A stretch of DNA of 64,000 bases. Source: Cylindrotheca closterium. Taxonomy: Eukaryota > Bacillariophyta > Bacillariophyceae > Bacillariales > Bacillariaceae. Positions 1 through 64,000 of the stretch are shown piece after piece (position 1 is the first letter of the stretch; each line of letters opens with the position of its first letter). A program made the translations under genes and the position numbers. Under the pieces are notes generated by a model. It was not told the origin of the DNA and did not search any database. It saw only the letters and a list, made by a program, of their open reading frames with translations. The DNA lies in contig CAKOGP040002091.1 in assembly GCA_933822405.4 (NCBI GenBank), positions 243,889 through 307,888 of the forward strand, read 5' to 3'.

Positions 1-387
1 TATAACTATTGTTATTGAATTGGGGCAGTTAAAAGGTGATCGAACAAGTCCACCACGGAAACTTCCTGCTTTGGGGGTGGTATGCTCGGAGCAGTCAAAC
101 GAACAATTCGGAAGAACAATGCTATCATTGGTGCGCCTTGGAACAAGAACTGGGGAAGACTTGACACATCAGCTAAAAGCGCATACAAATCATTCCACAT
201 GAATACCCATTGACATCACAAACCAAACACGACACTGAAACATTATACTTTACGACTGAACACACCCTTGTGTCTTCATCATACACGAAAGATTATCTGT
301 TGTGGTCACATCCATAAAATTCTCATCTCAAGCAGCTCTTGAATCTGACTCTTCGTCATCATCGCCATCACAGTCATCAGCAAGACA
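1..387. other. Intergenic / 5' flank, no clear gene
   Basis: Only short ORFs are present here. One minus-strand ORF (12-200, 62 codons) could be an exon of a gene running off the window edge, but nothing in its sequence was recognised. The last part is presumably the promoter and 5' UTR of the exonuclease gene starting at 388. Confidence 0.4.
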
Positions 388-1227
388 ATGCATCTCAATA
401 ACTCCAACAAGAAGCGCAATCGCCGACCTCGAAGTGATTCCCAAGGATCCACTTCATCAACGTCCTCTGCCTCCTCCCTCTCGGATGGAGAACAAGGACA
501 CTCTTATCATCGCGCACCTCAATCAAAAGGCAATCTGAACCAACAGGAGAAGAACAATGTCAACAACAAATGCCGTCGCTCTAAAGGAAAACGCCGATCA
601 CGCTCTCACAAGAGAGAAAAGAATCAACTATCACTTCCTGAAGAGGCCAAGTTTGTGGCACTGGACTGTGAAATGGTGGGCATTGGAGAGGACGGTCACA
701 CCTCTTCCGTTGCCAGAGTCACGGTCGTTGATTGGGATGGGAATTCCCTCTTGGATGAATACATTCAACAAGCGGAACCAGTTACAGACTACCGTACCTT
801 TGTCTCGGGCATTATTGCTCAAGATTTAGACGATGCCACACTTTCCTTGGAAGACTGCCGAGACATGGTCTTGCAACTCTTGCAAAATCATATCTTGGTA
901 GGTCACGCCTTGAAAAATGACCTCAAGGCATTGGGCATTTCCCATCCTTGGTGGCTGACAAGAGATACCGCCAAGTTTGAACCATTTATGAAGGTTCGGT
1001 TTGACGATGGTGTGTTGTGGCCACGCAAACTCAAAGAATTGGTCAGCGAAAAGCTGCACCAAGAAATTCAAATAGAGGGCAAACCACACAGCCCCTATGA
1101 AGACGCTCTGGCAGCCTTGGATCTCTACCGATCGGTACGCACCAAGTGGGAGAGTGCCATGACATACAAAATTGATAAGACGAATCAAATTCGATTGCAG
1201 CATCATCAACCAGTCTTGGCGCAATAA
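388..1227 (+). CDS. REXO4: Rex4-type 3'-5' RNA exonuclease (DEDDh family)
   Basis: Single-exon gene of 279 codons. After a basic, Ser-rich N-terminal third with nuclear-localisation-like stretches (KCRRSKGKRRSRS) comes one exonuclease domain from about residue 86 to the end. Seen in the sequence: ExoI motif (ALDCEMVG), ExoII (LVGHALKNDLKAL) and ExoIII (HSPYEDALAALDLY) with the catalytic His before the Asp, the arrangement of the DEDDh RNase T/REX4/ISG20 group. Family knowledge: REX4 acts in the nucleolus on pre-rRNA processing. The DCEMVG block and the basic tail fit REX4 better than bacterial oligoribonuclease. The start was chosen as the first ATG of the frame; a few downstream starts within the disordered N-terminus are possible. 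Confidence 0.85.
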   Translation: MHLNNSNKKRNRRPRSDSQGSTSSTSSASSLSDGEQGHSYHRAPQSKGNLNQQEKNNVNNKCRRSKGKRRSRSHKREKNQLSLPEEAKFVALDCEMVGIGEDGHTSSVARVTVVDWDGNSLLDEYIQQAEPVTDYRTFVSGIIAQDLDDATLSLEDCRDMVLQLLQNHILVGHALKNDLKALGISHPWWLTRDTAKFEPFMKVRFDDGVLWPRKLKELVSEKLHQEIQIEGKPHSPYEDALAALDLYRSVRTKWESAMTYKIDKTNQIRLQHHQPVLAQ

Positions 1228-1305
1228 GAGTGAAGCTAAAATGTTAACTTCTAGCATACTTATTTGCAGCCTTCTGAAACCGTTCTCTATTTCATTCACT
1301 CGGTT

Positions 1306-4300
1306 CTATATACGAATCTGCTTACCAGCAGTCATGCTGTCTTCAATTCGTTTCACCAAGGCATCGGCACCCCAGTCAGTGTAGAAACCAATGGCTTGTT
1401 CCTTTTGATGCCGACATAGGACCAAGTCTTTCTTTTCTGTCATCAAAAAGTCGGCATATCGTTCACTGACCAAGCCAGCAGTTTGCGACTGTCCTGCCAG
1501 TGCAGAAACGGCAACTGCTTCTTCGTACAAAGACTCGGCATCCTTGTGATTCTTTCGGAAGGCTGCTTGCTCTGCCTTTAGCAAGAGCTGGTAAGACTGC
1601 ACATTTGGATTGCCAGCCTTCGTCCAGTTTTCAAACTTGACTAGAATTTGATGGGCTGCTCTCCGGTACCGAAATTTCCGACTTTGCCGAGTCATTGCGT
1701 ACAGAGCAACGCCATGTAAAAAGGCTTCCGGTGGTACCATGAAACAACCGGACGCCTTCTTCTCAAAGCTATCGCCGTTGCTAAGCGCTAGTTCGGCTGC
1801 CGCTTCAAAATCACCAAAGTAGACCAACAGAGCCAGTCGATGGAAGTTAAGGTCCCCTTCCAGCTGCGACGGTGGTGTCCATCCCACCGTGTTGAACCAC
1901 TCACCTTGCAACAGAGTCGTTTGGTTTGATTTGCCCATGAGATTGGCAATCGTTTGGCAGAAGAGCTGGCTTGAGATTACCTGTTCTTCTTGCTTGACTT
2001 CTTCCATGAGGTGGATACTTTGGGAGCCGGCTGTAAGAATAGGACCGAGTGGCTTGCCTAGTAGGAATGGAAATTCGATCTATTGGAACAAAGCGTGAGA
2101 AATAAAAGGTTTCCCAGAAAAATTGCCAGAGGCCCTACCTGGTTGTCGTACCTGATGCTTGCATAACCCCGACATTGCATACACCGTATTTCCACTTCTC
2201 ATCCCAACACAATAAGCTTCGAGCATCAAATCGGAGCAATCTTGCAATGGCTGGCGCCAACTTTTGGCTGCAAACGCTGCAGTATATAATGTCGATGCTT
2301 CATTGTACTTGGAACCAGTCCGTTGCTGTGTCTTGATTCCAGCTTCCGCAAAAAAGGCAGCAGTATCATAGTCTTTGAGTGCAGTGACAACTACCATACT
2401 CAGAGTCCCAAAAGCTGGTCCCGTTTCTGGACTGATTCCATGTTCCAAAGTGATGTCATACATTCGCGTCACCAACGCCATTGCTAATGATATCTTTTGC
2501 ATCATGTAGGCAGCATAGAGACTTCGATTGAGAAAGGTCATTGTGGATTTTTGTACTTCGTCTGTCATCAATGGCAAGCTACGAGCATAGTCTATTTTTT
2601 CCCTTCGAGCTGTTCGAACGATTCTCATCAGAGCCCTCAAGGCCTGGACTGCCACCAACGCTTCATTTCTCACAATTGGACAGCCAAGATCCTTCAAGAC
2701 CGCAAGACTCAGCTCCAGTGCTCTGTCGTACTTAAGATCTATAGTGGCCTGCTTGTACGTCATTGTTAGGTAAAGTGGCAGCTTTTCCACAGTCGTGCAG
2801 TCTTCTCGGAACAGAACTTCATCGGCATAAAGGTCCATTCGATTGACACTACCAGACGCAAGCGCCATCTCGGCACCAATTGTGAGCAGTGGGAGTGTCA
2901 GTTCCCGATGCGTCGACGACCACTTGTCAGGTGGCAACAACTTTATGCCACTTGCGACGAATCCGGAAGCGGAATCAAACGCCGAAAGATTGCGGGCCTT
3001 TTGAACTGCTCTCAAGTTCAGTTTACAAAACTCTATACGGCGCTGGGGATTGCCTATCTGGCCTTTATTGATGAGATTCACGACATCAAATAGTGATTCC
3101 TCGAGCTCATTGCTCCCCAAGCGCCCATACAGAATGAACCCAATTTCAAACTGAAACGCGGGACTACTGGCCTCTCCCAGTGTCAGCACTGCCTCTTGCA
3201 CCTTGTCATGGACCCAATGGAATCTATCATTTTGAGAACCCTCAATGTATTTTCCGCTTTCCAATTCGCCGTACATACTTTGTAGGTCACAGCTTTCTTT
3301 GTTGGCAGCAGTATTGCTGGAATGAGATGACCAAATCAGTTCCATCAACGTATGAGTGAAAGATGACCCTAGATTCGCTGCATATTGCAGCAGTAGCTGC
3401 ATGTCCTCAGGTAACTTCTTCATGCGATCTTGTATCAAATCTACAACGCTGTTGGTTGACTTCGTAGACTCATCCACTGTCTGCACCGTCCAATCCCATT
3501 TTCCAAGGGAAAACGTGATCAATCCCTCGGCTTCAAGCATTGTGAGAAATTCAATCAAGAAAAAGGGATTCCCCAGTGTTCGTTTGAAGCAGACTTTGGC
3601 TAGCGGCTCTGTCTTTGCTTCATCGCCCATATCCAGCATTGCCATTATTATTTTGTTGGTATCCCCAATAGAAATATTCCCCAAGTCTATTGTAGTGAGC
3701 TTGAATATTCCTTTCTCTGTCTTTTCAGCAAGAATAGAAATTGCTTTGGAAAGGACATGTGAATCGTCGACTTCGTCGGATCGGAAGCATCCAACAATCA
3801 TAATCCCGTTGATATTTTGAGTATCAGTGAGAAGAAAGTCAATCACCGAAAGAGAGGCAACATCAGCCCATTGAAGGTCGTCCAAGACAATCACCATGGG
3901 CGACAAGAATGATCCAAGCACCCGAACGAGTACTCGAAATATATGTTTCCATTGTTCCATTCCAGCCTCAAAGCCATTTTCATCATGCAGTGGGACTCTG
4001 CCTCTTTCTTCTTCGGGTAGAATTATCTGTAGCTCGGGTATTAATGTGACTAACAGGTGTACTTCGGAACCTAACTCTGATATCAGCAGATTTCCAACAC
4101 TCGAACTTCCGTCTTTTAATTTCTTCAAATGGGCTTCCTGGCAGACTTTTCCAAAGGCTTGTGCAATTCCAGAGTATGGAGTATTTGTTGCAAGCCCGAA
4201 TTTCCCTTTGACGAAGATCGCATTGTCAAGCTCATTGGTCCAACCCTGTAACCTCTGCGAAAGCGCGGACTTGCCCACTCCGCCATCACCCTTGATCACG

Positions 4301-4602
4301 ACAAATTCCTTGAACCCCTGCTGTGGATCTTGGCCATTGGAATTGGTTACTACCCGTCGAAGTCGCGAGTGAAGTATCTCAGATTCTACCTCTCGTCCAA
4401 CAAATTCAATCGAACCATACCGCAGCTTGCTTTGTCTTGGCCCTTGGACGCGAGCATTGTTCTTAGTGGACCGTTTTAGTTCCATCAAATCAGAGGTGGT
4501 CAGGGATCTTCTGGAGTCAGCAAAGGAATCATCACATCCAACATCTTCAGATAAACTTGTTTTTGATAAGGAAGTTGCGTCATCACTTGTGGAGTGGTCC
4601 AT
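1306..4602 (-). CDS. Large AAA/STAND-type predicted ATPase with helical-repeat C-terminus
   Basis: Two exons on the minus strand: 4602-2139 and 2030-1306. A 108 bp GT-AG intron joins a phase-1 boundary, giving 1062 residues. Without splicing, the upstream frame ends about 60 bp further on. Motifs: Walker A GDGGVGKS near residue 105, Walker B VIVLDD near 237 followed by LQWAD. This is the signature of AAA_16 'predicted ATPase' modules in signalling proteins of the STAND class. The remaining 600 or so residues are alpha-helical and TPR-like, and residues 1-60 are Ser/Thr-rich. In related large algal and bacterial proteins a kinase or cyclase domain often follows; none is present here, so this is a stand-alone ATPase-scaffold. 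Substrate and partners cannot be read from the sequence. Confidence 0.75.
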
Positions 4603-5361
4603 CTCGTTCTTGCTGTGCTAGTCCCCTATTATTGCTATGATAGTCTATCTATTATTGTCTCAGGATTTTGTACCAATGATCAGAAATTCAGGTTGTAGTC
4701 GGATGGGTCCTTTTCAGAGTTTACAAAAGCTATTTCAGCTCTATCCTTTTGCAAATCATCACAATACCAATTTCACTAAAGTATTATCAGTGCCTGGGAG
4801 GCATCTCTTGCCACACTTCACAGGCAACAAGTATCATTTTCTTCGAAACCACCACCAGAACCACCAGCCGCCCAGCAGCAGCAGCCAGCCACCAAGAGTC
4901 GTACTGAAGCTCATGTATGTCTATTTTACACCAAGAAAAGCAATTTCATTTTCTATGCCACCTTGCTTTGACATGGTTTCCAACTATTGGCATTCGGCTG
5001 AATACACTAGATCAAGTATATAGATATGACAAGTTGACGACAGTAGTAGTAGAGTTCTCGTCTCCTTGACGCCAATTGCCATGACGCGTCGAAGAGCCCG
5101 AGTCCGATGAGTCAAATAACGAATATCCGGGTTTATATCAACCATGTAGCTTCAGTACTTCTTCTACGTTTCGAGATTCAAAGCTCAGCGGCTGGCTATG
5201 ATCGACACGATTCAAATCGGCATCGACCACCAGCCAACGCTGCTGGTTCAATTCAAATATTACCTTCGCTACTTCACAGGTGTTGATAACAAACAGCAGT
5301 GGAGATTGCATTGATTTGACAGGCAATCGAATTTGTTATCTTGCAGAAGAATCTATAGATC
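4603..5361. promoter_or_regulatory. Divergent intergenic region
   Basis: About 760 bp between two divergently transcribed AAA genes. It must hold both 5' flanks. It contains a short CAG/CCA-rich stretch around 4850-4905 but no ORF that was recognised and no clear binding motif. Confidence 0.4.
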
Positions 5362-7184
5362 ATGGCACCGAAAGATTATAGCACAAAAGGCCCACAACAA
5401 CAGCAGTTGTACTTGCAACATCATCACCATAGGAGGAGTACTCCCGTTTCCTTGGACGATGAAATCAGCTTGGTCAGCTCAGGAAGCAATACTTTAAATG
5501 ACAAACATCCACGGGGATGGAAACTTAGCCTGCTAATTCACTTGAGGAAGCTAATGCGTGGGGAAGACGACACGATAACAACAGCCGAAGAGGGGGAAAC
5601 CGATAGCGATCAATCGAGCCAACAACCACAGCATCAACAATTGGCGAGTAAATGGGGATCAGCTGCCATGACTACTGTGGCAGTCTTTCTATTGTACAAA
5701 TTTGCAAAGAATCGAAGACTGAAACAACGGTTATGGCCCATTCTCTTGGCATTGTTCAAGAAACCAGATCATCAGAATGCTATGCAAGTTTCATTGTCAC
5801 TACTCCGATCAGCGGCTGTCCAAGGGATCATTACAAAAGCCTTGATTGGAACTTCGGAAATTGTATTTCAAGACTCATCATCCAAAAAGTGGAAGCGATC
5901 AGCCCTTCCGCCGAACAGTCCCACCCTGCAATCGGATTTGCTCGAGTTGTTGTCAAAGAATGGTTGTGGAGATGTCTCCACGATGCCACCAACGGTATGG
6001 TCCAAGCTGAGCGGGCCTCTTCTCACTGCACTTCCCTTTGTTTACTTGGGTTTGGTATACAAGATTTTCAAGAATCTTCATGGCGATGATAATAGCAATG
6101 CCAATTCCAAACTCCTGGATAACTCGAAACAAACAACGAGATTTACTGACATTGCTGGAGTCGATTCCATCATTGGAGAAGTGAACGATATTGTTAGCTA
6201 TTTGAAAAATCCAAGCTACTATCTACAGCTAGGGGCGCAGCCCCCACGAGGAGTTCTGTTGCATGGGCCACCTGGTTCCGGAAAGACGCTCTTGGCTCAA
6301 GCGCTTGCTGGCGAAGGGGATTGCGATGCCTTTATTACTTGCAGTGGTTCAGAATTCTGTGAGATGTATGTTGGAAGAGGTATGTTGTGAACTTTGATAT
6401 TGAGTTATTGTTGTCTTGTTCGTTCGTTGTTCCACCTTCTCTAACACGATGATTCTTGTCATTCACCTCTTCAGGAGCTGCACGTGTTCGATCTGTCTTT
6501 GCCGAAGCACGAAAGACTGCAACCCAGAATCACAAAGAAACATCGTCGTGGTTCTCATGGAATCCTTATCAAAGAAGGAGGATACAGTCTCACGGCAGAA
6601 GCAAGAATAGCAATCTGAGACCGCCTACCGCTATTATCTTTATTGACGAATTGGATGCCTTGGCCAAGTCCCGATCTGGAGGTAATGGTACAAGCAACGA
6701 CGAACGTGATCAAACTCTGAATCAGTTGCTCATTGAAATGGATGGCTTCTCATCCCGCCAATGTGGTGTCACGATCATTGTGATTGCGGCTACGAATCGT
6801 GCCGATGTCTTGGACCCTGCCATTCTCCGCCGATTTGATCGACAGATCCATGTTCCATACCCAAATGCCGTTGGCCGAAGAGAAATTCTAAAGATCCATG
6901 CCCGCAAAATCCAATGTCAACGCCATGCGGTGAATTGGGATATCCTGGCCGCGCAATCCAGCAACTTTTCGGGATCAGACCTGAGGAATGTGGTGAACGA
7001 TGCTGCTTTGTTGGCTGTCCGTGACCGTAGTCAGTCCGTCCAAGAAAAACACCTATTGCAGGCCCTACAACGAGCCCGTGCCATGAGAGGGAACTTACAA
7101 ACAACGGGCAATGGACTGATTGGCAACAATGGAAGCTTGCTCTGGACTTTTGCCAATAGCCATGATGGCCCCCCCTCAATGTAA
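5362..7184 (+). CDS. FtsH-like membrane AAA ATPase lacking the protease domain
   Basis: Two exons, 5362-6379 and 6475-7184, with a 95 bp intron (the frame restores VGRGAARVR), giving 575 residues. The N-terminus is low in complexity (Gln/His-rich), followed by two hydrophobic segments near residues 100-116 and 217-233. This is the FtsH topology of two membrane spans ahead of the ATPase. AAA core: Walker A GPPGSGKT (302-309), Walker B IIFIDELD (about 393-400), second region of homology with ATNRAD and arginine fingers in RRFDR (about 458). The protein ends soon after the AAA lid. There is no HEXXH zinc-protease motif, so it resembles inactive FtsHi or YME1-like AAA proteins rather than a protease. 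An insertion of about 30 basic residues sits between the pore-loop region and Walker B. Organelle location is plausible but unproven. Confidence 0.8.
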
Positions 7185-7684
7185 TTAATCGAACCGATCA
7201 CAACTCTCTCTTCAATTCTTACTGAACATTCATTCGAAACAAGATCACACACATAACACTAAAGTAATAGAATGCTTTCCGAACCTGTTATTATGTAATG
7301 TGTTGTAGACGATGTCCGTGATTGGTTGTGGAAGAATAAAGCGAAAGTGTAACTGTGTATTGGAAACAAGGATGTTGGAAAGACCTCCAGGTCGCAAATA
7401 CAATCAAATCATCAGAAAGATTCATGCAAGATTCTCCTTGGCCGTTTCAAACATCAAAATAGTTGTTTAAAGTGCAGTGTGCATCTTCCAACGGTTTTTT
7501 TTACAGTGTTATTCTATTGTCTTGTCAAACATCAAACCAAAATTTTATTTCATCTTCACACGTGCTCCCGCACGCTTACATTCACAATTTGTAGTGTTAC
7601 ATCTTTTTCTTCCTTCTTTTTGCTCTTTTCTTTCTATTAGTACATTTTTTGTTTTTGTTTCTAGCACGACCCATTGCGTCAGCG
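7185..7684. other. Convergent 3' flanks, no gene seen
   Basis: This 500 bp lies between the ends of the FtsH-like gene and the minus-strand gene at 7685. It is T-rich on the plus strand (7490-7680) and carries only short meaningless ORFs, so it probably supplies both 3' UTRs. Confidence 0.4.
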
Positions 7685-8335
7685 CTATCGAGCTGCCAAA
7701 GCTCGATTTAGCTGCCGAAAGAGGCGGTTGTACTTTTGCTTAGCTCGTAGCAACTCCCCTGATTTCTCCGATTCGTGAGTAGTATCCGAAGATGATGATT
7801 CTTCGTCTACCAGATTCGGTGGGCAATTGCTCGTTGATATAGTATGAATCATGTTCTTGACGCTTTCAGAAGTCGTCAAGTGAGTGATCCGATTGCGTTG
7901 GGAGGATAGTTGAACAATAAGCTTGCTCAATGCAGCCGAGTCTGAACGACGTCGACTCCCCGTAATCATTTTGCTCTTTTCAGCATTGCTTTTCCGTGGA
8001 CTGGATCCCTTGATACGCTTTGTCGGCGACGGTGACCGCCTCCCACTTCTCTTCTGAGCCTTCAAGAGTATATTGCTCAACCGGTGGGCGCGTTCGGATT
8101 GCAGGGTCTCCACCAAAAGCTGAATTTCCGTTGTCATCTTGTATTCACGCAACATGTGCTGATGTTCATCCGCTGTGTACCATAAGGACCGTATCTCCTT
8201 CTCAGACTCCAAATGATAGGTAGCTGGATAAAAGTCCTCTTCCTCGGGCTCTCGAAACAACACCGTCCTCCCACTCATACGATTCCTACGCGTGCTTTGA
8301 GCGGATTCAGGTTCGATCGTATTCAGAGGAGCCAT
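7685..8335 (-). CDS. Uncharacterised protein, 216 residues
   Basis: Single ORF with good coding character. The N-terminal part has the pattern FREPEEEDFYPATYHL followed by EIRSLWYTADEHQHM. This resembles a short block (acidic/aromatic residues, then a WYT-x-x-E segment) that I associate with many uncharacterised diatom proteins. The middle is Ser/Arg/Lys-rich (RRSPSPTKR) and looks nuclear or disordered. The C-terminus contains an acidic Ser-rich stretch and then a short basic helix. No enzyme motif, membrane span or signal peptide is visible. A second in-frame Met at residue 20 is an alternative start. Confidence 0.6.
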   Translation of the reverse strand: MAPLNTIEPESAQSTRRNRMSGRTVLFREPEEEDFYPATYHLESEKEIRSLWYTADEHQHMLREYKMTTEIQLLVETLQSERAHRLSNILLKAQKRSGRRSPSPTKRIKGSSPRKSNAEKSKMITGSRRRSDSAALSKLIVQLSSQRNRITHLTTSESVKNMIHTISTSNCPPNLVDEESSSSDTTHESEKSGELLRAKQKYNRLFRQLNRALAAR

Positions 8336-10930
8336 GTGATGGACGGGAGAAGGGGATGATTAAGTCTGGATAGGAATGGTGTATATTGTTTGGTGTTTGC
8401 TGTAACACAATCAGTGTATGTATATCAGTGTAACTGATGTTTTCGAAGCAAAAAGAGTTACGTAGAGGGAATATTGCGAGTTGATTTGGGAGGGAGAATC
8501 TGCGAGTTGGACCACAAAATTCAGTTCAAACTCATCGATTTGTTCTGCAGTTTTTACCCGCGTACGACCAAACTAACCGAAAAGACATATCGAACTTCAA
8601 CGGTATGCAAACCTGCGCCCAAACGTGAGGCCAAAACTTGGCCAACCCAACGCCTTCGCAAAAAAAAAGAACTTCCATCAGAATTCTGATTCCGAACGTC
8701 CCTGCCATGTCACGTTCCAGTCAGCGAATCTGTCCACGTGATGTATCTGTCCGTCTATACGTGTATGTCACGCAAAGATACCCCTTCAAGATTGCTCCAA
8801 GAACGGCGGGATTGGTACTCACAATGAATGATGGGACGTCTAGAGCCCATCGAATCGATTGAAACAGTGCAAAATGCACCGAATAGAAGTACTAATGTAC
8901 TAATTTTTGCAAGCATCGGATGCGAGGACTTTTTTGAACTTGACTGACTCGCCCAAAATTCCAACAATCCTAGTGGTGCCGTTCTCATCCTCAAAACAGC
9001 AGTGCCCTTGCATTTCACTACCTCCGGTTTGTCATCGTCCAAGCAAGACAACACCGCTTTGAGTTTTTAGAATGATTGTAGATTTCTGCCTTGGAATGCG
9101 GTCCGGCCAATACAAAGTCTTCAGATGCTGAGACCTTCTGAAAACGTTAGGTGTTGCTTTTTTTTGCTGTGGTTGCTTCCAATGAGAACGGAGGCAATCC
9201 GAATCCATTCATTGGTCCAGGAACATCACAGATGTAATCATTTTAGACTTCGTTAGACTTCTTCTTTCCTTGCAGGTATGCTGTCCGGCCAAGATACACA
9301 AGTCTTTAGATGCTGAGAACTTGTGACTTTAGATCTCCTTGCTTCGAGCTATGGTAGCTTCCAAGAACACAGGAACCCAGTTGGTTCGTTGCCCATGACC
9401 AAGAATTGGTTCAAACAAAATAGATAGTGCAGCTATAGCTTTGCCATTGATCGTGACATTGCAGAAAGCTTGTTTCAGTCGTAGGCAGTTTTCCCACAAG
9501 ATTCTTGAAGAGTTTTCTTGTTGTCCACCGTGCTCTCGAACTTTGTGGTAATTCTTGAAGATGCAAAATAATGAGACTAGATGCTCCTGGATTGGCTTCT
9601 GTTGTATCAGAGCATGATGAGCTCCACGAACTGACAAACGGCACATGGTGGGTCCAACAGCAGATATGTCTTGGAACCAGCTCGCTGAATCTAGATCTTC
9701 TCTCGCTACTTTTTCACATTGCAAGTAGATGATAGGCGATTCTAGAGGCTCCCAAACAAAAGAAGAGAAGCAACGGACTCTCATTTGCGAGTAGCAACCG
9801 TATTTTTGCCTAATGGATAGACCTGGATCGCAAAATGCCGTTCCATCTTTCTTGCTTGCTTCCGATCAAGATCCTGTAGACAAAAGCTTCGCCAAGGACT
9901 TGAAATGATGCACAATGACACCACTTAAGGAGTGGCAAACGCACAAGCAGAGAGTATGCCGGCTGGTTAACCCCAAATCCAAGCCCGGAGCAAAGAACTA
10001 TAGTAGCGGTCTGCAATGCAACGATGATGTATAATATCTTCACAAGAACGCAGCTTAGCGATCCATTTGGGTATAATTTTCTTGCTATGCAGTGATCAAC
10101 TGACGCCTGTTGAATTGGAAGCAAACGTTTGCGTCTCCTTCTGAACGGTCAGCTGGGCGAAAATGGAACTGATGTCAGCATGCTTCCACAGCAGAAACGT
10201 GACACCAGAAAGCAGCAGTTTCTACTCGTAGTGTCACGGGTGTTTTATGATTGTTTCTACTCTCATAATGAGTCATACACGGCTATACTGTGATCATCAA
10301 AGCAAAGTAGCACGAAAAAAGACTTGTTAGCATGGATCAGGGCGAAAAGATCGCGGGTGTCATTGTTGTGCGAATCTTCACGCGGAGAATGGGAAGATAC
10401 GCCATTGGTGTTCTGCCTACTTTCATTGTAACATGGGGAATCCTTACCTTACATATATCAATCATTTAAACGTATCACTGCTAGCAAAATGGAATCATTG
10501 TGGATACCCATCAAATACTGCCGACACGAAAGAAATCATTGTGGTAGGTTCTTTTGGAAAGGTGCAATTCTTGTTCTCGGGAATTTTTTTGTTGGTGACG
10601 GCCGGAACGAGAGTTTTTGGATCGCGCAAACGCGCGTTCAAACGTGTTTGGTCTGACCTCCGATCGGTTTTAATCTTTTTTGAATAATATGGTATATGTC
10701 AGGAGGAAAAGATTTGCAGGTTGATGAGGTACAAGAAGCTCAAAAGAGTGCTCCTGTTTCACCCGAACAGAGAGGAGATCACAGCGCCAACGACGTACAC
10801 ATGTTTCTTCTACAGTAGAAAGTGTGGAACGGTCAAGCGAGCTTGCACAGAGTGCACAACCGAAGGCAGTAGAATAGTAGGATAGTACGTCTACATATAT
10901 ACGACGTAAACAAGAGATCAACTGCTGACA
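8336..10930. other. Gene-poor stretch with decayed repeat copies
   Basis: About 2.6 kb with no confident gene. A segment of roughly 110 bp near 9095-9215 recurs, diverged, at 9278-9390; both contain the block TCCGGCCAA and, further on, AGATGCTGAGA. In the minus frame both end in a similar peptide (FLEATIARSKEI versus SLEATTAKKSNT). This suggests two decayed copies of the 3' end of one gene. ORFs at 9329-9784 and 9810-10124 (minus) lie in this region. Confidence 0.35.
9329..9784 (-). CDS. Doubtful ORF, 151 residues, possible gene relic
   Basis: The frame is open for 151 codons, and a related C-terminal peptide occurs downstream on the same strand near 9160-9215, which suggests an old gene family. 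The composition is plausible for a soluble helical protein, but no domain was recognised and the start may be missing. It could be a fragment of a larger decayed gene. Confidence 0.25.
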   Translation of the reverse strand: MRVRCFSSFVWEPLESPIIYLQCEKVAREDLDSASWFQDISAVGPTMCRLSVRGAHHALIQQKPIQEHLVSLFCIFKNYHKVREHGGQQENSSRILWENCLRLKQAFCNVTINGKAIAALSILFEPILGHGQRTNWVPVFLEATIARSKEI

Positions 10931-12699
10931 CGGGAGAATGCACCACTAGAACAGCTGCACTGTTAAGACGAGACTCAGCGATGCCAAATACGAAGGTAAG
11001 CTGCAGTCGTAAGGTGTTATTCCTCGCATTCGTGGTGAGCATCGGAGCGGTTGCGGTAGTGTCCACAACAGCGTGGAGAGACCCCTTATTGGCACTACCG
11101 GACAAGAACCACACAATCCAGCCGGATTGTGATTTCCGGGGTAACAGGGAGTGCATACTTGAGGAAGTAATGCGGAACCAAGGGCGAGTGAGTCAGTAAG
11201 CCAGTGAAAGGTGAGGAACAGACTGGATGGCAAGGATGCTTTTAAAATCACACTCAAAGGAGGAGTCTACAGTGTGATAGATCTGAGGGGGAGAAGAACG
11301 AGTTAGGACGGTGGACGAGAGATCAGCTCACCGGAGTGGAAACTATTGCGAAACCAAGTGATCGTACACACTATAGTCTTACTACGAGTGCAAATACGGA
11401 TTATTACATCGCAGCGCAAAACACGTACAGTACGAACCTCTTCTGGCCTGGTACTTACTTCGACTATGTGGATGAGGATTTAGGCACTCCGATGAATGCG
11501 GTAGCTGCACGGGATGCTGCTACAAGTACTTGGGGAGGCTTCGACATGGTTCACGTCCTGAAACGGGATAAGGACTTTACACGGACCAGACTACAAGTAG
11601 ATAGGACGGACCAGAAGATGGTGGTCTCGCTGTCATGGATCGAGTCAAGGTGTACTGGAGGTTTTGGACTAATCGAAGCGGACAATAATGGAGGTTTTGG
11701 ACTAATCGAAGCGGACAATAACAGAGTTGACTGTGCGCCAAAATTATAGCTCAATGTTTGTATCCGATGCATCGTCAGGGATATGCTTCGAAGTTGGAGA
11801 GTTGGTCTCAGTCAGCGGATGTCTCGACACAGGAGCGGGATTGGGTTCTTTTATGGCAATTTCTGTCATGACAATCCGTCGAACGCGTTGGTATCGTTAC
11901 CTTGCGGGGTAAAGCAGTGGAACGCAGAATTAGGAAAAAACGACGAGGTATTCTAACTATGGAGGGGTATCGTTAACGGAAAACAGGATGGGCGAGATAT
12001 TCATGACGGTTAAAGAGGCGAAATACTGTTCCAGCTAGCATAAGCGTAGGGGTGCTTCTAAATATCTCGGGCAGAGTGAGTGACTGGACTGGATTGGAGG
12101 AGGAGTCCGAGGTTAGGTTGTATGTTAACCAATATATCCTATATGTTAAAATGTAATAAAATAAAAACGAAAATGATTGCAATCACAACAAGGGAGAGTT
12201 GGAATATTGATGTGAGTCGTATGAATGACTACCTCGGACCGTCACGGCAAAGACAACACGATGCGAATAACATAATGTGCATCGAGGATATTGGGCTTTG
12301 GGGGAGAGCTGTCAAACTGATAATTCGTATAGATGAAACAACACGGAAACAAGAGGACTCATATAAGTTTTGCGCCGCAAGGTTGTGTACGACACTGTCA
12401 TTTCCGAGGTCATTCAGTAGGTGGTAAACATCTTTCCCAACCTTGTTTGCGCGTAGACGAGCGGTCACACTTGACCAGGATCTTATTTGCTACCCATAAA
12501 TCGCATCATATCAGTAATTGCCCAACTCTTGCAAATTACTTTTGTCTGCCATTTGGTCTCCGACTCATCATCCTGGACTTCTTGGATCGTAGCAGTTAGG
12601 CTTTCGCAAGAATTCACCATTGGCAATGCTGAAAACAAGTCTGTGGAGGGGGAAATACTCTAGCATCGCAGATGATCTAATACCTCTTGCAGTAGGATT
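10931..12699. other. Decayed region with small ORFs and a 33 bp tandem duplication
   Basis: Contains a short plus ORF at 10981-11199 whose start has one hydrophobic segment (KVLFLAFVVSIGAVAVVS), like a signal anchor. A second ORF lies at 11336-11749. In it a 33 bp unit is repeated twice in tandem (about 11658-11723), encoding GGFGLIEADNN twice. Neither ORF matched a family I know and the frames are broken between them, so this may be a decayed secreted-protein gene or mobile element. No reverse transcriptase or integrase motif is visible. Confidence 0.3.
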
Positions 12700-13176
12700 T
12701 CATATGGAACTATGATCTTGAGGAGATGAGGTTGATTGGTGTCTACGTTTGTCATTCGTAATCAAAAGCGAATGAAAAAGAGTACCGACAGCTTCCACAG
12801 CATGGAGGGTTTCTTCATCCCATTCATTGCAAACTACGTTCTCTCCAAACATAGCTGTGGCAACCATAACATCGTCTAGGTCCTTGTTGTATGTAGTCAG
12901 AGTAAGCGAAGCCCAATCTTTGCCTTTATGAGCGAGGCATATAGCACGATGGTACAGAACGGGTTGCTTTTTTTGATCGAGCTCGGCTAGATTGTAGACT
13001 TCTTCTGCTGCAACTTGACTGCATCGTTCATCATGTCGTTGCTTGATCTTGACATGTGTAAAATTCCAGGACTTGAAGGTTTGAGAACAAGCAGGGCACG
13101 GGGACCTTGATTGACCAGAAGTTTGTTGCCATGCATGTTGAGAAACAGGCGGAACAAATGGTGCAATTCTTGCCAC
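12700..13176 (-). CDS. Hypothetical protein with a Cys pair, 158 residues
   Basis: Open frame of 158 codons. Near residue 28 there is SPCPACSQTFKSWNF followed by a His and a Cys about 15-25 residues on, which could form a small zinc-binding site. The rest is helical with no recognised domain. There are no clear neighbours in the same direction. It may be a genuine small gene or a fragment. Confidence 0.3.
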   Translation of the reverse strand: MARIAPFVPPVSQHAWQQTSGQSRSPCPACSQTFKSWNFTHVKIKQRHDERCSQVAAEEVYNLAELDQKKQPVLYHRAICLAHKGKDWASLTLTTYNKDLDDVMVATAMFGENVVCNEWDEETLHAVEAVGTLFHSLLITNDKRRHQSTSSPQDHSSI

Positions 13177-13712
13177 ATTTTATGACAAACTAAGGCGCCG
13201 GCGACTGGATATCAACTTTATTGTATTTAGAACAAAGTCGTAACTGCGAAGGGCCCTCAACAGACTTCTCGTCATGGCGTCTCTTGCAAGGCAGTGTCAA
13301 GGACCATTTCATATCGGGTGTCGGACGAAGACCAGTTCTTCGAAACCAATAAAGCTTTGGATAAAAACCAACGCATCGAAGTTGTTATTTAGATATGAAT
13401 TGATTGATGTACAAGGTTTGAAGTTACTAACTTTCTTGGGTGTGGAGATATTGGAAAGCAAAGTTGGATATGTTGCTGGTTTCGTTTGGAGATGAATGAT
13501 ATATTTATATTTTGCAGAAAAAATTAAACCGGCGTGCGCGCGCAAAAAACCGTGCGGAAATGGAAAATCGAATCATCGTCCGACAATAATGGATGAAATT
13601 TCTTGCAACACGGATGATGACACAAAGAGACCACATATTAATACTTGAATATACACTCTTCTCTTCACGCAAAAACAGCTAGAATCGTATTAATACATTC
13701 ATAAACCTCAGC
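13177..13712. other. Intergenic, no gene seen
   Basis: About 540 bp between the doubtful minus ORF and the TPR gene. Only short overlapping ORFs occur. The AT-rich stretch 13630-13712 is probably the 5' flank of the gene at 13713. Confidence 0.35.
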
Positions 13713-14939
13713 ATGGATCAGGAAGAATCAGTTCAATCGCAAGCCCATAATAATGATGACAACGACAACAATATGGAGGCACCCGAAACTCTTCCATATG
13801 TTACCACTTCTGCAGTCTTGCGCCAATTGAATCAAAATCTCCAAGAGTTGGCTCCTCCAGGAGAAGAAGCTTATTGCAAACCGCGTTTTGAATTGCAAAA
13901 ACGATTGCCAGATGGCTCTACGATTCCCGCATCCCAAGACGATTTGAGTGCTTCGGATTTGCAAAACAAGATTGCCCAGTCGGCCAAGTTTGTCTCTCAG
14001 CTGGTACCGAGCGATCGCAAGAAATGGGCCGAACAACAGCGACAAAGTGGGAATTCGCTATTCCAACAAGGCCAATACAAGGCGGCCATGGACATTTATC
14101 TTACTTGTTTGGTCGTAAAGGAAAGCAGTTCACCATCCAGAAGCCAACCACAAGATGCTGCTCCCGATTTGGAATTTTTGTCCCAAACCTTGTTGCCCGT
14201 TCTGAACAATCTGGCCCAATGCACCCTGCAACTGGGAATGCAAAAGAAGACCAAGGAATTTTGTGGAATTGCCTTGGAAGAAATTGGGGACAACGCCTCT
14301 GACATTGACCCCATTGCCTTGTGCAAGATTCATTTTAAGCGGGCCAAGGCACATCGATTGACGGGGCACTACTCGGAAGCCCGACAAGATTTGAATCTAT
14401 CACTCTCGTTTGTAGAAAAGAAGGAAAAGGCATTATTGAAAGAGGATACTACTATGGAAGAAGAAGAAGAAGACGATGATAGTGCTGCTAGCATTACCAA
14501 TCCGTTTCGTCAAGCCATTCAAAAGGAATTTCGTCATTTGGAGGCTGCCGAAAAAGAAGCTCGCAAGAATCGGCAACGACAAAAGAAGTCGATGCAACGA
14601 GCCTTGACATCAAACAAATCAGCTTCCTCGGTGCCCTCTGGCAAGAAGGCGCTCGACGACACTAGCTCTGGGATTCCAGTACCACAGGGACCACGCAAGT
14701 ATTCGACACTGCGGGCGAGAAAGAAAGTGTCTCCAGCAGATAGTACTGGTACTGAAAACGCTCAAGAGGGTAGAATGGACATTCGGGATCTTTCGTACTG
14801 GCAATACTACTGGTTAGTGGTCGCCCGAGTGGCCGAGACCTTGTTGCTATTGATTGGTGATGAGGACGATGACGAGAATAGCGTGAGAGCTCGTCAAAGT
14901 CAAGTGCATTCTAGACGAGATGATCGAAAGACAAGATGA
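13713..14939 (+). CDS. TPR-domain protein, likely co-chaperone or scaffold
   Basis: Single exon of 408 residues. The central region (about residues 105-255) shows tetratricopeptide repeats: WAEQQRQSGNSLFQQGQYKAA, then LPVLNNLAQCTLQLG and CKIHFKRAKAHRLTGHY. The spacing is that of the three-TPR clamps of immunophilin/TTC4-like Hsp90 co-chaperones. After the TPRs come an acidic run (EEEEEDDDS) and a long Lys/Arg/Gln-rich helix, then a Ser-rich linker. A conserved-looking segment (MDIRDLSYWQYYWLVVARVAETLLLL) near residue 350 could be a membrane-associated or amphipathic helix. The protein ends in a charged tail. No catalytic domain is present. Confidence 0.7.
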   Translation: MDQEESVQSQAHNNDDNDNNMEAPETLPYVTTSAVLRQLNQNLQELAPPGEEAYCKPRFELQKRLPDGSTIPASQDDLSASDLQNKIAQSAKFVSQLVPSDRKKWAEQQRQSGNSLFQQGQYKAAMDIYLTCLVVKESSSPSRSQPQDAAPDLEFLSQTLLPVLNNLAQCTLQLGMQKKTKEFCGIALEEIGDNASDIDPIALCKIHFKRAKAHRLTGHYSEARQDLNLSLSFVEKKEKALLKEDTTMEEEEEDDDSAASITNPFRQAIQKEFRHLEAAEKEARKNRQRQKKSMQRALTSNKSASSVPSGKKALDDTSSGIPVPQGPRKYSTLRARKKVSPADSTGTENAQEGRMDIRDLSYWQYYWLVVARVAETLLLLIGDEDDDENSVRARQSQVHSRRDDRKTR

Positions 14940-15023
14940 TCAGTAAAGTGGGAATGATATTCTATTTATGATGGAAGCGAATTCGTTTCGATCGCCATTG
15001 TCGATTGAGTGGGGCTATGCTAA

Positions 15024-15734
15024 TTACCTTGGATTGCGGCGGGAAATACGAGGATGAAGATCGCGGGGGATTTGGAGACGAATATCAAACTGCAATATGG
15101 TATGGTCCGATGGCCTCATCGGCACGCCAACGCTATGCAACTCGATGTTATGGAGGTTCTCAAGCCGGCGAGCATTAATCCAAAACTGGTAAAATTTGCC
15201 GACCTTAGGGAAGAATTCAAGAACCAATTTTCTTGATGATGTTGTTGTAGCACTGTCTATGATTTTGCCACTCCTGAAGCCACGACTCTCCAAGGTTTTG
15301 AGGGTTTGCATTTTAGGTAAATCCTGCTCCACGACCCAAATGGCACCAAAGCCGTTGGTGCCTAGGTTACAGCTGATGGTTGTCGCATAAGTATATGATT
15401 CTTGATTTGGAATGGCGGCCGCAAAACATTGTGTGCTTACTGCAAAGTACTTTGGGCTTTGGACTGTCTCAAAAATCTTGCTCTGGGACACTCGATCTCC
15501 CAAATGCAGCGATATTACGCAAATGCCAAGATTTCCATTCATACACTTGGATGTCTGTTTAAGATTCAAGAGGTCGCGAACCGAAAGAAAGGATGCCATT
15601 TGTTGCTTCAGTTCAACTGGAAGGTCTTCAAGGGTCGGGGGCGACTTGGTGGCAACATCCTTTTGTTTCTTTTTCTTTCTACGGCTGATACGGAAGCTGG
15701 GCTTGCGGAGCACTCTTCTGGTAAATGATTTCAT
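15024..15734 (-). CDS. F-box-like protein, copy 1 of a tandem array
   Basis: The start at 15734 (MKSF) was chosen because the intact paralogue at 18586-19260 starts at the equivalent MNSF and both continue RKP...RRKK...KDVATKS. The frame stays open 40 codons further upstream. The 236-residue product has a basic N-terminus, then an F-box-like block at about residues 30-63 (LEDLPVELKQQMASFLSVRD, then LNLKQTSKCM). A C-terminal domain shared by all copies follows (IWVVEQDLP; FFPKVGKFYQFWI). F-box proteins are substrate adaptors for SCF ubiquitin ligases; the substrate domain here is not one I know. It is the downstream-most of a head-to-tail minus-strand array. Confidence 0.6.
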   Translation of the reverse strand: MKSFTRRVLRKPSFRISRRKKKKQKDVATKSPPTLEDLPVELKQQMASFLSVRDLLNLKQTSKCMNGNLGICVISLHLGDRVSQSKIFETVQSPKYFAVSTQCFAAAIPNQESYTYATTISCNLGTNGFGAIWVVEQDLPKMQTLKTLESRGFRSGKIIDSATTTSSRKLVLEFFPKVGKFYQFWINARRLENLHNIELHSVGVPMRPSDHTILQFDIRLQIPRDLHPRISRRNPR

Positions 15735-16379
15735 CGTGTCTTTGTTTTGAGGAAACACACACTTGTTTGTGTGCTGTTGGTGGAATTGCTTCAACCAAAT
15801 CGAGTGTATCCAGTCGTGCCACATTCGAGTCAGTCGCCTTTCCTCATTCTTCAAAGATACCGGTAGATAATGTGACCAAGTCGACTACGTTCTTCTCAAA
15901 CATCTCCGAAAACAAGATGCTACAGTACTGTCGGTATCATAACATCTATCAACAGTTTTATTTTGCGGAACTATGCCCCGGAAGGAATAATTTTCTACGA
16001 AGTAATCAATACTGATACCTCTTGTTGCGTTTTTCATTGTGTATTAACAGAAGTCGGACTGGTCCAAAACTTCCGAAATCATCGATTGGGACGAGTCAGG
16101 ACTGATTGTCGTACAGACATAGTTCAGATGCCTTCACCCAACAATGGGGATATTTTGGCACAGTGGAATAACTGGTAGCATGAATCTTCAATCTGCAAAA
16201 CGCTCACGATAATTATTTGACACTCTGCGAAGCTGGGAGCGTACTGTATTAATAGTCATCACAAGATTGAAGAACGAAAGGGAGAATGAGCCATCACTAT
16301 TGAAAGACTACTGGCGTGAAGTCACCGGGCATTTTCTGTTCTTTGAATCGGAAGGATGGTACACCTCGAAACTGAGGAC

Positions 16380-16830
16380 GAAGCTAGTTGGGACCCAAAG
16401 TCGATGGTCGTGAACGGCAATGGAATGCGTCTCTTTCCGTTTGTTGGGGCACAAGCGACAACTTTACCAGAATCGAAGCATATATTTCTGAGGATACTGT
16501 GACTATGGCTTGCAGGCAGCTCTTGTTCGACAATCCAGATATTCCCATCGCTCCATCCCTGTTGTGTCCAGGAGGTTGCAAGATAACGTCATGGGGTGAA
16601 AGCGTACTTCTTGTTGCGGGATGATAGCTGCAAACATTTGGTTGGTGTGAGAAGTCTAGAAGACTTGGTTCCGGGATGCTTGGTCGATCAACGGCAAGGA
16701 GTCCACGGTGAGATCTAGATCCGAGATGGTGGTAATGGCAAGATGAATCGATTCTCGGAGAGAAAGGAAGGAGGCGACTCCTTGCTTCACTACTGATACT
16801 GTTGGAAGGTCATTCAAAGCCGAAATATGT
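16380..16830 (-). pseudogene. Decayed F-box-like copy 2
   Basis: Read on the minus strand, the peptide QGVASFLSLRESIHLA (about 16735-16785) matches the F-box start of the intact copies. Further on, in another frame, GNIWIVEQELPASHS and later CFDSGKVVACAP match their C-terminal domain. Stops and frame changes separate these pieces, so this is an old broken copy. Confidence 0.6.
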
Positions 16831-16970
16831 TCGTTCCTTGCTGCAGTTTCTCTCTTGATCTTGAACCTTCACATCATATGGGTGATTGGATTGTAACTAT
16901 CTATGAGAACACCACAAATGCTGAGACCCACACACTTAGACAATTTTATGTGCTATAGGGAACTGAGTTG

Positions 16971-17681
16971 TTATCTGGGATGGGAGTAGTGCAATGCAAG
17001 CCACCTCATTACAGCGATGCCAGGGCCAATAAGGGGAAGATCAACTTCAAACTGAATTGTGGTATGGTTCGATTGCTTCATTGTATGATTCGATTTCTTC
17101 ATTGCCAAATCCATCCGATGCAACTCCATGTTGTGGACGATAAACTCATACCGTGCAGTATTGCTCCAAAGCTGATACAACTTGCCAACTTTCGGAAAAA
17201 CAGAAGGGCAAATTTCCTTGATTCTGCTGATGAAGCCTTGGCGACAACGTTGCCGCTCCTAAAACGACGAGTCGTTGAAGCTTCAGGGCTTTTATTTTCA
17301 GACAGATTGCGCTCGATAATCCAAATGGATCCTCGGCGAAAATGGTTGGCGATTACGTTGTATCTAAAGAACATCACATGAGATTGTGATTCTTGATTTG
17401 GAAAGACGACCGCAAAATACTGGGCCATCATGTGGTTTGTTTGAAACCCCCTGTTCTGGGACATTCGATTTGTCCCAGGCGACAAGCATATGGCAATTTG
17501 AAGACCCCCTACTCATGCACTTGGATGTCTCTTTAAGATTGACGAGATCGCGCAACGAAAGAAAGGATGCCATGTGTTGCTTTAATCCGAGCACTTTGTG
17601 GCAACAATTTTCATTGTGGTTGAATGTTTGGTGGACTACAATTCTAGTAAATTGCACACCCATTTCAAATACTGAGAACAA
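16971..17681 (-). pseudogene. Frameshifted F-box-like copy 3
   Basis: Three overlapping minus frames together cover the whole family domain. One holds the F-box end (LKQHMASFLSLRDLVNLKET), the next holds the middle (FAVVFPNQESQSHVMFF to IWIIERNLSE), and the third holds the C-terminal piece (MYQLWSNTARYEFIVHNMEL). At least two frame changes are needed to read through, so no intact protein is made from this model. Confidence 0.65.
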
Positions 17682-17717
17682 GGAGTGTTATCTTCATCAA
17701 TAAGGATTACAAAACGT

Positions 17718-18316
17718 TTAGGATGTGGAGGGACGCTCCAGAAGTGCTACGCAAATCTTTGGAGCCGCTTGGGCAGAGCAGTAATGGCCGACGCCAGAAA
17801 TAGCGAAAATATCTGTGCTCCGGGGCAGAAGGCGACGAACTTCAGACTGAAGTCTGGCATGGTCCGATGGCTTCATTGGCTTCATTGGCTTCATTGGCTC
17901 CATTCCCAAACCCACGAGGTGCAATTCAATGCTGTGGACACGCAATTGAGACCGTGCGATATGTATCCAAAACTGGTAAAACTTGCCAACTTTCGGGAAG
18001 AACGAAAGAACCAATTCTCTTGATTCTGCTGTTGAAGCATTGGCCACAGCCTTGCCACACCTGAAATGACGACTCGTTAACGCTTCAGGGTCATCATTTT
18101 TAGATAGATTCTGCTCCAGAATCCAAATGGTTCCATGGCTAAAGTGGTTGTTGGTGAAAGCATTGCAACTTAAAGTAGTTGCATAGGACTGTGATGATGC
18201 TTGCTTTGGAATGAGGGCCGCGAAGCACTGTGTGCTTCGGGTTGCTTGGAAACTCCCGCTCTGAGATACTGGACCAGGCAGATATAACGATTTTACAGAA
18301 ATGCCAAGATCCCAAG
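17718..18316 (-). pseudogene. F-box-like copy 4, 5' end lost at a hairpin insertion
   Basis: The C-terminal domain is in one open frame (DLGISVKSLYLPGPVSQSG, STQCFAALIPKQ, IWILEQNLSK). The F-box and basic N-terminus expected upstream are replaced at about 18316 by hairpin-rich foreign DNA. The frame reads through the insert to 18638 without a family-like N-terminus. A 9 bp unit repeated near 17870-17892 encodes a short MKP repeat in the tail. It is a truncated copy unless a new start is used. Confidence 0.6.
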
Positions 18317-18590
18317 TCTTTGATATTCCGCTTCGCGGAATATCAAAGACTGGCCTTTTGGAACCGCACGCTTCGCGCGCAATCCAAAAGACCAGCTTCA
18401 CACCACAACCCACCAGAGTCACACCAAGAAAGAATCCCTCACGGAAGAAACCAGGCGGCAGGCGCCAGTTGGCTATCTTCGATAGTATCCGCATATAATG
18501 AAAATGGCACGCTTCGATTTCAAACACGAATGAATCGATTTCAATGCCACGATTGCATACTGCAAAGTGTCTATGGTGAGGTGTTCTAGA
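18316..18590. repeat. Hairpin-rich inserted segment
   Basis: Begins with a perfect 16 bp inverted repeat (arms 18316-18331 and 18335-18350, 3 nt loop TTC). A second imperfect hairpin follows directly (18351-18394, again centred on CGC-TTC-GCG). Next comes a block of about 35 nt (18395-18429) that recurs in reverse orientation at 42383-42417 with 3 mismatches, again beside a hairpin. It separates F-box copy 4 from copy 5. Confidence 0.65.
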
Positions 18591-19260
18591 GATGATCATT
18601 AATGGGGCTATCATCGCTTTGGAAGAAAGCGTATGCATATGGCTTCATGGCCAAACCCACAGTACTCAACGTCATTTTGTGGAGGTGCACTACAGTCCCT
18701 TGAGTATTAATCCACAACTGATAAAGCTTGCCAATCTTCGGGAAGAACGGAAGCACCAACTCTCTTGTTGGTGTTGCTGAAGCCGAGGCTACGATTTTGC
18801 CCCTCTTGAAATGAAGAGCCTTGAAAGCTTCAGGGCTTGGATTTTTAGGTAAATCCTGCTCCACAATCCAAATGATTCCGTCACTATTGCCCTTGGATTC
18901 TAGTTTGCATCTGAAGGTTGTTGCATAAGATTGTGATTCTTGATTTGGAATGACGATTGAAAAATTCTGTTTGGTTGGGCCTGTTTGAAATCTCTTGCAA
19001 GAGCTCTGAGACACTTGATCTGTTAGAGGTGACGACATTACAGAAATACCAAGATCCTTTTTCATGCACTTGGATGTCTCTTCAAGATAGAAGAGGTCAC
19101 GAACCGAAAGAAAGGATGACATTTGTTGCTTCAGTTCGGCAGGAAGATCTTCAAGAGCCGAATAAGTCGACTTGGTGGCAACATCCTTTTCATTCCTTTT
19201 CTTTCTGCGGAAAGGGCTGCATCTGGGCTTGCGGAGTATTTGTTTGACAAACGAGTTCAT
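18586..19260 (-). CDS. F-box-like protein, copy 5 of the tandem array
   Basis: The best-preserved copy: 224 residues from the MNSF start at 19260. The frame is open 29 codons further upstream, but similarity to copy 1 begins at MNSF. Basic N-terminus (RRKKRNEKDVATKS), F-box-like block (ALEDLPAELKQQMSSFLSVR, then FYLEETSKCM) at about residues 40-75, then the family C-terminal domain (IIWIVEQDLPKNPS; FFPKIGKLYQLWI). Copies 1-5 follow one another in the same direction, so they arose by tandem duplication; only this one and copy 1 are intact. Role inferred only from the F-box: probable substrate adaptor of an SCF ligase. Confidence 0.6.
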   Translation of the reverse strand: MNSFVKQILRKPRCSPFRRKKRNEKDVATKSTYSALEDLPAELKQQMSSFLSVRDLFYLEETSKCMKKDLGISVMSSPLTDQVSQSSCKRFQTGPTKQNFSIVIPNQESQSYATTFRCKLESKGNSDGIIWIVEQDLPKNPSPEAFKALHFKRGKIVASASATPTRELVLPFFPKIGKLYQLWINTQGTVVHLHKMTLSTVGLAMKPYAYAFFQSDDSPINDHL

Positions 19261-19540
19261 TGTGTTTGTGTGTTTGAATATTTTGTGGACTTTGTTGGTA
19301 GCCGTATCATTGCACGACCCGAATCTCAAACCCGCCCATCTCGGCAAAGTGAGTACAGATCTATCTGTATAGTCACGACAAAAAAGGATTAAAACATAAA
19401 CACCAATCTAGACTCTGTTTCCCATGGGTGTGTGCCGGTATGTCTCAAGGACAAAGGAAATACAGCAATCTAGTACATCGTTCATTCTCGATCTATCTGC
19501 AGATTTTAGTACGATAACTGTAGTTTTACTTGTTTCAAGC

Positions 19541-20041
19541 CTAGTCGAACACTTGACGCAACTCTTCTCTTTCTATTAATTCCCATCCAAGGTCAGAAAC
19601 CATTGATTCCACCTTTTCCTTCGTCACTCCCTTGGAGCGCAATAGCATAGTTGATTTACCGCCAGAATATCGGGCAATATCGACAAAGACATCTTCACTG
19701 GAAATGGACCTCTCGGCACCTGGATGCAACAGATTTGATAGAGCCGAGTCGATGCAAGGGGAGAATGATTCCATGCCATCGAGTAGCTCCGAGCCAGCTA
19801 TTTCGCTCATGGCCTCAAGCTGCGCTTCTTTCGGAAGTGAACCCTCTGGAAGCTTCTGAAAGAGCTCTGTAATCTTTCCGGGACTGCAGTGCAGTAAAGC
19901 TTGAACAAAGGTGGTGGTCGAAATGTAGTCTTTTCCTTGGACGTTGGCGATTAGTGCTGCAGTTTCGAAGACTTGCACTAGCTCGCTGTCAATCTTGTCC
20001 AAAGCATTAAGCTTCTGGAGAGGAGATTGTTTCTTTTTCAT
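19541..20041 (-). CDS. ClpN-like helical-repeat protein
   Basis: The start at 20041 (MKKKQSPLQKL) gives 166 residues. The frame continues upstream to 20197, but that extension looks like 5' UTR. The core (VQVFETAALIANVQGKDYIS, TTTFVQALLHC, then PCIDSALSNLLHPGAERSIS, SEDVFVDIA) resembles the pair of repeats in the N-domain of ClpA/ClpC, where 'A...A...G...I...H.L..LL' units form a small helical adaptor-binding domain. No ATPase motif follows, so it would be a free-standing ClpN-like protein, as known for plastid ClpT/ClpS partners. No plastid-targeting bipartite signal is obvious. Domain call is by eye. Confidence 0.45.
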   Translation of the reverse strand: MKKKQSPLQKLNALDKIDSELVQVFETAALIANVQGKDYISTTTFVQALLHCSPGKITELFQKLPEGSLPKEAQLEAMSEIAGSELLDGMESFSPCIDSALSNLLHPGAERSISSEDVFVDIARYSGGKSTMLLRSKGVTKEKVESMVSDLGWELIEREELRQVFD

Positions 20042-20306
20042 GTTGTCCCACGTGAAAAACAATGTGGTACTGTACCAATGTTTGGAAGCATGATATATTG
20101 AAGCTATGTGGTGTGTGTTCTTGTTTGTGGAAGATTGTACCGGCAGGCGGGCAGAGGCGGGTTTCAATTTGAAGCGTGCCCCTCGTGACTCATCCAATCA
20201 CACGACTCCAATTTGACTGCGTATTTTATGTACCGTCTCAATATACCGGTATAATCGCACGGGACAACAGAACATCACTGAGACAACATCATTCAATCTT
20301 TGTCAG

Positions 20307-21038
20307 ATGGGCGCTGCAAAATCAAAAGAGCAAGATTTAACACCCTATGAATTCGTCCAAGAAGACTGGCCGTGGTTATGGGCAATATGGGAACCTGAGA
20401 ATTTAGACTGGAAGATTGGGCTTTCGGACGACGAGATCCAAGAAACTGCTCGGCGTCAAGCAAAACTGCCAGTTCCCATTACAGAAAACCTATTTCTAGG
20501 GAATGCGTTTAGCGTCGAGTCCATCGAGAAACTCAAGGCGAGGGGAATCACAGCCGTTTTGAACATGGCAGGTCCAATGGCATTGAAACGAAAGACGATA
20601 CGAGCTTACAAGAATCATGGAATTGAGTATAAGCAAATCGATGGAGATGATGAATTTGAATATCCTCTACTTCAGAAGCACTGGCTGGAGGCTCACGATT
20701 TCATCAAGTCTACAACAAAAGACAGAACAGGAAAGTGTGTTGTCCATTGCGTTGCGGGAATCAATCGGTCGGGACTGATTGCTGCTGCTTGTTACATGAT
20801 TGAAACCCAGAGTCCAGTGCTGGAATCAGTAAAACACGTGCGAAAACAACGTGGAAATGTTGCAATATGCAATGAGGGCTTTCAAGCTCAGCTCGTAGCT
20901 TTCGCTCGAGTACATGATCTACTAGGACCACAGCCTGGAACAGAAGAGTCAATTGTGAAACAAGCCCCGCCACCCGCAAAAGGGCATTGGGTTTTAGATC
21001 CTACTGCCAGAGAGAACCCTTTAGATAAACTTTTATAG
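20307..21038 (+). CDS. Dual-specificity protein phosphatase, possibly N-myristoylated
   Basis: Single exon, 243 residues. The active-site loop HCVAGINRSG (CX5R with Cys and Arg in place) lies near residue 150, and the general-acid region is probably around D-G-D-D-E-F (about 113-118). The upstream segment (ITENLFLGNAFS; LKARGITAVLNMAG) is the typical start of an atypical DUSP fold. Family knowledge: such enzymes dephosphorylate Tyr and Ser/Thr of kinases, or non-protein substrates. The N-terminus MGAAKSKE fits the N-myristoylation consensus (Gly2, Ser6), so membrane anchoring is likely. No second domain; the tail is short and Pro-rich. Confidence 0.8.
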   Translation: MGAAKSKEQDLTPYEFVQEDWPWLWAIWEPENLDWKIGLSDDEIQETARRQAKLPVPITENLFLGNAFSVESIEKLKARGITAVLNMAGPMALKRKTIRAYKNHGIEYKQIDGDDEFEYPLLQKHWLEAHDFIKSTTKDRTGKCVVHCVAGINRSGLIAAACYMIETQSPVLESVKHVRKQRGNVAICNEGFQAQLVAFARVHDLLGPQPGTEESIVKQAPPPAKGHWVLDPTARENPLDKLL

Positions 21039-21976
21039 ATGGACACTATGTACACAGCCCATATGTTAACGTGACTGACTGGACAGCTGAGTCCCTGGCC
21101 CCAAATCAAAAAGATGATGTTGAATGTTGATAGGCCTACTACCATGTAGGATATTAAAAAATCATGCAATAAAGAATCGATGATTGCAGAATAATATATA
21201 AAAGTAGGCGATTCACACATTGTTGAAATCGTGTTCACTCCCCAGTTGATATTGTGTTGCCCGACTGGCTGCTACCAACGTTATCAACAAGAACATAGGG
21301 CCTACCGGTACTCGGTGACTGCTCCACCATATTCCCTCGTTCAGTACCTACTCCTCCTTCCTTGGCCGAAGTAGAACAGTACTGCTCCGTTGCTTTGGAT
21401 TAGGTCATCGACACTGTCACTTACCGAAAGGCGGTTGTACCTGTTGCGAGTTTATTGTCCACACCGGATACCAAACTGTGTCCTGACGTAGTAACTTCTC
21501 ATTTTGGCACTTAAGGTTCCACCCCTGTTATTATATAATCGTGACTGTTGAAATGGTCTCAGTCAGAAGCAATACCGCCCCGGGTTCGCGATCCTTTTTT
21601 GGTTTCCGTTACATACAGGATGGCTCGAAAGACATAGGCACTTCCTTGCAAAACTCGACAAAAATATGTAAACATCATCTACGTACGATGATAGAAGTCC
21701 ACGCAAAAGTTGAAACCGGCAGAATTTGAGACCAAAAAATATTGAACGTTGTAAATGTATCCCAATGTTACTTAACGATTTCGACTTCAGTACAGAGTAA
21801 AATAGCGTGAAAGGCAAGCAGATCCTAAAATGAGACAATTGACAAATTAAAAGGCCCTTTCATTATGCCCATGATAGTTTTGAGTGATGTTGGCCGTCCT
21901 CCGCACGGAATTTTCGTCGACTTCACACATACAATTTTTTCTAATACTTATATATTCAGCAGAAGAAGAGATTATC
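21039..21976. other. Intergenic, no gene seen
   Basis: About 940 bp downstream of the phosphatase with only short ORFs on both strands. The final 100 bp is AT-rich and is probably the promoter of the secreted vWA protein gene. Confidence 0.4.
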
Positions 21977-24210
21977 ATGAAGTCAGCGATAGTCTTTCCT
22001 CTTTTGTCCATCTTGGTGGAATACGCTTCCTCATATGCCCCTGTTAGAAATCAACATGGTCATGAAAGCAATGGTGCGTTGATCACAGATCCATATGACT
22101 ATTTTGCAACACCTCCGGAAACTGCTACCGCAAAATGTGCTCTCATCAACACGGTGATGGACGAGTCTGGTTCCATGCAGACGGAGCAGGCATTCTTGCA
22201 AGCTACTGCTTTTCCAGGCATGACCCAGGACCTATACAGCGACAAGTATGGATATGACTATGTGTTCCTCTGCTCCCACGGATTCGGGCGCAGATTTGGG
22301 ATTGATCCATCCTGGTATCGTTACCTTGGATGCTCCTTGTTTAATAAAGAAACGGGCCAACTACAGAATTCGCTCATCGACAACTGGTATGCTGTGGGTA
22401 AACGTGAAGATGGATGGGCAGCCATTCAAAAGGGTATTGTGAATGTGACTGCAACGATCGATGGAATTGACTTGCTGGAAACTTGCAAAACGATGGACAA
22501 GAACATGATCTTGGTTTCTGATGAGGTAGGTACATTCTTGCATTCTGCCTGTTGGTCATGTGGCAGCCTGAAAGACGTATACAGGATGACTAACACATGT
22601 ACCGTCATTCATTTTCGGCCATAGGATCGTGACGCTGAAGATCCAACAGTCACTCTAGAAGCAACGAGAGCGATGCTAGACCAATACGGCTACGTCCTGA
22701 ACGTTGTCGTGCCTATCAGTATTCTTGGTGACTTGAACAACTTGGGGATGAGAATCTCGAACGGTGGTGCGACCTCCACAATTTTTGCTGCCGATGGCGC
22801 TGGAGGTTGGAGAGCGGGAGTTTTGGACAAACCACTAAACGAAATTGCAAAGAGTACAGGTGGTATGTGGGCTTTTGAGCATTATCATCCACTTGTAATT
22901 GATACGCCTGGTGCTATTTGGGCAGTCGAAAGTGTTCGACGTGGCGTAAGAGAGTTTGATGAGACTCTTGGCTATTCCTTCGCAAGTGCCTTCATTTACC
23001 TGAAAGTGCATGAAATCGCTTGCTCGAGCTCCACTGGTGCAAACCTCACTGCATGTGAGACGCCTTGCCTCGGTGCAGACAAAGAAGGCCCAAGCTGCGC
23101 CATTACGGAGTATCTGGATTTTTCGAACGCACCAAGCATGGTTCCTTCATCTGCACCAAGCATGAGTCTTGTTCCTTCATCCTCGCCAACCACATCTCCG
23201 CCTTCAACTTCGCCTACGCCTGCTCTTTCATCCTCGCCTTCACCTCCACCAACGTCTGCCCCTTCTTCTTCGCCTTCCAAGAGCCCTGTCGCTGTTCCTA
23301 ACATTCCTGACATTCCTGACACTGAGGTTTCGGACACCACCACTTCAGGCAGCAAGGGCGACCCCCATTGTAAGTACAACAACAACAACAACAAGAATCA
23401 TTTTCAATAGCTGAATTCCTTGAAATGTCCCAATCTCACCCGCGATTCTTTACAGTCACAACATGGCAGGGAGAGCACTTCGAGTTTCACGGACAGTGTG
23501 ATTTGACCTTGGCCAAAGATGCTGGCTTTGCCAATGGAATTGGATTGAACGTTCAAATCCGGACCAAACTGGTTCGGTACTGGAGTTACATCAAGAGTGC
23601 CGCCATTCTTATTGGCGGCGACATTCTCGAAGTTCAAGGTTCCGGCGACATGGATCGAGAAGTGTCGAACTACTGGATCAACTTTGAATTCCAAGGAAAG
23701 TCCACCAACATCGGAGGATTCCCATTGGCCTTGTTCGATGACCATGTCCCAGGCCATCCCAAACGCAGATTTGAGATCGACTTGAGCTCGAAGTATCCTG
23801 GCCAAAAGATTGTAATTTCCACCTTTAAGGAATTCGTCAAGGTTGACTTTGTCAATCCTTCCACCAATTCCTTTGGAAATACGGTTGGTATGCTCGGTAA
23901 CTTCCAGAGCGGCCAGACCCTATCCCGGGACCAAGCCACTGTGATGCATGATTTCAGCGACTATGGTACCGAGTGGCAGGTCCTTCCAGCCGATGACATG
24001 TTGTTCCATGACCAATCGCATCCTCAATTCCCAGAACCTTGCGTTCTTCCAGAGGATCCCCGAGGACAACGTCGTCGTCTTGATGAAAAGAGCCTCACTG
24101 TTGAGCAAGCCGAAGCTGCTTGCAGTAGCTTGAGCAATCCATTGGATGTCAAAGACTGCGTCTACGATGTTTTGGCCACCCAAGATTTGGACATGGTCGG
24201 CGCCTTTTAA
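21977..24210 (+). CDS. Secreted vWA - Ser/Pro linker - GDPH/vWD protein
   Basis: Three exons: 21977-22525, 22625-23369, 23456-24210 (introns 99 and 86 bp, GT-AG), giving 682 residues. A signal peptide (MKSAIVFPLLSILVEYASS) precedes a von Willebrand A domain with MIDAS motif D-E-S-G-S near residue 62 and VSDEDRD across the first splice. A linker of about 60 residues rich in Ser, Pro and Thr follows. The second splice recreates GDPHFTTWQGEHFEFHGQCD (from 428), the start of a vWD-type domain; MLGNFQSG...HDFSDYGTEW completes it. GDPH-containing secreted proteins have been reported in diatom adhesive trails, and in mucins the Asp-Pro bond of GDPH is autocatalytically cut. Likely an extracellular matrix or adhesion protein. 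Confidence 0.85.
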
Positions 24211-24698
24211 GGATCCCTTCGATGGAACAACTGTTTGTATTTGCATATAAAAAATGAATGCTCTGCTGTGAGGACACACTTTTATTCTAACTGCTAAATA
24301 AGTCTATTCTAAAAACTTTAATCAAAGGCTGCAATAGTTCTTGACAGGTAGGTCCAAGGCTTGAAAGCTTGAAAAACTTTGAGTTTTCAAATGGGGGGTC
24401 CAAAATGGAAGAACGTTTATTCCAATCTTGGCGTAAAATCAGCGAAAGCCTTTTGTTTTCTCTACTATCCTGCAAAATCCATCGCCTTGCGCACATGCAT
24501 CATAGCCATGAATACTCGTAGACTAACCAAACTCAACGAGACATTGCGGACGCTCGTAGCATGACAACGACGACAGTAGAGTTCGTACAGTTTGTTCCTC
24601 CTCCAGAACAGTACCACTTCCTCGTATTGTGGAATATATGAACGTATGAGTGAGTCAATCAATCAAATATTCAAATACTCAATCAAATACTCGAATGC
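24211..24698. other. Convergent intergenic region
   Basis: No gene seen. Near 24655-24705 there is a short run of variants of CAAATACTCAAT (imperfect tandem repeat). Only weak ORFs occur. Confidence 0.35.
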
Positions 24699-25556
24699 TC
24701 AATCATCTTTAAAAACGCGAGAGGAAACATGCCAACTAAGGATACCATTGATCCGCCGGACAATCCAAAACAAGGGTGTGCCAAGCAATGCATTCCCATT
24801 CCAGAGTTCTTGCACATCAAGAACCAAAAAGTCACTTTCGGGTACCAAATAAGAAATGTTGGAAGGAGTACTAGTCGCCACCACCAATTGTGGTTCTTTT
24901 TCTTCTTCTTCTTGTTCTTCCAATGGGACTTCTGCCCGAACCAACGAGCGCAGCTGGACTTCTACTTGAACCAACGAGCGCATGTCCAAATTGAGAGATC
25001 CGTAATGTTGGTTCAACGCATAGGTCACCAGAATGGAAGATCCCTTGGGTTCCACATCCACGCAAATGGGTGGACGGAGGCACTTTGGTTGCAGTTTCTC
25101 GTGCAATCGAAAAGCTTCGTGGATCTCTTTCGGGGACTTGCAAATGACAGCGGCGTCTTGAAACTTTGCCGTGTCCGCAAAATGGCAGTGTGGATGATGA
25201 CTACCGCGACCTGCATACATTTGCGTGACGAGCTCCGTCAAGAGATCGTAGTGTTTGGCGTCAAAGGATTCTTGTTTGGTGGATAAGAGAGACTCGTGGC
25301 GGTTGTTGTCGTTGTCCGAAGACCACGGAGGCGGAGGAAGTCCATAGATTCCCACTCCAATGGAAATTGTGGTCAGGGATAGATGGGCGAAAGGAAGGTT
25401 GGCAACAATAGTCTTGAGCGACATGGCGTTTGACTTGACGAGTTGTAAAGCTGCAGTAATGACAACTGATGTGCTGTCAACTGATGGACGATTCGAATGA
25501 AGAAAGAAAACAAATGATGCTACTGTACCGATATGAATCATCATCATCATTATCAT
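24699..25556 (-). CDS. Uncharacterised protein, possible NTF2-like fold
   Basis: Open frame of 285 codons. Translation may start at the first ATG, giving a hydrophobic N-terminus (IHIGTVASFVFFLH), or at Met45 (25424, MSLKTIVANL), which again is followed by a hydrophobic stretch (LTTISIGVGIYGL). The middle (YDLLTELVTQMYAGRGSHHP, ICKSPKEIHEAFRLHEKL, then SILVTYALNQHYG) has the helix-then-strand rhythm of small NTF2/SnoaL-like domains, but no decisive motif. A Glu-rich insert follows, then VLDVQELWNGNALLGTPLFW, which fits a closing beta-sheet. Function unknown. Confidence 0.5.
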   Translation of the reverse strand: MIMMMMIHIGTVASFVFFLHSNRPSVDSTSVVITAALQLVKSNAMSLKTIVANLPFAHLSLTTISIGVGIYGLPPPPWSSDNDNNRHESLLSTKQESFDAKHYDLLTELVTQMYAGRGSHHPHCHFADTAKFQDAAVICKSPKEIHEAFRLHEKLQPKCLRPPICVDVEPKGSSILVTYALNQHYGSLNLDMRSLVQVEVQLRSLVRAEVPLEEQEEEEKEPQLVVATSTPSNISYLVPESDFLVLDVQELWNGNALLGTPLFWIVRRINGILSWHVSSRVFKDD

Positions 25557-25834
25557 GCGGTGAGAAGATTTGATGAGATGTCTTCTACGACATCGTATAG
25601 GACGTTGATGAAACGCCTGTCTGATGCATGGCCAGGCGGCTTCTTTTTTTTCTGATCAGATCCACATGCGCTATTTATTTTCTTGTGCCATCTTTTTTAC
25701 CAGACCGTAATAAAGATCTTTTTCGAGACGACGTGTTGAACTGAACTCCCTCCAACCACGCAAGCAAGTAATATAATATATAAACTACAAGCGCCACAAT
25801 AATCATACAATAATATCATCGCTTTCAACAAACC

Positions 25835-28800
25835 ATGAGCAGTGAAGAACGGCCACCTTCGGCCAAGTCGAGGTCGAGCAAAACCTTTGGGAGCTTTGCC
25901 AAATCGGGCGTGACTATGGCATCCGACGGCGTGGCCAGTGTCGTCAAGCCATTTAGTTCCGTGGCAAAAGCTTCGGCCAAGGCTTCCGGCAAGGCTGTCA
26001 AGGCTTCTGGTAACCTGGTCCACGGAACTGTCAAGGCTTCCGGGAAAGCTGTCTCGGACACTGCAAACGCGCTGAATCCTACGAAAATGTTCAAGAAATC
26101 ATCGAAACATAAAACGGAAAAGCAGAGTTTGTACGAAGACCTGCATGCGGATCCCGCGGAAAGTTACTTGATTGAAGGATTGGAAGAAAGGGGAAGACGA
26201 ACTGTTCCCAACGGCGATGGCTTTAGACCTGCTGTGGAAGGAGAACGAGCTCCTTTTGGCCTGCACTCTCTAGGAAGAGCATTCGATGAAGAAGCTCCAT
26301 TGACGACTCAGTCTGCGCCGAACTATCGCAGCATGGCACGAATGGCACGGCAACAAAGCCAAAAGTTTTCCTTTGATGCCAATGACCCAAGTAATGACCT
26401 CAATTTAAAGCCGAGCCCCATGAACAGTCATCAACGCGCGCAGACACTTCTTGATAGCATCAATGATGATGAAGAAGATGAAAATAATCCCAACAACAAA
26501 AGTCCCATGGAAGAGGTATCCTTCCCTGGAGGTCCCATGGAAATCAATGTTGACGAGTCCCATCCCCTCCTTGGTGGCGAGGGTCTTGATCCATTGGAGG
26601 GAATAGATGGCGGAGGCTATCATGATCCATCCTCCGGAGCACCCTATCAACGACTCAATGAGGCCCGAAGAGGTGGACCCAAGCGACGTTGTCAAAACAT
26701 ACTCGCATGCCTCAATCCATTGAACCTCATCCGAAATTTGTTAAAGGCCATTCTCTTGCCTTTTTTGGCATGGTACATCCCATTGTTTATCATTTCCTGG
26801 GTATTGTTTTACTACTGCGGAAATCCTGAGCTCGATTTCATGCCTGGTGAAGCCACCATTTCCTGGTGGATCAACTTTTTTGGTGCGTTGCTCATATCAT
26901 TTCATTTCATTTTGCTGGTCCGTGTTGCTGTCGGCTGATTGATTGATTTATTTTCTCACAAACACACACACACACACACACACTCCATACATTGCTTTCA
27001 TCATCATTACAGGTCGACAATGCTTCTTGCTTCAAGTTTCTTACATTCTGCAAACCATTTTGATTGATTGGATCATTCTGTCCTCTCGCTTGGTATTGGC
27101 CATTGTAGGTCCTTGGGCGACCATGTTTTGTCTACAATCTCGAGGTTGGCCATTCTTGGTTGGATCTTGGGGCCTCCTGGCAATGGTCTTTTTGCACGGT
27201 GACGATGCCTTTTCGCAACATTGGCTGCACTTTACTGGCATTAAAATCTTTACCACGGCCAATTCTGGAACCTACATTATTGCCTCCAGTACCTACCTCC
27301 GAGTTCTCATTGGCATGGTATTGGCTGGGATTGCCACATCCTTGAAGCGAACCATTGTGACTCTGTACTTTGGAAAGAGAAGCTTTGATATCTACAAGAC
27401 AAAACTGGAGAAGATTCTCAACAATGTCATTTTGGTGTCGGAAGTTGCCGAACTTTCGGCTGCAGCCGAAGACCTTGAAGGAATAGAAACCAGCAGCCGA
27501 GAGACCCCACCACGTGGAGCTCGCAGAAGCGGCCCTGGTCATGTTCGCTGGTCCAGTCTTCGTTTTGAAGACCGAAAGAAAATGAGAAATTCCCCTCAAC
27601 AACCGGTCGACGAACTCTCAGATAGCGATGGAAGCAATGACGATGAGGAGAGTGAGGGACACGATAGTGACAAAAGCGATGCTAGCGAGGTCAAACCTGC
27701 TGAGAGCAAGGATGATAAAAGCGAAGAGGAGGACGATATGATGAGCACTGAGAATCGCATTGACCCCAGTTCTCCTTTCAACAAATCCTATTCCTCAATT
27801 TCAGCAGACACCAGTGTAAAACATTTCAAAATGAAGAACCAGCTTGGCCGATGGGACGATCCACTGAATAAGATGGACGCCAAGTCGGAATCGTCTGTTT
27901 CTGACATTTTGAAGTTTCGAAAGGCACTGACTTACATGGACTTAGAACACCCATTTTCCGAATCCTTTGGACCAGCATCGAGCAGAGACGAACTGTTGAC
28001 TTCTGCTCAGGCTGTCTATTCGCGACTTCGACGACTTTCGCCGGAAGGATCAGCGACCCTTCCGTTATCGGTGCTAGCAGTGTTGGCCGAGAATGAAGAT
28101 GGGACTGTCGATAAACAGACACGTAGAAGTCTGAAAAAGATCTTTCCTCCGGACAGAATGGGCAATGTGTCCCTCTTTTCCTTTGTCATGGGCTGTGATT
28201 CGGTATACAAGAAGCTTCGCTACTTTAGGGCCTCTGTCGGCAACTCATCCGTGATCGACAAAGTGCTCGAGGATATCGTCGACACTCTGTTCTTCTTTGT
28301 CCTTGTTATTCTCATTCTCTCCCTACTGAACTTGAATCCATGGCCGCTTCTAGTGTCCACATCCACTCTGATGGTGACTTTTGCGTTTGCTCTTGGACCC
28401 AGTGCTGCAAAAGCCATTGAGGTAAGTGCTATTGATCCGTTGGTTCTCGTCAGTCCTCCAAAGTTTGATACTCGTCTGACACGCCATGTTCCTTTTTTCA
28501 GGGTATGATTCTCATTGTCGGTCGAAGGTAAGGGCAGATCAATCACATTGGAAACTGTTTGGGGTTTGTCTCACATAAAGTATTGTATCCAAAATCACAG
28601 ACCTTATGACATTGGTGATCGAATCATCATTTCCAATACCCCCGGTGAAGCAGTTCCAGGAGTAGCCAATTCATGGTTTGTTGAAGACATTACACTCTTC
28701 ACTACAACAATCCGATTCGGAGCCAACAATGAACTCGCTACTCTCAGCAATGGTTCGATTGCACAATCAAGAATTACGAACTGTGCAAGATCAAAGAAGG

Positions 28801-29297
28801 CAACTGTTCACCTTGTATTGAAATTGCACATTCGATTTCACGAGGGTTCGAACTTGGCGGACTATAGGGAAGCTCTTGACACTTATGTCTTGAACAACCC
28901 AAACCGATGGGATTCGATCGTTTTCTTCCGCTGCGAGGAAATCGATGCTGACAATGAATTCGTTGTCTACCGTTTGGTAACTCGGTCAACTCAGTCGTGG
29001 CAACCTGCGCCGAGGGTGCTCGAGCACCGATCACAGCTACATCGATTCATGCTGGATCTTGCAAAGAGAATGGAAGTCCAATTCAACGCTCCACTTCCAA
29101 GCAGTGTTATCTATTCTGGTGGCGATATGAAGGACATCACAAATCCGAAGATTAACAGAGCAAGAGATCTCGAAGCATCATCGGCCGTACTGCCTATGGA
29201 TGTTGGTTCGGATACTGACGAGGACCCAGAAAGCGACGGGATTCACCAAACGGAGAATGCTGCGAGACGTGCCAGTACTGTTGGTGTTGGCGAGTAA
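25835..29297 (+). CDS. MscS-family mechanosensitive channel, copy 1
   Basis: Four exons: 25835-26882, 27013-28421, 28502-28527 (26 nt microexon) and 28601-29297, giving 1059 residues. A long cytosolic N-terminus holds the block GRRTVPNGDGFRPAVEGERA. Several membrane spans follow around residues 300-460 (LLPFLAWYIPLFIISWVLFY; QVSYILQTILIDWIILSSRL). An acidic loop comes next, then an EF-hand-like segment (AENEDGTVDKQT). The pore region (FFFVLVILILSLLNLNPWPL, then FAFALGPSAAKAIEG) is followed by the MscS beta-domain signature GRRPYDIGDRIII, spliced across the microexon. Plant MSL and fungal Msy channels share this layout and open on membrane tension. Intron 1 contains a short CA repeat. Confidence 0.85.
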
Positions 29298-29682
29298 AGG
29301 AAAATCGTCAAAGATAAGAAGTAGCAGCTTCGCAAAACTAGTAGTTGCATAATTTAGGTAGCGTCAAAGCCTCATCAAGTGGTTTCACTACAGTATAGTA
29401 TCATATAAGTCTTGGCCCAGTACCGGTAGGGGCTAAGCATGTCTCAGACGAAGCGGGATTCCTGAGAATTTTTCGGGTCCTTTATGCCGCCGCACTGCCC
29501 GCTAAAGATTTTGGTTCGGGCACACCAAACATTTCCCAATCAACAGAAAAGTCAACACTGTTCCTGAAGTACCGTATACGGATGATGCCGGTTGCCGTGA
29601 ATATGCGACCGAGAATATGCGACCTCGAACAGTGCATCGGCACCTTGGTACTATTACAATTCATTATTGATCGGAAAAAAAG
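29298..29682. other. Intergenic between channel copies 1 and 2
   Basis: 385 bp with no ORF of note; it must hold the 3' end of copy 1 and the promoter of copy 2. No shared motif with the upstream region of copy 1 was evident beyond general AT-richness near the start. Confidence 0.35.
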
Positions 29683-32600
29683 ATGAGAGGTGAAGAAAAC
29701 GACCCTCAGAAGTCGAGAGCAAGCAAACTAGCCTCATCCTCAGGTGGCTTGAGTTCAGTGGCAAAGGCTTCCGGAAAAGCTGTTCAACGCACTGCAAATG
29801 CACTTAATCCTACCAACCTATTCAAGAAATCGAAACCTATGCCACACAAGCAGAGTTTATACGAAGAGCTTCAAACCGAAACAGCTGAAGAGCATTTGCT
29901 GGAAAGCTTGGAAGAAAGGGGAAGACGAACTGTTCCCCACTCGGATGGCTTTCGACCTGCAGTTGAAGGAGAACGAGCTCCTCTTGGCCTGCACTCTCTG
30001 GGGAGAGCATTCGACGAGGAGGCTCCATTGACTTCTTCGTTTGCGTCGGATTATTTGAGCATGGCACGAATGGCACAGCAACATAGTCAAAATCAGAATC
30101 AGAGATACCACTACGAGGAGGCTGACCCAATGAGCAACCATCAACGTGCACAGTCACTTCTCGAAAGTATTAATGAGAGTGTGAATGAGAATGATGATGA
30201 AATTGACGACACGATGATCGACGAGGAAATGGGCCTCCAGGGAATATCGGAAATTATGGTGGACGAGTCCCACCCCCTTCTTGTCGAACCAATGGAAAGA
30301 GGCTATTCATCAGCACCATATCAACGACTACAAGAGGCTCGGAGGAATGGAGCAAGACGTCGCTTTCAAAGAATCCTTGCATGCCTCAATCCATTGAACA
30401 TAATCAGAGGGTTGTTGCGGATCACTCTACTGCCATTCTTGGCATGGGCTCTGCCTTTGTTTGTGACTTCCTGGACATTGTTTTACTACGCTGGAAACCC
30501 TTCGCTCGAGTTCTTACCTGGCGATGCTACTATTTCATGGTGGCTCAACTTTGTCGGTACGAATGCATCACCGATCGTATGTTTTAATCCCCTTGCCGAA
30601 TCTTATAATCGCTCTACTCCTCTTGACAGGTCGACATGCTTTCTTGCTTCAAGTGTCCTACATATTCCAAACCATCTTGATTGATTGGATCATTATGTCA
30701 TCGCGTTTGGTCGTGGCGATTATTGGTCCTTGGGCGACCATATTTTGCCTTCAATCACGAGGATGGCCATTCTTGGTTGGATCCTGGGGTATCTTGGCAA
30801 TGCTATTCTTGCAGGGAAGCGACGCCTTTAGTCAGCACTGGCTGCACTCTACTGGGATCAGGATCTTCAATGTTTCTAACTCAGGAAGTTATATTATAGC
30901 CTCTAGCACATACCTTCGAGTTCTCATTGGTATGTTATTGGCTGGAATTGCGACATCCTTGAAGCGAACAATTGTGACTCTCTACTTTGGAAAGAGAAGT
31001 TTCGGTAAGAAATGAATGGATTTATATGTCATCATACTTTTCCTGGTGTCTTGCTCAGCAGTGCCCCTTGTGCCCTTCAGATATATACAAGACCAAGCTG
31101 GAGAAACTTCTCAACAATGTGATTTTGGTGTCGGAAGTTGCCGAGCTTTCGGCAGCGGCGAGTGATCTTCCACACACAGATAGCAGGAGGAGCAATGTCA
31201 CACCGATCAGTAGCCAAACAAGCGGCCTCGGTCTCGGCGTTCAATGGTCTAGTCTTCGTTTTAAAGATAAGCAAAAGTTGAGTAATACCACACAAGATGT
31301 GGCCGAGGGAAGCCAAGGAAGCAATGACGACGATGAAGAAAGCGAGGAGGAAAGCGAGGAAAGCGATAGCTACACCAGCGATAACATCGAGATCAGTGAT
31401 AGGCGCAAACAAGATAGAGAGAAAGAGAGCGACGAACAGAATAAGTTGGATCGACTACGCACGCAGGCTTCTTTTGCCAAATCTTATTCCTCTCTTTCAG
31501 CCGACACGGGTGTAAATAAACACTTCAAAATTAAGAACAAGCTGGGCCGATGGGACGACCCACTGAATAAGATGGATACGGTAAGCTACCACGTCACAAT
31601 CAGCCTCTTGGAGTTTGTTTTTCCTGCAATTGCTCACAAAATTGCAGCAATCCGAGTCTTCGGTCTCGGACATTCTGAAGTTTCGAAAGGCACTAACGTA
31701 CATGGATCTAGAGCACCCATTCTCCGAATCCTTTGGACCAGCATCGACCAGGGATGAATTGTTAACTTCAGCTCAGGCTGCCTATTCGCGGCTTCGACTA
31801 CTTGCGGAAGGATCATCGACGCTTCCATTCTCCGTGCTGGCTGTGTTAGCGGAGAATGAAGATGGAACTATCGATAAACACGCGCGCAAAAGCTTGAGAA
31901 AGATTTTTCCGCCAGACAGAATGGGTAATGTGTCCCTATTAACTTTTGTGATGGGCTGTGATTCGGTCTACAAGAAGCTCCGCTACTTTAGGGCCTCTGT
32001 CGGCAACTCATCCGTGATCGACAAAGTGCTCGAGGATATCATCGACACTATTTTCTTCTTTGTCCTTGTAATTCTCATTCTCGCCCTATTGAACTTGAAT
32101 CCATGGCCGCTTCTAGTGTCGACATCCACACTGTTGGTGACTTTTGCCTTTGCTGTTGGACCGAGTGCTGAAAATGCAATCGAGGTAACTATTGATCCAA
32201 TATTCCTCTAAATAATTCACTTCGTCTCACAGGTCATCACTTGTTTTGTTAGGGCATCATTCTCATTGTCGGTCGAAGGTAAGAACAAATTAAGGTCAGT
32301 GGAAACTATTCGGGGTTTGTCTCACAGATTGTATCCATAATCACAGACCTTATGACATTGGTGATCGAATCATCATTTCCGATAGCCCTGGTGGACCGGC
32401 TCCAGGAGTAGACGAATCGTGGTTTGTTGAAGACATTACACTGTTCTCCACCACACTACGATTCGGGAACAGCAACGAGGTTGCAACTGTCAGCAATGGT
32501 TCGATTGCACAAGCAAGAATCACGAACTGTGCGAAATCAAGCAAGGCTACTGTTCAACTTTCACTGCGGTTTCACATCAAATTTCACGAAGGCTCGAATC

Positions 32601-33031
32601 TGCTGGATTTCAGGGAAGCTCTTGATACATATGTCTTGAACAATCCAAACCGGTGGGATTCGATCTCTTTCTTCCGCTGTGAAGCAATTGACACTGACGA
32701 TGATTTCGTGGTGTACCGTTTGGAGACTCAGTCCACTCAGTCATGGCAACCTGCTCCAAGAGTGCTTGAGCACCGAGCACAGCTACATCGATTTATTTTG
32801 GATCTTGCAATTAAAATGGAAGTTCAATACGAAGCTCCATTTCCAATTCATTTTATATATGATGGTGGCGCAATGGTGGACTTATCTCATCCCAGGGTGA
32901 ACAGAGCAAAAAAGCGGCAAGAGGATTTCGTCAAAGCAAATCGCGTAGCATTATCTCAGGATTCGGGCTTTGATCGAGCAGTAAGGGTCGAGTTGCCCGA
33001 GACGCCTGCGACACGTACTGGTGCCGACTAA
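29683..33031 (+). CDS. MscS-family mechanosensitive channel, copy 2
   Basis: Six exons: 29683-30556, 30630-31004, 31081-31580, 31648-32184, 32253-32278 (26 nt microexon), 32347-33031, giving 998 residues. The domain order is as in copy 1: N-terminal GRRTVPHSDGFRPAVEGERA block, membrane spans, acidic low-complexity loop (DDDEESEEESEESDS), QSESSVSDILKFRKALTYMD, EF-hand-like AENEDGTIDKHA, pore helices, beta-domain GRRPYDIGDRII. Introns at GKRSF|D and at KMD(T)|Q are present here but absent in copy 1. It lies directly downstream of copy 1 in the same direction, a tandem duplicate. The N-terminal region is shorter than in copy 1, without the extra KASG repeats. Confidence 0.85.
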
Positions 33032-33540
33032 AGGAGAATCGCCAAAGTTGAAAGTAGCAGCTACTCGAGTCCTATCATCATGACTGATGGATCAGTCATC
33101 GATCAGAAGCATATGACGACCTGTTGCTGACTTCCAGCAGTTCCAGATTTTTTGCCTTTGGGCTAGTTGTGGAGCCCAAGAGTAGCAAAACAAACGAGAG
33201 CAGATGGGCTATACGTGGAGCCCAAGAAAGAGAAAAAGGAGACTCGTGGTTCCTTTACGATCGCATACGAACTAATTTCATTTCTCTCCTACAGCGCGGG
33301 GCATATCCAAATAGGTATGCAACATCCCCAAAAATACAAGAATATAATGATGTAATGAATTTTGTTGATTTCTACATGCATATTATATCTGCTGGTTTCA
33401 TCGATGTAGCTTCAATGCCTCATCAAGTTGTTTCACTGGTCGTAAATACAGTATGCCCAATTGTCAGCATTCGTCTATTGATATTACAATTACTATTCAG
33501 GTAATATTGTTATTATGGAAGCATATGACTTTGATTAAAT
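33032..33540. other. Tail-to-tail intergenic region
   Basis: 3' flank of channel copy 2. No credible gene; an ORF at 33124-33504 has no recognisable feature. Confidence 0.3.
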
Positions 33541-33618
33541 CCATACCAAAAACCCAGTTTACATGGCCAAGTCTTGCCATGAGATCGTGCTTGACATATT
33601 GCTTTGCAATGACCATAT

Positions 33619-33846
33619 TCACTCGCCCTCGTTTGATTTGGTGCCCTTGTCAGTCTTTTGAATTTTCCGCTCTTCTTTCTTTCCAGGCACTGGTAGTGAT
33701 GCTACTTGAAACTCGTCACCGACTCGCGAGTGTTTTGTACCATGATAGGCTAGCCACTCCCTTTTGCTGCGCTTTCCACTTGGGCTTCCCTCTGAGTCAA
33801 CCTGTCGTTTTTGAGGGTTTGGGTCATCCTCTTTGTTGTCCGCCAT
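33619..33846 (-). CDS. Small charged protein linked to channel genes, member a
   Basis: 75 codons starting MADNKEDDPNPQKRQV, then SGKRSKREWLAYHGTK, acidic/basic and probably nuclear or disordered. A recognisable relative sits at 44540-44851 (KDDDPNPRKRQV, SGKRIKMDEWLAYHGTR) and a broken one at 50804-51041. All three lie tail-to-tail with an MscS gene or its relic. Nucleotide similarity to member b continues past the stop (about 33560-33620), so the end of this ORF may be a frameshifted truncation. No known domain. Confidence 0.45.
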   Translation of the reverse strand: MADNKEDDPNPQKRQVDSEGSPSGKRSKREWLAYHGTKHSRVGDEFQVASLPVPGKKEERKIQKTDKGTKSNEGE

Positions 33847-34298
33847 GACGTGTGGTTATTGATTATGTTACTGATTATGTTTGAAACTGAAATTGTCTCG
33901 ATCTTGAATTCTCTTCTGGTGCTTGGAGTCAGTTAGAAGTTGTCGGTCAGAAATATGTTGATTGTCTTTGAAATGTTGTTGGCGTTGGCAACTTGAAACT
34001 GACTGAAATACATAGTTGCCGACGGGTTCTCGAGATGAGGATGGATGGTGACATTCGTGTTTCGAACCAGTCCCTTTACGACCAGTTCGACTTTCCAGTT
34101 TGATTGATTTGATAGAATGATAATTTTACATTCCACAACCGCACATCAAAGCGAACCCCCAACGATTGCAGTGTTCTTTTTCATCATGTGTCAAAGCGAG
34201 CTCCTACCTCCAAGTGCTTACAAAGAACGAATGCAAACACAACAGAACCAAAGCTACACCTAGTAGAATCATAGAGAAGTTTGAAGGTTTAGTCCACC
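33847..34298. other. Divergent 5' flank
   Basis: Region between the small minus gene and the CoA-transferase. No ORF with support; presumably both promoters. Confidence 0.35.
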
Positions 34299-36769
34299 AT
34301 GATGACACCAAGCATGCTACGGGCGGGAAGACTCGCCAAACCAAGTAATCTGATGCGATCCTATGTGATCTATTCAAAATCCATTGCCACAAACCGTTCC
34401 TCAGTCGCCAAAGGAGCAAGACGGCTGAATCGCTACAGCCGTCATTTCGCAACTCTCAATGGCGATGGTGTTGCAGATCTGACCTACAATGAGGCACCTG
34501 GTGGTGTCGCCAGTCCAATGGAATCCATCATCAAACGAAATGTTCCACAACGAGTGGAGCAAAAGATTGTGAGTGCTTCAGATGCAGTGGAGTTGATCCG
34601 TGATGGAGATACTGTAGCAGTATCTGGGTTTGTCGCTACAGGAGCTCCAGAAGCCATTCTCAAGGCTGTCGGAGAACGTTTCGAGGCCACCTCAAGTCCT
34701 AAAAATATGACTCTCTTATTTGGGGGAGGTCCTGGAGACTGGGGCACCAAGGGGCTATCGCATTTCGGGAAAGAGAAGGAAGATGGAACCAAAATGCTGG
34801 CCAGATCGATTGGTGGCCACTACGGCCAAGTCCCACTGGTTGCCAAGCTTGCCCTGGAGAACAAGATCGAAAGTTGGACCCTTCCTATGGGTTCGATCTC
34901 TAGAATGATCCGCAGTCAATCGACACATTCACCTGGACATATTACCAGTGTTGGGATCGGAACATATGTCGATCCAGATTTGACAGGAGGTGCCATCAAT
35001 GAAGCAGCCAAACAGAGTCCTCTACACAAGAAGCTGGTTCAGAAGATCCAAATTGACGGAGAAATCAGCCTCATGTACAAGGCGCTTCCTATTGACGTTG
35101 CCATCATTCGAGGCACTACCGCTGACGCGTCTGGTAATATTTCTCTGGAACACGAATCTTTGCTCTGTGATCAAAAGATCACGGCAGCTGCAGCCAAGAA
35201 CAGTGGTGGAATCGTCATAGCCCAAGTCAAGCGAATTGCCGCCAATGGGTCCATCAAATCGAGGGACGTCGGTGTTCCAGGACCTCTGGTTGACTGCGTT
35301 GTTGTAGTCGACGAAGAAGATCATGATGAACTCCATGGCATGAGCTATTTGGAACGATACAATCCTTCTTTGACTGGAGAAATCCAAACCGTTATGGATG
35401 AACTCGAACCCATGAGTCTCACAACCCGAAAGCTTATAGCACGACGTGCCTTTTTTCGGTTGGAACCGAACAAAATTGTAAACTTGGGAATTGGGCTTCC
35501 AGAGGGAGTGGCAAGTGTAGCCGCAGAAGAAGGAATGCTTGACTACATTACCCTAAGTACAGAACCTGGAGTATTTGGAGGTCTTCCAGCTTCCGGGCAC
35601 AGTTTTGGACCAGCATACAATGCTTCTAGTCTTATGGAGATGAATCAGGTAAGGGATGAAATATTCATACTCAGTGCGAAAAGAATGAAAATTGATATTT
35701 TGGCTTTGCTTTCGACCGGCAGATGTTTGACTACTACGATGGCGGCGGTCTCGACATGTCCTTTCTTGGTGCCGCACAAATCAATGCCAAAGGTGATGTG
35801 AATGTGTCACGCATGTCCAAGGATCTTCTCACTGGACCAGGAGGATTTATTGATATCTCGCAGTCGACGCAAAACATTTGCTTCATGACAACCATGACAG
35901 CTAAGGGTCTTCACGTTGACATTCCAGGAGACGGAACCTTGAAGATTGCGAATGAAGGAAAAGTGAAGAAGTTTGTCTCTGAAGTCTTTGAGAAGACATT
36001 CTCTGGGGATGAAGCTGTTCGTCGTGGCCAGAATGTCATTTACGTCACCGAGCGATGTGTCTTTCGACGATCGGGAAAATCTGATGTTCTGGAATTGATT
36101 GAAATCGCTCCTGGTGTCGATCTTCAGAAGGACGTTTTGGACCAGATGGATTTCGAACCATTGATCAGCCCCAAACTGAAGGAAATGGATCCTCGAATCT
36201 TCAAGGCAGAGAAGATGGGCACGACTTCTGAGCTTTTCGGAACCCTTGATGAAAGAGTCATTTACCATCCTGAACACCACACAGTATTCTTGAACATGTT
36301 TGGAGTTACACTAAATGAACCAGAGGACGTTGTATGGTATGCTGATGGCTTGCGAAGAATCATCAAACCCCTCGTCGACAAGCATGGCAAGATCAATATG
36401 GTTGCCAACTATGACGGATTCGACCTTCGAAAGGGACTGGAACCCTTGTTCGGAGAAAAGATTTCAGCAGTCCAAGAAGAGCTCTACAAGAGCGCAAAGA
36501 GGTATACCGGGCATGCTTTCAAGAGAGCTGCACTGAAGACCTCCCTGGGCATGAACAGCTGGAACTCTGATGATCTATTTGATACCTTCGACACCAATAG
36601 TGATGGTTCTCTTTCCACACACGAGCTTCGTGATGGATTCCAGGAGACATTCCAAATGAATTTGACTCCATCCGACATCCGCCTCTTCTTTGATGATGAT
36701 GAGACTACAACAATCTCCAGATCAAAGTTTGCAAACGGACTTGACGAGGTTTTTGTTAATCACACCTAA
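34299..36769 (+). CDS. Type I CoA-transferase with C-terminal EF-hand pair
   Basis: Two exons, 34299-35648 and 35723-36769 (74 bp intron, phase 0), 798 residues. The first 55 residues are Arg/Ser-rich without acids (RAGRLAKPSNLMRSY, RRLNRYSRHFAT), a typical mitochondrial presequence. The CoA-transferase body follows: VSGFVATGAPEAILKAVGER with FGGGPGDWG early, then NLGIGLPEGVASVAAEEGML and STEPGVFGGLPASG, where Glu422 is the expected catalytic glutamate. This order is that of the propionate/acyl-CoA transferase (Pct/YdiF) group, which moves CoA between short acids. At the C-terminus a canonical EF-hand loop (DTNSDGSLSTHE, about 741-752) and a degenerate second one are fused on, which suggests calcium control. 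The exact acyl substrate cannot be decided. Confidence 0.85.
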
Positions 36770-37019
36770 TTCGAGGCTCAACCAGCCAATAGCGAAATAT
36801 TTATCACATAGTTTTCATGGTTTTGGAAACCTACCATCGTCGTGTATTGCGTCTTATCAAACATGTTGCTGAACCGGTAATACCGGTAGAGCAGGATTGA
36901 ATGATTACCGTTTAACGCCCGAATATTGGGGGAGATCCGTGATTTGTTGATCTTTCCCTCAAAAGCAATCATCAGAAATGTGACACACCTTATTCCTCGC
37001 ACACCAAACGTATTCATGG

Positions 37020-37736
37020 ATGGGTATAGCTATGGAACTCTTCTATTTCAACCTTCATGCTCCTGATCTCGAGAAAAGCAAGGTCTTTTATAAAGAGGTG
37101 CTTGGATGGGAGATTGGCGGAGGAAGCCTAGGCGGACATGTGAACAATACGAACACACCTTGCGGCGTTGGGCCAGGCAGCACAACCAATACAGTTTATT
37201 TCACGACGGATAATCTCAAAGCGTCCATGGCAAAAGTGGAGGCTGAATGCGGGAAAATTCTATCTCGGGAATTCTATGAAGGGATCGGACCTGCTGCTTT
37301 TTGCCAGGATAATCAAGGTACCAGGTTTGCTTTGCAAGAACCTGGAACACCTGAGATGAAGAAACATGCTGCCGATGTCAAGAAAGGCAGGAAACATGGC
37401 GATTTGTTCTTCTTCTCTCTCCCTATCAAAGATGAAGCAAAAGCCAGAATTTTCTACGCGGTGGTACTTGGATGGACTTTTGGCGAAAAGGGGAAAGGAG
37501 GAGGATTGGGAGTTGAAAATTTGAAAGGTCCTGATGGTGGATTGGGATGTGGACGCGAAGGCCACCATCCATCCCTTTGGTTTCGTGTTGAGAATATCAT
37601 GGACGCAGTAGAGAGAGTCAAGGGGGCAGGTGGAAGTGCTGGTGATATTTTTGACGCCCCGGAAGGAGACATGTGTGAAGTAGTCGATGATCAGGGTGTG
37701 AAATTTGGTATTGTCCAACCGGCATCGGGATACTAA
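37020..37736 (+). CDS. Two-domain glyoxalase/VOC superfamily protein
   Basis: Single exon, 238 residues, built of two VOC modules. The first (about 1-118) begins MELFYFNLHAPDLEKSKVFY and KEVLGWEIGGG; the second (about 130-238) begins DLFFFSLPIKDEAKARIFY and AVVLGWTFGEK. Each ends with a strand typical of the family (FALQEPG; VKFGIVQPASG). Such proteins bind a metal and act as lyases, dioxygenases or antibiotic-binding proteins; two fused modules often form one active site. The substrate is not evident. An in-frame ATG at codon 5 is an alternative start. It lies between the CoA-transferase and the converging kinase-epimerase gene. Confidence 0.75.
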   Translation: MGIAMELFYFNLHAPDLEKSKVFYKEVLGWEIGGGSLGGHVNNTNTPCGVGPGSTTNTVYFTTDNLKASMAKVEAECGKILSREFYEGIGPAAFCQDNQGTRFALQEPGTPEMKKHAADVKKGRKHGDLFFFSLPIKDEAKARIFYAVVLGWTFGEKGKGGGLGVENLKGPDGGLGCGREGHHPSLWFRVENIMDAVERVKGAGGSAGDIFDAPEGDMCEVVDDQGVKFGIVQPASGY

Positions 37737-37956
37737 TTGAAACACTTGATTACTTTAGTTTTGTGCATCTTATTACAGTACTAGCTTTTTCCGGGATGAC
37801 CGTATATTTGTGCTGCTTCATTCAAAGTGACCATGTTATTGTTCCGTCACCCTTGTATGTCTGTAGCTTCACCATATAATGCGATTGTATTTTGACGAGG
37901 CTACCTTTCGAGGTAGAAAAGAGCTAGGGCCGGGGCTTATCTGGTGCTCGGGTGGA

Positions 37957-40735
37957 CTAGAAGTAAGCGGTACTGCTCTTTGCTGCAGTGGACAAATCCA
38001 TGACTCCCTGAGACAAAGATACTGGGTGTCGAAATACATATGTCCCTGCCACAAGGACGTCGGCCTTCGCGACTTGTGGCACTGTTTTTTCGTTGACTCC
38101 TCCTACAAAAAAAATCGGTAGTGTTAGTCCACATAATATTGTAGTTCAACAAACCAGGCAGACAAGCCGACTCAAAGATGCGTACCATCAACACCAATTT
38201 CAAATGAATACCCTTTCTCTTGTCGGAGCTGCACAAGATGCTCAAGTTTGACCAAAATTACAGTATTGAACTTCTGACCACCAAATCCTGGCTCCACCGC
38301 CAGTAGATTTACGACCGAAATAAGACCTGAAGCTAGAATGGAATCAAGCGTACTCACACTTGTTGCGGGATTGATGCTAATCCCACATTTCATTCCAGCA
38401 TCAGTTATTCGTTTTGCCAATTCCAGTACTTCTGCTTCATCAGCCATTGCCTCGAACTGAAAAATAAATCGGTCTGCCCCAGCCTCCTTCATTGCATCGA
38501 CGAAGCGAGCTGGCTTGTACACGCACATGTGTAAGTCGAGAATGGCATCGGGAGAGCAATCTCGAATTGCTTTTACCATTTGTGGGCCCTATTTTATCCG
38601 GATTGATGATTAGATCAGGTACCGGAACTGGTAATGATTTGGACCAGCACCAAAACTTACAAATGTGAACGCCCAGGGAGAATCCAATGCAACCGAGTCA
38701 AAAATATCGACATGCAGACGGGGGGCTCCAGCTTTGACGCATCTCAAAACTTCGGCCTTCATATTTGCAAAGTCACATGCCAGCAAGGATGGTGAAATTA
38801 TTGGGGCTATCTCTGACACCGAGGCATAGGAGCTATCTCCTCCTCGAAGTCGCGCAATGGCATGGGAGATGGGTTTGACGCATTGCCCCACCTTAGAGTA
38901 TATGCTGTTGTACAGATTGGTGTATTCGGGCGATAGCTCTGACGATGGTTCCACACGCATCTTTGTTCGAACCATTGCTTTCACAGCATCACTGATGCAC
39001 CCATGGACGCCAACGCCATACGATGCCAAGATAGCTGAACCTAGCAATGGCGCCTCACTGTTCTCGCATACTACCACAGGCTTTCCCGTCACATCAGCAT
39101 GCATTTGCAGCCAGAGTTTACTTCGGGTGGCTCCTCCAGCAATAATGATCTCCTCACATGCATGACCTGCTTTTTCGAGTCCTTCAACGCATCCTCGTGT
39201 TCCGTAACATACAGCTTCCATGAAAGCCCGCCAAATGTGTGCTCGAGTGTGAGATAGTGAAAGACCCAAAAGAGCACCTCGGGCCAATGCATCTGTTTCT
39301 GGGGTTCTTGAACCTTGGAAAGTCTCGAGTGCCACCAAGCCTTCGCAGCCTGGTGGAATCTTTTCTGCTTCAGAGTCCAAGGTGGCGTAGTCGACTTCTT
39401 CAGCCCCTAAGACCTTTCGAGCCCAGAACATAATGCTTCCCGTACTTGATTGTCCACCTTCTGCGAAATTTATTCCTGGCAACGGCGCTCCTCTGTAGGC
39501 TCCCCAGATGCCGGCTGATCGATGGGGGAGCGAGGAGACAACGCAGTGAAGATGTGACGAACCGGTAATGAGACAAAGCTGTGAAAGGTGTGAGTTGGTA
39601 TTGTAAGCAAAAAGGCCTAGCAATAGTCATGACAAACGTACCTGTCCGGGATAAATGCACCCCAAGCCAATCATCCCAACAAATGCATCTGGACCGCCTT
39701 GACAGACTGGAAGTCCAACCGGGAGATTCAAGTGTTCCGCTGCGTCTTCCGTCAGACCACCAATCAAGGATCCCATTGGCAAGCATATTGTTGGAAGTTT
39801 GGAAGCAAGTTCTGGTATTCCAAGCTTTTCATACAACGATGTTGGCCTCCCCGGAAAAGGGTCGTCTTCTGTGCTCTCATTGATGCATTCTTCACCGTCC
39901 CAATGCCACCTCGCTGCAGCGTTGCAAGAGCTGGCTACCATTTTCCCAGTCATTTTGTAATTGATGTAGTCCTGGTATTCACAAATAGTGTCAGCCTTGT
40001 CCCATATTTCTGGTTCATTTTGACGTATCCACAGAGATTTTGGTGTCATCCATTCGGCACTCAGTGGACCATTGCCGCCCGAATTGACTTCCAGAGCCGG
40101 GTCTCCCTTACATTTCTCCATAACCTCAACCGTTTGCGCTGCCGATCGAGCATCCATCCATAACAGACTTGGCCGCAATGGTTCCTTATTAGCGTCCAAT
40201 GCCACAACGGAACAGCACGTGGTATCAATGCAGATTCCGCAAATATTCGAATCCGAATCGGAAATGGAAGCGACGGCACCTCGGACAGCTTCCCCAAGAT
40301 TTTCCCACCAGTCTTGTGGCATTTGTTCGGCCCACCCTGGTTGCGGGTGATAGGTCTTGTACGCTGACGCACATGATTTGCCCACGACAGCACCAGTTTC
40401 GGCATCAAAACAACAGGCACGGATGCTCTAAGTTGCATCAATACAATCGAATTGTGTTGAGCAAAGTTCGAAAAAGAGAGAATGCCCCATTGTAGTATAG
40501 CAATGAACATGGTTAGAGAAGTTTTCCATTCGATGGCGGCATTGGATCGTCAGAGAAAACGTACCTCCGTTCCACCATCCACACCAATTACAACGTTGCT
40601 CCCAGTTTTGGAGACGAAAGACTTTAGCTGCGCAGAAGAACTTCCTTCTGATATCGAGACAGAGAAAGCCAATACGATTAGAATCGCCCAGTGAAGCCTC
40701 AACGGCATTATCACTGTTGACGAATGAATGATCAT
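37957..40735 (-). CDS. FGGY pentulose kinase fused to ribulose-phosphate 3-epimerase
   Basis: Five exons on the minus strand: 40735-40565, 40427-39642, 39578-38661, 38588-38186, 38102-37957, all GT-AG, giving 807 residues. A signal-peptide-like N-terminus (LRLHWAILIVLAFSVSISEG) precedes the FGGY kinase start VVIGVDGGTE|SIRACCFDAE, with KTYHPQPGWAEQ and GNGPLSAEWMTPKSLW. The kinase C-lobe has IIIAGGATRSKLWLQMHADV. The epimerase begins ISPSLLACDFANMKAEVLRC and keeps the metal ligands in LHVDIFD, LDLHMCV and VDGG. The product order (phosphorylate D-ribulose, then epimerise to xylulose 5-phosphate) makes chemical sense as a bifunctional enzyme. The loop after HVD is unlike the usual MDG-F-VPN. 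A second in-frame Met at residue 10 is a likelier signal-peptide start. Confidence 0.85.
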
Positions 40736-41232
40736 CGTCTCATGCCACGGTGACGTAAATAAGTCGATATATTCAATATCTTATTGAACTGCGATACGTT
40801 GTCTGGTCGTCGTCCCAACGAAGGAAGAACGAATGAATCATTTCTGAGTCACGAGCCCCCAAACATTAGATCCAAGTCCCCCAAACATTCCCGAGTTTTT
40901 GGCGCTGCGGACGTATCGTGTAGTGTGTAGTACCGGTACAGTGGGTACAAGTGCTGGTATTACGCCGCTATATACGGTGCAAAAGTAGGTGCGAAGAGGC
41001 ACCACTGTTCAACGCCACTTTGGTCAATAATAATTCGGAAGATTGCTGCATCTGATCAGACAAAATTGACAAACTTTCGTTAATTGTGGTGATCGGGTAG
41101 TCGCGCGCGACGACCTCACGAAAAGTGCAGCTTGATCAGACAAAATATCTGTGATCAGCTTTTGCCGTCACATAAAATTCGAAGCACTGCATCGATCTCA
41201 TCTCTTTACAACAAGCACGAAGCTCTAAAATC
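40736..41232. promoter_or_regulatory. Divergent intergenic region
   Basis: About 500 bp between the kinase-epimerase gene (minus) and the first CRAL-TRIO gene (plus). It contains several TGATCAGACAAAAT-like stretches near 41053 and 41132 (two similar copies), but no established element. Confidence 0.35.
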
Positions 41233-42114
41233 ATGACCAAAACAATGTTCCTAAAGTCTCTGTTGCCACATAAGAGACATTTTCGTAAACAAACAAGAGA
41301 AAATGAAGACGGAGCGTCCGTTGCAACTGAAAATCACTCTGAATCATCCATGTCCCCTGCCAATTCTGCTGAACTGCATACGCAAAAGGAGGAGGAATGT
41401 CTCCGAAAATTAAAAGAGGATTGCCACTTGAGAAAAATGTCTGCCTCTGATATGACCATCTTTCGATTTGCTTGCTTTTACGACTTTGTCTATGAAAAGG
41501 CTCGATCTGCCCTTGTTGAAAAATACAATGATCCCCATCTAAGCATGCAAATGGAAGACAAGCTGTGCGAACAGTTCCAAAACAAGGTTATCTTTCCCCT
41601 ACCGGGTCTCAGGACCAAAAACAAAAAGCAAGGGGTAGTCTACTTCCATGCCGCCCGTCACTTCACAGCGACAATGGATACTGAAATGCTTGTCAGTAAC
41701 ATGACCTATATTTTCAACGACATGAGCTTGACCGAAGAACAATGCCGCAATGGAGTCGCAATGATAATTGATTTAAACCACTGGACACTCAAGAACTTCA
41801 CACCCGAATGCTCCAACAAGTTTTTCAAGGCATTGCAGTACCAAGTGCCGACAAAGGTCGAAACAGTTCTCATTGTAAACGCTCCACGCTGGTTCCCAAA
41901 GCTTTATCGCCACTTGTTCAAGAAGATGATGGCCAAATCATTCTCTAAGAAAGTGCACATCTTGAAGAAATCAGAGCAGCTACAAACCCACTTGGCGGAA
42001 GGCTACGAAAAGTATCTGCCAGTAGAAATGGGATATTGGGTCGACTCGACAGAGATCGTTGATGATTTCATCGACTGGAAGCGTCATAATGAAGAATCAT
42101 CATCCAATCGCTGA
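41233..42114 (+). CDS. CRAL-TRIO (SEC14-like) protein, array copy 1
   Basis: 293 residues, one exon. A basic, Ser-rich N-terminus is followed by a CRAL-TRIO-N-like helix bundle (ECLRKLKEDCHLRKMS; TIFRFACFYDFVYEKA). The lipid-binding CRAL-TRIO domain has GVAMIIDLNHWTLKNFTPEC, VLIVNAPRWFPKLYRHLFKK and LPVEMGYWVD, the counterparts of V-DL-G, IVNAP and LPxExGG in SEC14 proteins. Family knowledge: these proteins carry or present phosphoinositides and other hydrophobic ligands. First of eight plus-strand paralogues over 20 kb; it is the most divergent at the N-terminus together with copy 8. Confidence 0.8.
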   Translation: MTKTMFLKSLLPHKRHFRKQTRENEDGASVATENHSESSMSPANSAELHTQKEEECLRKLKEDCHLRKMSASDMTIFRFACFYDFVYEKARSALVEKYNDPHLSMQMEDKLCEQFQNKVIFPLPGLRTKNKKQGVVYFHAARHFTATMDTEMLVSNMTYIFNDMSLTEEQCRNGVAMIIDLNHWTLKNFTPECSNKFFKALQYQVPTKVETVLIVNAPRWFPKLYRHLFKKMMAKSFSKKVHILKKSEQLQTHLAEGYEKYLPVEMGYWVDSTEIVDDFIDWKRHNEESSSNR

Positions 42115-43284
42115 TGTGCCGATCACATCAATTAATGATGACGAGAACAGACAACATAAGCATTGCCAAGTGTAATTATTTGAAACAATAGACACATTTA
42201 TTTACTTTGACATCAATATGCATTGCAGCATGCATCGTTGTTGTCAACTGTGCTGTCAGCTGTGTGCTGGCCTTCAAACAACCAATTGGTGTCTATTATT
42301 TTTACCGGTACCAGATATCCTATAGATGTACTATCTAAGATAGCCTACTGCCGTCCTCCGTGTGTGTGTTCGTAGTATTTTGTCTTGGTGTGTAGCTGGT
42401 GGGTTGTGGTGTGAAGCGGGTCGAACTGATCGAGTAATAGACTCGATTCGTTCGACCAATCTCAGAAATCCCGTGTGCGGTATTACTGAGATCTGCTTTC
42501 CTACCAGGCACCGCCGATATGGTAAAATGGAGGCGGTGCCCAACAGGGCGGGTGAGGTTTGGGAGAGAAAAATTGAATTACCACGACACAAGTGGGTGAA
42601 TTCAATCTCAGTCGATAAACTGGGCATCATTGCCTCGGCGCATCGACAACAACTTTTGACGGTCGAAGGCCGTTCGGCCTTTGTCCGTCTGTAACACAAT
42701 GTAGTCAAAGAAATCGAACAGTGTGCCTGCGGTCTACATACGTTGGACTAGCTAGCTAGTCGACAAATCATGGAACTACAGTACTTACTCCCGAGTTTTC
42801 GGAGGCGGGATATGTCAGTAGACACCCACAGGCAATAGAACACAAACGTCTGAAACGAACTTGAAGTTCAGTTGAGGAACCTTTGGTACTCGTAAACGTG
42901 TACCGGCGGAGGATTATGCGTTTATCAACATTAATAATTTGTATTCTGATCAGAAAAAAATGGGCGCTTTGAAAGCCAAAATATCTGCCGCAGCAATCCA
43001 CTCCCGAGATGTTAGCCCTTTCTATTTCTTCAGCTTTCATTATTGATTTTTCAAGTTAACACCGCGCGCGACGACTTTTTATCTGATCAGATCATACCGG
43101 TTCAACTTGTTTAATGATGTCGGTTTCAAATGAAGAGTTCTACCTTGATCAGATGCCTTCCTTCAGAAAATTCAATACCAAAAAAAAGACGGGACAGAAG
43201 ATTTATAAACCAGACTTTCTGGTGTTACCCACACAACATTTTCTGCTTCACAAAAAGCACCACAACAAGCACCTGGTCCAAATC
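42115..43284. other. Intergenic with a multi-hairpin block
   Basis: No gene. Holds four stems in 270 bp: 42419-42457 (8+6 bp stem with internal loop), 42459-42490 (about 7 bp), 42507-42540 (perfect 9 bp, arms GGCACCGCC/GGCGGTGCC), and 42658-42689 (5+7 bp stem). A 35 nt block at 42383-42417 is shared with 18395-18429. Further on, a TTTTCGGAGG motif (42796-42805) precedes array copy 2. Confidence 0.55.
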
Positions 43285-44148
43285 ATGCCCAAGATCATGT
43301 TCCCAAAGACACCACTCTTCCTCAAGCAGAGACAGAGCAAATCGAAAGACATTGAAGACGGATCCTCCGTCACGACTGAGATTATCTATGATTCGTCCCA
43401 TTCCCAAGACGTTGATCCACAAACGCGAAAGGAGCAGGAATGTCTTCGAAAGCTGAGAGAAGAATGCCGCTTGGCAAACATCTCCGTCTCTGACAACATC
43501 ATCTTTCGCTTTGCTTGCTACTACAACTTTAACTTTGACAAGGCCCGAACTGCCATGGCCGAAAAGTTTGATGATCCTCATCTTCACTATAGAATGGACG
43601 ATGAGCTCTTAGACCAGTTCCAAAACAAGGTCATCTTTCCCCTACCGGGTCTCAGGACCAGGAACATGAAGCACGAAGTACTCTACTTTCACGCCGCTCG
43701 ACATTTCACAGCGACAATGGATACCCAACTGCTAATAAGGAACATGACCTATATTTTCAACGATATGAGCCTGACTGAGCAACAATGCCGCAATGGAGTC
43801 GCAATGATAATCGATTTGAACCACTGGACATTCAAGAACTTCACACCCGAATGCTCCAACAAGTTTTTCAAGGCATTGCAATACCAAGTACCAACAAAGG
43901 TAGAAGCAGTTCTCATTGTGAACGCTCCGCGCTGGTTCCCAAAACTTTATCGCCACTTGTTCAAGAAGATGATGACCAAATCATTCGCTAAGAAAGTGCA
44001 TATCTTGAAGAAACCACAGCAGTTGAAAACTCATTTGATGGATGGCTGCGAACAGTTTCTGCCAGTAGAAATGGGATATTGGGTCGACTCAACGGAGATT
44101 GTTGACGATTTCATCGACTGGAAGCGTCACACTGAATCCAATCATTGA
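43285..44148 (+). CDS. CRAL-TRIO (SEC14-like) protein, array copy 2
   Basis: 287 residues from the ATG at 43285 (MPKIMFPKT), which aligns with the MTK/MAK-I-MF start of the other copies; the frame is open upstream to 43114 but that part looks untranslated. Same domain order as copy 1: Ser/charged N-terminus, CRAL-TRIO-N-like segment (IIFRFACYYNFNFDKA), lipid-binding domain (AMIIDLNHWTFKNFTPEC; LIVNAPRWFPKLYRHLFKK; LPVEMGYWVD). Very close to copies 3 and 4 in the domain core. The 5' UTR sequence AAAAGCACCA before the start recurs upstream of copy 5. Confidence 0.8.
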   Translation: MPKIMFPKTPLFLKQRQSKSKDIEDGSSVTTEIIYDSSHSQDVDPQTRKEQECLRKLREECRLANISVSDNIIFRFACYYNFNFDKARTAMAEKFDDPHLHYRMDDELLDQFQNKVIFPLPGLRTRNMKHEVLYFHAARHFTATMDTQLLIRNMTYIFNDMSLTEQQCRNGVAMIIDLNHWTFKNFTPECSNKFFKALQYQVPTKVEAVLIVNAPRWFPKLYRHLFKKMMTKSFAKKVHILKKPQQLKTHLMDGCEQFLPVEMGYWVDSTEIVDDFIDWKRHTESNH

Positions 44149-44539
44149 GCGAGAGCATGATGGTACTATAATCGGGGACGATGAGGGAGGATGCGAGCAC
44201 ATGGCTTCATCCAACATTTTCTATACTTTACATATTCTAATTATTAGGGCATTGCTATTTTGCTTCATGGCATGTCTTTGCACCTTACAGTAGGAATCAA
44301 TTTAAAATACAATATGAACCCAATTTTGGGTTCGTGATTTTGTAAGTCCATAGTGTTGACTGGATTGGTTCGAAACACGATTGACGTACTTCACTGAAGC
44401 GGCGCACCTCAAGTCGTCAACGGAATGGAGACTAGAGGAGCTCTCAAGTCTCATGGGTCTTCCGTCTTCCCGATCAATCATCGCACTTCTCGCAAGATAA
44501 CTACAGTAGTTGCAGCCAACTTACGCAAGTTCAAGGCAT

Positions 44540-44851
44540 ATGAAGGACGACATCATCAATAACTACAAAGACGATGACCCAAACCCTCGCAAGCGCCAGG
44601 TTGCCACAGTGGGACTCCAGAGTGGTAAGCGCATCAAAATGGACGAGTGGCTAGCCTATCATGGAACAAGACAATTCCGCATTGATGACGATCATTACCA
44701 ATGCCTGGAAAGACAGAGAAGAGGAAAGAATGGAGGTCGAATGAATAGCTATCGCAAATCAGTATGTCACGCACGATGTCATAAGGACTGGATTCGCATT
44801 ATGCATTATCTTGGCCAATGCGTACGAGGAAACCAATATAAGTTTTGGTAA
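44540..44851 (+). CDS. Small charged protein linked to channel genes, member b
   Basis: 103 residues from 44540 (MKDDIINNY); an ATG 10 codons upstream is possible. Shares KDDDPNPRKRQV, SGKRIKMDEWLAYHGTR with member a at 33619-33846, and CHKDWIRIMHYLGQCVRGNQ with the relic at 50804-51041. It ends directly before the minus-strand channel-tail pseudogene, the same tail-to-tail layout as the other two. No recognised domain; the conserved CHKDW...CVRGNQ segment has two Cys and one His. Confidence 0.45.
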   Translation: MKDDIINNYKDDDPNPRKRQVATVGLQSGKRIKMDEWLAYHGTRQFRIDDDHYQCLERQRRGKNGGRMNSYRKSVCHARCHKDWIRIMHYLGQCVRGNQYKFW

Positions 44852-44934
44852 GATGGATTTGGTGAAGTCAGGAGTTTTCATTGCATCGAAAACGAATGTT
44901 GACTTCATAGGATGTACGACGTTTGCTCTACCCT

Positions 44935-45345
44935 AAAGGCGTCCAATGAAACTCTTCGCTCACTGGATCTCATACTTTCTTGCCGATCTCTTGCTCTGTT
45001 TACCTTGGGATCTGAGGCATCCAGCATTTCGGAGCTTCGCATTTTGAACTCCAATCTTGATTGCAAGCTTCAAACAAAACCTGTGTAGCTGTGCTCGGTG
45101 TTTAAGCACTACTCTTGGTGAAGGTTACGTCAAGAACTCATCATTATTGTCAGTATCAATTACTTGGCAACGGAAGAAGTTATTGATCGAATTCGACCGG
45201 TTTGGCCTGGATTGTTCAAGACATAGGTACCAAGAGCTTCTCTTAAGTCTGACAAGTTGGAGCCCAAACGAAGACGAATGTGAAATTGCATTTCGAGGCG
45301 AACATTCAAATTTCTTTGATCTCGCGATCCGTAACGAGCAGTGAG
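44935..45345 (-). pseudogene. Relic of MscS channel 3' end
   Basis: The plus-strand text from about 44945 matches 51085-51190 downstream of channel copy 3 (for example ACTTTCTTGCCGATCTCTTG). On the minus strand, pieces such as NSINNFFRCQVIDTDN and ARSKKFECS match the C-terminal beta-domain of channel copy 3 in shifted frames. Only the last exon is represented; there are several frame changes and no membrane part. Confidence 0.7.
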
Positions 45346-45611
45346 AAGAATAGACTACAACAGAAACGTTTCTGAGTGTATCGCTATAGGTACGGTATGT
45401 ATGTCTATTTGATATCGTATGGCTTTCAAAATAACCAATTTGCATCTTAGTAGCTTGTATTGCCGTTATGTGTGCTAGCCTTCGAGCAAACAATTGGTAT
45501 CATGTACAGTAATTTTGTCGAATACTGTAGCTATCAAATGAAATGGATCAATCAATTTTTTCTTGAGACTATCTATATCTTGGACCGGCACGAAAACTCG
45601 TCACTGCTGGG

Positions 45612-45965
45612 ACCTGAAAGCACAAAACGCCGCTACTTTTATGTGTAACCAACGATGAAAAGTGTAACCAAGGACAAAAAGTGTAACCAAGGACAAAAAG
45701 TGTAACCAAGGATAAAGTGTAACCAAAAGACCAAAAATCTGAACCCTTCGTGTCTTTTTAGTTACCACTACCAGATTCAAAAAATATATTCTGAGGGCAA
45801 AACTCGTTCTAATCAAAATGCTTCCTCACTGGATCAATAACAAAGCAGGACCAATGACAGTTTCTGCTACAGTAGACTGAAAGCGTAGAACGCCGCTGGT
45901 TTAATGTGTAACCAGGGATAAAGTGTAACCAAGAGACAAAAAATCTGGAATCTTCGTGTCTGTTT
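45612..45965. repeat. Tandem and duplicated GTGTAACCA repeats
   Basis: A unit of about 19 bp (AGTGTAACCAAGGACAAAA) is repeated about three to four times at 45640-45725. The whole segment, starting at a CTGAAAGC...CGCCGCT block, recurs in shorter form at 45878-45965. This is an ordinary satellite-like repeat with no spacers. Confidence 0.65.
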
Positions 45966-46363
45966 AGATACCTGTTTTGGGAAGTCAGTTGAAGTGATAT
46001 CCAGCAGAAACGAATGAACGTCCTCAAATTTTTTAAGTTCAAGTGAGGAACCTCTCTCTAGCTGAGTGAACCTAGGATTCTGAGCAGAAAAAGTCGAAGT
46101 TCACCTTATCCAGAGAACACCATTTATTAATATGACCCCGATCCGCGAATTTCCCACCCTTTCCACCCAAATTTTGGCATTTTCCAAAAAAATAGCACCA
46201 TAGAGATCCAAAATGGTCATTTTGAGAAGACGTCGCATAACGACGCCGATTGGACAGATAGAAGCGCATTGGGCTGAGGATATCAGCCCTATGCTTGAAA
46301 CTAATTCGCGCCAATTTTTGACTGAGGGAGGATGAAATTCATGACTCGTCATCATCATTCACG

Positions 46364-46915
46364 ATGGCAACGCGACGTGGAAAGAGGAACGCCAAGGAGA
46401 CACCTCCACGGTCCCATCACAAGAAGAAAAGAGTGTACCTTTGTACCCATGCAAGTGGAAAGCAGTGGTGTACGGCCTGTGACTCGTGTAAACGTTGTAA
46501 AGCTCCTCCTCGGCCAGATTTGCCAAACGACAAACAATGCCAAGCCCACACTGTTGCTACATCTACAAGAATCAGGAAGAAATCAATCAACGGCCTCGAA
46601 TACTGCATGCCTACTGTCACACCACACAAAAGCGGCCGCCCAAAAAGGACAACCTACGATGACACCGTCGGGAAAATCCAACAGACCACAGCAGAAGACG
46701 CTCAAGTCGAAGCTGACGAAAAACTCCAAGCTGAATTGACGGCAATCAAGAGCGAAATGAAGGTGGAGAATGCCAAAACGGTCCAATGTATCAGAGAAGA
46801 ATCAGAGGCGGAGGCTCTGAAATTATTGATCCAGACAAATGGCAAAGACGTGGAGCTTCCTGCCGAATTTTTCATTGAATCATTGAAGCTCAGAGCAGAG
46901 ATTTTGAGGATTTGA
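46364..46915 (+). CDS. Cys-rich/coiled-coil protein inside the putative transposon
   Basis: 183 residues. A very basic N-terminus (MATRRGKRNAKETPPRSHHK) is followed by a Cys cluster (LCTHASGKQWCTACDSCKRC), which could bind zinc. After a variable region comes a charged helical segment (VEADEKLQAELTAIKSEMKV). The frame stops at 46915 exactly where a helix continues in the next frame (46912-47310), so the two ORFs were probably one gene. A DNA-binding or capsid-like accessory role for the transposon is possible but not shown. Confidence 0.45.
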   Translation: MATRRGKRNAKETPPRSHHKKKRVYLCTHASGKQWCTACDSCKRCKAPPRPDLPNDKQCQAHTVATSTRIRKKSINGLEYCMPTVTPHKSGRPKRTTYDDTVGKIQQTTAEDAQVEADEKLQAELTAIKSEMKVENAKTVQCIREESEAEALKLLIQTNGKDVELPAEFFIESLKLRAEILRI

Positions 46916-47310
46916 TCCGTGGAAGAGAGAATGAAAAGAGGGAGGCGGAAGAGGTCGAACATCAGCTGATTGTTATGTTGGAGAGCTACCTTTGTATCCG
47001 AGTTGCTGTGGCAGTTGATGACAACAAGCCGGCTGTTGGTCGAGTGGTGGATGTTAACCTCGTGAAAGAAGATGGCAAAACCGTCAACACTGCGAACTAT
47101 ATTGTCGAGTTTGATGGCGAGGTTTACTTCGAAGGCAACCGGACGGATCGCGTAGAACTGAACCAAGAACAGGTGTTGTATGCGATGGACTTCATGAAAG
47201 AAATTGAATCTTTTGAAGATGATGTTGACGAGGACGGCGAAGACGGTGCTTGTGTGCCGGTGAGTAGAGACTGGGATGAATTGGAAGAATATGTAGGCAA
47301 CGTTGCGTAG
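46912..47310 (+). CDS. Downstream part of the frame-broken transposon gene, Tudor/agenet-like
   Basis: 132 codons open in a different frame from the ORF before; no ATG at the beginning, so it is a continuation, needing a frameshift, or starts at a later Met. It begins with a charged helix (RENEKREAEEVEHQL). Then follows a beta-rich domain (RVAVAVDDNKPAVGRVVDV, TANYIVEFDGEVYFEG) that resembles a Tudor/agenet barrel, and an acidic tail (DDVDEDGEDGA). Domain call is by eye and weak. Confidence 0.4.
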   Translation: MIRGRENEKREAEEVEHQLIVMLESYLCIRVAVAVDDNKPAVGRVVDVNLVKEDGKTVNTANYIVEFDGEVYFEGNRTDRVELNQEQVLYAMDFMKEIESFEDDVDEDGEDGACVPVSRDWDELEEYVGNVA

Positions 47311-49245
47311 GCTTGGTAATAGATCCAATGAATTACATTCCTTTTTGTAGGCTAAGCAGTGCAGTAGCAAGATTAAAATCCCATTCTGCTTCTGCTTTCA
47401 AGCAACGTGAATTTGATGTGGTTTTGGAAAAAACAGAAATCTCGGATGTTTTTGGGTTCCATTTTGGTTCCACGCAAAAATTCAACGAGGCGCCTGGTAC
47501 TTTAGCAAGAATTTGCGCGCGAACCAGTATTTTCCGTACGTAATCAGACGTCTAACTCTTCGCGCACCTCTATGCGCCCTTCAGTTGAGATCGTCTTCAA
47601 TCACATCAATTCTTCTTTCCACCAACAATGGTATGCCTTCAGGCCGAGGAAATCACCACCCTCGGGAGGAAAACTCTTGCATTTTGGAAGCGGCCTTTGT
47701 CGTGACCGTATCTATCTTGTTTGTATGAGGTGAAATGGACGAGTTTGTTCCTTTCACCTCTGAAATGACTGCAAAAGACACATAAACGAGGTCTGAAATT
47801 CGGTTTTTGCATGGATTTGGGACCCCACGCAGTCGCAAGGCAGTAAAGATGTCAAATTTTCTTCGGAAGTTGCTTATTATGTTATAGGAAAGACGGTGGT
47901 ATCATTTGATGTGCGGTATCTGGGCTCCTACAGGACGATTTTCACACGACAATATTGAGTTGGGAATTCGTCCATCACAATGGGTAGCCGGTGTGGGCGC
48001 CCAGAGAAGTAAAAACTGAATAACATGTTATGGCAAGCATGTTTGATAGATGGACTATGGCTGGAGCGGCGATTCACTATTCCTTTCGCCTCCATTACAC
48101 TACAATCTACCAAAATTCGCCAAACATGTTCTGTTGGGTTGCTTAATCTGGTCAGCAGAAGGTCAAGAGGGCAAGGCCTCATATGCAACATGTGCTGGAA
48201 AGCTTCGCAGTGACCATACCTACTCGGAGATCCATTCGGTTGCTTTTTCTATGGAATATTGGCTGAGATTTTTGAATCCGAATGTTTGCTGCTGTCGTGT
48301 CACCTGTCATCATGAGGGTCGGTGTGGCCGCCCTGGAGACAACTATACATTCAACAATACACCAGAAGGTCCCTTGGATACCTATTGTTTCTATTTTCTG
48401 GTTTCTTTACATTTTTTCGGCCTAGATCAAGAATGATCTAACAAAAATGGGAAGAGTTTTCAGTGAAATTCGGTCCAAAATGGGAAATGGTATTGGTGTG
48501 GACCGAATTTCCTCAGAATTCTTCATTCCAACATACAGTTGTCGTCCATGGGTATGTATGATGAGATTGGGGGGCTTGGAATGGGTGATTTCTACGTGCA
48601 AGCGATTCAATGGCAATCACCCTGCTACAGTGGTCAATCCAGGTTTATGAAACTTGGTGTCAGGAATCCTTCTCAGTCGCCGAGTCAGTACCCAGACACC
48701 ATGGCACTAAGTTCAAAGTTGTCCAAATACCAACTAGTATCGACTTTGGGCGGTGTTTTGGAGTGCTGCGCCGGTAAATAGATTCTAGGCTAGCTTATTT
48801 TTTTCTCTCTTTCCTAAGGTTTCTCTTTGACTTGGTCGAATTTCCTTCCCTGTGATCGAATCTAGCCACTTTCGCAATTTAGAGTATGCAGAGGTCTAGT
48901 TTAGGTATATATTTATAATATCGCCGGGAAATTTATCTAAAAATGTAATCGCAACAAGGTCGTATGGTAGGAGATCGCCCTCTTACCTCTTGTTTTTCGT
49001 TTTGGTAATCACACGAGTCAAAATCGGAATTGACTCAATCGACTTGATAACGGTTTCTTTTTTAGCCGTTACACAAATGTTGTTTTCTGTAGTGAAGCCC
49101 CTCTACGACCTCCTAGCAACTTGGAATTTTTTACAAGGAATGGGCAAACTATTCTCTAGCGACCTGAAAAGGTTCTAGGTCCATAGCTGCTTTTTGAAAT
49201 TTTTACTTTGTCACCAGAATTCCAAATTCCTGCCACATTTTGGGT
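47311..49245. other. Interior of the putative transposon, no recognised gene
   Basis: Contains overlapping short ORFs at 48025-48436 and 48447-48781 (plus) with some Cys/His-rich peptide (CCCRVTCHHEGRCGR). They may be exons of one decayed or multi-exon gene; no frame or splice model joined them convincingly. Confidence 0.3.
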
Positions 49246-49497
49246 TGGGAATTCGCGGATCGGGGTCATATATAATTTTTCATATAAGACCAACCTAGGA
49301 CTAGGAATGCTAAAAATAATACATATATATGTGAAGAACCTTTCGGAGGATTCTGCGTTTTTCAAGATTCAAGCAGAATAATTTAAGACGCCACAGGAGA
49401 TTTTTTTACACCTTGGGCCCAAAAGCCCCCCTTCAGATACTCACAAAATAAATTTGCTGTACATCTCACTGCACAAAAAAGCAACAAGCTCCAAATC

Positions 49498-50370
49498 ATG
49501 ACCAAAACAATGTTCACAAAGACAACACTCTTTCTCAAGCAGCATCAGAGACATGCAAAAGATAAGGAAGACGGGGCGTCCCTCGCAACTGACAATCACT
49601 CTGATTCATCCGAATCCCAAGACAGCGCTTTGGCTGATCCTCAGACACGAAAGGAAGAAGAGTGTCTCCGAAAGCTGAGAGAAGAATGCCGCTTGGCAGA
49701 CATCTCCGCCTCGGGTAATATCATATTTCGCTTTGCTTGCTTTTACGACTTTAACTTCGAAACGGCTCGAACTGCCATGGTAAAAAAATACAATGACCCC
49801 CATCTAAACCTTCGAATGGAAGACAAGCTCTTGGACCAATTCCAAAACAAGGTTATCTTTCCCCTACCGGGTCTCAGGACCAGGAACATGAAGCACGAAG
49901 TACTCTACTTTCATGCCTGTCGCCACTTCCCAGCAACAATGGATACTGAGCTGCTTGTCAGGAACATGACCTACATTTTCAACGATATGAGCCTGACTGA
50001 ACAACAATGCCGGAATGGAGTCGCAATGATAATCGATTTGAACCAGTGGGCATTCAAGAACTTCACGCCGGAATGCTCTAACAAGTTTTTCAAGGCACTG
50101 CAATATCAAGTGCCGACAAAGATTGGAGCAGTTCTCATTGTGAACGCTCCGCGCTGGTTCCCAAAGCTTTATCGCCACTTGTTCAAGAAGATGATGACCA
50201 AATCATTCGCTAAGAAAGTGCATATCTTGAAGAAACCACAGCAGTTGAAAACTCATTTGATGGATGGCTGCGAACAGTTTCTGCCAGTAGAAATGGGATA
50301 TTGGGTCGACTCAACAGAGATCGTTGAGGATTTTGTCGACTGGAAGCGTTACGCTGAATCCAATCATTGA
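49498..50370 (+). CDS. CRAL-TRIO (SEC14-like) protein, array copy 3
   Basis: 290 residues beginning MTKTMFTKTTLFLK. The domain core resembles copy 2 almost residue for residue (KHEVLYFHACRHFPATMDTE; NGVAMIIDLNQWAFKNFTPE; VHILKKPQQLKTHLMDGCEQ), with one change, His to Gln in NQW, at the first strand. The C-terminus is STEIVEDFVDWKRYAESNH. A CTTTCGGAGGA motif lies 148-157 bp upstream (49341-49350). It sits directly right of the putative transposon and left of the channel/small-gene unit. Confidence 0.8.
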   Translation: MTKTMFTKTTLFLKQHQRHAKDKEDGASLATDNHSDSSESQDSALADPQTRKEEECLRKLREECRLADISASGNIIFRFACFYDFNFETARTAMVKKYNDPHLNLRMEDKLLDQFQNKVIFPLPGLRTRNMKHEVLYFHACRHFPATMDTELLVRNMTYIFNDMSLTEQQCRNGVAMIIDLNQWAFKNFTPECSNKFFKALQYQVPTKIGAVLIVNAPRWFPKLYRHLFKKMMTKSFAKKVHILKKPQQLKTHLMDGCEQFLPVEMGYWVDSTEIVEDFVDWKRYAESNH

Positions 50371-50803
50371 GCGAGAGGATGATGATGATACCACTGGGGG
50401 ACGATGCAGGAGGATGCGAGCGCGTTGCTCCACCCAACATTTTCTATACTTTGTATATTTTTAATATTATTAATATTAAAATACGCTGCTATTTTCCTTA
50501 TCAATGGCACATCTTCGTAGCTTGCATTAGTAGGTGTCAATCTGCATAAGACGAAAGTTTGTGAGCACCCAATTTTCGGTGTTATGGAAGTTCAGTGTTG
50601 AATGCGGATTGATTCGATACACTAAAGTCACCAAATACTGTAGATCATTGCTCCCGTCACAATTAATACTCACAATCACAACAGCCACGTTTCACAGAAA
50701 ATCAACATACCTCTGGCTACCAAATTGTAACAGACTCCAATCCTTTCAAAACGCTTTCAAGATCGAGACAAATCCAATGCGACATCATCAATAAGTACAT
50801 ATC
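50371..50803. other. Intergenic, no gene seen
   Basis: About 430 bp after CRAL-TRIO copy 3. Its first 90 bp resembles the region after copy 2 (GAGGATGCGAGC; CAACATTTTCTATACTTT), so the duplication unit included the 3' flank. Confidence 0.45.
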
Positions 50804-51041
50804 ATGGCTGACAACAAAGGGTGGCGGACCAAAGAGAATGACCCAAAAGTCACAAGTGCAAGAGGGTTCTTGCCACGCAGGTAAAGGGAGTGGCTCGTCT
50901 ATCCATGGCAAGACTTGTCATAAGGACTGGATTACCATGATGCATTATCTTGGTCAATGCGTGCGAGGAAACCAAGCTTTCATACGATTGACTTGGTTAA
51001 AGTCAGATGTTTCCATTGCGGATCGAAAACGAATATGTTGA
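50804..51041 (+). pseudogene. Small charged protein linked to channel genes, member c (broken)
   Basis: Starts MADNKGWRTKENDPK like member a but stops after 26 codons. In a neighbouring frame the later part HKDWITMMHYLGQCVRGNQ matches member b. Lies tail-to-tail with channel copy 3. Confidence 0.6.
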
Positions 51042-51109
51042 TAAAAGGACGGAGTAGAACGTTTGATCTACCGGTACATTAAAGGCGTCCGATGAAACTC
51101 TTCGCTCGG

Positions 51110-54100
51110 TTATCGGACAGATCCTATACTTTCTTGCCGATCTCTTGCTCTATTCACCTTGGGATCAGAGGCATCCAGCATTTCGCCTCCGTTATAGACA
51201 ACACGAGCTAGAATCGGAGCTTCGTATTGAACTCCCATCTTGATTGCAAGATCTAAACAAAACCGGTGTAGCTGTGCTCGGTGCTCAAGCACTCTCGATG
51301 CAGGTTGCCATGACTGAGTTGACCGAGTCACCAAGCGGTAGGTCAAGAACTCATTGTCAGTATCAATTTCTTGGCAGCGGAAGTAATTGATCGAATTCCA
51401 CCGGTTTGGATTGTTCAAGACATAGGCATCAAGTGCTTCCCTAAAGTCTGATAAGTTGGAGCCCTCATGAAGACGAATGTGAAACCGCATTTCAAGGCGA
51501 ACATTCGCGTTCTTTGATCTCGCACAGTTTGTGATTCTTGCTTGTGAAATTGAGCCATTGCTAACAGTTGCGACCTCATTGGTGTGTCCAAATCGTAATG
51601 TTGTGGAGAAGAGTGTAATGTCTTCAACGAACCACGATTCGCCTACTCCTGGAGGCGATCCGCCAGGGCTATCAGAAATGATGATTCGGTCACCAATGTC
51701 ATAAGGTCTTCGACCCACAATGAGAATCATGCCCTAAGAAAGAAAGATGACGTGTCAGACAACAAAAACCAAACTTTTGATAACCAAAAGATCATTACTT
51801 ACCTCAATGGCAGTTTGAGCACTTGGTCCAACAGCGAAAGCAAAAGTCACCAGCAGGGTGGTTGTGGACACAAGTAGTGGCCATGGATTTAAGTTCAATA
51901 AGGCCAGAATGAGGACAGTGAGTCCAAAGAAGAAAACAGTGTCGACTATATTCTCGAGAACTTTGTCGATCACTGATGCGTTGCCTACAGAGGCCCTAAA
52001 GTAACGAAGCTTCTTGTAGACTGAATCACAGCCGCTCACAAATGCTAAGAGAGAGACATTGCCACTTCTGTCTGGCGGGAATGTCTTTTTCAAGCTTTTT
52101 TGCTTCTGCTTGTCGATGGTCCCATCATCGTTTTCGGCCAATACCGCTAGCACAGAGAAAGGCAAGATCGATGATCCTTCCGCAAGCTGTCGAAGCCGCG
52201 AATAGACAGCCTGAGAAGAAGTCAATAGTTCGTCTCTGGTTGCTGCTGGTCCAAACGAATCGGAGAATGGGTGTTCAAGATCCATGTAAGTTAGGGCCTT
52301 ACGAAACTTCAAAATGTCCGAGACTGAAGAGTTCGATCCCTGAAATTTTGTGAGCCGAATCAGGAGAAGAGATTGCCCTTAACAGAAGAATAGCGACTTA
52401 CCGTATCCATCTTGTTCAATGGATCGTCCCATCGGCCCAGTAGATTCTTAATTTTGAAGTGCTTTACACTTGTGTCAAGTGAAAGAGTAGAGTAGGATTT
52501 GGTGAAAGGAGTACGATTGGCCCTTCGATCAGAATTAATCTGATCCTCTATTTCTTTGCCTTTATCTTGCTTGCGCCCACCCTTCTTGATCCCGGCACGA
52601 TCACTGTCGTAACTACTATCACTTCCATCGCTATCATCATCTTCACCATCCTCATCATTATCTAGATCATCTTTTTCCTGAATCACATCCCCTGGAGCAT
52701 TTTTCATTGTTTTGCCGTCCTCAAAACGAAGACTAGCCCAGCGAACACCGAGACCAAGGCCGCTTCTTCGATCGCTGACCGGCGTGGCATCACTTCTCTT
52801 GCTATCTGTTAGTGGGATATCACTCGCTGCAGCCGAAAGCTCAGCAACTTCAGAAACCAAGATCACCTTGTTGAGAAGCTTCTCCAGCTTGGTCTTGTAT
52901 ATATCTGAAGGGCAGAAAGAACATCGTTGAGCGAGACATCATGGAAAGTTTCACAAGAGACTAATTCATTCCATACCAAAACTTCTCTTTCCAAAGTAGA
53001 GGGTCACAAATGTTCGCTTCAACGATGTGATAGCTCCAGCAAGTACCATTCCAATCAGAACTCGAAGGTATGCATTAGAAGCGATAATGTAGCTTCCCGA
53101 ATTAGAAGCAGTGAAAATCTTCATTCCAGTAAAGTACAGCCAATGCTGGCTAAAGGCATCGTCACCGTGTAAGAATACCATCGCCAAGATTCCCCAGCAT
53201 CCGACTAAGAATGGCCATCCTCGTGATTGAAGGCAAAACAGCGCCGCCCAAGGGCCGACAATGACCGAGACTAACCGAGTGGATAGAATGATACAGTCGA
53301 TCAAAAGTGCTTGGAGAATGTAGGACAATTGAAGCAAGATAACGTGTTGACCTGTGAAAGAAAGCGTACATTTGAGAAATCATTGAAATCAATAGAAAGT
53401 TCATCGACAAATTCGTACCGAAAAAGCTCAACCACCAAGAAACGGTGGCTTCACCAGGCATGAAGTCGAGCTCAGGGTTTCCAGCGTACTCAAACAATAT
53501 CCAGGAAATGATGAACAAAGGAACAGCCCATACAAAAAATGGCACAAGTGTGACCTGCAACAAAACTTTGATAAACTCCAACGGATTGAGGCATGCGAGA
53601 TTCCATTGAAAACGTGGCCTTGGTCCATTTCTCCTTGCCGCGAGTAGCCTTTGATGCTGTGCTGATGAATAGTCATCTATTGTTTCGTCGAACAGGGGAT
53701 CACGGGACTCGTCCACATCAATTTCCATTGGGGCCCCGCGGAATAATCCATCCCCTTCCATTGAATTGAAATTTTCTTCTTCGTTATCATTGATACTTTC
53801 GAGCAGTGATTGTACACGCTTCTGGTTGTTCAATGGAATTGAATTTGAAAGGTTGCCGTTAGTCTGCTGCTCGTCAGCAGACTGAAAGGATCTCTGACTT
53901 CGTTGACGTGCCAGTTGTGCCATGTTTCGAAACCTCGGCGCAGACGAGGTGGCCACAGGGGCTTCTTCATCAAATGCTCTCCCTAGAGTATTTAGACCAA
54001 GAGGAGCCCGTTCCCCTTCAACAGCAGGTCGAAAACCATCCCCGTTGGGAATGGTTCGCCTTCCTTTTTCTTCCAAACTTTCCAGCAAATAATATTCAGC

Positions 54101-54253
54101 CGCGTCGGTTTGTAACCCGTCATTCAAACTCTGTTCCGCGGCTTTTGCTGTCGAATCCATACTCGACGTTGCCGCCCCACCTAGGGACGGTATGACTTTG
54201 CTTGCTCTAAGCTTGTTGGTACCATCTTCTTGGTTCATCTTTTTTTCTTCCAC
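51110..54253 (-). CDS. MscS-family mechanosensitive channel, copy 3 (inverted)
   Basis: Five exons on the minus strand: 54253-53419, 53351-52977, 52904-52402, 52339-51803, 51733-51110, all GT-AG, giving 957 residues. Exon lengths 375 and 537 equal those of copy 2. Domain order as in the other copies: GRRTIPNGDGFRPAVEGERA, membrane spans, acidic loop, EF-hand-like AENDDGTIDKQK, pore helices, beta-domain with GRRPYDIGDRIIISDSPGG. The last exon reads straight through the position where copies 1 and 2 have an intron after the 26 nt microexon, so that intron is absent here. It is divergent from CRAL-TRIO copy 4, 333 bp away. Confidence 0.85.
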
Positions 54254-54586
54254 TGAAACAATTTGTGAAGAAAATGACCGTTAAAATATTGCGGTGCATG
54301 CGCACCGGTTGGACTGGCCGTCTCGAAACCAAACAACGTTTCAAGTGTTTTTAGTCAAAGCTACAGTAGCTAAAGGATCGAAAACAACGAAACCGCCCGC
54401 CCGCTTGATCCGATGTTTTTGTTCTCTAAAATTGAATCGTCTGGGCGGGACCAGAGCACTAAAATTCGTCAAGAGCAGAAGATTTGGAAACCCCCGAAGT
54501 AGATAGCATCGAAAGTTCGACTGTTCCCCACAGAGTTTCATTCTACATTCACACAAAATCACAATCTCCACATCAAACACCAAATC

Positions 54587-55468
54587 ATGACCAAATCAAT
54601 GTTCTCAAAGCCACTATTCCTCAAGCCGCAAAAGAGGCAGAGAGATGCAAAAGCCATTGAGGAACCGTCGGCGTTAACGACCCCAATTCGTCACTCTTAT
54701 TCATCTTTGACGCCCATCGATCGTCAAACAAAAAAGGAGGAAGATTGTCTTCGAAAGCTGAGAGAAGAATGCCGCTTGGCAAACATCTCCGTCTCTGACA
54801 ACATCATCTTTCGCTTTGCTTGCTACTACGACTTTAACTTCGAAAAGGCTCGACCTGCCATGGTTGAAAAGTTCAATGATCCCCATCTTCACTATAAAAT
54901 GGACGACGAACTCTTGGACCAGTTCCAAAACTTGGTTATCTTTCCCCTACCGCGTCTCAGAACCAGGAACATGAAGCACGAAGTGCTCTACTTTCACGCC
55001 TCTCGCCACTTCACAGCGACAATGGATACTCAACTGTTAATCAGGAACATGACCTACATTTTCAACGACATGAGCCTGACTGAAGATCAATGCCGCAATG
55101 GAGTTGCGATGATAGTGGATTTGAACCACTGGACATTCAAGAACTTCACACCCGAGTGCTCAAACAAGTTTTTCAAGGCATTACAACATCAAGTACCAAC
55201 AAAGGTAGAAGCAGTTCTCGTTATGAACGGTCCCCGCTGGTTTCCAAAAGTTTATCGCCATCTGTTCAAGAAAATGTTGTCCAAGCAATTTGCCAAGAAA
55301 GTGCATATCTTGAAGAAGCCGCAGCAGTTACAAAATCATCTGATGGATGGTTGTGAAAAATATTTGCCAGTTGAAATGGGATACTCTGTCGATTCAACAG
55401 AGATTGTTGAGGATTTTGTCGATTGGAAGCGTCACACTGAATCCAAACTGATCGTAAACGAAAAATGA
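54587..55468 (+). CDS. CRAL-TRIO (SEC14-like) protein, array copy 4
   Basis: 293 residues beginning MTKSMFSKPLFLKPQKR. Same layout as the other copies, with ISVSDNIIFRFACYYDFNFE as in copy 2. Differences: PLPRLRTRN instead of PLPGLRTRN, MNGPRWFPKVYRHLFKKM instead of VNAPRWFPKLYRH, and YSVDSTEI instead of YWVDSTEI; the latter two are shared with copies 6-8 in part. The C-terminus is extended by a few residues (KLIVNEK). No TTTTCGGAGGA motif was found in the short divergent promoter it shares with channel copy 3. Confidence 0.8.
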   Translation: MTKSMFSKPLFLKPQKRQRDAKAIEEPSALTTPIRHSYSSLTPIDRQTKKEEDCLRKLREECRLANISVSDNIIFRFACYYDFNFEKARPAMVEKFNDPHLHYKMDDELLDQFQNLVIFPLPRLRTRNMKHEVLYFHASRHFTATMDTQLLIRNMTYIFNDMSLTEDQCRNGVAMIVDLNHWTFKNFTPECSNKFFKALQHQVPTKVEAVLVMNGPRWFPKVYRHLFKKMLSKQFAKKVHILKKPQQLQNHLMDGCEKYLPVEMGYSVDSTEIVEDFVDWKRHTESKLIVNEK

Positions 55469-56421
55469 AAGCAGGCAATAGTAAGATAGATCAATATTCT
55501 GTATTTTCGTTATATTTTAGGCCATTTCACTGGATATCTTCACAGCTTTCAATGTAACCACTCCACATGATAGCCTCCACATGTCCGCAAGCTTGGGCGT
55601 CATGTAGGACAATAGTCACTGTCGCGGTGATGGACGAACACGAACAAACTTTAAAGCAAAATTCTAACTCTCGAGTCCACAGTTGCCAACAGCCTGTATA
55701 TTTGCGGGTGAAAGTTCTTGAACGCAGACGCACCACGTTGTTGTTTTCCCATGCCACTTAAAAAAGCACTTGGGGGGAGGACTAGTCGTACTAGTACTAG
55801 TACTAGTACTAGCTACTAGAGAACAAGAAGCAGCCATCGGTCTCGTCCCTTGGCATCAAGACAACTGCAGACATGGGGGATAATCTCGCAAGTTGACTGT
55901 ATTGTCCAATTACGTAAACCTTTGGTACATGACAAGATGAGTTGGAGTAGGTACAGATCACAATTTCAACCAAACGTGAATGACTTATGCTATTCAAATC
56001 ACGAATAAAGCGTGTTCACTGCGCGACCCACCTCGAACCGGTCGTGCCAAATATTTCTTACATAGAAGTTACAGTACACGTATGTACCACTTTTCGGAGG
56101 ATTCCACAGGATCGCCACAAAAAATGTTTGCGTCGTGACAGTCGAGAGATTTGCCTTGATCCATTTCCCCGTCGGTTTTGACCTCTCTGTGAGAGTTTTG
56201 TTTCAAGTTTCATTAATTGAATTGTTCAATTTGCTCGCGCGCAATATGTAGTCCCCTGATCAGATGATATTGCTTGTTGATACCGGGAATACCGGGAATA
56301 TATGATCAGACGCCTCAACACGGATGAAAGATATTTTCCCATCAAACACCCTTCAATAGCCCTCACAAAATTTGATCCACACCATCCACATAGCTTCACA
56401 AAAAGCACCAAACTTGAAATC
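55469..56421. other. Intergenic with CTAGTA repeat and promoter motif
   Basis: No gene. A simple CTAGTA-type repeat lies at about 55781-55816, and TTTTCGGAGG at 56091-56100 precedes array copy 5 by about 320 bp. Confidence 0.5.
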
Positions 56422-57294
56422 ATGACCAAAATAATTTTCCCAAAGGCAGGACTCTTTCTCAAGCAGCATCAGAAACAGAACGATGCAAAAGACATCGATG
56501 GAGGGTCGTCTTTCACAACTGAGATTCACTCTGATTCATCCCTAGACGGCGCTTCTACTGATCGTCAGAACCGAAAGGAGCAGGAATGCATCCGGAAGCT
56601 GAAGGAAGAATGCCGATTCGCAAACATCTCCGCCTCCGATATCATCATCTTTCGCTTTGCTTGCTTCTACGACTTTCATTTTGACAAGGCTCGAACTGCC
56701 ATTGTTCAGAAGTTTGATGACCTTCATCTAAACCTTCGAATGGAAGACAAGCTATGTGAACAATTCCAAAACAAGGTTATCTTCCCCCTACCAGGTCTCA
56801 TGACCAAGAACAAGAAACATGAAGTGCTCTACTTTCACGCCTCTCGCCACTTTCCAGCAACAATGGATACTGAAATGCTCATCAAGAACATGACCTACAT
56901 TTTCAACGACATGAGCTTGACAAAAGAACAATGCCGCAATGGAGTTGCAATGGTCATCGATTTGAACCATTGGACATTCAAGAACTTCACGCCTGAATGT
57001 TCTAACAAATTTTTCAAGGCCCTTCAATATCAAGTACCAACAAAGGTCGAAGCAGTTTACATCGTGAATGCCCCAAACTGGTTTCCGAAAATGTATCGCC
57101 ACTTGTTCAAGAAGATGATGGCCAAATCATTTGCTAAGAAAGTGCTAATCTTGAAGCACCCACAGCAGTTGCAAAACCATTTGATGGATGGCTGCGAAAA
57201 ATATTTGCCAGTCGAAATGGGATATTGGGTCGATTCATCAGAGATCATTGATGATTTCGTTGACATGAAGCTTCACAGTGAATCGAACCATTGA
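56422..57294 (+). CDS. CRAL-TRIO (SEC14-like) protein, array copy 5
   Basis: 290 residues from 56422 (MTKIIFPKAGLFLKQH), chosen by alignment with the other copies; the frame is open upstream to 56302. Core motifs are conserved (AMVIDLNHWTFKNFTPEC; YIVNAPNWFPKMYRHLFKK). The C-terminal peptide SSEIIDDFVDMKLHSESNH is the variant also carried by copy 6, and differs from the STEIVEDF...WKR form of copies 3, 4 and 7. Confidence 0.8.
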   Translation: MTKIIFPKAGLFLKQHQKQNDAKDIDGGSSFTTEIHSDSSLDGASTDRQNRKEQECIRKLKEECRFANISASDIIIFRFACFYDFHFDKARTAIVQKFDDLHLNLRMEDKLCEQFQNKVIFPLPGLMTKNKKHEVLYFHASRHFPATMDTEMLIKNMTYIFNDMSLTKEQCRNGVAMVIDLNHWTFKNFTPECSNKFFKALQYQVPTKVEAVYIVNAPNWFPKMYRHLFKKMMAKSFAKKVLILKHPQQLQNHLMDGCEKYLPVEMGYWVDSSEIIDDFVDMKLHSESNH

Positions 57295-57950
57295 CATGAG
57301 TACTTGTCGACACATGGGCAGGGACGAAACAATTTTTTACATTATCATTCTTACATGCAATACATAGGACCACAGCCAATACAATAAATCAATAGAGAAA
57401 AGCTGTAACAGATGGTTGTGTAGCTTGATGTATTCTTGTACTAGCTTCTACCTGGTTTCACTGTGCCAGTTTTTAGGTTCGTACCATTCGTCTTCGAATC
57501 GTGAATGTCTTCATCTCAAGATTTTTACACATTCAACATATGCGTCACCTTTCGAGGATGGAGACAAATTGGAAATGTCCAACTTCTCCCACAAGATAAT
57601 TCGGGGACGGCCGGGAAAATCAATATTTACTGTGAAGAATTGTATGCTAAATTTCTATTTCCCGGCCGTTCCTGATGGGTGTAATACTTTTCGGAGGAAT
57701 GAAGCAGCAGTCATCTTTATTTTTTTATTAAAAAATAAAATAGATGTCTATTATTGTGATTTGCCGATTTCGTGGCGTTACATTATAATTTTGAATTCTT
57801 GTTTATACCCCGTCATTAGATGACGTAGAGAGACGCGATAAAAGATACCGGTAACCATTATTTCCCCTTCAATCAACGTTTCACATCACTCTCATAAAAA
57901 TTTCTTCACGTCTACTCAAAGCACCAAACTCGAAAATAAAGCTCCGAATC
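57295..57950. other. Intergenic with promoter motif
   Basis: No gene. TTTTCGGAGGA at 57688-57698, 253 bp before copy 6. From about 57837 the sequence (ATTATTTCCCCTTCAATCAA) is shared with the upstream region of copy 7. Confidence 0.5.
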
Positions 57951-58835
57951 ATGGCCAAAATAATGTTCCCAAAGGCAGCACTCGCTCTGATGCAGAACAT
58001 GAGACAGAGCAACGCCAACGACAGCAGCGATGGAGGATCGTCCTTCACAACTGACGATCGCTGTGATTCATCTATTTCCCCTTCCAAAGACGGCTCTTTT
58101 CAATATCCTCGGACGCAAAAGGAGGAAGAATGTCTGCGAAAGCTAAAAGAAGAATGCCGGTTGGCAAACATCTCCGCCTCCGATATCACTATCTTTCGCT
58201 TTGCTTGTTTCCACGACTTTAACTTTGACGTGGCTCGACCTGCCATGATTGCAAAATACAACGATCCTCGTTTACATCTTCGTATGGACGATGAGCTCTT
58301 GGACCAATTCCAAAACAAGGTTATCTTCCCCCTACCAGGTCTTAGGACAAAGAACATGAAGCACGAAGTGCTCTACTTTTATGCCTGCCGCCACTTCCCA
58401 GCAACAATGGATACTGATCTGCTTCTCAGGAACATGACCTACATTCTCAACGACATGAGCTTGACCGAACAACAGTGCCGCAATGGAGTTGTAATGATCA
58501 TCGATTTGAACCATTTCACATTCAAGAATTTCACACCGGAAAGCTCCAACAAGTTTTTCGAGGCGTTGCAGCAAGTACCAACAAAGGTCGAAACAACGAT
58601 CATTCTGAATGGTCCCCGCTGGTTTCCAAAAGTGTATCGTCATTTGTTCAAGAAGATGCTGTCCAAGGAAAATGCTAGGAGAGTACTAATCTTGAAGCAA
58701 CCCCAGCAGTTACAAAACCATTTGATGGATGGCTGCGAAAAATATTTGCCAGTCGAAATGGGATATTGGGTCGATTCATCAGAGATCATTGATGATTTCG
58801 TTGACATGAAGCTTCACAATGAATCGAACCATTAA
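57951..58835 (+). CDS. CRAL-TRIO (SEC14-like) protein, array copy 6
   Basis: 294 residues beginning MAKIMFPKAALALMQNM. The protein is identical to copy 7 over about 275 residues. Compared with copies 1-5 it has one residue fewer at EALQQVPTKVE (others ALQYQVPTKVE) and FKNFTPESSNKFFEAL in place of the Cys form. Its tail is VDSSEIIDDFVDMKLHNESNH. The 5' flank (shared from about 57837) is also duplicated in copy 7. Confidence 0.8.
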   Translation: MAKIMFPKAALALMQNMRQSNANDSSDGGSSFTTDDRCDSSISPSKDGSFQYPRTQKEEECLRKLKEECRLANISASDITIFRFACFHDFNFDVARPAMIAKYNDPRLHLRMDDELLDQFQNKVIFPLPGLRTKNMKHEVLYFYACRHFPATMDTDLLLRNMTYILNDMSLTEQQCRNGVVMIIDLNHFTFKNFTPESSNKFFEALQQVPTKVETTIILNGPRWFPKVYRHLFKKMLSKENARRVLILKQPQQLQNHLMDGCEKYLPVEMGYWVDSSEIIDDFVDMKLHNESNH

Positions 58836-59349
58836 CATGAGAAAATTTTCAACATACGGGTGGGGTTAGGCCAAAACACTTTTGCTACATGATTGTTCTT
58901 ACATGCAATGCAGCTAATACAATAAATCAATAGAGAAAAGCTGAGTCAGATGGTTGTATAGCTTGGTGCCTTTTAATAGCTTCTATCTTGTTTCACTGTG
59001 ACAGTTGTACATATCGTCAATCAAACGTGAATTTGGTTTTGTCCCAATTTTTTATTACGGTACAGCAGTCAAAAATGCTCACCACTTTGATATGCGGACT
59101 GACGTGTGACTCGCAGTGCATAATGCGGGTGAGTGTAATACTTTTCGGAGGAATTTCAAATTTCCGGTGGCATACCGTAGAAAAAGTGGGACCCTGTCAT
59201 TATATGCGAAAATATCTCTTTTCGCGTCATTAGATGATAGGCGCGATAAAGGATACTGGTACCATTATTTCCCCTTCAATCAACGTTTCATATGATATCA
59301 CTCTCATAAAAATTTCTTCACGTCTACTCAAAGAACCAAGCTCCGAATC
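58836..59349. other. Intergenic with promoter motif
   Basis: No gene. TTTTCGGAGGA at 59142-59152, about 200 bp before copy 7. The last 105 bp is near-identical to the region before copy 6, with a small insertion (ATGATAT). Confidence 0.5.
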
Positions 59350-60234
59350 ATGGCCAAAATAATGTTCCCAAAGGCAGCACTCGCTCTGATGCAGAACATG
59401 AGACAGAGCAACGCCAACGACAGCAGCGATGGAGGATCGTCCTTCACAACTGACGATCGCTGTGATTCATCTATTTCCCCTTCCAAAGACGGCTCTTTTC
59501 AATATCCTCGGACGCAAAAGGAGGAAGAATGTCTGCGAAAGCTAAAAGAAGAATGCCGGTTGGCAAACATCTCCGCCTCCGATATCACTATCTTTCGCTT
59601 TGCTTGTTTCCACGACTTTAACTTTGACGTGGCTCGACCTGCCATGATTGCAAAATACAACGATCCTCGTTTACATCTTCGTATGGACGATGAGCTCTTG
59701 GACCAATTCCAAAACAAGGTTATCTTCCCCCTACCAGGTCTTAGGACAAAGAACATGAAGCACGAAGTGCTCTACTTTTATGCCTGCCGCCACTTCCCAG
59801 CAACAATGGATACTGATCTGCTTCTCAGGAACATGACCTACATTCTCAACGACATGAGCTTGACCGAACAACAGTGCCGCAATGGAGTTGTAATGATCAT
59901 CGATTTGAACCATTTCACATTCAAGAATTTCACACCGGAAAGCTCCAACAAGTTTTTCGAGGCGTTGCAGCAAGTACCAACAAAGGTCGAAACAACGATC
60001 ATTCTGAATGGTCCCCGCTGGTTTCCAAAAGTGTATCGTCATTTGTTCAAGAAGATGCTGTCCAAGGAAAATGCTAGGAGAGTACTAATCTTGAAGCAAC
60101 CCCAGCAGTTACAAAACCATTTGATGGATGGCTGCGAAAAATATTTGCCAGTCGAAATGGGATATTGGGTCGACTCGACAGAGATCGTTGAAGACTTTGT
60201 CGATTGGAAGCGTTACAATGAATTTTCACAATGA
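59350..60234 (+). CDS. CRAL-TRIO (SEC14-like) protein, array copy 7 (mosaic end)
   Basis: 294 residues; by eye no difference from copy 6 until about residue 275 (about nt 60172). The segment 60173-60224 then switches to the STEIVEDFVDWKRYNE type of copies 3 and 4. Right after it, TTCACAATGAATCGAACC returns to the copy 6 sequence in a different frame, giving the tail FSQ. This is the mark of a short gene-conversion patch. Confidence 0.8.
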   Translation: MAKIMFPKAALALMQNMRQSNANDSSDGGSSFTTDDRCDSSISPSKDGSFQYPRTQKEEECLRKLKEECRLANISASDITIFRFACFHDFNFDVARPAMIAKYNDPRLHLRMDDELLDQFQNKVIFPLPGLRTKNMKHEVLYFYACRHFPATMDTDLLLRNMTYILNDMSLTEQQCRNGVVMIIDLNHFTFKNFTPESSNKFFEALQQVPTKVETTIILNGPRWFPKVYRHLFKKMLSKENARRVLILKQPQQLQNHLMDGCEKYLPVEMGYWVDSTEIVEDFVDWKRYNEFSQ

Positions 60235-60667
60235 ATCGAACCTATCTGCAAGGTGCCAACAAATTCTCATTCATAGATTTTAATATACTGTACATTTTTT
60301 TAAAAGCAATAGTCATATAGAATAACTTGATTCCAAGGACATATTTTATTGCACTGTATGTGGGAGTCATACTTTTCGGAGTATATTTTTTACTATATAT
60401 ATAATTACAATTTTCCGGTGGCAAAGAAAAGGTAGGAAGGACCCTACCGTACCTACCGGTATTGCATATAAAGCGCTGGAAGAGAGTCGGGTTTCAGTCA
60501 TTTCATGTCAAAATATATCTCTTTTCCCGTCATCAGATGATAGACGCGAAAAAAGATACCACACCATGCAGTGTTTTCCCACCGATCACCGATCTAGTAC
60601 TGTCATAAAATTTGCTGCACTTCTTCTTAAAAGTACCAAGCTCCTAAGGCAAATCTATCTCCAAATC
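60235..60667. other. Intergenic with promoter motif
   Basis: No gene. TTTTCGGAG at 60373-60381, 287 bp before copy 8, within an AT-rich stretch. Confidence 0.45.
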
Positions 60668-61564
60668 ATGCCTAAGATCATGATCCCTAAGGCTGCACGC
60701 GCTCTAATGCAGAGAGAGAACAATTCTTTAGACAAAGACAAAGTGGGATCGTCCATCAAGCCTGACAGTATTCTATCTGATTCATCCCATTCCCAAGACA
60801 GCACTTCTGCTGATCCTCAAACGCGAAAGGAGCATAAATGCATCCGAAAGCTCAAAGAAGAATGTCACCTGGCAAACATTGCTGTCTCCGATAACGTCAT
60901 CTTTCGCTTTGCTTGTTTTTACAATTTCAACTTTGACAAGGCTCGACCTGCCATGTTGGAGAAGTTTGATGATCCTCATCTACACCTTCGAATGGAAGAC
61001 CAGCTGTACGAACAGTTCCAAAAAAAGGTCATGTTTCCCCTACCGGGTCTCAGGACAAAGAACATGAAGCACGAAGTACTCTACTTTCGTCCCAGCCGAC
61101 ACTTGCCAACAAAGATGGATACTGATTTGTGTATCAGGAATATGACCTACGTTTTCAATTCCATGAGCTTGACTGAAGAACAATGCCGCAATGGAATTGC
61201 ATTCATAAGCGATTTCAACCATTGGACATTTAGCAAGAACGTCTCAATCGCAGACTCCCATAAGTTTTCCATGGCACTTCAGGGTCAAGTACCCACAAAG
61301 GTAGAAAAAATTTTAATTGTGAACGCCCCAAGCTGGTTTCCGAAACTTTATCGGCACTTCTTCAAGAAGATGTTGAGCAAATCATTCGCTAAAAGAGTAC
61401 ATATCCTAAAGCACCCACAGCAGTTACAAGATCATTTGATGGATGGCTGCGAAAAGTATTTGCCAGTCGAATTGGGTTACTCTGTCGACTCAACAGAGAT
61501 TGTTGAGGATTTTGTCGACTTTAAGCGTTACACTGAATCAATCCATTCAATGAGAGCATCATGA
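60668..61564 (+). CDS. CRAL-TRIO (SEC14-like) protein, array copy 8
   Basis: 298 residues from 60668 (MPKIMIPKAARALMQR), aligned with other starts; the frame is open upstream to 60566. The most divergent domain: YFRPSRHLPTKMDTDLCIRN and AFISDFNHWTFSKNVSIADS replace the usual AMIIDLNHWTFKNFTPECSN, with a one-residue insertion. IVNAPSWFPKLYRHFFKKM and LPVELGYSVDSTEIVEDFVD are kept. The changes fall around the strand that lines the lipid pocket in SEC14 folds, so its ligand may differ. Confidence 0.8.
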   Translation: MPKIMIPKAARALMQRENNSLDKDKVGSSIKPDSILSDSSHSQDSTSADPQTRKEHKCIRKLKEECHLANIAVSDNVIFRFACFYNFNFDKARPAMLEKFDDPHLHLRMEDQLYEQFQKKVMFPLPGLRTKNMKHEVLYFRPSRHLPTKMDTDLCIRNMTYVFNSMSLTEEQCRNGIAFISDFNHWTFSKNVSIADSHKFSMALQGQVPTKVEKILIVNAPSWFPKLYRHFFKKMLSKSFAKRVHILKHPQQLQDHLMDGCEKYLPVELGYSVDSTEIVEDFVDFKRYTESIHSMRAS

Positions 61565-61976
61565 TACCACGCCACCACGGGCGAGGTATGTTGTGAGCAC
61601 AGTGAGCACAAAAAGAAGATGGATCCATGCAACGTTTTCTACATTATTCCGTATTTTAACTAGGACATTGCAATCTTGCTTGCTGATGCATCTTCGTAGC
61701 TTTGAATACTACCAATCTGGATGAGAAACGTTCCAGTACCTACACCGGAATCGAATTGTCATGTAATTTATTCGTTCATCAATGTTCATTCTCAATTGAC
61801 TAGTTGGATCAAACCACACACGACTGACTGACTCACTCCCTCACCAGCTGGATGGCGGGTAAAATGGGAATATCCCATCGTCCGTGATGGTTTTCAGTCA
61901 GGATCTTTGAGAACACACATTGACTTACCAAAAGCATACATCGGCCATATCAACAACCTTCCACACAATAAGACCT
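61565..61976. other. Intergenic, no gene seen
   Basis: About 410 bp between the last CRAL-TRIO gene and the rhodanese gene, with no supported feature. Confidence 0.35.
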
Positions 61977-63329
61977 ATGATGCTTGCTGTCTTGAGTTTT
62001 CTCCTTCTGTTGGCCTTTGTTGCGGCGCAACCAAGCAATATTGATGGTGTCACCATCTTGGATCCGGAGGATTTCAAGAGCGGAATTGATTCTGGAGAGT
62101 GTGAGTTCCAAAATTATACACGTTTATTTCTTCAAGGTTGTCTTCTAACACATTCTGTAATGTAGATGATGCGATCATTGATGTGCGCAGCCAAAGTGAA
62201 TGGGACGCTGGTCACATTGAAGGAGCTACGTTGGCCCTGAACTTGGCGGCGTATCCCAGTGATGAAGTTGAAACTGCTTCTCCTACTGATTTCGCTGGTT
62301 GTGAAACTTGTACCATTGTGATATATTGTCGTAAGAACATTTTTTTCTTTAGTTCAAAAATTGCTTCCCTTCGCTCAATCTATTTTGTTTCTTTTCCAGG
62401 ATCTGGTGCAAGGGCTTCCGTCGCACTGCAGAATATGATGGCGGCTGGATTCAATGGTACTTTGTACAATGGCCAAGGAACCAATCAATGGGAAGATGCT
62501 GGATATAGCCTAATCAATGGTGACTCGGTGGTTCCCCCGTGTGAACTGAATGAGATTGGTCAATGTACCGCTACCGCACCATCCACTGCTCCCACCCCCG
62601 AAGAAGTCAAGGTTACAGTCATAGAGCCTGAAACCTTCAAGAACGGAATCGATAATGGAGAATGTGAGTATTGTCGTATCGAGTGACATTATGATGCTAG
62701 GATGCGCCAGTGCCTAACATTCGTCTCCCTCTTTACCACACACAGTCGATGCCGTCATTGATGTACGAACACAAGATGAATGGGACGAAGGTCACATTGA
62801 AGGTGCTACCTTGGCCTTGAACTTGGCCTTGTTTGGAACCGGTGGCACTGCATCCCCGGCGGATTTTACGGGTTGCGAAACCTGTACCATAGTTGTATAT
62901 TGCCGTGAGTAAATTTGTACAGCATGAAACGGGCTGTTGCTGAGATGACATCCCTTCCTTACCCACTTGTTATAAAAACATCCAGGATCCGGCGGGCGAG
63001 CCTTGGCAGCACTGGACCATTTGATTGCCGCTGGGTTTAATGGTACATTATACAATGGACAAGGAACCAGTCAGTGGACAAATGCGGGATACCCTCTAGT
63101 CACCACTGATTCAATGCTACCGCCCTGCACGAACACTGAAATTGGGACCTGTACGGCTGCAATGAGTATGGCTCCAACAGACATGCCGACCGGAATTACG
63201 CCAGATGATTCGACAATGGCTCCAACAACCATGACGACCGGAGATACGCCCGAAGATTCGGCTTCCACTGCTATTCATTCCTGGCCGATGCCTCTGCTGG
63301 TTGGACTACTATCGGTGTTTGTTGTTTAG
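61977..63329 (+). CDS. Secreted two-rhodanese-domain protein, possibly GPI-anchored
   Basis: Five exons: 61977-62100, 62166-62330, 62400-62663, 62746-62904, 62986-63329, all phase 1, giving 351 residues. A signal peptide (MMLAVLSFLLLLAFVAAQ) precedes two rhodanese modules. Each has DVRSQSEWDAGHIEGATLAL or the matching DVRTQDEWDEGHIEGATLAL, and an active-site loop restored only by splicing (YC|RSGAR and YC|RSGGR), so the catalytic Cys and Arg are present in both. The two modules have introns at the same two places, showing duplication with introns. A Thr/Pro/Met-rich stretch and a hydrophobic C-terminus (WPMPLLVGLLSVFVV) resemble a GPI-attachment signal. Rhodaneses move sulfane sulfur; an extracellular one is unusual. 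Confidence 0.85.
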
Positions 63330-63508
63330 ATGTGCTGAAAGAGTGCTTTGGTTTGGCTTCAGAGTTGAGAATATCAATCGTAATGGCTAAGCTGTTGTGC
63401 GATATATCAAATTGAGCTGTATGTTTTAAGTAAAAATAACTAGTCGAAAGGAACGGATATTCGTACAGTATCTTACTCTGTTATCACAAATAGTGATTTT
63501 GCAAAAAG

Positions 63509-63516
63509 TATATATA
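63509..63516 (+). promoter_or_regulatory. TATA-like element upstream of the tRNA
   Basis: TATATATA lies 30 bp before the 3' tRNA half at 63546, the place expected for a TATA box of a Pol III gene with an upstream element. Confidence 0.5.
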
Positions 63517-63545
63517 GCCATTTTCTAGTACAAGCATTCGTCGAT

Positions 63546-63622
63546 ATCAGAAGATTCCGGGTTCGAATCCCGGGCGGGCTTCTACTGGCCCGTTGGCCCA
63601 ACGGTAAGGCGTCTGACTACGA
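63546..63622 (+). tRNA. Circularly permuted tRNA-Arg(ACG) candidate
   Basis: The 3' half (63546-63581: nt 38-73) comes first: ATCAGA, variable loop AGATT, T arm CCGGG-TTCGAAT-CCCGG, then GCGGGCT and discriminator T. Five nt later the 5' half (63587-63622: nt 1-37) begins: GGCCCGT, TG, D arm GCC...GGC, then TCTGA and CTACGA with anticodon ACG (63619-63621). The anticodon stem pairs 63612-63616 with 63547-63551, and the acceptor pairs 63587-63593 with 63574-63580 (two G-U pairs). A box (TGGCCCAACGG, from 63594) and B box (GGTTCGAATCC, 63560-63570) are both intact. The halves meet at the usual 37/38 intron position. Confidence 0.75.
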
Positions 63623-63624
63623 AC

Positions 63625-63628
63625 TTTT
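63625..63628 (+). terminator. Pol III terminator (T4)
   Basis: Four Ts begin two bases after the end of the 5' half, in the right place to end a Pol III transcript covering both halves. Confidence 0.5.
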
Positions 63629-64000
63629 GCTCCATTCACTTTGCACACTTTTGTCCCTCTTGAAACTCTAAAGTACTGGTACTGGACGCATAGTAGGATA
63701 GCAATCCCCGCGCGAACACACGAGCGAATCTAGCATAAGTCGAAGCGGGTGTGTATTGAATCTTTGATGAATCTATCGTCGCACCCCTAAGTAATTACAA
63801 GAAAATGTGTACTGAATCTTTGATGAATCTAAGAAAAAAAAACCGATATTTCTCGCTTTTTCAGAACAACGGATGGTCCACCACAACAATCACAAAAATA
63901 TACTGTTTCTGACCTCCATGTCATATAGGAAGTGCACCATGAATCCCAACGAGAGCTTGATAGCCGACCCAGCTGGAATGAAAGCAAACAAGACTATATC
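63629..64000. other. Intergenic end of window with a 25 bp direct repeat
   Basis: No gene. A 25 bp sequence at 63751-63775 recurs with one mismatch at 63807-63831 (shared core TGAATCTTTGATGAATCT). The rest is unremarkable. Confidence 0.5.

What the first reader, a model, noticed from the sequence alone, without database searches (positions are those of the whole stretch)
63509..63628. Circularly permuted tRNA-Arg(ACG) gene in a diatom-like genome
The 3' half of one tRNA-Arg lies 5 nt upstream of its 5' half. Seen directly: both halves fold into a full cloverleaf with anticodon ACG, both A and B boxes are intact, and the break falls exactly between nt 37 and 38, where eukaryotic tRNA introns sit. 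A TATA-like element precedes and TTTT follows. Complementary bits in leader and trailer (TTCG at 63537-63540 or TCG at 63541-63543 against CGAA/CGA at 63620-63623) could extend the anticodon stem for the splicing endonuclease. Established: permuted tRNAs that mature through a circular intermediate are known from the red alga Cyanidioschyzon and some green algae. I do not know of a described diatom case, but could not search.
Basis: partly seen in the sequence, partly recalled or inferred. Interest (0 to 1): 0.95.

Follow-up and report, generated by a model that had tools for sequence, protein, structure and literature searches.

The report
Diatom tRNA genes written back-to-front
In the diatom Cylindrotheca closterium, a transfer-RNA gene for arginine has its second half placed before its first half, and so do gene copies for cysteine and one isoleucine transfer RNA; searches found no normally ordered nuclear copy of these three, so the cell probably has to close each transcript into a circle and re-cut it to make them.

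Summary
Confirmed and extended. The window holds a circularly permuted tRNA-Arg(ACG) gene at 63546-63622, broken at 37/38, with a 5-nt linker. A permuted-tRNA model trained without Arg(ACG), Cys or Ile(UAU) finds it at 62.6 bits, E 2e-19 in 115 kb. The assembly is that of Cylindrotheca closterium, a pennate diatom. Five more permuted genes turned up: two Arg(ACG), two Cys(GCA), one Ile(UAU). DNA searches with the three rejoined sequences returned only permuted copies; a diverged colinear copy is not excluded. Rejoined, all six read as tRNAs. Matches to splicing-endonuclease subunits and an RNA ligase are present. The likely route, inferred, is cutting at 37/38, closure into a circle, then removal of the linker by RNase P and tRNase Z; no RNA data were available. 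The kind is known from red and green algae, nucleomorphs and an archaeon; ten paper searches showed no diatom or stramenopile case, and other diatoms could not be searched.

The parts
63509..63516 (+). TATA-like element (TATATATA), starting 37 nt upstream of the 3' half; likely Pol III upstream promoter element
63537..63545 (+). leader next to the 3' half; 63537-63541 (TTCGT) can pair with ACGAA at 63619-63623
   Evidence: pairing at chance level
63546..63581 (+). 3' half of tRNA-Arg(ACG), nt 38-73 (last base = discriminator U73)
63560..63570 (+). B box (GGTTCGAATCC)
63582..63586 (+). 5-nt linker (CTACT) joining the tRNA 3' end to the tRNA 5' end; no T run inside
63587..63622 (+). 5' half of tRNA-Arg(ACG), nt 1-37
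63594..63604 (+). A box (TGGCCCAACGG)
63619..63621 (+). anticodon ACG (A34 expected to become inosine, recalled)
63625..63628 (+). T run, likely Pol III terminator, 2 nt after the 5' half

Best explanation
This is a circularly permuted tRNA-Arg(ACG) gene in the nuclear assembly of the diatom Cylindrotheca closterium, and its transcript is predicted to be cut at position 37/38 by the tRNA-splicing endonuclease and closed into a circle, from which RNase P and tRNase Z would then remove the 5-nt linker to give a normal tRNA. Shown: the order, the 37/38 junction, the cloverleaf on rejoining, five further permuted loci, no colinear nuclear copy found for the three isoacceptors, and genes matching the needed kinds of enzyme. 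Inferred: transcription by Pol III from the upstream AT-rich element, endonuclease cleavage, circularisation, and use in translation. The product would read CGU and CGC codons, which the window's ORFs use.
For: Model R1 hits (59-67 bits) at all six loci. Three loci for Arg, two for Cys and one for Ile(UAU), all fitting a 37/38 break; DNA searches with the rejoined sequences return nothing colinear. Bodies are kept while linkers, leaders and trailers differ: the three Arg copies have one body difference and three different linkers. A T run of 4 or more lies within 30 nt downstream in 6 of 6, against 30 of 35 colinear genes and 14% of random window places; a TATA-like word within 60 nt upstream in 4 of 6, against 18 of 35 and 12%. 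Codons in 26 window ORFs: CGT 70, CGC 88, TGT 55, TGC 85, ATA 64 of 8725. Two tRNA_int_endo matches, both over the cut-off, one weak Sen54-type match (23.8 bits, 25 with neighbours, cut-off 24) and one RNA ligase. Junction pairing summed over the six genes is slightly better than shuffles (combined z -2.05, genes not independent). The circular route was shown by RT-PCR in red and green algae (PMC3978253, section 6).
Against: No RNA data. Junction pairing beats leader shuffles at p<0.05 only for Ile (p 0.023); Arg-60k is 0.074 and the other four, the window copy included, lie between 0.295 and 0.440, so a bulge-helix-bulge motif is not shown for this gene. Folding energy of the window copy is unremarkable (z -1.57). 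The absence of colinear copies rests on BLAST-level DNA searches and limited patterns: the Rfam tRNA search scored only 63 of 1908 candidates, and the GCA pattern was checked only in part. No RtcB and no Sen15 were found; the ligase ORF is T4 Rnl1-like with no kinase or phosphodiesterase domain, so the sealing step is open. The C5 endonuclease candidate is just over the Pfam cut-off as a protein (27.5 against 27) and matches no PDB sequence. The Ile gene has a U-U mismatch in its acceptor stem.
Confidence: 0.9

Rival explanations
1. The locus is an assembly join or a chance pairing of two broken tRNA copies, without function.
For: Only one copy lies in the window; ARAGORN and Rfam (gathering) do not call it.
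Against: Six permuted loci on four contigs (C529, C550, C329, C551) for three isoacceptors, kept bodies, different linkers, T runs after 6 of 6, and no colinear source gene found that could have been broken.
Confidence: 0.02
2. It is a tRNA-mimic non-coding RNA of the bacterial YrlA (Y RNA-like) sort, not a tRNA gene.
For: The Rfam YrlA model, whose members carry a permuted tRNA-like fold (recalled), matches the window copy at 27.4 bits and the other five at 21.8-44.6 bits.
Against: All matches are far below the YrlA gathering score of 69. Rejoined halves give Arg, Cys and Ile tRNAs, with U73 on Cys and A73 on Ile. No other nuclear copies of these isoacceptors were found.
Confidence: 0.03
3. 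The halves are joined in trans between two transcripts, or work as a tRNA nicked at 37/38, without a circular intermediate.
For: Junction pairing is above shuffles at p<0.05 in only one of six genes, and neither RtcB nor a three-domain Trl1-like ligase was found.
Against: The 5-36 nt linkers hold no T run that would end transcription between the halves, so one transcript is expected; its anticodon stem brings its own ends together; circles were found for permuted tRNAs in red and green algae (PMC3978253, section 6).
Confidence: 0.05

Closest known systems
Type II (37/38) permuted tRNA genes of prasinophyte green algae (Ostreococcus, Micromonas; Maruyama 2010, as tabulated in PMC3978253)
   Same: Break at 37/38, short linker (11-64 nt in the table), nuclear; Cys(GCA) is permuted in three of the four prasinophytes listed and in this diatom.
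   Different: Different lineage (a stramenopile with a red-derived plastid, the plastid origin recalled); Arg(ACG) and Ile(TAT) are not in that table; Arg linkers here are 5 nt; Arg and Cys are each present in more than one permuted copy.
[quoted passage not shown]
   Same: 3' half before 5' half, upstream TATA-like element, T run downstream; no Sen15 found in either.
   Different: C. merolae genes break at several positions and 4 of 11 also have an intron; the six found here all fit a 37/38 break and have none.
Permuted tRNA genes of Bigelowiella and Amorphochlora nucleomorphs (PMC3978253; PMC4494063 passages)
   Same: 37/38 break and 5-nt linkers in B. natans, as in the Arg genes here.
   Different: Those are tRNA-Ser genes in a relict green-algal nucleus; these lie on contigs of 163-1021 kb of a diatom assembly, one of which (C529) also carries a silicon-transporter gene.
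Permuted tRNA genes of Auxenochlorella (PMC12633428, passages)
   Same: Found because ordinary tRNA scanning gave an incomplete set.
   Different: Green alga.

Membership tests
Circularly permuted tRNA gene | 3' half upstream of 5' half, together one cloverleaf | tested here: met
Circularly permuted tRNA gene | Junction at a splice position (type II, 37/38) | tested here: met
   37/38 is the one junction that fits all six; in some copies a neighbouring position would give the same product because bases repeat there
Circularly permuted tRNA gene | Short intervening sequence (1-74 nt in the review) without promoter or terminator | tested here: met
   5, 5, 5 (counting the shared T as nt 73), 9, 9 and 36 nt; no TTTT inside; review table
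Circularly permuted tRNA gene | Upstream TATA-like element and downstream T run | tested here: met
   Window gene has both; over the six, T run 6 of 6, TATA-like 4 of 6
Circularly permuted tRNA gene | Bulge-helix-bulge at the junction | tested here: inconclusive
   Only Ile beats shuffles at p<0.05; window copy p 0.38; combined z -2.05
Circularly permuted tRNA gene | Circular RNA intermediate and mature, charged tRNA | not testable with these tools
   No RNA data
YrlA RNA (RF02553) | Rfam gathering score of 69 bits | tested here: not met
   21.8-44.6 bits at the six permuted loci
Split (trans-spliced) tRNA gene | Halves at separate loci | tested here: not met
   Halves 5-36 nt apart at every locus found

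The most novel reading that the evidence does not exclude
A diatom encodes whole essential nuclear isoacceptors (its only tRNA-Cys, its only CGU/CGC-reading tRNA-Arg, and tRNA-Ile(UAU)) exclusively as permuted genes, so all its cytosolic protein synthesis runs through circular tRNA precursors; this carries permuted tRNA genes into the stramenopiles and opens the question whether they came with an algal endosymbiont or arose anew, with leaders and trailers so short that the splicing endonuclease must work without an outer intron helix.
Probability: 0.75. Interest if true: 0.82.

Novelty: new member of a known kind. Interest (0 to 1): 0.75.

Why it matters
In what I read, permuted tRNA genes are listed from a red alga, green algae, chlorarachniophyte nucleomorphs and one archaeon. 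Six in a diatom would add a major eukaryote group. If tRNA-Cys truly has no colinear nuclear gene, the circular route would be essential there and could be tested in a cultured alga. It also means that ordinary tRNA scanning may under-count diatom tRNAs (ARAGORN calls none of the six in place). Cys(GCA) is permuted in prasinophytes too, which makes the single-origin question testable.

Tried and rejected
Viral-contig scans with four exact half-sequences to look for relatives: three found nothing; one 18-mer hit (L116) shows no tRNA and no R1 match, so chance. The YrlA reading was rejected on score. The YrlA hit at C496 (21 bits, E 1.3) overlaps a colinear tRNA-Arg(TCG) and scores 27.6 with R1, so rejected. 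Apart from the six loci, R1 hits in the tRNA-bearing loci searched score 9.6-37.4 bits; the highest spans parts of two neighbouring tRNAs on C95. Colinear ACG pattern: 46 matches, ARAGORN run on all 46 (30, 16); the only tRNA-Arg(ACG) is on C70, which I take as plastid from its tRNA set; a Gln on C95 (taken as mitochondrial) and one 92-nt 'Ala' call also appeared. Colinear GCA pattern: 111 matches, about 100 listed, no loci cut; judged by eye, two fetched and negative; the others were not folded, and both patterns ask for one form of B box. The 35 colinear genes leave out one tRNA-Thr on C36 that I had labelled organellar without proof, and are only those near the best Rfam hits. Gly(TCC) was rotated but not put into R1.

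Full report
What was checked. The finding is at 63509-63628. Read directly, the stretch runs: TATATATA (63509-63516), leader, tRNA nt 38-73 (63546-63581), CTACT (63582-63586), tRNA nt 1-37 (63587-63622), AC, TTTT (63625-63628). ARAGORN and Rfam at gathering score call no tRNA anywhere in the window. Folded alone, the strand forms the permuted arms, with a modest energy z-score of -1.57, so folding energy is not what makes the case.

Is it more than chance? I rotated colinear tRNAs of the same genome (nuclear and organellar) at 37/38, aligned 20 of them and built a covariance model, R1, that contains no Arg(ACG), Cys or Ile(UAU). Over nine sources (115 kb) R1 finds the window gene at 62.6 bits, E 2.2e-19; nothing else in the 64-kb window reaches E 10. 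Rejoined, the halves are a tRNA-Arg(ACG) in ARAGORN, with a G-U first pair and a 3-bp D stem.

Which organism. The window is C529:243889-307888 of a 47.6-Mb assembly of 572 contigs. Silicon transporters (PF03842) match 12 times, once on C529 itself at 226277-227653. An RNA ligase on C113 (495546 bases) is 100% identical to a protein named from Cylindrotheca closterium whose longest contig is 495546 bases. That species is a diatom of the family Bacillariaceae, Stramenopiles.

More copies. The rejoined Arg sequence, used as a DNA query against the whole assembly, matched three places, each as two halves in permuted order: C529 (the window), C550:59349-59428 and C550:60590-60667. The Rfam YrlA model, searched over the assembly, scored 46 of 817 candidates and pointed to three more loci, which R1 scores at 67.4, 67.4 and 62.6 bits. 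Read out these are tRNA-Cys(GCA) twice, as an inverted pair on C329, and tRNA-Ile(UAU) on C551, the latter with a U-U mismatch in the acceptor stem. DNA queries with rejoined Cys and Ile again returned only these permuted places. Linkers are 5 nt in the three Arg genes (counting the shared T as nt 73), 9 in the Cys genes and 36 in the Ile gene. The YrlA search missed Arg-60k, so six is a lower bound.

No colinear copy? A pattern for colinear ACG tRNAs gave 46 places; ARAGORN on all 46 found one tRNA-Arg(ACG), on C70, a contig with plastid-like tRNAs. A like pattern for GCA gave 111 places, checked only in part; none was run for Ile(UAU). The Rfam tRNA search scored 63 of 1908 candidates, all over the cut-off; ARAGORN on the loci around them shows no nuclear Arg(ACG), Cys(GCA) or Ile(UAU). 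So a diverged colinear gene is not excluded, but none was found. The contigs that I take as mitochondrial (C95) and plastid (C70) have their own Cys tRNA.

How it would be expressed. A T run of at least four follows the 5' half within 30 nt in 6 of 6 permuted genes (30 of 35 colinear genes read; 14% of random window places); a TATA-like word lies within 60 nt upstream in 4 of 6 (18 of 35; 12%). The linkers hold no T run. Both internal boxes are intact but in reverse order; the review argues that upstream elements take over in such genes (PMC3978253 section 5).

How it would mature. [quoted passage not shown] This genome has two catalytic-domain matches for the splicing endonuclease (the C5 protein 27.5 bits against a cut-off of 27, with no PDB match), one weak Sen54-type match (protein), no Sen15 match, no RtcB and one T4 Rnl1-type RNA ligase. 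These searches read exon by exon, so misses are weak evidence. The junction motif is weak: anticodon arm, trailer and leader, tested against 1000 leader shuffles each, give p 0.377 (window), 0.357 and 0.074 for Arg, 0.440 and 0.295 for Cys, 0.023 for Ile; combined z -2.05. If Pol III starts some 25-30 nt after the TATA element (recalled), leader and trailer are both only a few bases long, so recognition would rest on the tRNA body; this is inference.

Need. In 26 window ORFs of 8725 codons (mechanical ORFs of at least 240 codons), CGT and CGC occur 158 times and TGT and TGC 140 times. Cysteine has no other nuclear tRNA in what I found. Ile(UAU) is less strictly needed, since an inosine-bearing tRNA-Ile may read AUA (recalled).

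Literature. I ran ten paper searches. Those joining permuted tRNA with diatom, stramenopile, Phaeodactylum or Thalassiosira gave few papers; in the passages I opened none reports a diatom case, nor do those. Two listed papers, PMC4378963 (birds) and PMC5664110 (organelle gene transfer), were seen as listings only. I read sections 4 (part 1), 5, 6, 8 and 10 (part 1) of PMC3978253. Subscription papers are mostly not held, so this is not proof of absence.

Verdict. A permuted tRNA gene of the known 37/38 type, one of at least six in a diatom, apparently the sole source of three nuclear isoacceptors. Order, structure and the lack of found colinear copies are computed; transcription, circularisation and use are inferred.

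Noticed in passing
window 41233-61564: Tandem array of eight ORFs with CRAL-TRIO domains (8 of the 10 window ORFs scanned).
   Followed up: no
G000 C329:683366-683687 (L054 1516-1837): Two permuted tRNA-Cys(GCA) genes face each other as an inverted pair about 160 nt apart, with the same last eight leader bases.
   Followed up: partly
G000 C550:59349-60667 (L015): Two permuted tRNA-Arg(ACG) genes on one strand about 1.2 kb apart; the one at 60.6 kb differs from the other two copies by one D-loop base.
   Followed up: partly
G000 C113:103140-103694 (L099): T4 Rnl1-type RNA ligase; of its listed relatives that bear an organism name, after Cylindrotheca itself one is a Nitzschia-like transcript (name cut) and the rest are bacterial. 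It could be the sealing enzyme or unrelated.
   Followed up: partly
G000 C4 and C361: Clusters of silicon transporter matches, three on C4 and six on C361.
   Followed up: no
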